Source: Adineta ricciae (taxonomy: Eukaryota; Rotifera; Eurotatoria; Adinetida; Adinetidae). From it: a stretch of DNA of 64,000 nucleotides. The stretch lies in the NCBI GenBank assembly GCA_905250025.1, contig CAJNOJ010000100.1:216520-280519 (forward strand), written 5' to 3'. Below the pieces are notes generated by a model. That model saw only the letters and a list, made by a program, of their open reading frames with translations. It was not told where the DNA came from and did no database searches. Within the stretch, counting starts at the first letter, position 1. Every line of letters starts with the position of its first letter. Positions 1-64,000 of this stretch are shown piece after piece. The translations under genes were made by a program, and so were the position numbers.

Positions 1-565
1 AATCTTCATTGCTCATTGTCAGATCGATCTATGAAAAGAAAAATGATAAACGATGTCAACCAATTCAAAAGAAAACCTTTCGATCTTGTCCATTTTCAAC
101 TAGCCAAAGATATTTGTCTAAACCTTCAATTTCTCTTTGCAATAAGCGTTGACTTGTATCAGCAATATATTGTTGAAACTCTGGTTCAATCAAACATTTA
201 ACAGGTACAACTTCGAGAATATCTTCTGTTTTCTCATATCTCAATAACAGATCATCGAGATGTTTAATAATTGATTGATTGACAGGAGATTGTAATTGAT
301 AACAAACTAGAAATCGTTCAGATGATGATGGATCAAGTGTAAATGGACGAAGAATACATATTGATTTGAATGAACGATAGAGCAAATAGATTAAACCAGT
401 GGTAAAACGTGTTAATGTATCGGTTAATTTGCAAATAAAATGGCCATTTTCATGAATGTTGGTCAAAGCATTTCGACATGCTATTAGCATTTGACGTTTA
501 TTATATTGTTCCAGATAACGTCGATTAATCTTCTGATCCATTGGTAAAACTGAAAGATCAGAATA
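1..565 (-). pseudogene. CMTR1: CMTR1-like cap methyltransferase, C-terminal fragment (copy 1, runs off window start)
   Basis: The translated piece resembles the C-terminal half of the FtsJ-like methyltransferase domain of cap-specific mRNA 2'-O-methyltransferase 1, a nuclear enzyme acting on the first transcribed nucleotide of capped mRNA. Visible marks are GHFICK (the strand holding a catalytic Lys in this family), GLIYLLYRSF and SSERFLVC. The large exon ends at 77. A 48-bp intron follows, and the next exon runs off the window at 1; in the second copy that exon encodes a WW domain. Everything N-terminal of this point, including the SAM-binding half, is absent: the similarity starts near 565, the first ATG is at 541, and a divergent gene begins at 818. 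It is therefore a truncated copy, probably not an active enzyme. It duplicates 6513-7474. Confidence 0.6.
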
Positions 566-817
566 AACAAGATGAGTTTTCGAATAAATCAAGTAGAATA
601 CAATGACATCTTGGATATTCTTTTGTCATTGTCATTATTGTTGGGAAACAAGAATAACACTCCGTAGTGAAGGATTATATGCATCACATACGTTCAATAT
701 TCGAGAAGTGAATCGCATAAATTTAGTTCTCTTCTTTTTTTTTTCATTCTTCTAGTGAATTTGCACTTAAAATGAAATCGTATTATATAACTTGTCACAT
801 GACTGGCGAAATTAACC

Positions 818-1653
818 ATGGAGGACGATCAAGTAAGATAAGAAAACGATAGACAAAATAAAATGGTGATATTTTTCGTTTTTCGTAGAGCATCAATAAA
901 ACTGATGACTATGATGTTGTAAAGATGGATAATATTTTGGATGGCAACGATCCTGGTTATGGTCTTATGCATGTTGACGATGATGAGAATTCAGCACCCA
1001 GGTCAACAAATCCGACGTTGGATCCGATGAGAACCGATAGGATTCCTGGCGACGGAATTGCATCGGATTGCGACTGGAAAAATCCAGTCATTTGTTGCAA
1101 ATTTTATGAGCGTTATTTTTAGCTAGGTTCTATGATGACCCTTAGAAAATCCATGTTTCGGATCCGACGCAATCCTACATGGGATCCGAGTATGGGATTT
1201 GTCCACCTGGGCAGAGGTACGATTGATTCATAATTCATAAGTAAATGATGCAAAAGCAAAATCTTATTTGCTTTAGGGCATTCTTCGGCAAATAACAGAT
1301 ATGAATACCGATGTACGTATATGTACCGATATGACAAAATAGTTGATTTTCTTTTTGTCAAAGGTTGATCGCTTGCAAGGAGAACAGCAGAGCATATCTA
1401 GTGGAATTAAAACAAAAGAAAAACAACTCAAATCAATTTCAAATAAGCAGGATAATCAGGCTAAAAAAATACAAAAGGAAATTGATGATTTAATAGCGAG
1501 AGACAGTTCTTTGGATGTGAATTTGACATTTTGGAAACAAGAAATGATGGTGGTATTAATAAGGTTGATTATATTTTTGATTTTTAGAGAAAAAGAAGAA
1601 AAGTTTATTGGAAAAAGAATAAAATCCTTCAAATCAAATTATCTGATTCAACG
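818..1653 (+). pseudogene. small acidic coiled-coil gene, copy 1, interrupted by a MITE
   Basis: This is the counterpart of the intact-looking gene at 7727-8713, with the same order: short first exon starting at 818, intron, acidic exon, short exon, coiled-coil exon, last exon. The acidic exon has lost 90 bp relative to copy 2 and is split by a 215-bp inverted-repeat element at 997-1211. The downstream coiled-coil exon (from about 1363, reading DRLQGEQQSISSG) keeps an open frame. With the element in its coding exon the copy is probably non-functional unless the element is spliced out. Confidence 0.55.
997..1211. mobile_element. MITE with CCCAGGTC terminal inverted repeats, inserted in a coding exon
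   Basis: This 215-bp non-coding element begins CCCAGGTCAACAAATCCGA and ends with a near inverted copy (GGATTTGTCCACCTGGG). It is flanked by CA on both sides, and the homologous site in copy 2 (around 7993) has the sequence without the element and a single CA. The interior is rich in GGATCC/GGATCCGA half-palindromes. A related copy in opposite orientation lies at 8112-8396, and a minimal form at 63197-63247. A two-base duplication suits a Tc1/mariner-type transposase acting in trans; that superfamily call is inference. Confidence 0.75.
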
Positions 1654-2185
1654 ATGACGAAAATATTAATCATTCTTAGATGAAATTATAACAATACAGA
1701 AAAGATTGGATGGATTTTCGTTAGCTTTTTCTTTTCTTATATTTGATTAAACTTTCAATAAACTGGTCTCAGCATTATCTGAACGACTGTCATTTATTCT
1801 ATTTTGTGATCAATAGATTAGTCTCTACTTAGGGACTAATACATATTTATGCTTCGTCCAGATCACAGCATACTGGCTTTTATTTAACGACTATTCCATC
1901 TAGAAAACGCATTTGGATGAGAAACTAATTGCCAGACTCAAAATATTATTGAGAAAATTAATGTCAATTATAATCTCAAATTCATTTACCAGAAACTTGT
2001 TTTCCTGTAGACGAGTTGCATGATTAGTTTTATTTTAATTTCATACAAAGAAGACAAATATATGCGTGAGAAAAATCAATTTTTCCTCGGAAATCTTTCA
2101 TAGCTTTGTTTCGAAGCTTTTTATCCACGATTTCTCCAAAAACCAACGAAGACTTTCTTTTGCTAATTGAGATGGTTTTGGAGAA

Positions 2186-3146
2186 TGTCTTACACGGTTC
2201 TCGTATAGACCGAGAGAAAGTTTGATATGAATTTCTCTCAAAATGATAGAAAATGTAAGCAAATTTTTCACCAGATCTTCTTCACCAACTTTCTCATACG
2301 ATAATCACTATTTCGGATAGTGATGATGTCTTTTTCATTCGTGTTGTAGTTGAAGATAATTTTGCTTCATCTTTTGATGGAAGTGTTAATGATAGATGCT
2401 CACCGATTGGAGATAATGTTGACTTTGTAAATATGAACGATACTCAAGGATTGTAATTCATTCGTAAGCAATAGGAAAGATGGCAGACTAATATTGAATG
2501 GCTTTCATATTCACGCTCAATCGTAATCTCAGTGTTTAGTATTATTCTTTTCATTTTAACTATATTGTTTCAATAGTAAGTATTCAAAAGAGCTACCCAA
2601 AAGCGTTAGAATCTACAAGGAAAAAAATGTGGAAGTTTTTGCTCGCTATAAGGTTCTGAGTACCAGAATCGTCTCTATAAAATAAGTAACAGTCAAAGGA
2701 ATTATCTCAGTTTGTGATTACCTAAACTAAGAAAGACATCGCAAAAGTTAGTTCTAAAGAGTAACATACGTATGCTTAACTTTGCACACCAAATTAAATT
2801 AGTATCTATCAAAATGGTACCATACTATTAATAACATTGTAAGAACTAATTTTAACCAGAAGTCCGTATCGGAAATTTAATTAAATAATAGCATTTACGA
2901 GACCATAAACTTACTTGAAGTAAATTATGTATTCCAAACAACTATACACGTAAAATTTATCTTGAAAATATTTATATCCGATCTAATCGCCCAGCCATGC
3001 TCTTCTCTACTCCCTAGGTATTAGTAGAAAGAATAATGTTCTTCTGCAGTGATTGCTGATTATGTTTAATCTACGCATTAAATGTCATTTTTCTACGAGA
3101 CGAATCTCTTTAGCTATTTCACTTTATTCAATAGATCAAAATACAA
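2186..3146. other. intergenic region with a possible exon remnant
   Basis: There is no complete gene. A short open stretch at about 2320-2456 on the plus strand reads SDDVFFIRVVVEDNFASS and ends in a stop; an AG precedes it, so it may be an orphan last exon of a lost gene. The rest is AT-rich with many stops in all frames. Confidence 0.3.
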
Positions 3147-5213
3147 TTAGATACGCAAGAGAGGAAAATAAGTATAGAAACCTTTAGAATGAACCAATGG
3201 TATGAACATAATTAGTCGCTCGATATTGATACAATTACGCCGTGTATCTTCTCTCATAAAATCTTCTGTTACATTTCTTAAATCGTTAAAAACAACTGTT
3301 AATTTAGATAGATATGGTGCATATGTCTTTCTTTCATTAAGAAATTGTTCAACATAACACCCACTTGCACATAATAAGTCAAGTGATTGAAGACGAGGAT
3401 ATTCAGCGATTTCGTACAGTTGATTATTGCCAGTTGAAAACATATCAAGATCGGCTAACGATTGTAGCGTATAATTTAGAAAACGAAAATTCTTTAGTAA
3501 TGGAAAAGCTCGACCAACACGAACGAAGAAGTCATGATTCAATGGAATCACATCGTTTACCGACAAATATTCAACATTACAGAATATTATATTTGGAAAT
3601 ATACTTCCAATATCTTCTAACTGATCAAACAGAAATGGAACAGTGAAAATGCAGCACGTAGTTGTTGTAAGACCAATTTTGTTGACGATGCTAACTACGT
3701 GTTGTTGTCCATTATCTGTAAATGTTCTTTGAATATCTTCGCTTGATATATGTGCTAGATTACCGGTCCTGTTATAAGTGCGAATATAAAAAGTGAATGA
3801 CTGAAGTTCTGGCATATTAGCAAGTATTTCATCTTGAATATGAGCTCCATCAATAAATGTGCTTCGATGTAAAGGAAGATATAATGTCAATTTTTCCAGT
3901 AATGACATACGACGAAGGAGTGGAAGGATTTTATCATCGTAAGAGCAAGTTGGAAGAAAAGTTTGTAATGAGAAACATTTCAAATTAGGTAAATCATCCT
4001 AGAAAATCAAAAGATATATATTGATAAGTTGTTAGTTTTATGTTCTTTGAACTTTCCTTGGAAATATCTAACTTATGCGTATGTGTTATCGGAAGAAATT
4101 ATGTTCTCAAAAGATTATTTTATTTCCTATTTATCAGTTAAGAGGATTAATAATAATAGTATCACGTCTTGTCAGAGTTGATAGTAATGGTATAACCAGA
4201 AGCTGTCTAAGGAGAATGTCCGTCACCACAACAGGCTCTTAATTGTATGGAAATAGATTTCTATCTGTGTAGAATTTACTTTATTTTTACTCTTTAAAAG
4301 AGTTGCCTGTACATCTCAGTGACCTCGGTTCTTGCTACGTCCTGCATGATAGTGGACCATTTCCACTAGCTTTTGTCAAAACCTACCGTATTATGAATGA
4401 TTGTTGAAGAATCATTTATAGCGGCAATCTCAACAATCAGTACTTCTAATTGCATAAGTCGACCGTCAAGCAGGTAAAGACAATCATCCAAATTAAGAAC
4501 ATTAATACATAAATAAGTCAGATTAGCAGCCGCGAAAGCAGTTGATGGTAAAGAGCAGATTGATAACACCGAGTACAATAAGTAGGATGTTTTACATATG
4601 CTTAGTTGTCTTAAATTCTTGAAGAAATGTAAAATGGGTTCATAGATGTTTTTGGTATAAGTTTTTGATGAACCTGTCTTTCTCATATTGTCATTGTTTA
4701 CTAAAATTAGGCTTCTAATTTGATTTTGAAAGATATACCGAAGTGGCGAGCTATCTGCAAATGTTAATGGAAGATTTCTAGTTGATAGTATTCAATACCA
4801 TTCTTTTCTTTACCTGAAAAATGCGCTGAAACCATTTCTTTTTTAAAATCGAAAATTTTCAGCTTAGTCAGGTTTGGATAATCAGCAGCCATTAAAATTC
4901 GTTCCAAAAATACTGATTTAACAACGAAATATGTGACATTCACAGAAATTCTTGGTAATATATTCGTACAAATTTGATTGAGTTGGAGTTGATTCATTAA
5001 CGTAGTATTATCAATCGATACAAAATCGAGAATCTGAGCAAAGATTTTTTCTTGTGCCAAAATGTTTAATCGTCGACTATTAATATTTAATAATGTGTAA
5101 AGAACATGAACATTGTTCAATTTTCTTAGAATCATAAGTAAAATTTCATCAGGTAAATCTAAAAGTTCTATACTCGATTGATTCATATTTTCATTCGGAT
5201 TGCCACTCTGCAT
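3147..5213 (-). CDS. F-box protein (LRR-like C-terminal region), three exons
   Basis: Exons are 5213-4814, 4754-4387 and 3998-3147, joined by a 59-bp and a 388-bp intron with good GT/AG sites and a continuous frame, giving about 539 residues. Residues 15-60 form an F-box (IELLDLPDEILLMILRKLNN...), the Skp1-binding module of SCF ubiquitin ligases. The remainder has repeated leucine-rich stretches such as LPNLKCFSL and YPRLQSLDLL, which resemble degenerate leucine-rich repeats that would bind a substrate. F-box genes of this design are multicopy in bdelloids. The substrate is unknown. It lies between the two copies of the segmental duplication and is itself single in the window. Confidence 0.8.
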
Positions 5214-6430
5214 GAAGAAGCTACTTGTACATTTATATATTCATTGTATGATTGAAACCGTTCTCATTATTTCGAAACACGATGGATAAATTCATTGAAC
5301 AACATTGTCGATGTACCGTCCGTCTGAACAACGGCCATTGACTATTATTCTCTCTCTCAGACGAATAGACAGATAATGATAGCAAGAAAATATGTCGCAA
5401 CAAAAATAGTGGAGGTATTTCAATGCAGAATATTAGTGATAGTTGCTGTAAATGGCGATTGAATTATAGATAACATCTAATGTCTTACAACAATTCATGG
5501 AAGTGATCAAGAACATTATTTGCTCATCCATGATGATATCAATGAGTTAAATAAAGAATTTTTGAAACCATAAAAACCTACATACCTATTATTCTCATTT
5601 AATTGATCTGAAACTTGTTTATGCTCTTCGATAGTATTTTCTATTCATTGTCGAGCCCTGCCCTCTAAACTTTTTCAAATATTTATTCGTTCAGCTGTAA
5701 AGACAGAGTGCGATGGATCCTCGTCATCATAAATATCCCACAGAAAGACTTAAGCTTGGGTTGATCTCAATAAATACGATCGGTAATTCCGGTAGAGCAA
5801 AAGGACAGAGATTCTAGATACTGTTTGCTGATGAAAGTGATTCAATATTCCTTCTCATTTGATATTATTAAGTAATTTATTTATTAGAGTTGCGTGTGCT
5901 TAGAATAATAAAACAAGTAGAAATGGATGTCATAAACATATTTCATTTTCCAACTATTTTTTATGCCCTTAGAGAAATATAAAATGCTGTCCGTCAAAAT
6001 GCAATTATTGGTATTTTAATGTTGTTTTTATTATCGTAATGTATTTCAATGAGAATCACGAGAACATACCATGGCAAAATAACATTTGAGTAGAGACTCA
6101 ATGTTGTTGTATTTGACTCAATTACGCACACTGATATGTGAGATGTTTACAGAAATCAAATGGTTTCGGTTTCCTATGTTTGTTTCTGCAGAATTCAAAT
6201 CCTGAAAACTTTCAAATTTGACTATAACTGAAACAGTCAGAGTTTTGATTTCGTACATAGTCATTGTTATTATAATACTCTATGTCATAGATCTCATACA
6301 ACAGGTATCTCAATTATACTAAATACGTAAGAATAGGATCAGTTACATATAGAATATTCAATTCTCTTTAATTTCATTAAAACTAGACGCGTTTTTGAAT
6401 GATGAAACAATTCTCTCAAATGACATTTAT
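5214..6430. other. intergenic region
   Basis: This AT-rich stretch separates the F-box gene start from the 3' end of the second CMTR1-like fragment. I see no open frame with coding character and no repeat shared with the rest of the window. It should contain the F-box promoter, but no clear TATA motif stands out. Confidence 0.4.
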
Positions 6431-6512
6431 TCATTATTCGAGCAATTTATTTAAGATTAGTAAAAGATAGAGTAGAATTAAGTAAAAGATTCTTTTAAAA
6501 ATATTTATCATT

Positions 6513-7474
6513 TCAATTTGGTGGTTCCCAACGCGATTCTTTCGTTTGTGTATTAAAATAATAAAATTGTTCTCCTCGTTTACTCCATTGTTTGATCCAA
6601 CCAAATGGTAATTCAATGCCTGAATCAGGTTCATCAGATGATGCGGGGCGACGACGTTCAACAGTCACACAATCATGCGCTTCATTCAAATCTTCATTGC
6701 TCATTGTCAGATCGATCTATGAAAAGAAAAATGATAAACGATGTCAACCAATTCAAAAGAAAACCTTTTGATCTTGTCCATTTTCAACTAGCCAAAGATA
6801 TTTGTCTAAACCTTCAATTTCTCTTTGCAATAAGCGTTGACTTGTATCAGCAATATATTGTTGAAACTCTGGTTCAATCAAACATTTAACAGGTACAACT
6901 TCGAGAATATCTTCTGTTTTCTCATATCTCAATAACAGATCATCGAGATGTTTAATAATTGATTGATTGACAGGAGATTGTAATTGATAACAAACTAGAA
7001 ATCGTTCAGATGATGATGGATCAAGTGTAAATGGACGAAGAATACATATTGATTTGAATGAACGATAGAGCAAATAGATTAAACCAGTGGTAAAACGTGT
7101 TAATGTATCGGTTAATTTGCAAATAAAATGGCCATTTTCATGAATGTTTGTCAAAGCATTTCGACATGCTATTAGCATTTGACGTTTATTATATTGTTCA
7201 AGATAACGTCGATTAATCTTCTGATCCATTGGTAAAATTGAAAGATCAGAANATGGACGAAGAATACATATTGATTTGAATGAACGATAGAGCAAATAGA
7301 TTAAACCAGTGGTAAAACGTGTTAATGTATCGGTTAATTTGCAAATAAAATGGCCATTTTCATGAATGTTTGTCAAAGCATTTCGACATGCTATTAGCAT
7401 TTGACGTTTATTATATTGTTCAAGATAACGTCGATTAATCTTCTGATCCATTGGTAAAATTGAAAGATCAGAAC
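6513..7474 (-). pseudogene. CMTR1: CMTR1-like C-terminal fragment with WW domain (copy 2)
   Basis: The first exon (to 6765) holds the methyltransferase C-terminal half, with GHFICK, GLIYLLYRSF and SSERFLVC. After a 48-bp intron the second exon ends at 6513 with LPFGWIKQWSKRGEQFYYFN...WEPP, a clear WW domain, as at the C-terminus of animal CMTR1, where it binds the RNA polymerase II tail. The frame across the splice is continuous. The SAM-binding N-terminal half is missing: the divergent gene starts at 7727, so there is no room for it. Part of the exon (7031-7251) is repeated in tandem at 7253-7473 across the ambiguous base 7252, duplicating about 74 residues. It is a truncated copy, or else the C-terminal end of a misassembled gene. 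Confidence 0.65.
7031..7473. repeat. 221-bp tandem repeat joined by an ambiguous base
   Basis: Bases 7031-7251 recur nearly exactly at 7253-7473, separated by the single N at 7252. The repeated stretch is inside the CMTR1-like exon and is single in copy 1. The N at the join suggests a wrongly closed assembly gap rather than a biological duplication. Confidence 0.8.
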
Positions 7475-7726
7475 AAAGAAGATAAACGTTCGAATAAATC
7501 AAGTAGAATATAATGACATCTTGGATATTCTTTTGTCGTTGTCATTATTGTTGCCAAACAAGAATAACACTCCGTAGTGAAGGATTATATACATCACATA
7601 CGTTCGATATTCGACAAGCGAATCGGATAAATTCCTTTCTCTTGTTTTTTTTCCATTCTTCTAGTGAATTTTCACTTAAAATGAAATCGTATTATATAAC
7701 TGGTCACATTACTGGTGAAATTAACC

Positions 7727-8713
7727 ATGGATGACGATCAAGTAAGATAACAAAACAATAGACAAAATAAAATGGTGATCTTTTTCGTTTTTCGTAGAGC
7801 ATCAATAAAACTGATGATTATGGTGTTGTAAGGATGGATAATGTTTTGGATGACAACGGTCCTGGTTATGATCTTATGCATGTTAACGATGGTGACAATG
7901 GGAGAGGTGGTAATCTGCCTAAAATTGATCGTGATCATCATGAAGTTGATGTTGACAACAACTATGATGGTTTTGACGATGATGAGAATTCAGCAGAGGT
8001 ACGATTGATTCATAAAGTAAATGATACAAAATCTTATTTGCTTTAGGACATTCTTCGGCAAATAACAGATATGAATACCGAAGTACGTATATGTACCGAT
8101 GTGATAAAATACCCAGGTCGAACAATCCCATACTTGGATTCCATCGGATCCAATATAGAATTTTATCAAATACTACAGGAATTCGACGGATCCAATGAAA
8201 TCCTGGTAACGAAATCGCATTGGATCCCGACGGTCTCGGATCCGAAACATGAATTTTCTAAGGGTCATCATAGAATATAGCTAGAAAGATCGCTCATAAA
8301 ATTTGCAACAACCGACAGGATTTTTCTAGTCGGATTCCAATGCAATTCCGTTTCCAGGAATCCGATAGGATCCAGCATCGGATTTGTTGACCTGAGTAGT
8401 TGACTTTCTTTTTGTCAAAGGTTCATCGCTTGCAAGAGAAACAGCAGAGCATATCTAGCGGAATTAAAACAAAAGAAAAACAACTCAAACCAATTTCAAA
8501 TAAACAGGATAATCAGGCTAAAGAAATACAAAAGGAAGTTGATGATTTGAAAGCGAGAGACAGTTCTTTGGATGTGAATTTGAAATTTTGGAAACAAGAA
8601 ATAGGTGAGAAATGATGGTGGTATTAATAATGTTGATTATATTTTTGACTTTAGAGATGAAGAAGAAAAGTTTATTGGAAAAAAAAGAAAATCTTTTAAA
8701 TCAAATTATCTGA
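7727..8713 (+). CDS. small acidic/coiled-coil protein (possible TAF7 C-terminal-like)
   Basis: Five exons keep one frame: 7727-7741, 7798-7998, 8047-8082, 8421-8604 and 8655-8713, giving about 164 residues. The N-terminal third is rich in Asp/Asn/Gly. From about residue 73 (DILRQITDMNTEVHRLQEKQ) to the end it is a Lys/Glu-rich coiled coil. The acidic-then-coiled-coil order, with QI..M at the helix start, is reminiscent of the C-terminal part of TFIID subunit TAF7, but the conserved TAFII55 N-terminal domain is absent, so this is only a suggestion. The third intron is enlarged by a MITE (8112-8396). It shares a bidirectional promoter of about 250 bp with the CMTR1-like fragment. Copy 1 of the duplication has the same gene in damaged form. 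Confidence 0.55.
8112..8396. mobile_element. MITE with CCCAGGTC terminal inverted repeats, inserted in an intron
   Basis: A 285-bp member of the same family as 997-1211, in opposite orientation: its GGATCCGAAACATG segment is the reverse complement of the one in copy 1. It begins CCCAGGTCG and ends GACCTGAG, and is flanked by TA on both sides. The empty site is seen in copy 1 at about 1338 (AAAATAGTTGA). It lies in the third intron of the coiled-coil gene, so that gene can still be spliced. Confidence 0.75.
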
Positions 8714-9284
8714 TTCAATGATGACGAAAATATTAATCATTCTTAGCTGAAATTAACAATATAGAAAAGATTGGATGGATTTTCGTTACCTTTTTCTTTT
8801 CTTATATTTTATAAAACTTTCAATAAACTGAGCTCAGCATTATCTGAATGACTATCATTTATTCTATTTTGTGATCACTAGATTAGTCTCTACTTAGGTA
8901 CTAATACACATTTATGCTTCGTCCAGATCACAGCATACTGGCTTTTATTTAACGACTATTCTATCTAGAAAACGCATTCGGATGAGAAACTAATTGCAAT
9001 TCAAAATTTAAACTAATCGCCAGACTCGAAATATCATTGAGAAAATTAATATCAATCGCAATCTCAAATTCAGTTACCGGAATCTTGTTTTCCTGTAGTA
9101 TACGTTAAACAAAGACGAGTTGCATGATTAGTTTTATTTTGATTTCATACAAAGAAAACAAATATGTATGTGAGAAAAATCAATTTTTTCCTCGGAAATC
9201 TTTCATAGCTTTGTTTCGAAGCTTTTTATCCACGATTTCTCCAAAAACCAACGAAGACTTTCTTTTGCGAATTGAGATGGTTTT

Positions 9285-9460
9285 GGAGCATGAGATGCCT
9301 AATTTGACTTATATTGTAAGTCGACCTCCGACAGGCTAGTATCAATTCGAATATACGTAGATATCTATATCACACTTATAACAAGTGAGTAGATAGGAAT
9401 AGAAATAGATTTAGTTTAACTTATACATATATACCCTCACACCCTCACCCAAATTCTTAA
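9285..9460. repeat. dispersed repeat fragment related to 44013-44163
   Basis: The order of blocks (GCATGAGATGCCTAATT, AGGCTAGTATCAATTC, GGAATAGAAATAGATTTAG, then CCCTCACACCCTCACCC) matches, with divergence, the right half of the MITE-like repeat at 43788-44163. It looks like a truncated copy placed right at the edge of the segmental duplication. Confidence 0.45.
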
Positions 9461-9855
9461 TGAATGGTCGTAGATATCTGTATGAAACAAACAGATAAGA
9501 TCTGTCCCGATTCGTCATATTTACCGAATTAATAATTGAAAAACATTTGTTTCTACAATTTAACTACCACTAAGAATTCATAAAAAAATCACAAAATCGA
9601 TCATAAAAAAACAAAACCAATACAGAAAGTAATTGAAGATAGATAAGGTGGTTAAGTTATCTTTATCTTCTTAAGTATAAATATGATTCTACCGAATGTA
9701 AAAATACCATTTTCGCGAATTGATAGTAGACATGTAGACAAGTGGAGATTTTCATAGTTGTTAAATTACCAATTTCAATCTTATTAACAAACGTTCCAAA
9801 CATTTAAGATTTTAAAGAATTTCGAACTCGGCAGTGATCGCCAAGTTGTAAAATA

Positions 9856-11317
9856 ATGAGAAAACGTATTGCTATTATTGGTGCTGGACCATGTGGATTA
9901 TTTCAATTAATTGCTTTAAAAAATGACGACTTAGATTTAATTTGTTTCGAACGGCAATCTGAATGGGGAGGAATGTGGCTCTATACCGAAGAGAGTAAAA
10001 CCAGTACATCTGAAGAACCAGTTCATACTAGCATGTACAAACAGTAAGTATTTTATTGAATTCTTTTATAAATAGTTCATCTTTTTTTCTTATAGACTTT
10101 GGTCAAATGGTCCAAAAGAATTGGTTGAATGTGTAGATTATACATTTGATGAACATTTTGGTCATTCTACTCCATCATATCAGCCACGTTCAGTTGTGTA
10201 TGATTATCTTGTTGGACGAGCGGAACGAAATGATATAAGAAAATATATTCGATTTCAAACAGCTGTTCGTCATGTGAATAATGAAGAAGGAAACAAATTT
10301 CGCGTAACTGTTGAGGATTTGAAAACAAAAACTCGTGAAGATTTGATATTTGATTATGTTATTGTTGCACCGGGTCGTTATGCAACACCAAATATTCCTC
10401 AATTTGAAGGAATGTCACAGTTTTCTGGTCATGTTCTTCATTCGAAATATTTTCATGACGCAAGTCAATTTGTCCATCAGCATGTTCTTATTATCGGTAG
10501 TAGCTATTCAGCTGAAGATATTGCTTTACAATTATATAAATTTGGTGCAAGCACTATAACAATTAGTTATCGAACAAAGCCTTTGGGATATAAATGGCCA
10601 GATGAAAGAATTAAAGAAGTCCCATTATTAATACGTTTCCAAGATCGTATTGCATATTTTCGAGATGGAACAAAAAGTGATCATGAAATCGATAGTGTTA
10701 TATTTTGTACAGGATATATACATGATTATCCATTTATGGCTGAACATCTTCGTCTTGATTGTCAAACGAAGGTTCTTTCTCCACCTAATTTATACAAAGG
10801 TATTATTTGGTCAAAACATCCTAATCTGGCCTATTTGGGAATGCAAAGTTTAGTCTTTCAATTTACAATGTTCGATATTCAAGCTTCATTTGTACGTGAC
10901 GTCATTCTTGGCCATGTGACGCTCCCGGATGTTGAAATAATGGATCAAGATATTGAACAATGGAAGGAAAAGGAGAAAAAATTAGAATATGGTAATGGTA
11001 AAAGTGAATTTTATTACCAAATCAATTATATGCAAGATTTACTAACACAATGTCATTCGCCACCTCAATTTGATATCAATCGAGTTATACTTGGTGTTGA
11101 AGAATTAGTAAAACATAAAATAGAAAATGTATTTACTTATCGAGATCACACATTTGCATCAATTGTCACAGGTAAAAAGGAATTTCATGGCAATATCCAT
11201 AAATCGTGGTTAAATAATTTTGCTGATGCGAAAGAAGAATTCTTTAGCACGATTACATTGGGAAATGATAATACAGTTGATGATGAAGAACCTGCCATCA
11301 AAGATGTTATTCAATAA
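9856..11317 (+). CDS. tmm-like: flavin monooxygenase, bacterial trimethylamine-monooxygenase type
   Basis: Two exons (9856-10043 and 10096-11317) joined by a 52-bp intron give 469 residues, close to the roughly 450 of the family. Residues 5-14 hold the FAD-binding GAGPCG loop. The FMO signature FxGxxxHxxxY appears as FSGHVLHSKY at about residue 172, and the NADPH loop as GSSYSAED. The stretches EPVHTSMYKQLWSNGPKE and FCTGY...P are much closer to bacterial trimethylamine monooxygenase (Tmm, which oxidises trimethylamine to its N-oxide with NADPH and O2) than to animal FMO1-5, as I recall those sequences. The product should be soluble, since no C-terminal membrane anchor is seen. It is probably a horizontally acquired gene that gained one intron. 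The substrate is inferred, not shown. Confidence 0.85.
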
Positions 11318-11634
11318 ATATCTATTTAAATAATGTAAATTTCTTCCTAAATTTGATTTTTTGACCATGTGTATACGGAATGGTATTCACCTTTATCGAC
11401 ATTTTTTTACACGAAAAGTTCTAACTTTTTACAATTATCAATAAAAAAATACTTCTGGAATATCATGGGAATGTTCCATAGTGCTAAGCTGATTTTTCAT
11501 TTGAAACTCTGTAAAAAGAGAAATCTTGAGGGTGCGGGGTGGGGGCTAGAATCCCAGAATTATTGAAAACTTGAAAGGTTGAAACTCTGAAATACCTGAA
11601 TATTTGAACAGGTATTTTTCTATGTAATCAAACT
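11318..11634. other. intergenic region
   Basis: This separates the monooxygenase stop from the decayed glycosyltransferase copy. It contains a short run of G (around 11530) and repeated TTGAAACTCTG-like words, and nothing gene-like. Confidence 0.4.
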
Positions 11635-12062
11635 CATAGCAAGCACAGTCACATTTACTACTCAAAAAGATGTAAACTTCTTTTGTTGCCACGAACGAAC
11701 GTGATTCGATCTATGGATATTCTACGATTTCGTCGTCTTCTTCTCTATTTTACATTCGTATGTATTTGCATCTCTATACTATTTTCTCTTGTTCCACTTC
11801 ATACCGTGGTAATCAGATATCATTTTTATAAAAAAGAATCTTCATTAATTTTCAATAATTCCAGTCGTTACCAATCCAACCTCACCAATTGTGGAAGTCA
11901 GAAAAATACTTTTCTGCATCGAAATCGCGAGGAAATGTTGTTTACATGATAGTGACAGGGAATCTATTTCTGCGTTCTCGATGTGATATTATCATGTGTA
12001 CCTTTGGAGTGATAACACATCCGTCGCGTTTATTTTTTATTGAAAGAATATCATTTGACAGT
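11635..12062 (+). pseudogene. Fringe-like glycosyltransferase, truncated duplicate
   Basis: This matches the 5' flank and first third of the intact gene at 13897-14844: the ATG at 11713, the signal anchor and the IVTGN.FLRSRCDIIMCTFGV stretch. A 25-bp deletion between two CAATTG words shifts the frame after RYQSNLTNC. Similarity then stops abruptly after TTTGACAG at about 12062, before the DDD catalytic motif. It cannot encode an active enzyme and is a dead tandem duplicate. Confidence 0.8.
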
Positions 12063-12147
12063 AAAGTATATCTATCCGTGAAAAATACATGTACAACGAT
12101 TTCTTTCTTCCATAATATCAACATGACAACAACTCATTCGATACTTT

Positions 12148-12825
12148 TCACAAGTACATACATGGCACCGTCGCAGATCCATGTGATAAACAACTGGGAG
12201 TTCCCGCTGTAAATAAGGTTTCACTTGAAGATTTGCCACTATTTTCATTATGGATCGAAGAACCCGAATATACTTTGTTCGCAGGTACTGTCTAGAAATG
12301 AATAGATTATGTAAATAGAGCACATTGTTTTGAATGTCTTACTTGATTATCTGGAAACGCTGGGCAGTTGTTTACTTGAACTTCTTCATCACTACCATAG
12401 TATTGATATCGATGAAAAGTTTTTCTCATGTTTTCGTTGAAAAGATATATATTTTGATTTACAGCTGCATATCGAGTCGCCATCGAAAATTGCTGATTTG
12501 GTAAATCCTCACGTCGATTAAATCTTGACTGATGGGATGTGTCGGAGTCCGATGAGTCTGTTGATTCAAAGGTACTACCATACCGCATTCTGTTAAAGTT
12601 GTTCGACCGATACACCACATTACGACTGCTGCTCGAAGAATTATCGTGCTCATGCATTTCATGATGTTCGTCCCGTTGGCTTGAGCGAGTTGAATGCGGC
12701 CGGGATTCAGCGCGATAATTTCGACTACTATTAGACGATTGAGGTGCCATCGGCGCATCAGCCGAATTTTGCTTAATGGAATTCTTCTTCATGAAGGAAA
12801 AACAAGACAAAAACAGGTTTGGCAT
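12148..12825 (-). CDS. Ser/Asn-rich low-complexity protein of unknown function
   Basis: Exons 12825-12343 and 12291-12148 flank a 51-bp intron (CAA|GTAAGA ... TTTCTAG|ACA) with a continuous frame, giving about 208 residues. The protein is rich in Ser, Asn, Arg and His and probably largely disordered. I see no domain, signal peptide or membrane segment; a hydrophobic patch follows the first Met (LFLSCFSF) but is followed at once by Lys. The intron with proper sites and open frames on both sides is the main evidence for a gene. It sits between the two glycosyltransferase copies, on the opposite strand. A TTTTCTAG just before the ATG could be the acceptor of a 5'UTR intron. Confidence 0.5.
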
Positions 12826-13700
12826 CTAGAAAACGATTAAAAAACAGCTTTGAACTACTTTTGTGAAATAAATCTCGTTGTGAACACATTTCCAAACTGA
12901 ATGATCAAAGACAAAGACGTCAATTCGTACCGGTAGAACGGACTAAAGTAAATGGTAGCTGCAACAAACGATAGATAGCGCTAGACATCGCTTGAGACAT
13001 TATCTTATCAGATGGAAGGACGATATATTTAGTTCGGTGTGTGGATATTCATACCTTTAATGTGAAGTTAACGTGAACATGGAAATGCATGTCTTTCATG
13101 ATGCTGCTGCTGCTGCTGGTTAATCTCTGGATGAAACGAATATAGTGTGTATAAACTGAGGGTGAATTGATTATCAAAACATTAATATATTTCTGCTGTG
13201 TTCGTCGTTGAACATACGACCGTCCGCTAATGAAATGGCAGGGATAATAGGCGTATGCGAAAACAAATTTTTATTGACACTTTCTTGAGGCGCTTCTATA
13301 TTCATTCACGACATCAGACAACACAAAGCTTTTATTCAGATTTTCACTAATTGATCTAGGCATTTATGTTGTGGAGATGTTCTATTTGCTACAAGCGTCA
13401 AACGTTTTGGTCAGAATCGTGAGGATACATCAGTGGATGCATAGGCAAGTGATTTGTCGAGAGTAACAAATTCAAGTGTAGCTGTCGATAACATCGATTA
13501 TTATTAGTATCATCTAAATCTTTTCTATAGACGTTTAAAATTCTTCTCCCATTATATTACACGCCGAAGTGCATCCAGTACTACCAGGAACTGTGACTTA
13601 ACTGTAAGATTTAGTAGAGATTATACAATCTATTGATAGACTTTCATCGAGCTACTTTTTATGGGTGATAAAATACTTCGAAGAATCCAGCGTCATTACT
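12826..13700. other. intergenic region
   Basis: I see no coding stretch. There is a short GCT trinucleotide run at about 13102-13117. The region should hold the promoter of the Ser-rich gene (minus) and, towards its end, that of the glycosyltransferase (plus). Confidence 0.4.
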
Positions 13701-13896
13701 TCTTAAATATATGAACAGATGTCAATATAAACTCACACAACAGTTCTTTTTTTTCTGTTTACCTTTCAGACCACGAAATTTAGTCAGCTATTTTTCTTTT
13801 AATGTAAACAAACGAATTCATGGTGAGCACGGTCACATTTACTACTCAAAAAGATGTAAACTTCTTTTGTTGCCACGAACGAACGCGATTCGATCT

Positions 13897-14844
13897 ATGG
13901 ATATTCTACGATTTCGTCGTCTTCTTATCTATTTTATATTCGTATGTATTTGCATTTCTGTATTGTTTTCGCTTGGTCAACTTCATACCATGTTAATCAG
14001 ATATCATTTTTATGAGACAGAATCTTCATTAATTTTCAATACTTCCAGTCGTTACCAATCCAATCTCACCAATTGTTGGACACAGTTAGATTATCAATTG
14101 TGGAAGTCAGAAAAGTACTTTTCTATAACGAAGTCCCGAGGAAATATCGTTTACATGATAGTGACAGGGAATTCATTTCTGCGTTCTCGGTGTGATATTA
14201 TCATGTGTACCTTTGGAGTAACAATACATCCCTCTCGTTTATTTTTCATTGGTGAAACAACGTTTGACAGTCGATTACCTATTTACAATGTTATTCCTGG
14301 CGAACTACAGCAATCTATAAGCCGTGGTCAGAGTATGCAGAAATTAGCTCGAGGATTATCGCTTGTTGTTGAAAAAATAAGTGAAAGTGATGAGAAAAAT
14401 GACATTAAATGGATTATGGTTATGGATGACGATACATTTATTTCTCCGCCAAATTTGAATATGTTAGTTTCTCAGTTCGATTCTCAACGTTTGCTGATAA
14501 TTGGTCAGTCTACGTGTGGAATAGGATTTTGTGGAGGAGCAGGATATGTTATTTCAAGAGGAGTATTTCGTCATTTTCCATCATTTATTCATAAATGTCG
14601 ACCTTTGCCTGGAATAGCTGAAAGTGATCAATTTGTTCCGCTTTGTATTAAAAATCGAACGAAAGTTGAATTTGTTAATAGAAAGGAATTCAATTCTCAG
14701 CCACCTGAATTTTATTTGACAGATTTTGGCTACAAAGATCATCCCGATGGTTTTGGACAAGCAGTCAGCTTTCACTATATTAGACCAGGTGAAAAATATG
14801 TAGCATTATGGCGATTACATCAAGCATTTATGAAATCATGCTGA
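13897..14844 (+). CDS. Fringe-like beta-1,3-glycosyltransferase (GT31), type II membrane protein
   Basis: A single-exon frame runs from 13711, but I take the ATG at 13897 because it is followed directly by a signal anchor (RFRRLLIYFIFVCICISVL), the usual start of a Golgi glycosyltransferase; this gives 315 residues. The luminal part carries VMDDDTFI, whose DDD motif binds the metal and UDP-sugar, and GGAGYVISRGVF, typical of Fringe/C1GALT enzymes of GT31. It is expected to add a sugar in beta-1,3 linkage to O-linked glycans in the Golgi. Donor and acceptor cannot be told from sequence. The duplicate at 11635-12062 conserves the 5' flank and N-terminus, so the copies arose by tandem duplication of the whole gene region. 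Confidence 0.75.
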   Translation: MDILRFRRLLIYFIFVCICISVLFSLGQLHTMLIRYHFYETESSLIFNTSSRYQSNLTNCWTQLDYQLWKSEKYFSITKSRGNIVYMIVTGNSFLRSRCDIIMCTFGVTIHPSRLFFIGETTFDSRLPIYNVIPGELQQSISRGQSMQKLARGLSLVVEKISESDEKNDIKWIMVMDDDTFISPPNLNMLVSQFDSQRLLIIGQSTCGIGFCGGAGYVISRGVFRHFPSFIHKCRPLPGIAESDQFVPLCIKNRTKVEFVNRKEFNSQPPEFYLTDFGYKDHPDGFGQAVSFHYIRPGEKYVALWRLHQAFMKSC

Positions 14845-15136
14845 AATAGCTTTAAATGAGGAAAAAAACAGAGTACACCAGTATTTCACATTCAAAAGCT
14901 ATTTAGTTTCAGTGAGTGTTTTTTTTATCGGTGCCTTTCGAGGTATATTGACGTTTAATGACATTCACTAATAATACCAACTCTTCATATCTTATCATAA
15001 AAGAAAAGAGCAAAGATATTTGCCATACATACTGCTATTTATTTCTTTTTCATCAAAGCTTATCTTTTGAAGCACAAGAAAAAAGCTTCATCTGTCCTTA
15101 TTTCAATTTCGTCTCGATTCGAGTACATACGAACTC

Positions 15137-16288
15137 ATGTCTACAGCGCACAATCTTCGCCATTTAGCTGATACTGTTGAACAGTTAAGCGATCGTTTGT
15201 CTTCTTTGCAACCATCCTCATTGGAACAATTGGAACAGTGGCGTGCTGAAGCATACCGTACAATTGATGAATACTGTGAACGAAAACGACACGATCTAAT
15301 TGAAAAGAGACAAATTCATGAAAGAAAAGAATTAGATCTTCTTCGATCACGTATTACCCATCTAATCGATCGACATGATGATAGTAAGGAATCGTACGAT
15401 GCTGTCAATCATGATCTTCAATTGGAAGAAATCAAAATCAATGATCTTGAACATCAACGATTTACACTTCGTCCTTTAGTTATTCAAGATGAACATCTTA
15501 TTGTTCGACGACGTCTCTTTCCATTATCACATCCATACCAAAGCATTCATTTGAGATCCGGTTTGGAAAGTGCAGTTGGAACAAATACAAAACATCTCCT
15601 TGTCGATCGAGAAGGTAAAGATCTATGTTTACTCGATCGAAATTTATCGATCATCGAAGAGGTGCCGTTTACACACAATGGTATTCACGGAATATGTTGG
15701 TCATCGCGATTATCTCGATTTATTTTAATCACATTCAAAGAAATCCTTCTACTTGATGAAAAAACAATGAAACTAGAACGAAGTCCTATAACTCCAGGCA
15801 AACATGATTGGTGGCGCGGTACATGTTCAAATGAAACGCTATTTCTTTCGACAGTCGAATGGGGTTCAGCTATTTACGAGTATGAAATCGGTGGATCATT
15901 TCGATTAATTAAAGAATGGCATACACCAGTAACTTGTAAAAAAGATGAAATCATATGCGACTTAAAAGTCAATGCTGATTTCCTTGGTATGCCGATTTAT
16001 AGTAAACATAAAGAAGAAAGTCGATTCGAACTACGTTCGATATTAACTATGGAAACACTCTGGTCCGCTCGTATTCATGGACGTTGTCGTTGTTGTTCAA
16101 TCGATACTGATCAATGGCTAGTGATGGATCATGATGATTGCCGATTTTTTCATATTTCAGCCGATGGAAAACTTTTAGAAACGAACAAATACGATCAACA
16201 TGAACGATTAGAAGACATTATTCCATGGGGCAATGATGATATCGTTGTATTAACAAAGAAGAATATTTATCTACACAAATTTGATTGA
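15137..16288 (+). CDS. coiled-coil plus beta-propeller-like protein
   Basis: One exon of 383 residues with a strong start at ATG 15137. Residues 5-120 are a long Glu/Arg/Leu-rich coiled coil (TRIM-like without RING or B-box). From about residue 140 short beta-strand blades such as HLLVDREGKDLCLLDRN, FILITFKEILLLDEKTMKLE and WLVMDHDDCRFFHISADGK suggest a propeller of WD40/NHL type. Multicopy proteins of this shape are common in bdelloids; their role is unknown. A scaffold or ubiquitin-pathway adaptor is possible but unproven. No signal peptide or membrane segment is seen. Confidence 0.6.
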   Translation: MSTAHNLRHLADTVEQLSDRLSSLQPSSLEQLEQWRAEAYRTIDEYCERKRHDLIEKRQIHERKELDLLRSRITHLIDRHDDSKESYDAVNHDLQLEEIKINDLEHQRFTLRPLVIQDEHLIVRRRLFPLSHPYQSIHLRSGLESAVGTNTKHLLVDREGKDLCLLDRNLSIIEEVPFTHNGIHGICWSSRLSRFILITFKEILLLDEKTMKLERSPITPGKHDWWRGTCSNETLFLSTVEWGSAIYEYEIGGSFRLIKEWHTPVTCKKDEIICDLKVNADFLGMPIYSKHKEESRFELRSILTMETLWSARIHGRCRCCSIDTDQWLVMDHDDCRFFHISADGKLLETNKYDQHERLEDIIPWGNDDIVVLTKKNIYLHKFD

Positions 16289-16766
16289 AAACAAAGATAT
16301 TTCCATAGATTTCACTTTTTCTGTTCATTTTTATTTTTAAAAATATAAAATCCATAAAACAAAATTCTTTTCAGCGTTGGATTTTGAGGATGGAAGTATA
16401 TGGGACATATGGTCCTCTTATAATATCGTTACCAGACCGTAATGAGCCAGAAAACATCTTCAAACATCATTCCACTTATTTGTTTTTCTATGGGTGATAT
16501 CAAGTAGATTTAATGACTAATCTAAAATGAGAGAAAAGAAGCTTAAAACGTTCTCATTACTTCGTATTTGAACAAATTAATTATAACGATGAAACCTTTT
16601 TAATCCATCTCGTGCCTTTCCGTCAAAAATTAATGTCTTCCGACAGTAATTCATGTAAAAAAAAAGAGTATACTGCTGTAATGAAAAAAAAACTCTTCTC
16701 CCGACATAATATATAAATAAAAGTTCAAAAAAGATTTGCATTGTTTTCTTCTGGAGACTTTTGAAA
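16289..16766. other. intergenic region with probable promoter of the next GPCR
   Basis: AT-rich spacer. A TATATAAATAAAAG motif at about 16710-16723 lies some 45-55 bases before the receptor ATG and could be its TATA box. Nothing else is recognised. Confidence 0.35.
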
Positions 16767-17916
16767 ATGGATTCGGACTATGTCACATCGCTTTATCATA
16801 TCAGATCACAATTTTCTACTTATGTTACAATTCCAATTTGTATTTTGAGTATTATTGGTGAAATATTTAGTATTATTGTTTTTCTTAGTCTTAAAACATT
16901 TCGACAAAATTCATGTGCATTTTATTTAATGTCTATGTCAATATTTAACTTTATTCGATTAGTGTTCAGTACATTATTTATAGTAATATCATCAGCATTT
17001 ACTATCGATTGGACTTTTGCTTTATTTTATTATTGTCAATTTCGTAATTTGATTGTTGCATCTTGTAACTTAAGTGCAATAACGTGTTTATGCTTAGCTA
17101 TTGCAGATCAGTACTTTGCTACGTGCTTGCGTCATCGTTTACAACAGTGGTCCAATATTAAAACTGCTTATCGTGTCACAGGAACCATTGCGATCATTTG
17201 GATTCTTCATGCCATACCTTATTTCATATATTTCAATCAATTATCAATGTCAAATACTGCAGTTTGCATTACGAAAAATCCAATTTTTCTCAAATATCAT
17301 ACTTATGGGTATTTTCTAACGTATGGGAATCTTTTCCCATTAATTGCAGTGATATTCGGTGTGATGTCTTTTCGAAACGCACGTAATTTAACAACTCGAG
17401 CAAATCTACTTGTTCGACGTGAATTAGATAAACAATTAACAATGATGGTTTTGGTCGAAATTTGTGTTTATGTTTTAACTTATATTCCTTACTCAATATC
17501 AAATGGATATTCAACGCTCAATACAAATCGCGATCCAACTTTGCTCGCACAATTAAATTTAATCAATATTGTTACTATGACGTTATCTATTATAAGCAAC
17601 GGAGTAAGACTTTTGTGTTCAATTAATATCATGAAACTCATCATTTTCTTTTTAGAATTCATTTTTTATATATATTTGTGTATCAAGACGATTTCGCCGC
17701 CAGGCAAAATATGTTTTATATGAAAACTGTAGAAATCATAACTCAAATAATCGAGTTGCTCCTGATCACGCAGAAATGCAAGTCGTCACAGAACGTATAT
17801 CAGCGGCTAGGGCAGGATGTTTGATAACAAGAAGACCATCGCTTGCCACAGGAATCACATCGGGTGCACGCGAAGGTAATGGTAAAAGTGAAATTATATT
17901 GCTCCAACTCAAATAA
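16767..17916 (+). CDS. rhodopsin-like G protein-coupled receptor
   Basis: Exons 16767-17603 and 17656-17916 with a 52-bp intron give 365 residues. Seven hydrophobic segments are visible, the last completed only by splicing (SNG|NSFFIYICVSRRFRRQAKY). The TM3 end has a DQY in place of DRY (LAIADQYFA), and cysteines near the TM3 start and in the second extracellular loop (AVCITKN) could form the usual disulfide. A tail of about 70 residues follows TM7. It resembles the large bdelloid family of orphan, peptide-receptor-like GPCRs; the ligand is unknown. The ATG at 16767 is chosen because the frame opens only six bases earlier on a non-ATG codon. Confidence 0.75.
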
Positions 17917-18227
17917 ATCATGATTACGTTTCTAAAAAAGAAAACGTATAAAATACTAAATAATGATTTTAAATGTCTTAGTATCTGAGAAACGAGAAAT
18001 TGAACCACAGTCTTTTTTCACTTTCTAAAGAAATGCATGCTTTTCTCAACGACGCACTGATCATCTGTCTGTGAACTCTTGAATTCATATCAGATTCCTG
18101 ATAGATGAACACATAATGTGTTGCATTAGCGAAGAACAACATTTATTTACATAAATCTACTTGCAGTACAGAAAAAGAAAACACTCCATGAGGTTCGGTA
18201 TTTGTTTAGTCTTTCGATTATGAAAAT

Positions 18228-19244
18228 TTATGAAGCTAAATTTTCTCCTACACGCACAAGTAATCCATAAGCAACGAGTGATGATCTTATATCTGTGAAA
18301 TATTCCATCTTTTCATTGGGTATAACTGAACAAATGCGTTTCTTTCCAAGGCCAATTGTTTCACGTTGAACTTTGAATGAATCGGGCTTTTGTCGACATT
18401 GAAGAACTATTTGAGCTTGATACACGCGGTTATCTTCCTCGGATTGAAAAGTATAAATGGGAGCGTAAACTCGTGAGCTCGAATAAACGATCGTGGGTGA
18501 TGTAAAAATAAATTTTTGATTTGGAATGTGCCCATCTCGTATGCCCAAAATACTTCCATCAAGTAATTTATCACCTGGAAGATAAAAGTGACGATGCTGA
18601 ATAATAGAGATTGCTGCTTCTTTTGTTGTACCATGAAATGTAACAATCCAATCGTCCCATATCTTACAAGTACTTGGAAATACCGGATCAACCAAAAGAC
18701 CAAAACGCACCCATTCTCTTGGAATAACATACTTTGCTCCACCTGCTGTGACTGCATCTGACCAGCTAGGATGATAGCATCTTGAACAATAACATCTATC
18801 TTCTTCAGGATAGAATATTGACTCGGGCCATTTCAATGATTTGATAAATTCATATGATAAATTCATACTTGGACAAGAAACTGAGTCGCACCTTTCTTCA
18901 GTTGTTTCGTTTTTCGTATACTCAGGTTTAGTTGGCGTAGCTAATGTTTTCGAATCAGGTTTTTTTTCGTGAATATCTACTCCATTTCGAAATTCACTTG
19001 AATAACTTCCCCCATCCGAATAATGAAATGTTACTTGTCCATGCAATTTATTGTTTTTCCAATTCCCTTCACAACGATCACCATTGTCCCAAATATTGAC
19101 TCCGTAACCATCACGCTCATCTTTTTTCCAACCACCTGAGTACTTTCCACCCTTTGCGTAAAATAACGTTCCTTGACCATGTCGTTTTCCACCGACTAAT
19201 TCTCCTTCATAGCGATCATTATTAGAGTACGTTTTCTGTACCAT
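18228..19244 (-). CDS. MORN-repeat protein with ADP-ribosyltransferase-like C-terminal domain
   Basis: A single exon of 338 residues. Residues 10-85 hold three MORN repeats (YEGELVGGKRHGQG, YSGGWKKDERDGYG, CEGNWKNNKLHGQ), which bind membranes or act as scaffolds. After a linker comes a compact region of about 180 residues with WIVTFHGTTKEAA, IFTSPTIVYSSSRVYA and YQAQIVLQCR. The order His-Gly-Thr, then a YSSSRVYA strand, then a late strand is that of PARP-like (H-Y-E) ADP-ribosyltransferase folds; the expected acidic catalytic residue is not obvious, so activity is uncertain. CYCSRCYHPSW may be a small zinc site. The gene is convergent with the GPCR upstream and divergent from the DUF2891 gene. 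Confidence 0.6.
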   Translation of the reverse strand: MVQKTYSNNDRYEGELVGGKRHGQGTLFYAKGGKYSGGWKKDERDGYGVNIWDNGDRCEGNWKNNKLHGQVTFHYSDGGSYSSEFRNGVDIHEKKPDSKTLATPTKPEYTKNETTEERCDSVSCPSMNLSYEFIKSLKWPESIFYPEEDRCYCSRCYHPSWSDAVTAGGAKYVIPREWVRFGLLVDPVFPSTCKIWDDWIVTFHGTTKEAAISIIQHRHFYLPGDKLLDGSILGIRDGHIPNQKFIFTSPTIVYSSSRVYAPIYTFQSEEDNRVYQAQIVLQCRQKPDSFKVQRETIGLGKKRICSVIPNEKMEYFTDIRSSLVAYGLLVRVGENLAS

Positions 19245-19575
19245 ATTCGATGATTTTAATCGTAAAAATAGGTAGATTCTGCTTTGCTTCTCTCACGTTT
19301 ACCTGCCTGATTCTGTTGAATTCGACCAAATGAATGAATTTTCACCTTATGTAAGCAAATCTCTTCCTTGTTTTCAAGCAAAAAATCACATATGTGTCGT
19401 CATTTATCGAAGAAAAAAAACTGCTATAAGCAATGGAATCAATGCGTCACCAAGAAACAATTCTTATCACAAGTATTTATTTGCTTTTTTCTCTTTTCTG
19501 TTTATTCTGATTCACACACGTTATTTTTTCCTTTGTAATAGTATACGTATAAGCATTGCACTTATAGAAATTAAA

Positions 19576-20655
19576 ATGACAAGTAAGTATTTAGATTTAT
19601 CATCTTTACATCGTCGCTTTGCATCTTTGGCACTCTCTTGTGTTCATCGTGAATATCCAAACAAAATTGCTCATGTTCTTACATCCGATGCAGATATTCA
19701 AGGACCTCGTCGATTAACACCAGCGTTTTATGGTTGCTTTGATTGGCATTCGGCTGTTCATGGTTGCTTTGATTGGCATTCGGCTGTTCATGGTCATTGG
19801 TTATTGGTTCGTCTGGCACGAATCGATCAAACTCTAACAAATGAATGTTGTCAAGCACTTCGGCAAAGTTTAACAAAAGAAAATCTCGACAATGAAGTGA
19901 AATATATCGATAATAATCAACGTCAAGCATTTGAAAGACCCTATGGATTAGCATGGTTACTACAATTAACTATGGAATTAGACGAATGGTCAAAAGATAA
20001 TCATCAAATCTATTCGAAAGAAATTCATCAATGGCGTGAAAATCTTCGTCCATTAGAAGAACTTGTGGTCAAACGTTTATCATCTTGGCTTCCAAAACTA
20101 TCTTATCCCGTTCGTAGTGGTGAACATAGTCAAACAGCTTTTGCACTTGGTCTTACGCTCGATTATGCTCATCATGTAAATAATGAAACATTTGGTCAAC
20201 TGATCGAACAACAAGCGTTACGCTTTTTTGCTCAGGATAAATTCTATCCATTCAATTATGAACCGTCGGGAGAAGATTTTCTATCAGCAGGCTTAGCTGA
20301 GGCTGATCTCATACGACGTGTCATGAGAAACAATCCAGACAAATTTATTGAATGGTTAAACAACTTTTTACCTGAGAACCATCAGTTACCATCAAGTCTT
20401 GAACCACCTGCGATTGCCGATCCGTCTGATCCAAAACTGATTCATTTGGCTGGTTTGTGTCTTAGTCGAGCATGGATGTTAGAAGGAATCATTCATATGC
20501 TACCAGAAAATCATCAACAACGACATCAATTGAGCGAACTGAGTCAACGAAATGCTCATGCTGGTCTCACAGCAATTGACGAAAATCATTATGAAGGTGG
20601 ACATTGGTTGGGAACATTTGCTGTGTATTTAATCACACGTCGAGGAATTAACTGA
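19576..20655 (+). CDS. DUF2891-family protein, bacterial type
   Basis: An intronless gene of 359 residues from ATG 19576. The frame is open upstream to 19330, but the family start fits the later Met. The motifs FYGCFDWHSAVHGHW, FERPYGLAWLL, YPVRSGEHSQTAFALGL, PSGEDFLSAGLAEADL, HLAGLCLSRAW and HYEGGHWLGTFAVYL match the bacterial DUF2891 family throughout. That family has no established reaction; its His/Glu-rich alpha-helical make-up suggests a toroid-like enzyme. Being intron-free and bacterial in its closest kin, it is a probable horizontal acquisition. A 30-bp tandem duplication (19731-19790) repeats GCFDWHSAVH inside the most conserved motif, which may disable it. The first ATG has a GTAAGT two codons later, but no splice is needed. 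Confidence 0.8.
   Translation: MTSKYLDLSSLHRRFASLALSCVHREYPNKIAHVLTSDADIQGPRRLTPAFYGCFDWHSAVHGCFDWHSAVHGHWLLVRLARIDQTLTNECCQALRQSLTKENLDNEVKYIDNNQRQAFERPYGLAWLLQLTMELDEWSKDNHQIYSKEIHQWRENLRPLEELVVKRLSSWLPKLSYPVRSGEHSQTAFALGLTLDYAHHVNNETFGQLIEQQALRFFAQDKFYPFNYEPSGEDFLSAGLAEADLIRRVMRNNPDKFIEWLNNFLPENHQLPSSLEPPAIADPSDPKLIHLAGLCLSRAWMLEGIIHMLPENHQQRHQLSELSQRNAHAGLTAIDENHYEGGHWLGTFAVYLITRRGIN
19731..19790 (+). repeat. exact 30-bp tandem duplication inside DUF2891 coding sequence
   Basis: Units 19731-19760 and 19761-19790 are identical and in frame, each encoding GCFDWHSAVH. Family members as I know them have one unit, followed by GHW. Confidence 0.9.
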
Positions 20656-20867
20656 AATAAACTTGAGTCTTTGCTTGATTTCTAATTTATTTATTCATGT
20701 GTTAAAGTATACGCATTCGTGATTGTTAAATAGCACAACTAAATCTTTCTATTTTATTCTTTCATATTAATCTGCACATGATTATCCGTTAAAACCGGTT
20801 TACGAACAGATATGTGTATAAATACAAGAGTTCTCGATTGTTCGTCTCATTTCAACGTAGAGAAAGT

Positions 20868-22116
20868 ATGTCTTCTAATAACTCATCAAGCATTGGCACT
20901 GGGCTAACCTCGGACGATCCAGCATTTTGGAGTCAACCGACACCAATTGATTGTACAACAGTGCGAATTATAGGAATACTTTTATGTGTAGCCACATTGG
21001 TCGGTATTTTTTTAAATGGAGCACTTTTAATTAGTTTCATACGACACAAAGAACTTCGCACACCACCAAATATCTTTATAATGTTTATTTCATTTATTGG
21101 TTTGATTGCTTCTAGCGTTAATCTACCTCTAACAGGTTCATCATCGGTCTTTTGTCATTGGCTATATAGTCGTCAAGGATGTCAATTAGAAGGTCTAACA
21201 GCATTTCTCTACGGATGTTCAAGTTGCTATCTGCTTTGTACTGTTAGTATCAGTCGATGCTATATCATCATTCGGCCATTCAATGCTAAATCAGTTACAG
21301 TAAGTTGAAGATGCTTTTATAGATTATCGTATTTTAACGAAAACGTGTCAAACATCAATAGGTAAAAAAAAGTGTCGTTACTTGCTGCATCGCTATATTA
21401 ATTGCATTACTTTGGACAATATTACCTTTAGTGGGTTGGAATGAATATACTTTGGAAGTACGTAGACAGTCTTTTCGTATTTTCGTTCAATAAAATGATT
21501 TCTTAAAGAGATCTCGTACATCCTGTTGCACGAATTTATATGATCGACGCCGTCTATTTGTTTCATTCAATATATTCATATTCGTGGTTGTTTATTGTGT
21601 ACCATTGATTATTCTTCTCATAACGAATTCAATAATTTATAGAGGAATTAAAGGTATGCGCAAGAAAGTTGCTCAAGGTGTTAAAACAGAATTGAGTCAA
21701 AAGCGGATTGAAATGGAACGACGTGTTCTCAAGAGTAAACGTCTCCTCTGTAGAAATGCATATTCAACAACTTTCTTGTTTTAGCTGTTGTTATCACCGT
21801 CGTTGGTTTTCTTTTCACATGGACACCATACGCAATTACATTTTTTATATCAGCATTTGGCGCACCCGAAGCGAATGTGTCACCAATGGCAACATTTATC
21901 TGTGCTTGTTTTGCGAAAACATCCATGATCTGGATTCCGACACTTTATATGAGCACATCAACACAATTTCGATTTAGTTTAGTCGATAAAAGTTCACTTG
22001 AAAAGCTTGGTGGAGTATCAACAACTGGTGGAGATGGTCCAAATGTTGCTGCTATTACACGAGGAAAAGCAGACAACCTTACTGCAACTGGTATTAATGC
22101 CAACAAAAACGATTAG
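20868..22116 (+). CDS. opsin-like G protein-coupled receptor with retinal-type lysine
   Basis: Four exons (20868-21299, 21362-21457, 21509-21734, 21785-22116) keep one frame for 361 residues. TM segments run from VRIIGILLCVATLVGIFLNG to TM7. The TM6 text TWTPYAITFFISAFG and TM7 text CFAKTSMIWIPTLYM follow the opsin pattern, and the Lys of FAKTS aligns with the retinal Schiff-base lysine (bovine K296). Loop cysteines (CQLEG and RTSCCTN) could form the usual disulfide. Oddities: DRY is replaced by SRC (SISRCYIIIRP) and NPxxY by IPTLY. That points to a divergent light- or chemo-sensing opsin relative, melanopsin/xenopsin-like at best. A 50-residue Gly/Thr/Asn-rich tail follows TM7. Introns are 50-62 bp. 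Confidence 0.75.
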
Positions 22117-22288
22117 AGAGACAACAAAACTATCTAGTAGATGTGTATTGTCATGCTGTTGTGTCGTGTTGTTTATTTATTTATTTCCTTAAGGTAGATA
22201 TTGAAGGTTCAAAACAGAAAAAGAGCGAAAGTTTTGAAAGAATAAATTGTCAAACTGGAACTATCCGCTGTTATTCATGAACGACATT

Positions 22289-22720
22289 TTATGAAGGCTA
22301 AAAAAGAACGAAGGAAAATGTCACCTTGACAGTTCGCGAAGGAAAACTTACGGTAAAATTCATGATAACATGAAGTTCACCATGATTGGATAGACCAAGA
22401 TGAGCAGGTAGTTTAACCCAATCGTCAAATTTTCCATCGTCAAAAACATTTTTGAGTTTTACTTTTCCAGTTCCAATTTCATCTTTATCAGCAACATCAG
22501 AATCATAGATAGCAAAATGAATCGTATCATCCTTGGGATGAACATTGAATACGAAACGTTCGTTCCACACAGGATCATTAGTATTTGAAAGCGTTGTTGT
22601 CCGTTGTTTGTATCCTTTTTCTATGTAGATCTCAACATATGGATCACTTTGTCCAACTGTATCTTTATCTTTAAGACGACGGCCTTCAACAATAATCACT
22701 TCGAGCGTTCCGGCAGGCAT
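22289..22720 (-). CDS. small single C2-domain protein
   Basis: Exon 22720-22352 encodes 123 residues. After a 54-bp intron a tiny last exon (22297-22289) adds Pro-Ser and the stop, giving 125 residues. The whole protein is one C2 domain: GTLEVIIVEGRRLKDKD, SDPYVEI, NDPVWNERFVF and YDSDVADKDEIG carry the aspartates of the calcium loops (D in LKDKD, SDPY, YDSDVADKD). C2 domains of this kind bind phospholipid in a calcium-dependent way. Without further domains it is probably a cytosolic membrane-tethering or signalling module. Free-standing C2 proteins are well known in plants and also occur in bdelloids. The target is unknown. Confidence 0.8.
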
Positions 22721-23136
22721 TGTATACTCAATGAAGCGAATAAGTAAATGACTTGTTTAAGTATACGATCGTTTTTTCTCCTCACGGGATTAGAAAAAAA
22801 AAGTGTTTTTGTCCTTGGTTTATGATAAACATGTCAATCACTCTTATAAGTGAAAAAACAATCGATCAAATCGATTGATAGTTTCATTGCTGAACAATTT
22901 TCTAAATGAATAAATACCACTTAGAACAAGATGTTACAGAGTTCTGAAAAAGTATTTTTTCGAGATTTAAAGTATTAGGTAAACGAATATATTCAACATT
23001 AAAATATAGAAAAATTCAACTTTTGACTGTTTTTTTTTGCGTTCTGTTGACATGTGTTACATGCAAGACGTGTGCGCATTTATCGTGTCTTTCTCGTTCT
23101 CTTCTCTTCTATAGTGTCTGAGTTAGTGCTCCAAAT

Positions 23137-23159
23137 TTCTCGAACGTTCCAGAAAATTC
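23137..23159 (+). promoter_or_regulatory. heat-shock element, five perfect alternating units
   Basis: TTC-NN-GAA-NN-TTC-NN-GAA-NN-TTC with no mismatch is the binding site for trimeric heat-shock factor HSF1. It lies 18 bases upstream of a TATA box and about 335 bases before the Hsp104-type ATG, with an untranslated first exon between them. Confidence 0.9.
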
Positions 23160-23176
23160 TTCGCTCGGTTTGAATT

Positions 23177-23186
23177 TATATAAATA
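23177..23186 (+). promoter_or_regulatory. TATA box (TATATAAATA)
   Basis: TATATAAATA follows the heat-shock element. Transcription should start near 23210. A 5'UTR intron is likely from 23272 (CTCTCG|GTAAGT) to 23480 (TTATTTCAG), ending 14 bases before the ATG, a layout common in heat-shock genes. Confidence 0.7.
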
Positions 23187-23813
23187 TACTGTTAGCACCA
23201 ATTAGAAATCAATTATCTACCTGTAACTGTATTTACAAACGCACTTTATATTCAACTCAAGTCAGCTCTCGGTAAGTGAAATTTGTGTTGATATCAAACA
23301 GGACTAGTAGAATATAATCTAGCGTCATCTTATTTATCGATATACGATCCAATAAAATTTCTTCTTTCACACACAACACTCGAGAACACATCTGTTTCTT
23401 CTTTATATTTGTACCCGACGGATTGATTATATATTGTCTATTGAAAACGAACTTTTAGTTTATATTTCTTTTTATTTCAGTACATTAACAAATCATGTCT
23501 TACTCTCCCGAAGAATTTACTGATCAAAGCAATAAAGCAATATCTTTAGCATTAGAATATGCTCAAGAACAAAAACATATTGAACTTGTACCATTGCATT
23601 TGGCACATGTTCTCGTCGAAGACGAACAAGGTCTAGCGAGACAATTAATCNTTCATCTTCAATTAAAATCATTGGAAGAACGTTTGAAAGAACAAGATAT
23701 TGCAATTAGTCTAACTGATAAAGCTATTCAATCAACACTTAAGAAATCTTATAATCCAGGTATGTTGGAAGAAAGATCTCGATTTTATTTCGAAGTAGAT
23801 TTCACAAAAAACG

Positions 23814-24285
23814 TCATTTCTTTCCCAATGGAATATTTATTCCAAGACCAACGTCATAGTTCGGGTTCGGTCCATACAGTTGTCCCTAGTTGAGAAAGAG
23901 AATAAGTTTCATGAGATCATTCTTGTTACGAAAGATACCTACATTATTCGAACCAAAACTTGCATCAGCAGTGCCACCAATACCGACAGACGGTTGATTA
24001 GATCCTCCATTATAGATTGGAACACTTACATTTGCATGTCCACTCAGATCATAACTATTTAAACTATTGAGAGCAGCACTACCTGATATATCAGATGTCC
24101 ACTAGAACAGTAGAATAGTAGTTAGGCATATTATATTATATATGTTTCAATACTTGTCCAGTTTGAATAGCGGCAAGGGCTAATTGTGAAGCGAGTTGTC
24201 CTTGAGTTAATTCAATAGTTATTGGAAACGCGTACGTTGTCGTAGCGAATAAGACCGAACAGAAGCAAAGAATGGATCTGAGCAT
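23814..24285 (-). CDS. secreted Gly/Asn/Ser-rich small protein nested in an Hsp104 intron
   Basis: Three exons (24285-24154, 24101-23943, 23885-23814) are joined by introns of 52 and 57 bp with correct GT/AG sites; all join in phase 0 and end in a stop, giving 120 residues. The N-terminus is a signal peptide (LRSILCFCSVLFATTTYA, cleavage probably after A19). The mature part (FPITIELTQGQLASQLALA, then SGSAALNSLNSYDLSGHANV and GIGGTADASFGSNNGQ) has no cysteine and is rich in Gly, Asn and Ser. I do not recognise a family; the make-up is like glycine-rich antimicrobial or extracellular matrix peptides, but that is only compositional. A TATAAATA box at 24335-24328 lies about 43 bases before the ATG, so it has its own promoter. 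Confidence 0.7.
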
Positions 24286-24327
24286 GATTTGATTGTTAGT
24301 CCGTGATTTGTGAGAATCGATCGATCG

Positions 24328-24335
24328 TATTTATA
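24328..24335 (-). promoter_or_regulatory. TATA box of the nested secreted-protein gene
   Basis: TATAAATA on the minus strand, about 43 bases upstream of the ATG at 24285, inside the Hsp104-type intron. Confidence 0.6.
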
Positions 24336-25051
24336 GGAGAAAATCTTCACCAATTTCATATTGATTTGCTAGCAAAACAAATATTTTTCTTCATTCTAAC
24401 ACCTTCAAAATCAATTTGTGAAATACATATTCAAATATTTGTATCAATAACTAAATGATTCAACAATCTTCTTCTAATATGCCTTTTTTGTTTTGATTTT
24501 AGTCTATGGTGCACGTCCATTGAAACGTTATCTCGAAAAATATATCACAACTGAACTATCGAAATTATTGATCCAAACAAAACTTGCGCCACACAGTCAT
24601 GTCACCATTGACACAGATTCAAACGACCAATTTCAGTTTCATATCAAACAACTACAAAGAACGACATCCAATTCACCATCAAAACCTGCATATAATCGTA
24701 CGTCATCTTCTTAATCATCAAGTGAAAATTGTCTAAATATTGTTGTTCTTAGGTCGTCGAACGTATGAAGGTTTAGATGAAGAACCAATGATGGATGTTG
24801 ATGAAGCTGAAGATTATGACAATAATGAATTTACTGGATGTGACAACAACATGAATTCAACATCAGGAATTTCGAAACGAATGAAACAATCACCACGAGT
24901 ATACAAATGAATGACTCATTGCCCATCGCAATAAAATTGACACATTTAAACCTAGAAGGATCTACTTTTTTTTATTCATATTTTATTTTGAAGTTTAGTT
25001 ATGTAGCTCTTTTTCTCTCTTGTTAATAAATATCCTTTAAAATAACACATA

Positions 25052-25435
25052 TCAGTCGCATCTCGAACAACAACAACAACGACAATTATTTCGATTAAGA
25101 GTACAGAAATAACTGCAGCAGTAGCAATAGCAACAGTCTGGTACATGATCATAACATGAACATGATGAAGAATTTAAAGATTCCGAAGAAGGTGACAGGA
25201 AGAGATTCGATGAAGGATAAGCACACCTGCATATTGTACATCTTCGACTACAATTCGTACAGAGATGTTCATAACGAGCATTTCGTGGAGAATCTGCGAT
25301 AATTCCATCACATTGAGGACAAATCGGTATGCGAATATCCACGAAAGATTGTGAACCGCACATTGTACAAATATTTAAACCATGATTGAGCAATGGATTG
25401 ACATACCACGTTGGCAAAGTTGATCGATAGGACAT
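25052..25435 (-). CDS. cysteine-rich, zinc-ribbon-like small protein
   Basis: A single exon of 127 residues from ATG 25435. CxxC pairs in the first half (ICTMCGS, PICPQCDG, HLCTNCSRRCTICRC) look like zinc-ribbon or treble-clef knuckles. The last third is a Ser/Cys-rich stretch (CCYCYCCSYFC, CRCCCCSRC) that could bind metal or be palmitoylated. No signal peptide. The first half recalls cytosolic LITAF- or ZF-like membrane-associated proteins, but there is no hydrophobic anchor, so the function is unknown. It is convergent with the Hsp104-type gene, with 141 bp between the stops. Confidence 0.55.
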   Translation of the reverse strand: MSYRSTLPTWYVNPLLNHGLNICTMCGSQSFVDIRIPICPQCDGIIADSPRNARYEHLCTNCSRRCTICRCAYPSSNLFLSPSSESLNSSSCSCYDHVPDCCYCYCCSYFCTLNRNNCRCCCCSRCD

Positions 25436-25837
25436 GTTTTTGATTGTGTACAATTATCGAAATGTTCTAAAAAACATACTTTTTATAACCAGCAGAAATG
25501 TAATATAAATAAAATAACATCATTAAACGATTGCTTCTAACTCTCGTTATTAGTCGACGAAGAAAAAGAGAAGCTCGGATGCGTTAACAATGGTTTAACT
25601 CGAACTTTTTATATTCAGGTTATTAATGCAGAAGCCAACAGAACACAGCAATCTAATCATATTTGTTTAATATTCATTCATTGTGTATTCAAGAACGACG
25701 ACAACAACTGATTTTATGAAATTGGATAAAAAAATAAATTCATAGATTTTTTAATAAGAAAAGAAAATTATACAAATACATCCAACAGCAAAATTTCTTG
25801 TCTAAAACACATGAGCAAACGGAGAAGAATGATATTG
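25436..25837. other. intergenic region
   Basis: This spacer lies between the start of the Cys-rich gene and the stop of the protease gene. It is AT-rich, with A-rich 3' flank sequence next to the protease stop (AAAATAAATT around 25733), and no coding stretch. Confidence 0.4.
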
Positions 25838-28366
25838 TTATTGCTTGGCTTTTTCTCTTCTACTGTAGAAGAGAAGATACGCATCTTTTGAAACAATATG
25901 ATCTTTCAAACAAAATGAAGATACCGACGAATCATTAAATTCGTACCAAGTACTCTTTCCATTTGCCTCATGTTGTGCATATGCGATGTAGTGACCACCA
26001 TAGATGGAACCGGTATGTTTAATAATAGCAAATAATTCATAGATAGCTTCTGATGATGATGGCGAGAAATGACTTAAATCAAGTTCTTGCATGGGATATT
26101 CAACAAATGTTTCGATTTTTTCTCGATGGCCATCTTTATGAGAAAATCGTTTCAATTGAATAATAAGAATTTGAGGAAGACGAGAGAACTGCAATTGTTT
26201 AGTCGCTTCTGTATGTTTTCTACATGATTCTTGTTCGCATAACCATGAATCTTCGAGTTTTTCGATTGAGCAAAATTCTCGCAGACAACCATCGAGAGTT
26301 AATTGTTTCGTTCTTTTATTATATTGTTTATACGGTTCACTTCCTGTAAAATCATCTTGTTCAACAAGAACAACATTATCGACAGTCAATTCGCATAGTG
26401 GCGTTTGCAAATCAAGTTGGTCATCATCAGTCATGAGTATGATACGGTAAAAAAAGCAATATAAAGGACGAGATTCGATGTAAGCTTCTAAAAGATCCTT
26501 AACATGACCATTCTCAGGCACGTGGATTGTCATCGTGTCGGTTTTACCATTTTTTTCGATAAATGTTAGATGAAATCGACGACCTGATTGAACAAGTGGT
26601 AATGGTAGAATACTAAACGGATTCGTGGTTTTTACTGCGTGTTTACATTCGGTACAGATGATGGTTGATTCGATTGATCCAAAAAATAATTCTTCAATGA
26701 TGGTGTTTGAATCATCTCCAATGTCTTTTTTCATTTCTTTATGCATCTCATCAATAAGAAATAGTAAAAATTCTTGAGCATCCTGCTGATCTGATGTGGC
26801 GAACCGTGGAGCGAGATTGCCAATGGTTTCTTTTATATGATCTGGATAGAATGTTCTTGAATAAAGAGAGGAAAATCTTTTGTTTGGTATCCATAAATTT
26901 CGTATGACATCAGCATACGAACCTGTCACCGAACCAATTGTATAAAATTGATTCCAATCAGAGTCCATGGTTTTCTCTCCATCGGAATTATTCTGAGTAA
27001 GACCATTTAAAAAGAATTGAGTTAATGGCATAGTGTGAGCGAGACATTGAAGTGCACTATTCATATAACATGTGTTTACGAGATTAGACAAACCAACAGG
27101 TGTGTCAGAGATGCTCATGCGAAGAGAAGATGTGCTAAACAGGCTATCATTCTTGTCAGATAATCGAACAGGTGTCATTCGTGGACGTTTTACGTGAACA
27201 ACATCACCGGGTTGAATACTATAACTTGATAAACATCGATATGGTTCATCATTTGTGAAACATGTCGATCCACATGAGAGTTGAAAGTGGCCCCGTAAGT
27301 TGCTTTCGTGAGGTAGTTTGAGCTTTTTGATTGCATCATCTACAGTACTATAAACGGAAACTTTAACTAATGTTGGACTAAATGCTGTCGATTCTTCATA
27401 GGAAAGAGTAACGTCGTCAGATTGTTGTTTTGAAATCAGCGACAGCGATTTTGTTGTCGAATCATTTCGTGTATTCATGAGAGATAATGGATCTCCTGAA
27501 AATGCTAGGTGAAGCGATGCGTAGATAATCTGACCAGGTTTAACACCAAAATCATAAAGCTTTTGATTTGGGTCGGTGAAAGAGATTTTTTCATGCATAC
27601 GGTTAAACAATGCGAAATCAATTAAAATACGATCTTTCAACTGTTTTTCAATCACACTCTTCAATTGTTTAACTGTTGTTGTAAATGGTACCTCTAAAGA
27701 TAGATCTCCGTTTGTATGAGCGCAAAGAACGTGAATTGTTGGTTTCGGGCGAGAACACGATTCGATAGTTTCAACAAAAACCCATGACTCATGAATTACA
27801 CCTAATTCAATTAATAGTTTATTTGAATCTTCACCATGATTGAGTTCAATACTCTCGATGGTGACGAGATGAATTTGTTCACGATCCATTGATTTTAGTT
27901 CAAATGCTTCGATAACATAGTCAAGTAACATTTTTAGTGTGGTTGTATTCTTATCGCAGTCATAAATAACATGATACGGAGGGTCATGTCTAAATAAATT
28001 AAGCTGGAGAAGTTGTGATGCCGCTGGACCGATCAATAGTATGAACCAGAGAATGTCATTTTGCTTAATTTTTAAATCGTTCAATGTTGTGAATCTCATA
28101 TTTGTAGTAAAATCTCTCTGTTCAGTTCCAGAACATATCTTTGATAGTGAAACATCGTCAGCACGAATGTTTTCAATATCCAAAACTCTTAAGAATTTCG
28201 TAATGACATTAACTATAGGTTCTGATAATGAAAGTGTCAAATGTGCAGATCGTATAGTACCATTTTGATCTCTTAACCGAGCTCCTATAGTCACATCCGC
28301 TAATAATATTCCATTTCGAATAGGTTCGTATGCAGTTAGATCGTTAGATATCTGTTTTTGAAACAT
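25838..28366 (-). CDS. ubiquitin-specific protease (C19 family)
   Basis: A single long exon of 842 residues. The N-terminal half (residues 1-390) contains ubiquitin-like beta-grasp segments (ADVTIGARLRDQNGTI, PTIHVLCAHTNGDLSLEVPF) without a protease motif. The catalytic domain follows: Cys box GLSNLVNTCYMNSALQCL at about residue 420, where the usual Gly before Asn is Val; QQDAQEFLLFLIDEM; a CxxC zinc pair (CTECKH and CEQESC); and His box YELFAIIKHTGSIYGGHYIAY with WYEFNDSSVS supplying the Asn/Asp. It should remove ubiquitin from proteins and is of USP4/11/15- or USP7-like design by its ubiquitin-like domains. The cysteine, histidine and Asn/Asp are all present, so it is probably active. Confidence 0.85.
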   Translation of the reverse strand: MFQKQISNDLTAYEPIRNGILLADVTIGARLRDQNGTIRSAHLTLSLSEPIVNVITKFLRVLDIENIRADDVSLSKICSGTEQRDFTTNMRFTTLNDLKIKQNDILWFILLIGPAASQLLQLNLFRHDPPYHVIYDCDKNTTTLKMLLDYVIEAFELKSMDREQIHLVTIESIELNHGEDSNKLLIELGVIHESWVFVETIESCSRPKPTIHVLCAHTNGDLSLEVPFTTTVKQLKSVIEKQLKDRILIDFALFNRMHEKISFTDPNQKLYDFGVKPGQIIYASLHLAFSGDPLSLMNTRNDSTTKSLSLISKQQSDDVTLSYEESTAFSPTLVKVSVYSTVDDAIKKLKLPHESNLRGHFQLSCGSTCFTNDEPYRCLSSYSIQPGDVVHVKRPRMTPVRLSDKNDSLFSTSSLRMSISDTPVGLSNLVNTCYMNSALQCLAHTMPLTQFFLNGLTQNNSDGEKTMDSDWNQFYTIGSVTGSYADVIRNLWIPNKRFSSLYSRTFYPDHIKETIGNLAPRFATSDQQDAQEFLLFLIDEMHKEMKKDIGDDSNTIIEELFFGSIESTIICTECKHAVKTTNPFSILPLPLVQSGRRFHLTFIEKNGKTDTMTIHVPENGHVKDLLEAYIESRPLYCFFYRIILMTDDDQLDLQTPLCELTVDNVVLVEQDDFTGSEPYKQYNKRTKQLTLDGCLREFCSIEKLEDSWLCEQESCRKHTEATKQLQFSRLPQILIIQLKRFSHKDGHREKIETFVEYPMQELDLSHFSPSSSEAIYELFAIIKHTGSIYGGHYIAYAQHEANGKSTWYEFNDSSVSSFCLKDHIVSKDAYLLFYSRREKAKQ

Positions 28367-29612
28367 AGTAGTGCGGTGCTTAGATAAACGTCAAAATGTT
28401 AAGTAGTAATTGAAACTCGAACCATCTGAAATATTACGATAAAACATTCAGAATACCAAGAATATGTTTTCAAGAAACAAAGAAATACCTATGTGTTGAG
28501 TCATAAGGTATGAATTTTCTTACCTGTAAATGAATACTTATTATAGGATAGATTGTATTATACTTAGATTGATTTAGATATGGGCATCTTTCACTTACGT
28601 AAATCGTCATCTCTTTTTCTCTTAACTTACTGTTTTCGTCTACTTCTTTCTTTTCCATGTGCATTACAACAAAAATATTCGGTGATCGACAACAATAACA
28701 AAAGAAAGAGAAAGTTGAAAAAATTGCCAACAGTATAGAATGTAAGATACAAAAGAACAGAAAGAAACCCAACTCCAAGCGTAGTTTCTTTCTTGTTCTG
28801 TCTGTTTAACAAGGATTTTATAATTCAGACATGTCCCTTCGTATAAATTGACTCATTTCAAAACAACTCAATGGAAAAAAAAATCTTACTACGAAAAGTA
28901 TTTGAGAGATTTTAACCGATAGAATTCTGCTCATCGTCGTTCTCCCTTCACAAGACTGAAGTGATTTGAAAGAATTTTCCAACTTGCGACCAGCAACTAA
29001 AAGTGGGTGTGTCGTGTGGCGACATCTATATGAATAATTTTCTGATTAGTACAATGCGTTGTCGAGACAAAATATGTTTATAGATTAAAAAAATGGCAAA
29101 GTTTGACTAGTGTCTGAATAACTTATTTATTTTTCTCTCTTCTTTTTAACAGAACCACTGTTAAACATTCTTATAAAATTACAAACTTTTCTTTTTCTTT
29201 CTTTACATTCTCGTTCGTTTCCACCAGTTCGTCAATTACAAAAAAAGAACATTTTTCTTTTTTTCCGTTGTTGATCATACAGGTAAATAACTATCAGTAT
29301 TGTACATTCAAAATCATCTGTCCGTATCATAAATACAAGGAGAAAAACCTGTCGGAAGGTTATTGATCGTGCATCGTCGAAGAAGAAAAAAAACGTCCTA
29401 CTAAGGAAATTTGTTCGTTACATGAGACGCACAGAAAAAAAACCTGACTACGAAGGAAGAAAAAAGGACGACCATGATTATAAGCATAGATGTTTTACAT
29501 GTTATATTCATTTTACACATTTTGTCCTCTTCTTTTTCAAAGGATTTTGCTTATTAGTGTCGATCGTACAATCAACTTTTTTGCTTCTACTTTCAGATAC
29601 ATTTCTTTCAAT
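28367..29612. other. intergenic region, divergent promoters
   Basis: This lies between the ubiquitin protease (minus) and the TGN46-like gene (plus). It contains pyrimidine-rich tracts (29130-29290). A TTTCAG just before the second ATG (ending at about 29596) suggests a 5'UTR intron for that gene. Minus-strand open frames at 28470-28812 are hydrophobic low-complexity and lack gene character. Confidence 0.4.
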
Positions 29613-32600
29613 ATGAATTTATTCCTTATTGTATTATCATTGATTTTCTTCCATGGAAATTCAATTTCCGGAGCAGATGATAATGAACTCGAAGCAATTG
29701 ATGTTTTATCAGCAATAAAAACGACGTCACCCGATTGTGATCTTCGTACCTTTGTGAAACATAATGACGATTATACAGCATTCAGTGGAGACTTGAAAAC
29801 ATACTGTGGATCCGATTCGAAGAAACAAAATCGAATTTTATGTAATATGATTGCTTATGAACTGAAGAAAGCTTGTCAGTTTGACAAAGACGGACGTCCA
29901 TCACCAGTCATATATTCGAAAAAGTCAACACCAAAAGAAATATGTTTTTCAACAACTATCCAACTAACCAATCAATGGATATGGAATGTCCTCACAAACA
30001 ACGGGCAAAAACAAATTGATGTGACCGCCAAAGAGTTATGCGACAAGGTGGCTAATGATGAAACGACACGTCAACTAGCAAGATTTTTCTATCGAGCAGC
30101 ACCACATGTGAGAAATTCGGATCTTTCAACAACATCAAAAGGTAGGCGGAAATTGTTGACTGAAGATTTCTATGAATGAGCTATTCATTTCTGGAATGCT
30201 TCTCTGCGATGATGCAAAATATATTTCATTTTTCCATGTTTGACACAGAAAATTTTCCTAGTAGATAAAATACTTTTGTTTTGTTATTTCAGACGGCACA
30301 AAATCCAATCTGGGCAAACAAACATTGACTGAATCGATTTCCAAGACTGCCGCTGCAATTACTGCAGCTAAGGATAAAACAAAAACTGCCATTGACGGTG
30401 CCAAAGATGATGCAGATCAAACGATTGAAAAGACCAAAACTCTGAAACAGAAATTTACTGATGGTGTTGAGAACGTTAAAAACAAATTAGCTGAAGGAGG
30501 TCAAGTAGTCAAACAAAAACTTGAGAAAACTGCCGAGGATGCAAAGGAAAAAGTCGATAAGGCGATTTCCGATGTGAAAGGCAAAACTGAAGATGCTGCG
30601 AAAACTGCCAAAAGTAAAATTGACGATGCTGGTGGATCTAGAAAAGAGAAAGCCGATAAAACTACTGAAAAGCCCAAACAAAAAGCAGATGATAATGACG
30701 ACGCCGAAAACGATGCTGACGACAAAACAAAAGTAAAATCAGACAAGGATGACAACGATGATGCCGATAAGGATAAAACTGTCGATACGAAGAAAAACGT
30801 TGACGAAGATGCAGACAGTAAGAAAGATAAACTCACTAATGCTAAAAAGTTGTCGAAAGATGCCGGAGATAAAGTTGGTAAGATAAAAACGAATTCAATA
30901 TTCGCATGTTCTTCTTATTTTGTAGCCAATGCAAGCAAGACCATCGTTGAAAAAGGAAAAGAATTTCTCAATAAACTTACTAAAAAAAACGTCACAGAAA
31001 TCAAGGCGACTGGTAAAAAAATTGTCAAGTTCTTTGTTCTCAAAGGAACGATTCTTTAATGATTTTACTCTTCAGATGATCAAGGAAAGGTCTTGGATTT
31101 AAAACAAGACAAAAAGACCGATCAAAATGCTGATGAAGAAGAAGAAAAGGGTAAGATTCGAGTTGTATATACTTTATTGATGGTACAATTCGCGATTCAG
31201 ATGACGATGGTAATGGAGATGGTACGGTCAAAGACGATGGGCAAGGTATGATGAATAGTTTGTTTGACATTACTCATTCTTCTTCGTTTCTTAGTCAAAC
31301 AAATTCCCAAGCCAAACACGACAGACAAGAAAGATGATGCCACAAGTATGTAATACATTTCATGCTCTCATTTCATCCCATCTAAAGATGACTCGAGTTG
31401 ACAATAGACAGTAGATCGAATAATTTTATTTATTAAATTTAGATAATGTTGAAGTTACAACCATGCGTAAGTCATTCTCGACGGATTTCTATTCTTTGAT
31501 ACTCATTTATCTTTGTAATGAAAAGAGAAAGAAGCCGGTCGTACAACGGTAGTTGTAGGAGTACAAAGTTCGAATAAAACATTGGAAGTGACCACTCCTA
31601 GTCGTAAGTCTAATCAACCAAAATCACATAAAACCTCAAGATGACTTATCCTTTCTCTATCAGCAATTGATGTAAACCCACAGAAAGTAACCGAACCTGG
31701 TAATCATTTGCTATAAGTTTGATCTGCACCATGACTAGAATATCAATTGAATTCTTTAGTTTATATTTACAAAAGCTCACTTGCGTTTCTTTGTTGCTTT
31801 GTTTTTATTGCTTCCTCTTCTTTTTTTAATTTAAAATTGACTTAGCCCGTAGATTAGGATTGTCATTGATTTATCTCTTTTTTTTATCTGTTTAGAAAAG
31901 AAGAAACCAACAGATGCTGTCAAAGATGCCGATACTGATCAAGATGACGACGACAAAGATGACGAAACTAAACATAAAGTCGATGATATGGATAAAAAAG
32001 ATCAACTAGGTTTGTTGAAAGAAATCATCTCAGTTTTCTTTTTCTTCTTATCACCAATGATGTAGGAAATAATGAACCTGTATCTCATGATGATTATGAT
32101 GCAGCAAACACGCCTGCTGATCAAAATCAGTTAGAAAATGTACCTAACAACAACGAAGACGAAGAATATCAAGGTTTCATTAGAATGAATCTAAGCATGA
32201 TGTGTATTTTTCATATATGTACCCGTCTCAGTGTTTTATCTAGTTCGGTACTTAGGTTGCTTTCTCTTCTGCTTTTATACCTGATAAAACACTGATATAT
32301 CCCTTTAGTTAAAAATGCATCTGTAAAGGAATGCTTATTTATATTCTATTTATCGTTGGACTAATATGGAAAAGTTCACTGCGCTTTTCTCTGAGAATAT
32401 TGTCTCATTTCTATTTTGTTTTTAGCTGGAAACAAAGATGCTGACAACGATGGCATCTCATTCCGTAAACCAAATGCAAATGGTAAATAGGAACCCTTAG
32501 TTTTCCTCCGATTTGAAAAGGAAAAAACCGGCAAATTTCTTTCTAATTTAGATAAATATACAGCAAAACCAGTTGCAGCAGGTATGTTTAAATCTGTGAG

Positions 32601-33037
32601 AGAGTACACCACCTTCTCCATTTTCCCTTAGATCCAAACAAAGGAAAAGCACGAGCAAGTAAGACATATGAACTATGTTTTGTTTGTACTTTTCAATCTT
32701 TGTTTAGAACCACAAGTTGGACGTAAATACAGTGACGATGATGGTTGGTCTGGAAGTTTCGTTACATACTTCCTTTTGTTTACTTTATTCGTCGTTGTTG
32801 GTTACTTGGTCTTACATAATAAGAATAAAGTATGTGCTCGCATAATGAGTGTCTTTCGCAAGAAACAGAGAACAAACAAGACGGACGTTGTTGTTGTTGT
32901 TTTTTCTTTTCTAATGCTTCTTTTAGGTCTTGGGTTTATTAATTGAAGGTTGTAGACGAAACCGTTCATCATCTGGACGTCGTAATGGCAGCAGTTCGAG
33001 TTCAACACGATATCAACGCTTGTCCCAGTCATCTTAG
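29613..33037 (+). CDS. TGOLN2-like: TGN38/TGN46-like trans-Golgi type I membrane protein (isoform A, tail ending in YQRL motif)
   Basis: Sixteen exons (29613-30141, 30293-30877, 30926-31012, 31076-31150, 31201-31245, 31295-31345, 31443-31466, 31532-31603, 31664-31699, 31896-32009, 32066-32173, 32426-32482, 32552-32581, 32632-32658, 32708-32829, 32927-33037) give about 690 residues. There is a signal peptide (MNLFLIVLSLIFFHGNSISG), a Cys-containing luminal head, a very long Lys/Asp/Glu-rich disordered lumen, one membrane span (FVTYFLLFTLFVVVGYLVL) and a tail HNKNKVLGLLIEG...TRYQRLSQSS. Human TGN46 has HNKRK...FVLEG...YQRL at the same place; YQRL is the AP-2/AP-1 sorting signal that cycles it between trans-Golgi and surface. 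Introns 1-14 are all phase 1 and exons 2-14 are multiples of three, so any can be skipped in frame. A polyadenylation-type AATAAA-like run follows the stop. Confidence 0.8.
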
Positions 33038-33208
33038 AATAAATAACTAAATAAAAACAACCAACGTCCGTCTCTATGTTTTTCTCATAAAATTGTCTTT
33101 GTCCCTCTGTCTCCTCTTTGACATACTTTGTAATCCTAGCTACTTTTTATAGTTGTTTCACGTCGATGTCTTGTCATTTTTCAATTTCTTTGTTTTTCTT
33201 TTCTCAAG

Positions 33209-33370
33209 TTAATGGCATATGTTCTCGAAGGTCGTCGAACAAGCGGCTCACGCACTGGCAGTCGGCCATCTCATCGTGGTTATGAAAAATTAAAGAATAT
33301 AAATGATATCATACCAATTGATGATACAAATCCTGTATCAGATAAAGAGGCTGTTATATTAAAAGCTTAA
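33209..33370 (+). CDS. TGOLN2-like: alternative last exon of the TGN46-like gene (isoform B tail)
   Basis: After a strong pyrimidine tract and AG (33185-33208) an open exon of 53 codons joins in frame to the same donor at 32830. It reads LMAYVLEGRRTSGSRTGSRP, then RGYEKLKN, an acidic end and a stop. The pattern (hydrophobic...EG, Arg/Ser-rich linker, Tyr-x-x-Leu) repeats that of the first tail (VLGLLIEG...RYQRL) and of mammalian TGN46 (FVLEG...YQRL). The two exons therefore look like tandem duplicates used as alternatives, giving a YQRL tail or a longer YEKL tail with the same membrane span. The first exon has its own poly(A)-like signals, so the choice could be made by splicing or by 3'-end use. 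Expression is not shown. Confidence 0.7.
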   Translation, partial: LMAYVLEGRRTSGSRTGSRPSHRGYEKLKNINDIIPIDDTNPVSDKEAVILKA

Positions 33371-34590
33371 ATTAAATTATTTCAATTTTTTTCTTCTTAT
33401 CGGACTGAAACTATATATACAAAAAGAACTGTGATTTAATCTTCTTTTCATTTATCATGTTTTTTTTGTCGGTCTTTCAATCTTTTTTTTTCTTTTCTGT
33501 TCTCCTGTTTTTTCTTTGTTTTCCGTTCGGTATTTTATCTCTTTTGATTACTCTCATATGTTTTCTCACGCATCTAGTTCAAGCTTAATGTTCTCGTAGA
33601 AATTCAACCTTTGGTTTGCTGGAGTTATTGTTATTACTACCAATCATATCGTCGTTGTTCCTTTGGCTTAAGTTTTGTGTTTTGTGTAACTGTAAGAAAT
33701 AAAACAGAAAGAAAGTTTTCTCTTCAATTCGTTCGTTAGAAAGCAAGTGGAAAAGATACGCTTGATTGGTAACGGTTTTTACAATGAAAAAAAACTGAAT
33801 AAGTTTTCGTCATATGATTTTGTTGATTGCTCGAAGTACCAGATCGTTGTCCAAATCTTTTCACGTGTTACCATTCAACTTTTATTGATTGGAAAGAAAT
33901 TCACCTGTAACTGAATGAAATTGGCTGTCGATGAAACGTATCTTTGATTGCAAATTGTATTTCAAATAGCAATCATTCATTTACTAAAGGAGAAAAACGA
34001 CTGTAATATGATGTATTGTCTCTGGCCATACAACATGTGATTTGATTGTAGAATTATTTTTTAGTACATAATGTACTTTTTCTTCAACTGTTAATTTTAA
34101 TCTTTCGAATGCAAATGTGCCTAAATTAATCACGTTGAACCATACTCAAACAATAGTATTTACCGTTCAAATTGAGGGGGTCAATATACATGTAAAATTC
34201 TTTGTTTGTGATTTTATTTTATCCTCAACATCTTGTTGTTTTATAAATTTTGATACATCGATTAATTTTGTAAATCGCTATTTGTATTAAGTAATGATAA
34301 TGTTTTTACAAAGGCGGTTGATTTTATGAAAAAGTCATATTTTGTATCCGATGGACTGATTTGCATGAGTTGATCTGTTGTATTTTTAATTTTATTTGAT
34401 ACTATGTATGTAAAAAGTGTGTTGTTAACAAATACCTTTAAGCAAAATGATAATGAATGATTTCATCATGAGAATCATCGAGAGAAACTTGTTCGTAGAA
34501 ACAAAAGTAAAATATGGAGAAATATCTTTCGACTTATCTTGAATTTCTAACTATGCTTAGTAATATCGTCGAAAATATTGAATACAACAT
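33371..34590. other. intergenic region
   Basis: This is the 3' flank of the TGN46-like gene. It is T-rich at 33390-33560, then AT-rich with no open frame of note. Confidence 0.4.
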
Positions 34591-34599
34591 CATATGATG

Positions 34600-37500
34600 A
34601 CGTTTATGCAGTATTACTTTTTAGAGATAACTTTTAGGAAAAATATTGTTTTTATTTTCAAATATACGTTAGCAAAAAATGAACGAAAAACGAGAAAAAA
34701 AATCAAAACAGAGCTCAGAATTCTTTTGGCTGATTCGATTGAAGATAAAACTGATCGAATTATTCATAATTCTTTCAACATTTCTCATACGTTATTCTCG
34801 TTACTTATTTTATCATACGAACAGTGAACAGACGTTCGATTGTTTGTTCATCTACAATTGTTCATCTCTTTGGTTTGGTTCAGCATGTCAATATCAATTA
34901 ATTAATGATAAACAAATTCCATCTGGTATACTGGTTCGGAAAACTTCTCTTAGACATGATTCACTATTATTGAACATAGATTTTCCCGTTGGCACCTGAT
35001 ATTCATTCTTAAGCTGATATATTTTCGTGGTTCGTCATCAATGTGTCTCATTTGATGTGAAATCTTCGATGGTGTTTATGATTATGTTCATGGCGAAGTC
35101 GAAGAATTCTGCGATTTATTAGAAGAAAATCATTGTTCAAACGATGAAAGGCATAGCATAAGAATCTGAAGACCGATGTATCTCATTTTCGACGTTTGAT
35201 TGTGAAGAAGTGGCACATGGACTTCATCATTACTTATCATTTGGCGATAGTTAAAGTAAGTAACATATAATGCCTTGTTTCTATAGCTTCTGTGAAAGCT
35301 TACGAAATCGACACATGACAAACGGCTCTCTTTACTTCATTCGATTACATTTCAAATTCAGCATATCAACAAATATCTCTTGCGTTTCATTCATCCTGAT
35401 TGTATTGATTTTCTTTCGCATCTGCAAAACCGAACTCTTTGTGAAATGCCTCTGCAACATCGTCCATTGAAACAGCTCGTCTTTCCTGAGTACCCACTAC
35501 TTTATTCATCATTTCAATTTGTTTATCTGACAAATCGATCGATATCGTTATCAACAAATTATATCACACCAGATTTTATCTGTTTTATTGCAACTCGATG
35601 TCCAAGATACCTGTTTTGTTTGGTAGATATTGGAATGCAAAATGATCTACATTATTGTTGCGCTAATAATAAGAAGCACAGAAGGAGATTCCGTCTCTTC
35701 TGGCAACTATTTTTCAAGGATGTTTAGAAACTATTGGAAATGAAAAATCTTTATCAACTAGTAAAACGACAAATTCTATTGGGAGTGTTGATAGTCTATG
35801 GATCGGCCTACACAAAACATTTCGATTTGTATATTTTTGAGATCGCTATCAGCATTTATGGGAAGAAATCAAAATGGAGGATACGGATGAAAACGATTTC
35901 AACTTACGGCCATGCGATATTCCGAACACTAGATATAACCAACACTTGCACTGTTTGAGTGGTATTGATGAACTTGATTGTTCTAACCACATATGTTCAG
36001 CGAACGAGCTTATTTGTTATGATATAATGCTAATACCATGCAGCAAATACGATTGCTTACCAGTACTACAACTAGTAGATTATTATACTCAATTTAATCC
36101 GTTCAGACCTTCTTCTGTTGTATTTTTTAAGAGTGATATTGTTAAAAATTATATGAATTACTTATTCTGAAATGACTGAAAATGCGTTACTATGTAACGT
36201 CTTTCTAAAGGTCATTTCATATTGTCGAATGTCGATTACAATCAGAACATTTGTTTAATGCCTATATATTCTGGGCCTGGCCGTCATACTGGGTATAGGA
36301 TTCTTAGAGACAAACAAGAGATGTACAGATTCAATTCGAATTCGTATTATGGAATTCGACTGCGTCCATCTTTCTTCAATCATCACGTGTAGGTTATTTT
36401 CCATCAATTCTTCTTCTAGTCTAATTCGGCTCACGATGCCAACGGCAAAGTTAACATATCAGGTTCACACATAAAATGCCCATTTTTCAGGTAGTCGTAA
36501 TGCTCATAGATGATCAAACTATTCACGTGCCAAAGCGTGATTGCGAAATCAAATATCATTTTTATTTACTTTATCTTTCTTGACTAAAGAATTCTTCGAT
36601 AAATTATTCAATCCGTATTGATATTTTCAATCGGATAACTTTAACACATTGGGCAAGTTTGTTCTTACCTATCCCACTCTCATTCTTTCCAGTCGATCGT
36701 ATTGCTGCACAATTGCTCATCCCCTTCTATCCTTAACACGTGGAAATCATGGAAAATATCTCAAACATATCGACAAAAATTCACCATATTTTTGTCTATG
36801 CGATTCAGGGGTATTCAGGATTAAATGTTCATCCGATTCATTCTGTCTCTATTCGTCCATACGCATCTGTCAATTGTATAAAGTTGGTACAAAATTTTGT
36901 CAAAAACATAGAGCATATCAATCAAAAATTAATCCTTATCAAAAAGATGGACAGTGTGTCCCGAATTTCTGCAGATAACTTCACATGCATTTGTAAAGAA
37001 GCCTTTTTCGGACATCGGTGGGAAAATAATCAGAATAGGATTGATATTGAAGTTATCAATCGAACCATCTCAACAAAAAATCCTGTTTTAATTCATTTAA
37101 TTACAATTTATGACACGTCTGATCTCATGCTCAAAGCACGATGCTAAAACAAATTAAATATCGACAAAATCAAATAACCATTCTGACAACATGCCCATTT
37201 CACTTGTATCTCGGGAACTTCTCCACGGTGATTTCTATTTAACTTTCAAATGCGAAGAATTTATCAAATCCGAACATATTCAAACAACACATTCAAAACT
37301 TATCATTATCTTCATCGTGTTGAATATTATTCATTGTTCTGTCGACAAAACAAACAATTGATGTGTTTGTATAATGAAATATACATGTGTGTATGTGATC
37401 AAGATCGCTTTTCAACTTGTTTTCCGTTTAACCAAGGTACAACATATGATTGTGATCAGTCAGAAAATCCATGTGGCAACAATGGCAAATGCTTTTTAGC

Positions 37501-37760
37501 AAATCAAACTTGTTCAAGTTCAAACAAATGTATAATGTATATCATTACCAATCATTCTATATTCTCGCTCTTCTATTTCTTTTCTCTTTGCTTAGATGGT
37601 GCCGTATAAAATCCTTTTATCTGCCCTTTCGTTCTCTTGTATATATAAACATCTGTCTGTTCTTATTTGGGATGATCTTTCTGTCGCTTTCGTCTTTTTT
37701 TGTCTTCTTGATGCTATTGCTTATCTGAACATACCGGCTCAATGATGTATTCGTTTGTTC
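34600..37760 (+). pseudogene. decayed LDLa/EGF-module receptor gene
   Basis: Scattered plus-strand pieces in shifting frames, with many stops, still show modules of the bdelloid LDLa/EGF membrane-protein family: NCSSLWFGSACQYQL (EGF end) at about 34855; CEIFDGVYDYVHGEVEEFC with DLLEENHC (LDLa-like) at about 35060-35130; TPDFICFIATRCPRYLFC at 35570-35620; GIDELDCSNHICSANELIC at 35960-36020; CICKEAFFGHRWENN at 36990; and YDCDQSENPCGNNGKCF (EGF) at 37450. Intact relatives carry these in the same order before a 7TM or single membrane domain. No frame is continuous for more than about 130 codons, so this is an old pseudogene of a host gene. The ends are approximate. Confidence 0.6.
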
Positions 37761-38199
37761 GTGGTATAGTGTAAATTCTAACTGTAAGTCTGCTTGGTTG
37801 TCATGGTAAAAAAAGCTTTTTAATTTAAAGAAAGGAAAAATTATATAGCCTCAATTATAATATAAAATTCCATTTCCTATGGCTACTCAAAATGTGCATA
37901 ACATATTAATAGTTGTATTCAATGGTTGCAGACGTCACCTTCTCTTGAAATATTCAAAGTAGCAATTGACTGTACTTATCATCGTGCCCTTCAAAAACAA
38001 ATCAAGGGGGAAACGATATACCGGAATTTCAACACTCCGAAACTCCAAACAACACTCCACATAGTCCTTCAACATCTTGAGTTTTCTCTAAAGATATTGA
38101 ACTATAATTCATCACTTGAAGCCTATTACATGTTGTATTACATATCTGGAGTTAATCATTTCTCCCTTAGGAGTGATACTGGCTGAACGCTCCTGAAAT

Positions 38200-38945
38200 T
38201 TTATTAATCTTCTTTTCGCTCATATACTATTAGTGAAATTAATCTGTAATCAAATAGGATCATGAAAGAAAAAAGAGCCTTTGATACAAAGATAATAAAT
38301 TGAAAGGCATACTGGATGAATTTTTCAAAATGCTGTGATCAATTACGAGTAGGAGATACTCTTCAAAATTTACTCTGGATCCTCCAAACAATGATTACTT
38401 ATTCAAGATCTTAAGACAGGCTTCTCATGGATAAATTTTAATGAGCAGAAAATGTTCACGTTTCACTTTGCTAAAATAAGGACAAGTGACTTATAAAGTT
38501 CAGATAATGTTAGCTTAAATCCCTCTCCATATTTAAAGTTCCCCGAGGACTTATATATTCCATCATTTTTGAAAATTTTAGGTACCTAAGCTCTCAGAGG
38601 TTTTGGCGGATTTTATGTGATTATAAATTTTTTTTTGAGTTAATACTACTCCCTTACCTCAAAGTCTATTGGCTTCTCAAATTTTGCTGTAAGAAAAACA
38701 TAAAAAAACGCCAGAAAAAGTTTTGCAAAAATAGGAAAACTTCTATTATGAGGGGGTAGCTTTTAACCGGGGAGGGGTTTAATTCACATCATGTGCTTAA
38801 ATCCTCTCTGATGCATTCTGACGTACATCTCATATAGATTATCGTTATCTCTTATATAAGTATATGAAGTTTTTTTTAAAGTACATTAATTAACTTTCAG
38901 TTTCAGAAAATACAGCCGCCCGAACAGATTTCATTTCTCCAGTCA
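38200..38945. other. intergenic region
   Basis: AT-rich spacer before the next GPCR. It contains G-rich words around 38750-38778 (GAGGGGGTAGC, CCGGGGAGGGG) and nothing coding. Confidence 0.4.
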
Positions 38946-39959
38946 ATGGATAACAGGACAAATTCGCCGATAAACTTTGTTTTAGCGTCTCTTTCGATAT
39001 TTCATGGTTCATTGGCTTGTGTTATTTCACTTATCATCTTTATAGCAATTATTTGCTATTACTATACGAATCATCGAATCAAACCGCAAAATAAAATTAT
39101 ATTTATTCTATGTGCCAATATTTATTTTATCTTATTCGCTAGTACACTCATAGTGATGATATCAGATATTCGAAGACTCTTAGGTGATATTTATGGTTAC
39201 AATTTAAATTCATCATCATGCGTATTCAATGGATATGCTCTTTGTGTGATACTATGCGTACTATATAGTAGTTTCACCATTCAAGTAAGTCTATTGATTA
39301 AAAAGTAGTGAATTTCGCTTTTATTATCTACATTCTAGGGCTTCTATCGTCTTTGTCGTGTTGTATATTCATCGTATCGGCACATGCAAACGCCTAGATT
39401 ATATGCTTTTGCAATACCTATTCAAATAATTTATTTTTGTATAATTTTCTCTCCACTTCTTATATGGCACGATATTTCATATATACCCACCGAATACAAC
39501 TGTTTTATTCCAGCGACTAGTGTGCGTGGTATGCTTTGGCTTTATATCCTTGGTTACGGGTTGCCAACTTGGGGTTTAATGCTAATGTACCTGAAGATTT
39601 CTCGATACATCTATAATCAACCACATGCTCAAAATACAGTAGTCGGAAATCGATCTACTCGAGATATTGTTGTCATTCAGCGTATTATGATTCTAGTTGG
39701 AATACTGCTTGTACTTGCTCTACCTGGTACTATTTTATTGCTCATCTATTACATTACTGGATATGAATGTTCATTCGGCTACCGTCTTCAATCTGCTACA
39801 TTACAGATATCTCTGCTTATACTGAGCGTTTTGATAGTTTTCATGACACCACAATTAAAGAATAATCTAATGACGACGTATCAGAAAACTCGAGTAGTTC
39901 CAATGCATACTTCAGAAAGCGTAATACATCAAAATCGAACTCGTATTACTCTTTCGTAA
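38946..39959 (+). CDS. rhodopsin-like G protein-coupled receptor
   Basis: Exons 38946-39284 and 39339-39959 with a 54-bp intron give 319 residues. Seven hydrophobic segments are present. At the TM3 end the DRY position reads FYRLCR, TM4-5 flank a loop with a cysteine (EYNCFIP) that could pair with SSSCVFNG before TM3, and TM7 ends LIVFMTPQLKNNL in place of NPxxY. It belongs to the divergent bdelloid orphan receptors; the ligand is unknown. The membrane topology is the main evidence. An ATG right after a T/C-rich stretch fits the start. It lies just downstream of the decayed LDLa/EGF gene but is a separate, intact frame. Confidence 0.7.
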
Positions 39960-40550
39960 GACCAACTTCTCGCCCAATAACAAGATTGAAGTATATGCAC
40001 AAAATTGTGACTTTAAATTGTTACTACAAAATGTTCCTGATACCCTTTCATCTCACTAGAATATTTCTTTACATCGTCATAATAAACTTATGATTTTCTC
40101 GAAGTCTCTGTTTTATTTGCTAATACGTCTTAATAAAACCAAGTTGACTAATCCGATGTATGGTGCTCTGAAGACTTTCATTTTATGCTCTATAAAAATC
40201 TGACGACTTGATAAAGAACCTACAGGATTACTTAGGATGATTGAACTTGTCGGATTTATAAGCTTGAGAAATAGTTTTGAAATTTTCTCAACGTTCTGTT
40301 CATAATTAAGAAATTTTCAAAATGACGCTGAATCAAACTCCAATCAGTAGTATGATAGTGAACGAATTTTGCGTATTCTTTTGAGTGAAGGCCTCGTGTA
40401 ATTTGAATAATAAAGCCATATGTTCTCTTTTCTAAAATTTACAACGTGATACAAAGAATTAATTAATGAAAGAGGATATACGGCAATGATAAATAATGAT
40501 TAAGCAGTTGCGACGAGTATGAACAATGGGATTTGCTGAGCTGAGCCTTC
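39960..40550. other. intergenic region
   Basis: The 3' flank of the GPCR, with AATAAA-type words at about 40080 and 40133, and no gene-like stretch. Confidence 0.4.
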
Positions 40551-40599
40551 AAATCAATCTCTTCATTTAAAATTGTATTCGCTGCAAAGAAGGAGACAA

Positions 40600-40725
40600 A
40601 TAATTGAGAAAAGATGCTGATTGGTGTGCTTCGATCGCTGCGAACAGTTTGAATCCGACATACAATCAAGATACAGATTTAAATGCCGTTGCGCATTGGT
40701 CAACCGAAATCAATTCTTGTTATTT
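40600..40725 (+). pseudogene. stray fragment of a dynein heavy chain exon
   Basis: About 125 bases starting near 40600 match, with divergence and short deletions, the dynein exon at about 48620-48755: GATTGGTGTGCTTCGATCG, GCTGCGAACAGTTTGAATCC, ACATACAATCAAGATACAG and TTGGTCAACCGAAATC are recognisable counterparts. The surrounding sequence is unrelated to the dynein gene. It is a dead fragment copied from the neighbouring gene or from a paralogue. Confidence 0.65.
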
Positions 40726-41039
40726 GCTAATGGATCCAAACAGTGGCGTATCAAAGGGATCATAGGCCAAATGGGCGATTGCTCGTTGACATTTTACTTT
40801 GCCAGAATTTTTATATATGTTTTTGATTAGTCGAGACAACAATGAATTTTTACGAAATTCTGTGTATTATCTCAGATTATTTCAAGCATTTTATAAATTT
40901 TTTTCAAAAATATTTCTAATTCATCCGCATTTTTGAAAATTGAAAAAAAGATTTTAACTTCTTTGGAAATGTATTAGAGAAGAAAAATACTCTCCAGTGA
41001 GGATTTGACTAATTCAGTTCCTTCGCCTAACCACTGTCA

Positions 41040-42128
41040 ATGGAAATCGTTGATTTTTCTTTGTTATTTTTTCAGTTCCACTCATTTTCATACAAACTGA
41101 TCAATCGAGTGAGATTGGTTCAATGCTCAGATGACATTTCATTTGACACAAAAAACGAATACGCAATCTTTTGCGTCGAACTACGAGAAATTCATTTGAA
41201 TAGGTGGTCAAAAGGCAAATTATTCGATTTTAATCCAGAAGACTCATTGCAATTGAATTGGTTGCTGTCCCATCCGTATGTTTTCAAACGCAATCGATCT
41301 TTCGCCATTTTATTTTGTTTTAAACACCTCATCCAGCCAATCTTGTTTGTCTTGGTAACTGAAAGTTTACTGGAAAATAGTAAAAGCCTTGCTCGTCTTT
41401 ATCAGAACATCATCTTTACTGTTGTCCTCCATAGACATACTTGTAACACTGAACATTCAAAAGATGTCAAAAAGCATTTTTCAACTCGACGAATATCATT
41501 TGTCCAGATGGTGAGTTTCCGTCATCTTCGATTTGCTGATCATTTTCTTCAATTCGATTGTTGTTGATGCGGGTCACAGTTCGTGTTCCGGTGGTTTGTT
41601 CGTTTGCAATGATCAAAAGAAAAGTTTTCATCAATTGACTGCGAGAAGAATGTTCTTCAGAGTTTCTTTGTACCCGATGCTATCTGTTGTAGTAAGTGAC
41701 TGGAAACGAATGGGAAATACAACTTCATCAACCGAACACGCAGACGATCATGAACATTGTTTTTTGTTCATATGTATACAGATGTGATGGTCAACATAAT
41801 AAATGTCAAAAGAAACTTCAATCAGTTCCATGATTCAGAAAAAGCCCTTTCACCCAACTGGAGCAAACTTTTCTCCATGGGATATTTTCAAATTCATCGC
41901 TTCACTCTGATCTTAGAAATCAGCGATTATCAACACACAATATTCGTTCGTTTCCATCTTGTTTTCAATGAAACAAGCAAATGTTGTACTGAAACTGCTA
42001 TGATGAATCTCTGTCATGATCAACATTACAACCGAAGATCGTTGATTTGGACTGAATCGCAAATCGAATCGAAATTGATTTTATTCGAAATAATTGTCCT
42101 GTTTTCTCTATCAATAGTCCGACGTTAA
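41040..42128 (+). pseudogene. unrecognised coding-like remnant
   Basis: Overlapping plus-strand open stretches (41040-41567, 41533-41787, 41757-42128) have protein-like composition, for example KGKLFDFNPEDSLQLNWLL and SQIESKLILFEIIVLF with scattered Trp and Cys, but I could not join them with convincing splice sites into one frame. They may be pieces of a decayed gene or exons of a gene I cannot reconstruct. The family is not recognised. Confidence 0.3.
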
Positions 42129-43008
42129 GCTTGAATCTGTCTCTCCTGTTCGTTCGATTCTTCAAAGAACTACTAAATATTCCAGATGAAAAAGCCTCAT
42201 GTTAAGAAGGCATAACTTGTTGTCTATTGGTCAAGGGGTCATATAGATGCTGCCTATATCACTAAGCGTTCTGTTGTGTAGATCAAGTTTGTTTTCCGAC
42301 TTTTGTTCTCATGAAAATCTTTCGATCGATTGTTTAGATTCATTGTTGTCGGAAAGGATATCTTTGTGATCCGCGATATATTCATCGTTAACAACTTTCA
42401 TTTAATGATAAAGATGTTTGTACCAATCTCATGGAGTAACCAATGCACAATAATTTGTTCCTTTGGCGTTTTTCTAGGATGTTAGTTGTGAATCGAATGA
42501 ATCACTATGTTGTCCAATGACATATCGCTATAATGACGAACACTTGATATGTCAAATAAATCCGACACAAGAAGAAGAACTTCCTCAGATGGAATCTTCA
42601 CTGTCCAACATATTTTGTACAAAAAATGAAACGCACACCCACCCTCAATCAATCCTTCGTTTTCTGTCACTTTTCTTCGTATTTCAATGAGAAATCGCTT
42701 TTGTTTTTAGGATGTTTGTTACGATGATGATCATCATCATTGTTGTCCGTCCAATAAAGTCGGTGTGGTTATCTATCTTGGTCTTTCATTGATTAAAAGA
42801 GAAAAATATGGAAATGAAAATTTTTTATTGAATTTTTATTCAGAAATTGCAATACTATTGATTTGGATCATACAACAGCAATGATTCTACAATATATCTA
42901 GCCGTTCTATGATTCGAAGTTTTGAAAAAAGTTTGCTGGGTTTACAGAAGTGGTAATTGGTGAGATTCATTATCAAGAATGGGCATTCAATTGATCACTG
43001 TGAAAAAA
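42129..43008. other. intergenic region
   Basis: No gene-like frame and no repeat. It includes a short ATGATGATCATCATCAT word at about 42723. Confidence 0.35.
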
Positions 43009-43531
43009 TTAAATGAGCCGAAATTTGTATAGGAGAAAGACAATGGTATCACCGAATAATGTACCAATCATGAAAGCCCTTCTCCCATAGGCCGGCGCCA
43101 AATCCGAATTTTCTGGAAAAAAGCCATTGAATAGTAAGCAAAGACAAATATTGAAACGAATCTACCTGTTTCGACTGCATTCGAATAACTATGAAGTGCT
43201 GACGGTGATGCTTCAGAACCTTCAGACCAATTTGCGTCGTATTCCTAGAAAGAAATAATCATGCCATTTTTGCCCGGTAGTTTCCGTCGAGAATCGACGA
43301 AGAATGGCTTTCTTCGACATGTGAAGTGGACGAGAACAGAATTTGTTTGTGTTAGGCCTCTCTTCCCTATCCTTTTTATTTTGTATATACAGCGACAAGA
43401 GAACAGAAAGAAACGTGATTGCGCGAGATAGGATCACGTCCAAGATCTCTCCGAACAGTAACTGAAAATGAACCGCTATTTACACCGATCGAATACAAAG
43501 AGATAGACGGGATGATACCCTGTGACATCAT
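43009..43531 (-). CDS. small protein with C-terminal membrane span, tentative
   Basis: Proposed exons 43531-43391, 43244-43166 and 43112-43009 join in frame (146- and 53-bp introns) for 107 residues. The N-terminal exon is Ser/Arg-rich (SVTVRRDLGRDPISRNHV). The second is acidic (EYDANWSEGSEASPSALH). The last ends in a hydrophobic segment, RRAFMIGTLFGDTIVFLLYKFRLI minus its flanks, that could be a tail anchor. The second splice (ACAG|GTAGAT ... TTTTCCAG) and the tail look sound. The first exon and its donor (GCT|GTATAT) are less certain and the true start may lie elsewhere. No family is recognised. Confidence 0.4.
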
Positions 43532-43787
43532 CTTAACAATGGATACATTTCTAGCAAGACGAAACGACAATATTTAGTTTACATAAGAGAATAATGTGTA
43601 CATTAATTCATGAAAATGTAACACAATCAATATATGCACATAAAAGTCATCCTATAAACTCTCGGCCCTGATCAAAATTAGTTTACACATACGTAAGAAG
43701 TGAGTGGCACTTAATTGCACCTATGTAAACATCGATTATTGTAGACAATCTTTGAAGTGACTTGTTTGTAACTGATATTACTCCAGT
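43532..43787. other. intergenic region
   Basis: Spacer between the tentative small gene and the MITE-like repeat. No coding sign. Confidence 0.3.
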
Positions 43788-44163
43788 TTAGGGTGAGGGT
43801 GTAACTAGGAGAATTTGTATAATCCAAATCATCATAGCAACCAGCCTATTTTCCAGGTGGTTTCATAAACTACAGATTGATTGATGTATGACAATATAAT
43901 TATAGAAATAGAAAGTGATGCAAACCTATTCAGACCATTTCCAGACTAATACGTACTCATAGAAAGTAAATTACGTGTTGTTTTTGCTTATTGAAAATAG
44001 ACTGGTTACATTATGCATGAGTTGCCTAATTCGACGTACATTATAAATGGACAACCAACAGCCTAATATCAATTCCAAAATGAATGCACACCCGTAGGAA
44101 CAGATCTAGGAATAGATTTAGTTTTTGCTATACACCCACCCACTCTCACCTTCACCCTGTAAA
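43788..44163. mobile_element. MITE-like repeat with TTTAGGGTGAGGGTG-type inverted ends
   Basis: The left end reads TTTAGGGTGAGGGTG. The right end, in reverse complement, reads TTTACAGGGTGAAGGTGAG, an imperfect terminal inverted repeat about 376 bases apart. The right half recurs in truncated form at 9285-9460. There is no coding capacity inside. A clear target duplication was not found, so the exact ends and the superfamily are uncertain. Confidence 0.4.
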
Positions 44164-44490
44164 TATTTCTATCACTTTTCGGTTTTAGAGCATGTGCGAT
44201 AAAGAATTTGTTATTAGAAATATATAATATTCAAAATCGAAAAGGATAGTGAGTTGTATCTAACGACATCTATTGAATTGTTCATTGATTATTTCGCATG
44301 ATTCCAATGATGAAACGTTCTTTTTTTCCCAAAATCGATATGATAAATAAAATATCGATTGACCAGAGAGGTTTCGAATTCGAACAAGGTGTTGTTGTTA
44401 GCAACAAGTATTAAAATGGTAGATGTTATTGATTGATATGTCCATGCGTAATATTAAACTTTATTTTAACCTTTCTCAAATAGATTAATC

Positions 44491-47400
44491 ATGTTCAAGT
44501 TACCTGATTCTAATGCACATCATACTTCCATAAACAATAATAAATATTCGTCCGAATTCGAAGCTGATGATGTTCAAGTGTGGACAAAGTAAAATTGTCT
44601 TCGAACCTCTTCTCTATCATCATTTTGATAATATTTAGACTTTTCGATCGGTCACAAATACTCGATGACAGAGATCGTCATCGAATCAATCACATATTTA
44701 ATAAACTCATCACAAGTATTGTCAAATATGAACGGTAATTGCTCGAATCACCGTTCTAATCAAACGAGTATCTTTTCGAATTTTAGCGAACAAGACTTTC
44801 AATTACTTGAGGCACTTGCAAAACGACTATTGTCACCTGATAACGGTAGAGGAGAAAATGAAGAGCCAATAGTATTAACTGTGCTTGATCAAGAACGACT
44901 GATAAAACTTCGTACGCTTTGTAAACGTTTGAAACATTATGATTTTATTGAAAAATTACTTTCAACTATGTTCACACGAGTATGATTGCACTTGATATTT
45001 GAATTCTTTCCAAAAACGAAGTCTATGCTTCTTGCTTAGGAAAAATCAAACGAATTATTTCTTCCACCAATTAATAAAACCCCTCCTCGAACTCGTTTAT
45101 CATCTCTCTCTTTTGACGATGCTCGAATTTCGTTACCACTGAAGAAAAAACCACGAATATCAGCTGCACAATCTCCAACATCAGTATGTCCTATATTCCA
45201 CTCAAGATCTTCCTTCAAATGCGTGTAACTCTCATTCTTCCTCTAGAATTTCGTAGTGTATCATTGATAGGTAACAAAAGACTATACTATTCATCCGCTC
45301 GCTTTTCTTTCGATCTATTTTATCAATCGTAAAGACAGAACATTGTGAACTTCAATTTATTTAGATTCAAACAAAACCCAAACCGACAATAATGATGCAT
45401 GGCCCACTAACGTTACAAAATATCTATCAAGCAATTCCAGCAGCGACGCTTCAATTTGCTGAAAGTGAGTTCTTCTCCATACGATTGCAACACAATTCTC
45501 TTCCTATTCAGATGAATATGTTTGGCATGCCAATCGTCCTGTGAATATGATCTTAGCAACAGCAGTTCAACTACCAAATGTTTTAACTGAAGCAGCGGCG
45601 AATACAAACATCGAAAGTGAACAATTCTTTTCCAAAATGATCGAAGACATCATTCATGAATACGAAAAACGACATCCAAGTGATCACTATGCAGCCTTAA
45701 GAGAATGGAAAGAGAAACATGTAAGAAGAAATAGAATTTATTCTTCGAGTATTTCAACTTTATTTGTACAGAATGTCGATCATTATGCGGAATCAATTAC
45801 ACCAAATCAAATGAACGGATTCGAAACACTTCTTGATGTTGTCCAACGACGTCATTTAGGAAGAGTACATCGATATTTTCTCAATGTTGTTTCAACGAAT
45901 CGTCATTTTAATCCATATGATTTAATTACAGTACCTGATAACAAAGTAGGTTTGCTTGTCCAATCTTTTCCTCTAGAAGAAACTCTGATTTGTAAAAATC
46001 TACAGGCTGATCCAGATAATCATTATGTTTTTTCGGTCTTTGGTGTACTGAATGTGCGTAAGAACGGACAAGATGTCGAATTTTTCGAATTAGCTGAATG
46101 GTATCGGCATGCAAAACTATGGCATGCATGTCGACAGATTCCATTTTTTCGAGATTATCTCGTTCGAAAAGAATTCAATCGGTAAGTTATAGCAGAAGTT
46201 GAAGTTTCCACTAAAAACCATCGATTTACTTCTCTTATTGCTAGATGGTTCTCCAATGCTCGTTTTGCTCGATTCGCACGACGTCGACATGAAGTTAGTA
46301 GCAAACATCTTCTATTAGCACAAAATCCAATCTTTCAAATGGCTATTCTGGAGATTCGTCGCTTCATTTGTGAATATCAACGCTTAACATTACTTCCGCC
46401 ATTCCTTCCGTAATAACAAAATTTCGATATTTTCCGATTAGAAAAAAAGTTGATTTCTTCTCTCCAGGGACATGTCGTTAGCATTAAACGATCTCGAGTT
46501 GCTTGTTCAACAACATACAATGCATACAGTTGAATATACGAAGAAATTTTACAGCCACATTAAAACAATTATCAACATGACACGTGAAAGTTGTGGAAAG
46601 AAATTACATGTGATTTTAAAATGTCTGGAAGAAGATTCTCTGATGTTGTGAGTAAATTCGTGCAATGAAAATGGAACATGTGCTCATTTTTGAAATTTCC
46701 AGTGATCCATCATCTGGTTCGTTGTATGAACAACGAGTGAGAAAGGAAAATCTGCGAAAAGAACTCGAACAATTACAACACGATCTTCGGTAAAACAAAA
46801 CTTTATATTATTTGTACTACAAATCGTTTTTTCTTTATTAGAAATATGTGTTCGTTTTTAAATCTATGTTCGGCTATGTTAGCATCGTGTTTATGTGATA
46901 TACAACGGGATGCAATATCGCAATTTCAATTATCAACTGTCGTATTTTTGACGAAACTTCAATTCGATGAAATTGAATGTAAGTTTGAATCTACTGAAAA
47001 GATAAATCGAATGAAATCATTTTCAGCAAACCCGACACTTCGGTATTATCCATCACGAGATGATTATTTCAATTTACTTCAACTGGTTCTGCAACAACCG
47101 CAACAAATGCTTGCGGAATATTGGGGAAATATCTTAGAATTGAATATTTGTTTGAAAGATACAGATAAGTTTGGCGAAATTGCTCGTCAGGAAGGGTAGG
47201 AGAATTATTTTAATCATACAAACAGTTCTTTTTCTTTATGTTTTGAAGATTAACAAATAACTGTGAAATATGCGGAGAGAATCTTTATCCTGGTTTACAA
47301 GAAACATGCAAATGTAAAAAACAACAATCGAAAGGTTTGATTTGATTCTTATCAAACGAGAAACGTACAGGAACATTTTTGTCGATTAGGTTTCATTAAT

Positions 47401-50400
47401 GAGCCAAATTATTTAGTTATCAAAGGTCATGGTTTTTTTGGCAGTGCAACTCGAACTGAGATTCTTCCATTTGAATTGATCTTTATCAAAGAGTATGTAT
47501 TGCCTATTAGTGATCAGAAAATGCTTTGAAGTTCATATTTCAGTACGAAATATGAAGAAGAAATCAAGAATATTCTTTCACAATTCGGCGTATCGTTCGA
47601 TGAACTCGATGCATACTGTGAATCAAATGAATGGCTTTGTGAAATACGACGTTTTTGTTTACAATGGACGCCAAGTCAAATGAAGGAAATGACTGAAATG
47701 AAAGAAGTTTTTCCCATCCAAGTTCGTATTGGAAAAAACTTTCCTCTCCAAAACGAAACTTCTAATTGATATTTCCGATAGGAACAATTGAAAATTCTTC
47801 GTGATTGGATTGACAAAACTCGTACATTTGAAATGACATATTCCACATCGAGTTCGCCTTATGTTATACAAATCGACTGTTCGATTATTAGAGAAGGTCT
47901 TTTTAAAGCAGTGAGCACGATCTATTCAGATCTGGGAAGATATCTCTACGAGTATGCTCTGATGAACGCACAACTTCTCATCGAAAAATTTCAACATGCT
48001 TCTGAGGTTCGTTTTTCAACAATTCGTCATTTTAAAAAAAATTGATGATCTGTTTTCAAGGTACTTGATCAACGACCTACAGCCCTGGAGGATTATGCAC
48101 GATACGTCAGTTTCTTAACACCGCATAAGGCAGAACTGGCATCGAATCAACAGACGATTGATTATTTTACAAATCTGTTCGAAGTAACTCTCGTCACAAT
48201 TGATGAATATGATTTCTAATTTGATTCTCGTAGACTATCTTTACCCATTTCGGTCATTTTCGTCTTGAAACTGAAGAAGATCCAATTGATAAATCATTGG
48301 TTGACATGTGGAAGTTATTTCAAAAGAAATTATCGAACGCCGCTGATTTTATCGTTCAAGAAATGTTAATTGTCAAAGAACGTCTACGTGAAATATTCGA
48401 TGTAACAGATTTTCATTTACGAACTTCATTATGCGACAATTGTATTTAGAAATACTTTCACGAATGTGAAATCATCCACTATCAATCCACAACCGGAGTT
48501 TTTCTTGATCCAACGCAAGATCCATTAGAAATGATCAAACAACTACGACAAGTACAAAGCATTTTTTCGCATTTACTTCTCTTTTAAATTTCTTCATTTA
48601 GAATTGTATTCGTTTTCAAGCCGAACAAGAACAATTGAAACAATATGCTGACTGGCGTGCGTCAATTGCTGCGAATAGTTCGAATTCGACGTACGATCAA
48701 GATTCAGATTTGAATGATTTGAATACCGTTGCTTATTGGTCGACAGAAATCGATCATCGAAAGGATCTGTGGAAATATGTGGAAATTACCTCAACAACTA
48801 TTAAAGAATGGAAATTGACGTTTATTAATAGAGTACGTGACGAATTTGGTTCTGAGGAAATACATTCTTGCTTTTTATAGTTTAATATTCCTCGTTCACG
48901 AGAAAAGATTGAATGCTGGCTGAGAATTGCCGAAGATTTCAATGATAAAGTGTCTCCTAATGATCCAGTGCTTTGCTATTGGATAAAAATATTAAAAGAC
49001 TTTGAACAGAATATTAATTTACTGGAAAAATTATTGAGTGATGCTATGACAGTAAGATCTCTCTTTCTCTCAAAAAACTAACTTGAAAAAATCTCTTTCC
49101 ATTGAAAGTCCGAACAATGGCGATTGCTTTTCCGTGCTAATGGACATGATTATGATCCTAAATTTAATTATCGTATTCAAGATCTGATCGATTTGAATAT
49201 CCTTCGAGTCGAAAACTTCGATGTCTTCTTGCAAATACACAAACACGCAACACGAGAACAAAAGCTCAAAGAGAAACTAACTCAAATGCAAACGTGGATC
49301 GATGAACTTTACTATAGAATGATCAAATATGGAGTTGCGCACAAAACTACCACAGGTAAAATCTCTTTCACAAGCAACTTATCTTAGAACTCCGCATTTT
49401 GTATTTAGTTCGACATCGACTAACATCTTCCTATCGTCAACGTTTGAGTCGATATCGTGAATTGCGTTCTCGAGCATCAGCAGCTCAAGAAAATCCACCT
49501 GAACCTATTTCAGCAACAGAATCATCGATTGGTCTTAATGAAGAATCATATCTCATGATAAATTCGCAAGAAATTCTTCGACTAATCGAAGATCGTTTGT
49601 TGCTACTTCATACAAACGAGCCATTTCATATTGACATTGATAATTGCCGTGAACAATTCCAACAATATTACACACTATTCGATGCCATCAAAACTCTAAC
49701 GCAATTGTGGTACGAAACGCAAAACAGATGGATATTTGTTCGAAGCGCATTGGCTAATTTGATTGGAGTTAATGATGATCGGATATTTTTCAGAGAACTT
49801 CATCAAAAATTTATTCATGCTGATCAAGATTTTCGAGTAAGGAAAAACAATTGATTTTGCAATTCGATGAAACCTTTCTTTAGAACTTTCAAAAAACCGC
49901 TTTTCAAAATCCATCTACCGCCAATCTAGCTAAAGTTAATACGAATCAAAAACAACTTCAAACATGGCTCAATACTTTTGTAAGTAGAATTTCTCTTCAA
50001 TGAATTCAATTAACTTTGTATTCATCTTTCAGAATGAATTGATCGCTCAGCTGGAATTTTATCTAAATGAACAATATCGATCGAATTTCGGTCGATTCTA
50101 TTTTCTCTCAACCGATGAACTAGTTAATTTGATATCATTTGGTCTCGATCCACGATACTACATTCCATATGTACGACAGCTATTCAGAGGTATTCACAAT
50201 ATTCAATTTCAGTTACCCGAACAATCCATTGGTGCGTCGACCAATCAAGCAGTGAATTCTGCTGCAATGGATATTTACGGTAAAATATCTGATAATATTA
50301 TTCTATTGAAAGCATTGTTGTTCGTTTTGCAGCGTATCGATTAGAGGGTACTTCGATATCGAATAAATATCAAGAAGAATTACCGCTGATTTCGAAACTA

Positions 50401-53400
50401 AAATTATGTTTACCAACAATCGACAGTGCTCAATTGAATACTCGTATAATTAGTAGTCAAAGTGTGGTAAAATGGTTTCAATCATTGGAAAATCTCATGA
50501 AATATTCGTTAGCCAAATCGGTTTTTCAACTTTTCGATGAGAAGATTGAAAATCGATTAGAGAATTTTCTTACAAAAAAGACATTACAAACATCAAATGA
50601 TCGATCATATCCATTACAAGTTCGTTTACTTGTCGAGCATGTCTTCTTCTCATTAACAATGCAAAAACACATCGAAAATCAATCGTATACTCCAATGCGG
50701 AACATCAAGTTCGTTTCTTTTCTTTTCTAAATTCATTTCATTACAACTGATTTAGATCTCAAATCGAGCATCAAATCGAAACATTGATGAAAAGTCCCAA
50801 CACGCAACAGAACGGCTTAATTATTCAACAATTATATTTCCGAGATGTTCTGACAAGTAAATCAAAGGACTCCATCGTAGTTTTTCATTGTCGATTATTT
50901 TCATTTTCAGAATTTATTGAAGATAAAACAAATCTAACACTGAAAAGCTATGAATGGTTATCTTTGATGAAATATGAAATCGATCCGAATGCTCGAACAG
51001 ATCAAAAGATTCATTTTGTTCAATTTCTCAATCGTATTCATTATAATTTCGAATATATCGGTATGAAACGATTTTATTCGCTTCGAACTTTAAAATCATT
51101 CATTCGTTTAGAACCTTCATCGACATTTATCATCTCTCCATTAATGGAACGAACACTGTTTCAATTAACTCAAGCCGTTTGCGCCTATCGTATCGGGGTG
51201 CTTCACGCAAAACCACAATCTGGTCGATTAACAACTATCCAAACATTAGCACAGGTTTGTTTTTCCTCTTGACAAAGAAATCGAGTAGAAATCAAATTCA
51301 CGGATGTTTAGTTATGTGGAACGAATTTAATTGCTGTATCATGCCAGGCAACAACAGAAATTGAACACATAAGAAATGTTCATCAAGGTTTAATTACATC
51401 CAATACATGGTGTGTATTGAAGGATATGCAGCGATTAACAATAAGTAAGCGGATACTGAGATTTGCCTTGTTGAGTTAGACATAGTTAATTTGTGTATTT
51501 AGATTGTTTGTCGACACTGGCTGTTGCTATGCGTCATATTCGTGTTCAACTTGAAGAATATCGCATTCGATTTCAAGATTTTGTATCACCATTGAAACGA
51601 ATAAAATCTCAATCGGATTTATCATTCCCGTCAGAATCTTGTTCAGTATGTTGAAAAAATAAATTCGTGAATGAATTACAATTCAATGCAATTTTAGGTT
51701 AAGAAACATGCCAGCGAATATCCAATGGAGAAAAAATTTGCCAATGAACATAATTTCATCATTTCGAATAACCAAGAAATTCTGCAATACCCATTAACTT
51801 ATGGATTATTCGCAACATTTGATGATTTCTACCAACCATTATCACCGACGATCAAAGTAAATTACTCTCTCTCTCTCTAAATTTTGATCTTGCAATCGTG
51901 ATTTGTTTTTCAATTAGTTTGACTGTCGGACAATTTCGATTTCACGTCCAGACTTGAAAATCATTACTGAATCATTTTTATATCTCAATCGATTGTATAC
52001 TCTACAAGAACAACATAAGTGTCAAGTCACTGCACGAAACCTCGTCGATTTCATTGAATCTTTACGATTCATTGTAAGTTAAAATAAAGCATTATCGAGA
52101 TCATCCAAATAATTTCGATTTAGTACGATGAAATGAAAACTTTCTGCTCTCCATACGTTCTCCTTCGATCAATTATTGAGCAGTCGGCTTATGTGAATAT
52201 GAAAGAGGCAATTCTAACCGTTTTAAAGCAAAATCATCTGTACGATTCGCATATCGATGGCTTGATCGATAAATTCTTCAGCGAAAATCAAAACACTGAA
52301 TCCGACGAAGAAGACAATGACGAGCTTTCTTGTGTGGACATTCTCAAACAAGAAGCATTTGATGATAAAATTGCTTTTGATGATGCAGAACAATTGTTTC
52401 AGAATGTAAATTGAATTCGGGTGCTCCTTACAGAATAATGACATTTGCACTTGTTTAGGCTTCTCGTCTCATGTATGCAATTCAACGGCATGATATGATA
52501 TTCCTTATCGGACAAAGCGGTTCTGCAAAGTCAGGTCTGATTCGTTTAGCCGAACGAACATTCAACAAACAAATGAACTCGGCAAATGTAAGTTAATGAT
52601 AATAGTTCGATTCTTTTTTCATTTTTCATTTAGGTAAATCCGGATGAACACGGAAAACAAACATCGATTATAATAGAGACCATATTTCCGAATTCGTATG
52701 ATGAAGACCAAGTAAAACTTGATAGCGTTTGAATTCTTATCAAAACTTTTCTTTTTAGTTTTATCAAACAAAGGATAGTTTCATCGAACAATGGAAACAA
52801 CAACAGATGATTAAATTGGCAAATGACATTGTAGACGAATTGTTTCTATAAGCTTAGTTTGAATAAACGATGATTTTTACCTATTTAGAGCTCGGAACAA
52901 TATTGGATTGTTCTTGATATCGACTCGCATTCAAATTGGTTGACACCAGAGAAGATTCGATATCTTTACAAAGAACTTCAAACGACAATGTCTTGCTATA
53001 AGGGTAAAATGGAATTAAATGTTTTATTTTGAATTGGACTTTTTCGTTTGTGAAAAGGTATTTTGAAAATCATCATCGAATGCGATGATCTTCTGATTGA
53101 TATTTCGCACCACGGTCAAATCTTCGTGTTGAATGTCGATAAATTTCACTCTCGAATGAAATTAATTCAATCAGCAGTAACAAATTTAGAATTGAAACTT
53201 CATCTTCGTGATGGAACGTACGTCTTTGCCTAACAGAACTTCTCTTTCTCAATTGCCAAGTGTACTTCTAGGTTGTCATCAATTCAACAGTTTGTCAATG
53301 ATACGATTGAACCATACATAAACTTTCTTCAAACTGAACATATTCACGATGCGTATATCAACCATTTCACTGATTCATTTATCAAAATTCTCTGTGCATT

Positions 53401-56400
53401 TATTGAACAACATGTCATTGACGTTCAAAATCATCTCGATGCACTCAACTACGTATTTGCTTACTGTTTCATCTGGTCTTATGCTCATCCAATTCATCCA
53501 AAGTAAAAACTTTCGAATCATTCACCTCTTTATCAGTTCTGTTCTAGGTATGAACAACAAATCAATTCATTTGTTCGAGACCTTCTCAAACAATATCATT
53601 TCTCTTCGAATGATTGTAAACTCTTTGATTTCTATCCTGACATGCCTGCGGCTCGTTTCATTCCAATTCACCAGTGGCTGAAAGCTCATGATATAGCGTA
53701 TAATTCTATACCGGAGTTCAATGGTGCGATGCGTTTAATGTCAATCCTCATTGCTTATAATCAACCGATCGGAATCTACAGTTCTGAGCAAGGTTTTGGT
53801 AAAACAACGTTGATGAACACTTTGCTAACAAACGTTTCGCATCATCGAATGATCTCAACTGGTGAACGAAAATGTTTTCTACGTGACGAAGTCTTTCGAT
53901 ATACTTTACCACTTTTGACACATAGCAAAAGTGTCCACAATACGAAATATGTTCTATGGTTTGAAGATGTGAAAACTGAAGATACTGAATTGATTCGTTC
54001 GTTGATTGATGAATATTCTTCATCGAAACAACAAAGTTTGAATATTGTTCTAACTGGTCAATCGTTCCATTCGTATCCAAAACGTTTTTCACGGCATTTC
54101 ATTCCAATCATAATTCATCAATCAATTTCCACATTAATCGATTCGATTTATTCGATTCCAATCAAGAATTGGTTAGAAGAATTTTCTGCTGATGCCATAA
54201 CTCATCCACTCGAATTGGCACATGCGTGTGTTTTAACATTGGCGGAAAGCTTTGAGTTTCTGAAAGAGAATTTCATAAACATCCAATGGAACTTACATAA
54301 TGTCGAAGCGATTGTTAACGGAATGTTCCTTTTGGAAGGGAAATTGAAACGAACTGGTGGCGGAGCAAGTAAAGTTTCCAATAAAATATCCACGAAACAT
54401 TCAAAGAAGAAACAAGACGAACAACTTGCAACGCTAGTTCGACTATTCTGTCATGAACTATCACGCATTATATGCGATCGATTAATCGACGCACAAGGTG
54501 AAATTTTCAATGAATTTCTCTTCTTTTTGAAAACGATGTTTTCCTCAATTTAGATCGTGTTCGCTTCCAAGAATTTCTCTGTCGAACGATAATTACGAAC
54601 TTTTGTACAGAATTAGAATTCTATACACTTTCTTCGAATGTTGTACAAATAAACCAAACAACTGATTCATCAGTCGGAGGAAGAAAACAAGTCAAATTCA
54701 AAGCCGGTCTCGTCGAAGAACGAACAGCTATCGAATGTCTAGACGGACCTATCATCTCCTTTGGAAAAATCATCGGTATACCGAAATTAAAAGATATTTC
54801 TCAAGTACCCGCTGAAGGACTCTTCGAAAAACTAATTCAATCGACATATTTCTCCAAATCTATTCTCGCAATGCATAATGAATTTACTAATGTCAAAGAT
54901 CCTCATGCAAGTCAATATCAAGAATCGAATGACAATCAAATGAGCACAGCACTTCGTTCGTGTCAGTCGCAATGGGGAAAATCAACACATATGGATTTGG
55001 TATTCCTTCCTCGTACTATGCGGCATTTAACAAATCTCGTTCGATTGTTTTCGTTGTCACAGAATGGACATGCGCTACTCCGAGCGAATCAAATCGGCCT
55101 AGGTCGTCAAGATCTTGTCCAATTTGCTGCCTTCATTACTGAACAGCAATTTTCTGATGCACATAGTTATGTTCCGACAATCGATGAAAATGAATCGGTG
55201 AAACAATGCCTTCGCACAAATTGTCTCTTAGCAGGATTGAAACAAAAGAATATTGTTGTACTTATTCGAGAAAATCTTCTCTCGGATGAGATGGTTAATC
55301 AGTTGTATTTATTTACATGTGAAGGATTTTATCCGGGACTATTTTCTAATGAAGAACTTATAAGAATTGCTTCAGCTTTATCACCGAGTTTACCGAGTAA
55401 TCGTCGAACAACGAAAACAAATTCTGTATTGAAAACATTTTTCGCAAGAATTCGACGAAGACTTCATTTAGTTATCTTAGAAAACGATCAACGTTAGTTT
55501 GATTTCGATCTTTTCTTCACGTTTCACTAAGAGAGTCTATCTTTATAGATCTGCGACATTCTGGTTTATTATCATCGTGTTATGTTGAAGAATATCAAAA
55601 CTGGACAAAAGACGAAATTGTTACAATCGCTAAGTATTGGATGACGAAAATACTGGTATGATTTGAGATAAATGACATAAATGAAGACGATTAATTTTAT
55701 TTTTAGAATTCAATAAATGCAATTGACTCGACAGCATCGTTTGATTTAGCTTGTCAAGCATTGGCAGATATTCATTTATCTCTAGATCATTTCCGATTGT
55801 TTACTTTGAAAAATATCCGCAAAACAATTGAAATTTTCTTTAAATTCTATCAAATAATTCAACTAAAAGAAGCTGTAAGATCAAACGAATTTTACTTTAT
55901 CCTCATCAAATCGAAAATGCCTTTCTTTCTTAAGCGGCGTCTGTCTCGTTGTGAATCAATGCTTCATCGTACGAACAAATCTAGACAATTGATTGAAATG
56001 AACGAACAACTATGTGTTGAACTTCAAAATGAAATTGACCATTTACAAGGAAAATTAGCGGAGTTAGATCATGAACTACAGCTGAAAAAGAAAAATTTCT
56101 CTTTAGTAAGTTGAATTGAACTTCCGAACGAAAAGGAAATCAAATTTTCTTAACAGGCAGTGGAAGATTGTCGTGAAGAAGAAAAATTGTTGAATGAAAT
56201 GCGAACTGCTTTAGAACGATTGAAGAAAGATGTTGAAGCAGCAGTGGAAAATGCCAATCCACAATACGAAAACGCGCTAAATGCATTGAGATTACTAAAC
56301 AAAGCGGATTATGATGAAATTCGAACATTTCGTCAACCACCACAACCTGTTCTAGCTGTCATGAACACTATTTGTATTATGTTCAATCGAAAACCTGAGT

Positions 56401-59400
56401 AAGATTAGAGATGAACACCTTTGGATTCTTCAATTGTGATCTATTTCAGATGGAATGAAGCGAAAATCTTAACAGTGAAAGAAGATTTTTTCGATGATTT
56501 GGTCTTTTACGATAAAGATAATGTTTCCGACGAAGTCTTTGATATGTTGACAAAGATCGTCAGTTTTGATACTTTTACTCCTACATATGTAGCCACAGCA
56601 TCAAAAGCAGCATCGAGTCTTTGTGCATGGATTTTGGCTGTTTATGAATATGCGAAAGTTGCCCGAGCACAGAAAGCGCTTCGAGAACAAGTGAAAGCAT
56701 ATGAAAAACTGTATAATAAAGTAAAAAATCTTCGATCAGATTGGACCTAACGGACGAATTCGATGTTTTTAGCGTCAACAAATCCTCGGCGAAAAACGTC
56801 TCTATGCTGAGAAGTTAAAAGAAGAACTAGCGGATTTTATTACGAAACGTCGTGAACAGTTCGCAGAATTACAATCGAAAGTGAAACGTTTAAATCATCT
56901 TCGGTCGGTGATCGATGCTACGCGTGCGATGTTGCAGTTAATTGATGAAGATATTCAACATTGGCAAAACGAAGTGCAACAAGGAAGACTCAATCAGCAA
57001 ACTGCAATTACTGATGCACTACAAATTTCACTTTATTTCAGTTATTTATCACAGTTTAATGTTGATCAACGACAGGAGTTTCTATCACAATGGCAAACGA
57101 ATGTTTTACAACCTTCACTGCCAGTTCGAAGTGATTTTAACCTTCTGAACATGATTTTTAATGAGAAAGGTTAGAAAGTGATGTTCTTTGGAAAAAAAGT
57201 CATACCGATTTATGTTTAGAATTCAATGATTATTTATTACAATACGATTCAGTATCGATCAACGACCAAAACGCGATTCTAAATGCAGTTATCCTAGCGA
57301 ATCAGCTTCACAATACATTTGTCTTATTCGTCAATAATCCAGAAAATGATACTTCGTTATGGCATAATTTATTGCATGACTTTAACGGCGAAGAAGCCAG
57401 TTATGGTCAGACAGAAAAGAGAAAATCCCTTCAGACATCGAACTTGTCTTTTTTTCCCTTTAGAAATTCAACTGTATTTAGAATATAAACAGAATAGAAT
57501 CAGTTTACCTTCAGGAACAAGTAGTGGAATCGCCGCACCTCAAGACCAATCCCAAATCCGCCAACGTATTAGTTCAAGTAAAACGATTGCAACCGAGGTG
57601 ACAGAGAAATCTTCGATTTGGGACTCTGCAAGTAACTGTTCGCGACCAGGAACAGGGTTTGTTTCATTGGTTTACATTGAACTAAATATCATTCAATGCA
57701 TTTTAGAACGCGTTTGGCAAAACCAGCAGGAAAATTTTCGTTGAATGACTTTGAACAAAAGAAATATCCAATTAACATTCCGGAATTTTCTCTTGACGAA
57801 TACGAAAGACCGAAGGATAACATAATTCATTTATCCGGAAAACAGTCCGAAGATTTCGATAAGGATTTGTTAATTGCAATGTTTTTCGGTAATATTGTTA
57901 TCGTCGATGAATGTGATCTGTTAGATTTAAACCCATTCATCTATCGATTTTTATGTTGGTCATCACGACATGATCAATATACGCCGACATTTCCGAATTT
58001 GTTTCGCTTTGGTGATCAAGAAATCTTTATTAATTCATCATTTCGTTTGATTCTTAATTATCATCAAATCGACCGTTCTCGTATGTATCTTTTAACAAAA
58101 CTTTTCCAAGTTATGAACTTTTGTTTAGAATGGAGAAATCTTTTGTTAAACAACCGACTAATCAACACGAGCTTCGGTTTAAAAAAATTGGAAATTGACT
58201 TTTGGCTTCGTCTTATTGAACATCGTTGTCAGAAAGATTTCATTAAACAAGTGCGTTCGAATTATCAAAGACAATTGACTTATCTCAATGAACAATACCA
58301 ACGACGTGTACGTTTAGTTCAAACTCATGTTTCACTATTCGAAAATCGTTTGTTTTCTTTCAGGAGAATTTGGTTGACATTCTCGAGACAAAGGAAAATT
58401 TGACAATCGATTCCAATGAATTATTAGCTGATTTGAAGAAATCTAATGAGAATCGCATTTCGATTGAAACGACACTCAATGAATATCGTATTCAATTTAA
58501 TGTTCTTTGCACACGAACAGGAGGTGAAGCATATAAAGACATTTCGAAAGAATTAGCGCAATTGTATATCTTATTACGTGATGGGGTTAGCCAATTGAAA
58601 CTTCCGATACAATGGTTTCTACAAATTTTAACGAAGAATTTGCCACGACGGGTTGAAATCACGAAAAATACAGATTTATCAAATTACAATTCGAATATGA
58701 TCAATAAAGTGCAAGCAAGAGAAACTTATCTTCGTTGTTTTCAATCAATTTATTCGTATCTGTCATCGGCCATGTGCAAAGATCAACTGGAATATGTTTT
58801 GATTTTATTTGCACTTCTCACACAAGATAGATCTCAAGACATTCAGTTATTTCAAACGATAATGACAAAATTCAATCCAGAAACTCAACAAGTTATTCCA
58901 GATTTTCTCAATGATGAAAAACGACCATCGTTTGTTGACAGAAATTCATGGGTACTTTGCCTTTCGGATGTGATCAATAGAAAATATCCAAATCTTTCTG
59001 AACATTTGATTGATCATCAACATGAATGGAAAGAATATCTTTTCTCGACAAGTAAGCTCGACTTTATGAATAAATCTCCATTTGAACAGACAACGACAAT
59101 GAATACTATCGATCGATTTCTTCTTTCAATTATTCTATTGCCAAATAAGATTCCCGATTTGATTCATACCTTTTTGATCTATCATTACGGCGGCCAGCTT
59201 CATGATAAATCTGTGTCATCGATTGATGATGTTCATCGATTAACAACCGATAAGATTCTTCAACCAACAAATAATCTTATTCTTGTTTGGACAAGCTCAT
59301 CGGCATTTGTGGACCCTATTGAAGAAATTCACACACTTAGTAATGAAATGGATCAATCAGTTCGACTTGTTTCATCAATTGATGAAAAACGTTTGGAACG

Positions 59401-60897
59401 AATCATTTGTAATGATAAAGACTCATGGTTAATTATCACTGAACTTCATCTATTCGGCGATAATCTTCAACAAATTCAAGTAAACTTTTCGCAAAAATGA
59501 TGTATAATATGTAATTCTTTTCTGTATAGAAGTATCTTTTATCACAAAAGAATAAGATCATTTGGCTTCTCTGTGATCCTTCCTATGAAACTCAAATACC
59601 TCGTATGTCACTCGATTAGTATAGAACACTATTGTTTTATGTTTTTTTTAGATTGGTTAACTCAACGATGTTTACAAGTTTATCTAACTGATTCAACTCC
59701 ATCTGCACTTCAACTTCGCTTTCAACAAAAACTTCTGCCAAATAATAAATTTTGCCAACACAAAAAACAAATCGAACAAAATTTAGATATTCACACTTAT
59801 TTAATCTCGAAACGAGTTTTTGCAAAAAACTGGACAAAGTAAGAACTATATTGGAGTACGCATTCTGAAAACCATACTTTTTATTCATAGTCTAACGGAA
59901 ATTAATCTGTACATGGACCTAAATCATCACATCAATACTAATCAATCGAATATGATTGATTATACAAATTATATTCAAACTGAAGACGAACAAATTCTGA
60001 TGAATTACATCCGACAAGTAAATATTCTATTCTGTGTTTAACACTTAAATCGTTCATACGAATTGATGTTTCTAGAGCACCGATCCGTGTACATTGGTTC
60101 GACAAATTTCTGATCCAATTCAACTACCAAGTGCGCATCTATTTGTCATCTTTCGACGTTTGTTTGCTGGTATACTTTTATCGAACGAAAGAGTTTCCTC
60201 GACGAAAGAAGATCAGATGATTTTTGTCGAATCGATTGTTCGTCATTATTTGGATCGTCTTCGGTCAATCGATTCTCATCAGTCATCACATTCATCTCCA
60301 ATTGATTTGTTTGTTTCAAACGAATGTGTTCTCATGCGAAAGTTATCGACTGCTTTGTGCCATCGAATGGATCATCTTTTGGAAGTTTTCGCTCGGGTCG
60401 AAGCTGCATCACCAGAAACGAAATTATTTATCCATTCAATTTTACACGATTTCGCTATGGCCAACTTTGTTAGAAATTATCAATTAACTTTGGAACATCT
60501 CTATAAAATGAATTCGAACGATGTTAATTTGAAGTTCATTCGACGACGAAGACAATTTCTTCAACTTATACGTCGTAAACGCGATGACAATCTTCTCTTT
60601 CATGTAAGTTGAATTGGATTCAATAAACTCAAACTTCTGTATCATGTTTTTTAGTTAAAATGTGATCATAAACACGATAGATCGAATGCTTTGACAGTGT
60701 CAGGTGTACACTCATCAACGAATATCGATGCAAAAGGTTTAAATATTTCTTTGGATGTGAGTTGCTCTACTGATGCTCCTGTTCTGTCGAGCATTATATT
60801 GGATACAAATGCTCCATGCTACCTTCCAGTGATGAATAATGATAAAGAAAATAATTCCGAGCTTATTTTATTGTCGATTGATAAACCTCAAAGTTAA
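44491..60897 (+). CDS. dynein heavy chain with degenerate AAA1 (axonemal or DNHD1-like)
   Basis: One gene of several dozen exons split by mostly 50-60-bp introns. The first exons (44491-44588, 44639-44734) join in frame, and it ends at 60897; the product should be well over 4,000 residues. Order: long tail (to about 50.7 kb), linker, AAA1 at about 51.2 kb, AAA2 P-loop GQSGSAKS at 52510, AAA3 SEQGFGKTT at 53784, AAA4 ANQIGLGRQD at 55085, stalk coiled coils at 55.9-56.35 and 56.6-56.95 kb around the microtubule-binding tip (KADYDEIRTFRQPPQPVLAV at 56305), AAA5 with Walker B IVIVDECD at 57896, AAA6, and a C-terminal domain. AAA1, the main ATPase of dyneins, has KPQSGRLTT for GPAGTGKTE and VLKDMQR for CFDEFNR, so it probably cannot hydrolyse ATP. 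It may act as a structural or regulatory dynein. The frame is otherwise open. Confidence 0.85.
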
Positions 60898-61596
60898 AAG
60901 ACAATGAAAGAACGAACTTTTTGACGCCTTTATATATTTTCTTGTACTTTTACTTATTTGCCGGTTTTTTTACACAATAAATAACAAGACTTTCAATGAA
61001 CAAAATTAGTGTATTTATCCAATAGACTGATCGGATCGAATTAAAGATTCATGTGCATTGAGATCTTTGCGCACGAGTATACAATGAAATAACTTTCTTG
61101 CGAGCATTTTAGCTGAATTACCTCGATAACTAATTCGATATATTCGTTAAGATCGCATGATTCATAAGTGCCATATAAGACGCCGATAAGAATGAATTCG
61201 CTTTGGGTGTGAGAGTTTTCAAGTTGTAAACATACTCATTGAAATCGAATATTTGCAAAATATTTTGTGACATCTTCGGATATTAAATATAAGTCATGTT
61301 CTCATGTAGCTATAATACTATTATATATGGAGACTATGCCGTGACACATACTCGATTCAGTCTTGTCTTTGAAAAATACTAACTAATCTGATTTTTCGAA
61401 AGCAGCGAGCTTGTATGCAGTTTCGAGTAAATTTATGCATTACAGATCTCTATCCGATTTCCTGTTTCTTTCGAAAATTCTTGCTTTTTTCAATACTATA
61501 AGAATTACATTCATTTAACTACTGGACTGAATAGACAACAGTCTTTAATATATTTTTCCTTAGTTAAAAAAGATGATTAACCGAAGACATGAAATA
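60898..61596. other. intergenic region
   Basis: The 3' flank of the dynein gene, with ACACAATAAATAA at 60972 as a likely polyadenylation signal; AT-rich, nothing else seen. Confidence 0.45.
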
Positions 61597-61815
61597 CTAA
61601 GTTATACATATGTTCATACAACATGCAATGATTTTGTTGTCATTGTCGATTCGTTGATAATACCATCCATATAAGCAAACACTCGCCACAAGATTGCTTT
61701 TAATCGATGATAAGGATGAGATCTCATTGCTGTCATGATTTCTATCACGTACACTTGAAGAAATTTTTGTGCTCTTGGATTTACGTGGTGAATACGATGA
61801 ATTTCTCGGTTTCAT
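61597..61815 (-). CDS. short Ser/Lys-rich open frame, doubtful
   Basis: An ATG-started frame of 72 residues: a basic Ser-rich first half (KPRNSSYSPRKSKSTKISSS) and a second half with VCLYGWYYQR and several cysteines. No family, signal peptide or splice support. It could be a small gene or the last exon of one, and is kept only because codon use looks plausible. Confidence 0.2.
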   Translation of the reverse strand: MKPRNSSYSPRKSKSTKISSSVRDRNHDSNEISSLSSIKSNLVASVCLYGWYYQRIDNDNKIIACCMNICIT

Positions 61816-62286
61816 TGGTCTAAAGTATATAAAACCAATGGTGAAATCATCAGAAACTGTTCCGATCGACTGAAGAAATAGAAAGAGGTTCCTTCTCAGT
61901 TTATCGGTCTCTATGTACGAATTCTCGTCATCTTTACTTTTCTATGCACAACCAAAATCAATGGACCCGTTAAAAATTTGTTCGCAAAGTTCATCACCGT
62001 GAAGTTTTAAATTATTTTCGGTATGCTTAACGATTCCACCTAAAAAATGAAAACGTCCTTTCAATTTTCCCAAGCCACATTGCACAAATTAGAAACAAAT
62101 CGAACAGTGAGCAGCCTCCTGTCATCTCCTTACTCTCTATTCATCAAATCAACAATTCGGACAATGAAATTCTGTCTTACCTGCTATTTTCAAATCACTG
62201 ATCATATTGCCGAAATGGAAAATCGTTTGACTAAAGCGATCTTCCTTAATGCACAAAAAATAAATTTCGGGCATGGAAAACTGTTC

Positions 62287-62709
62287 TTACAGCTTGTTAT
62301 TAAATAAGCGTTGGTCCAATTCATTGCAACTGTGTCTGATAGCTATGAAATAAAGAGGTGAATCACGGTGACAAAAGCTCCAAATCTCATCAAATATTCG
62401 TTTGGCGTCGCCGCTCCATGCAGATAAACGCAAGGCGTGCGCAGGCACTGTTAGATTCGAAATAAATGATCCATGAATTGTTTCGGCTGACGATTGTTGA
62501 CAATTATTATAAGTTGACAATCGGTCAGTAATTTCGAAAAGTTCATCCAGAAGCTTTGAATGAAAAGCAAAGAAAAACGTGACGAAATTGGTCTGGAATT
62601 GGCACATTTTTACCTTGAACACGCTTTCTTCATAATCAGGAGACTCTTTATCGAACATTTCGGCGAGGACAAATTTATAATTTGCGTCAGCATAACTGGA
62701 GCTTGTCAT
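62287..62709 (-). CDS. hypothetical protein, possibly incomplete
   Basis: An ATG-started frame of 140 residues (SSSYADANYKFVLAEMFDKE, then RLSAWSGDAKRIFDEIWSF). An internal stretch bounded by AAG|GTAAAA and TTCAAAG is exactly 60 bases, so it can be either spliced or translated. A GTAAGA donor near the end could lead to a further exon at about 62256-62195 reading EDRFSQTIFHFGNMISDLKI, but the phase does not join cleanly. That leaves either a gene with an unseen exon or a slightly decayed one. No family is recognised. Confidence 0.35.
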   Translation of the reverse strand: MTSSSYADANYKFVLAEMFDKESPDYEESVFKVKMCQFQTNFVTFFFAFHSKLLDELFEITDRLSTYNNCQQSSAETIHGSFISNLTVPAHALRLSAWSGDAKRIFDEIWSFCHRDSPLYFIAIRHSCNELDQRLFNNKL

Positions 62710-62845
62710 TTTGATATTAGAAATGAACTGTTTGAAATTGCTGATACCTGGATATGGATTTGTATGTTCCGCATGTATTAAATGTGTTTATAGAATAGAT
62801 CGATCATTGCTGTCTGTCTATTTCTAACCATTAAAGAGTATATAT

Positions 62846-63007
62846 TTAGAAGCAGCACAAACGCATACATGGCGGCACACGATAATGTGAGCCGATCGGT
62901 TCAAGCATAGAGAATGCACTGTGTTTTTCGATTAAATTAGCATTCTGAAGCAAGAAAAACAGTGCAACAACTACAACACTCATCAGACAAGGATTCAAGA
63001 CATGCAT
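62846..63007 (-). CDS. short secreted peptide candidate
   Basis: From the in-frame ATG at 63007 a 53-residue product has a textbook signal peptide (LNPCLMSVVVVALFFLLQNA) and a mature part of about 28 residues (IEKHSAFSMLEPIGSHYRVP, then three cysteines). This is the shape of a secreted peptide or peptide hormone precursor, though no amidation Gly-Lys/Arg site is visible. A TATAAAA lies only some 8 bases before the ATG, too close to be its TATA box, so either the start or the promoter reading is wrong. Confidence 0.3.
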   Translation of the reverse strand: MHVLNPCLMSVVVVALFFLLQNANLIEKHSAFSMLEPIGSHYRVPPCMRLCCF

Positions 63008-63196
63008 CTTTTTATAGCGAATGTTGCTGGTAGTGAGCCTTGTTTTCATCCCTTTCTAGGAACGAAGATTTAGAATTTTCACTATTGAATTAAACTGATA
63101 ATTATTATCTCCAGTTTATCCTCATAACTAAAAACATATTTTCACTATATCAACTGCAATTTCCTTGAAACTAAAACAAGTATTTATAAAGATCAC

Positions 63197-63247
63197 CCCA
63201 GGTCGATCAATCCCATACGCGGATCCTGTCGGATTTGTTGACCTGGG
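63197..63247. mobile_element. minimal copy of the CCCAGGTC MITE
   Basis: Only 51 bases: CCCAGGTCGATCAATCCCAT, a short GGATCC-containing middle, then CGGATTTGTTGACCTGGG. It consists of the two inverted ends almost back to back, with the same terminal words as the copies at 997-1211 and 8112-8396. A deleted relic or a foldback minimal form; no clear target duplication. Confidence 0.65.
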
Positions 63248-63743
63248 GAATGCTGGTCAATGAAAATATTCGACACGCTATTATTTTCGTGACTATATAG
63301 AAAAGAATCAGTTGTTGGTTGTAAAACACAGGTAGCACTCAACACTATTGGCTGACAAATGGGTACTTAGTTCGTTTCATACATGAAGAACAATTTTGGC
63401 CTTGTGTTAATTCTAACGTGTGACACATTGTCATGATTCAACTGAGGATTAGTAATAAGCGCAGTGCCTTATTTGTTTTTCAAAGCGTTTGAGCATGCTC
63501 AGCAGTAGAAGAATTCTTTCCGGAAAGGGTCGGCGAATCCGAAGGATGAGCGTTACTTGTCTTATTTCACGCATTTTAAATAGATGATAGAAAAGATACA
63601 AGAAAAAAAAGCAAAGTTGTTCTTTATCTTGCAGCGAAATTTTCACGGCCGCATACGATAACAGCGCAGTTATTCAGTAGAATTTGTAATGGCTTTTGAG
63701 TTGAATTATGATTCACTTCTTTATCATTTTCATTTATTTCGAG

Positions 63744-63751
63744 TATAAATA
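63744..63751 (+). promoter_or_regulatory. TATA box of the tandem-repeat gene
   Basis: TATAAATA about 76 bases before the ATG at 63827. With a start site about 30 bases downstream the 5'UTR would be short and unspliced. Confidence 0.6.
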
Positions 63752-63826
63752 AGGACCCCATCATACATGAGATTATAACATTTACATATACTTTGTATTG
63801 CATTAACTTTCAAAAACTTCGTAATA

Positions 63827-64000
63827 ATGTCAGCACCCTCATCGTCTGATAACTCGACGCATCAGCTGGGCGAAGATGGCGCGGGACAGCGGCATTTACT
63901 GGGCCAAGACGGTGCCGGACAACGTAAGTTACTTGGTGAAGATGGTGCTGGACAACGCCATTTACTCGGTCAAGATGGCGCGGGACAGCGTCATCTACTC
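63827..64000 (+). CDS. tandem 11-residue repeat protein, runs off window end
   Basis: The ATG at 63827 opens a frame to the window edge. After SAPSSSDNSTHQ come four exact-length 33-bp units (63866-63898, 63899-63931, 63932-63964, 63965-63997), each encoding LGxDGAGQRxL, with x alternating Glu and Gln (GED, GQD, GED, GQD). Synonymous codons differ between units, so purifying selection on the peptide, or old duplication, is likely. The repeat is Gly/Gln/Asp-rich, hydrophilic and probably disordered. There is no signal peptide. GC content is markedly higher than around it. No family is recognised; a stress-protectant or structural role would be a guess. GTAAGT inside unit 2 is read through in frame. 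Confidence 0.65.
   Translation, partial: MSAPSSSDNSTHQLGEDGAGQRHLLGQDGAGQRKLLGEDGAGQRHLLGQDGAGQRHLL

Follow-up and report, generated by a model that had tools for sequence, protein, structure and literature searches.

Two in-frame tandem last exons predicted to give alternative TGN38/46-type tails to a type I membrane protein of the bdelloid rotifer Adineta ricciae

The YxxPhi tail of TGN38/46 returns the protein from the cell surface to the trans-Golgi network. In mammals, tail variants of the TGOLN2 gene arise through splice choices that lengthen or reframe a single tail. The mammalian isoforms carry the names TGN38, TGN48, and TGN51 (PMC9988951, in part). In human TGN46, the YQRL signal lies at residues 430 to 433 of 437, four residues before the end, and the protein is described as a receptor for cargo, with a tail that influences where exactly in the Golgi it resides (PMC10928510, in part). 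TGN-38 of C. elegans recycles between the surface and the trans-Golgi, and some of it normally seems to reach the lysosome; the accessible part of that report makes no mention of a two-tail form (PMC10166553). SorCS2 is a single sorting receptor to which alternative splicing gives several tails with different adaptor binding and location (PMC10463258, in part), and Dscam-type mutually exclusive exons are duplicated exons that, with intronic complementary sequences, come under RNA-structure control (PMC6071210, in part).

Here, we analyzed a 64,000-nucleotide stretch of A. ricciae DNA, referred to below as the window, in which positions are counted from the first letter. A sequence-only reading of this DNA had proposed that the donor at 32830 can be joined in frame either to 32927-33037 or to 33209-33370, and both the coordinates and the phase 0 of this proposal proved correct. 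The membrane-span exon (32708-32829, plus strand; ...SFVTYFLLFTLFVVVGYLVLHNKNK) is entered in phase 1 and ends at 32829 at AAA/GTATGT in phase 0. Behind its donor, on the same strand, lie exon A (32927-33037), whose translation is VLGLLIEGCRRNRSSSGRRNGSSSSSTRYQRLSQSS and which runs from VLGLLIEG to RYQRLSQSS before its stop, and exon B (33209-33370), whose translation is LMAYVLEGRRTSGSRTGSRPSHRGYEKLKNINDIIPIDDTNPVSDKEAVILKA and which runs from LMAYVLEGRR to RGYEKL and then through 25 further residues to its stop. Both exons, placed by frame, motif, and acceptor, carry on the phase-0 frame of the membrane-span exon through to a stop. Taken together, these features are those of one donor followed by two last exons in tandem, both in frame, as predicted from the genomic sequence. 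We estimate a probability of roughly 0.6 that the gene encodes a TGN38/46-type type I membrane protein whose cytosolic tail would be chosen at the RNA level via these tandem alternative last exons.

Each last exon is followed by its own potential poly(A) signals. Two AATAAA motifs stand directly behind exon A, at 33038 and 33050 (33038-33055, plus strand), and the possible signals of exon B, ATTAAA at 33371 and AATAAA at 33698 (33371-33703, plus strand), are less certain than those of A. A shared donor, two in-frame acceptors, two stops, and separate poly(A) signals make up the arrangement of alternative last exons, and the signals at 33038 and 33050 could terminate A's transcript ahead of B. 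The two exons had been called mutually exclusive, which is not strictly right: exon A has a stop codon followed by AATAAA, and because its transcript can end before B is reached, they qualify as alternative last exons, not as internal exons that exclude each other.

For scoring the splice sites, a matrix was derived from 237 introns called automatically across the remainder of the window, a set that is noisy and probably inflated; on this matrix, acceptors A and B fall at the 82nd and 96th percentiles, respectively, and the donor at the 84th. With the same matrix, 3.8% of the plus-strand AGs (n = 2938) score at least as high as the acceptor of A and 0.7% as high as that of B. The earlier description of both acceptors as good is reasonable, although B's ends in AAG. 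By codon score, the proposed frame was the best of six for the membrane-span exon, A, and B, at levels that are ordinary for the window, where 39.6%, 30.6%, and 35.5% of open segments, respectively, score the same or higher. A composite of exons A and B was rejected, as the first, hand-made matrix yielded no donor above 3 inside A; GTAATG within A (GT at 32982) would leave phase 1 and is unfit for B, with weaker donors outside this check. An acceptor for B at 33140 is in frame but weaker (2.8 versus 6.7) and would add 23 mostly hydrophobic residues; it was likewise rejected. No tandem repeats were found in 29400-33700, and an Rfam scan of 29000-34000 gave nothing at gathering scores.

The remainder of the gene was modeled with a dynamic-programming procedure in which the splice matrices were set by hand. 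In this model, exon 1 (29613-30141, plus strand), supported also by hydropathy, contains the start codon, a signal-peptide-like N terminus, and a first luminal region with six cysteines. It is followed, again on the plus strand, by ten predicted luminal exons (30293-30877, 30926-31012, 31076-31150, 31295-31345, 31443-31466, 31664-31699, 31896-32009, 32426-32482, 32552-32581, and 32632-32658), of which the small ones are uncertain, with one or two possibly missed. The predicted proteins have 615 residues with exon A and 632 with exon B, and in both the sole places where the 19-residue hydropathy exceeds 1.6 are residue 3 and residues 551-558. This gives the type I layout of a signal peptide, called here from hydropathy alone, a long luminal domain, a single span near the C terminus, and a short tail. 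The luminal part is rich in Lys and Asp (94 and 79, respectively, in the first 545 residues), and its match to the apolipoprotein-like family PF01442 lies below the cut-off (27.0 versus 90 bits).

Two side observations concern the same model. All ten luminal exons between 30293 and 32658 start in phase 1 and have a length that is a multiple of 3, so that skipping any of them would keep the frame and luminal length variants are possible. Upstream, a CTTTCAG acceptor-like site (29590-29612) stops 16 bases short of the start codon at 29613 and fits either an intron in the 5′ UTR or trans-splicing of a spliced leader, a process that bdelloids use.

To both tails the sequence-only reading had attributed the pattern of the mammalian TGN46 tail. 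We surveyed the frames behind every AG on both strands of the whole window, keeping phase-0 frames of at least 8 residues (n = 3781). A hydrophobic residue followed by V, I, or L and then EG near the start occurred in 2 of these 3781 frames, namely, exons A and B, and both also contain a later YxxPhi. Aligned with a reference taken as the human TGN46 tail, B scored 50 and A 38, while the next distinct frame reached 31; a further frame scoring 50, from 33140, is B's own frame begun further upstream. A and B are the two best distinct matches to this reference among the 3781 frames. When the tails were shuffled with their composition kept, the score against the reference was reached in 1 of 10,000 shuffles of A and in none of 10,000 of B. 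The two exons aligned with each other at a score of 44, a modest similarity that was nevertheless reached in only 7 of 10,000 shuffles of A and 2 of 10,000 of B. In both exons, HNKNK is followed, ungapped, by residues matching those after HNKRK in the human reference tail. The YxxPhi is near the C terminus in A only, as 25 residues come after it in B. These comparisons uphold the claimed pattern and indicate, on sequence evidence, that the TGN38/46 tail layout is present in both exons beyond chance; A and B probably descend from an old tandem exon duplication.

Similarity as modest as that between A and B is also what might be seen if a single tail were truly used and the other exon were a former or unused duplicate, open by chance or on account of its recent age. 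Frames of 36 and 53 codons would stay open by chance with frequencies of about 6.5% and 1.8%, respectively, at this composition. Against this stands the preservation of acceptor, frame, stop, EG motif, and YxxPhi in both exons. Moreover, of the two it is B whose acceptor is better and whose tail lies closer to TGN46, while A has an exact YQRL and clear AATAAA signals, so that neither looks decayed. We consider an unused duplicate unlikely.

Whether the protein belongs to the TGN38/46 family is a separate question, and the label "TGN38/46-like" stood in part: it is supported by the tail layout and the architecture and not by a family profile. Joined to A, the membrane-span exon matched Pfam KCT2 (PF17818), a family we presume to be related to TGOLN2, at 16.8 bits (E = 0.0078), and joined to B it did so at 12.3 bits (E = 0.19), with the latter match covering essentially the membrane part; the cut-off is 26.2 bits. 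Among controls with shuffled tails, 1 of 4 with shuffled A (14.5 bits) and 0 of 4 with shuffled B also matched, and the shuffled-A match spans residues 16-50, the same stretch as the match of B. Being below the cut-off and shared with a shuffled-tail control, the KCT2 match was dropped as proof of family. Neither full-length isoform matched KCT2 at E values up to 10, and the tails alone or the membrane-span exon alone (five queries) matched no Pfam family. The case for the family would therefore rest on tail layout and architecture, membership not being established by profile.

A PDB sequence search with the membrane-span exon plus A returned six distinct sequences, all of them 5-HT2A receptor entries, at E values of 0.89-2.6, which is the level of chance. 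The same query against viral contigs gave 146 pattern stretches and exon 1 against prokaryotic genome contigs gave 41, with no relative in either case, as expected of collections made up of viral or prokaryotic sequences. Among the matches listed in the literature, none had a title dealing with a TGN38/46 of rotifers or with tail exons that have been duplicated, which is not a claim of absence from print.

The lack of a significant TGN-type family match for the full protein would suit a different account, in which the tails do alternate but belong to some other type I membrane protein that converged on EG...YxxPhi and is no relative of TGN38/46. Exon 1 leaves room for this account as well: a Pfam search with its six-cysteine region (29613-30141) found no family match, and its single-sequence structure prediction was useless (mean pLDDT 44.5) and not used. 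Convergence would, however, have had to produce in both exons HNKNK and the ungapped stretch that matches the human reference tail after HNKRK, and to do so in a protein whose signal peptide, charged luminal domain, single span, and short tail fit TGN38/46. We regard such a convergence as doubtful.

The two tails might be expected to route the protein differently. Splicing of the membrane-span exon to A, with cleavage after the AATAAA signals, would give a short, basic, Ser-rich tail ending in YQRL plus four residues, and skipping of A would give a tail in which GYEKL is extended by 25 residues. Clathrin adaptors could then read the two YxxPhi signals with different preference, such that tail choice would set the route, with A favoring recycling to the trans-Golgi network and B more traffic to endosomes and lysosomes. 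Exon A resembles human TGN46 in having four residues (SQSS) after YQRL (PMC10928510, in part). A TGN38 peptide, KVTRRPKASDYQRL, has served as an AP2 ligand, and this peptide as found there is part of our reference tail (PMC3655264, in part). YxxPhi signals of the lysosomal kind usually show a Gly ahead of Tyr, acidic X residues, and a position at the extreme C terminus, and purely endocytic ones lie 10 to 40 residues from the membrane (PMC5428834, in part). In B, GYEKL has the Gly before Tyr and one acidic X, but its second X is Lys and it is not C terminal; in A, RYQRL is near the C terminus and has neither the Gly nor an acidic X. B thus seems to fit the lysosomal kind partly, by residues and not by position. 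The routing difference is only partly backed, because B's signal is not C terminal while A's nearly is and because B's second X is Lys, and it remains a prediction with mixed support. Counting against it, the human tail is dispensable for export of TGN46 in CARTS (PMC10928510, in part).

New here is an inverted repeat around exon A. An inverted-repeat search and folding identified a perfect 12-bp pairing between a 5′ arm, AGACGGACGTTG (32879-32890, plus strand), and a 3′ arm, CAACGTCCGTCT (33062-33073, plus strand), which begins in the presumed cleavage zone, 6 bases past the second AATAAA. The arms surround the acceptor of A, exon A, and both AATAAA signals, and the stem is lengthened by weaker flanking pairing. 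Perfect inverted repeats of 11 bases with arms no more than 300 bases apart number 21 in the window, and the two that have all four letters and at least 5 G+C are both part of this stem. In four folding contexts, 10 of the 12 core pairs had a probability of at least 0.98 (outermost 0.88-0.93, innermost 0.51). Pairing of the upstream intron with the 171 bases that follow A has a duplex energy of −46.5 kcal/mol, which none of 1000 dinucleotide shuffles reached (best, −45.3).

One could accordingly take the hairpin to be the main feature of the locus, a structural splicing and polyadenylation switch that decides between A and B, as the perfect arms, the shuffles, and the core pairing would allow. 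Other controls speak against giving it this role. Placements of the same geometry in the window reached −46.5 kcal/mol in 19 of 1274 cases (1.5%, at least one being the hairpin itself), and long stems are common: 424 folds of 600 bases (at least 10 pairs, loops of 100 to 350, G-U allowed) listed 123 stems, 41 with at least 12 pairs, although some are shorter versions of others and the exon A stem is listed once per strand. The 379-base intron fold has a z score of −1.42, and 8 of 100 shuffles matched its stability. The shared donor has a mean unpaired probability of 0.15, compared with 0.34 for A's tract, 0.21 for the cleavage zone, and 0.43 for B's tract; because the shared donor is more paired than A's tract, the fold does not cleanly single out A. 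Pairing energies also revealed no competing complementary site near B of the docking-selector kind: the 5′ arm has a pairing energy of −27.8 kcal/mol with sequence 3′ of A, compared with −14.0 upstream of B, −13.4 in B, and −10.1 downstream, and no Dscam-like competing selector was found. The hairpin was, moreover, noticed after the fact, and we estimate from the controls a chance level of about 1 to 3% for such a hairpin at a given exon. As a primary switch it is improbable. Separately, the intron before A (32860-32882) and the region before acceptor B (33168-33190) show an imperfect complementarity (23 nt, 74%), which is weak and probably due to chance.

As an accessory to the preferred reading of alternative tails on a TGN38/46-type protein, the hairpin could loop out exon A, a role that is only suggestive because 1.5% of placements reach its duplex energy. 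We would more weakly suppose that it favors skipping of A by looping out the acceptor and covering the cleavage zone. The full combination, in which a duplicated last exon provides two complete, separately polyadenylated tails, one recycling and one lysosome leaning, at a ratio set by the hairpin, seems a long shot.

The weakest alternative, that exon B is part of a separate downstream gene, would account for its position 171 bases past A's stop and beyond A's AATAAA signals, but it is very improbable, given that the acceptor opening B is strong and keeps the phase of the membrane-span exon, that B repeats the same tail, and that its open frame (33140-33370) has no ATG before that of LMAY and no signal peptide after it.

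The surroundings of the gene were surveyed through the stop-to-stop open reading frames of at least 220 residues, 16 in the window, two of which belong to this gene. Ten of the others were scanned for family matches. Six matched (Fringe, DUF2891, dynein motor region, FMO-like, rhodopsin-type receptor, and ubiquitin hydrolase), several of these families being of animal type, and four had no family match. The match to DUF2891 (19276-20652, E = 1.6e-124) makes that open reading frame a candidate horizontally acquired gene, because the family is, as we assume, mainly bacterial. The families of the window fit an animal with a bacterial-type gene, as is the case in bdelloid genomes.

A gene with two built-in tails would, if real, amount to a natural experiment on YxxPhi context versus route, and it would be an invertebrate instance of tail choice arisen through duplication of an exon. 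Should the hairpin function, the address of a protein would come under the control of RNA folding. Compared with Dscam-type exons, the exons here are last exons, A is enclosed by a single hairpin, and B lacks a competing selector. SorCS2 varies its tail by inserts (an acidic cluster, a serine), whereas here whole last exons would be swapped (PMC10463258, in part). C. elegans TGN-38 is likewise an invertebrate TGN38, a likeness drawn from description. With mammalian TGN38/TGN46 (TGOLN2), compared in topology, span, and tail, the predicted protein shares the type I layout, the one span, and the short tail with YQRL; it differs from mammalian TGOLN2 in having a pair of whole tail exons, both of which carry an EG...YxxPhi.
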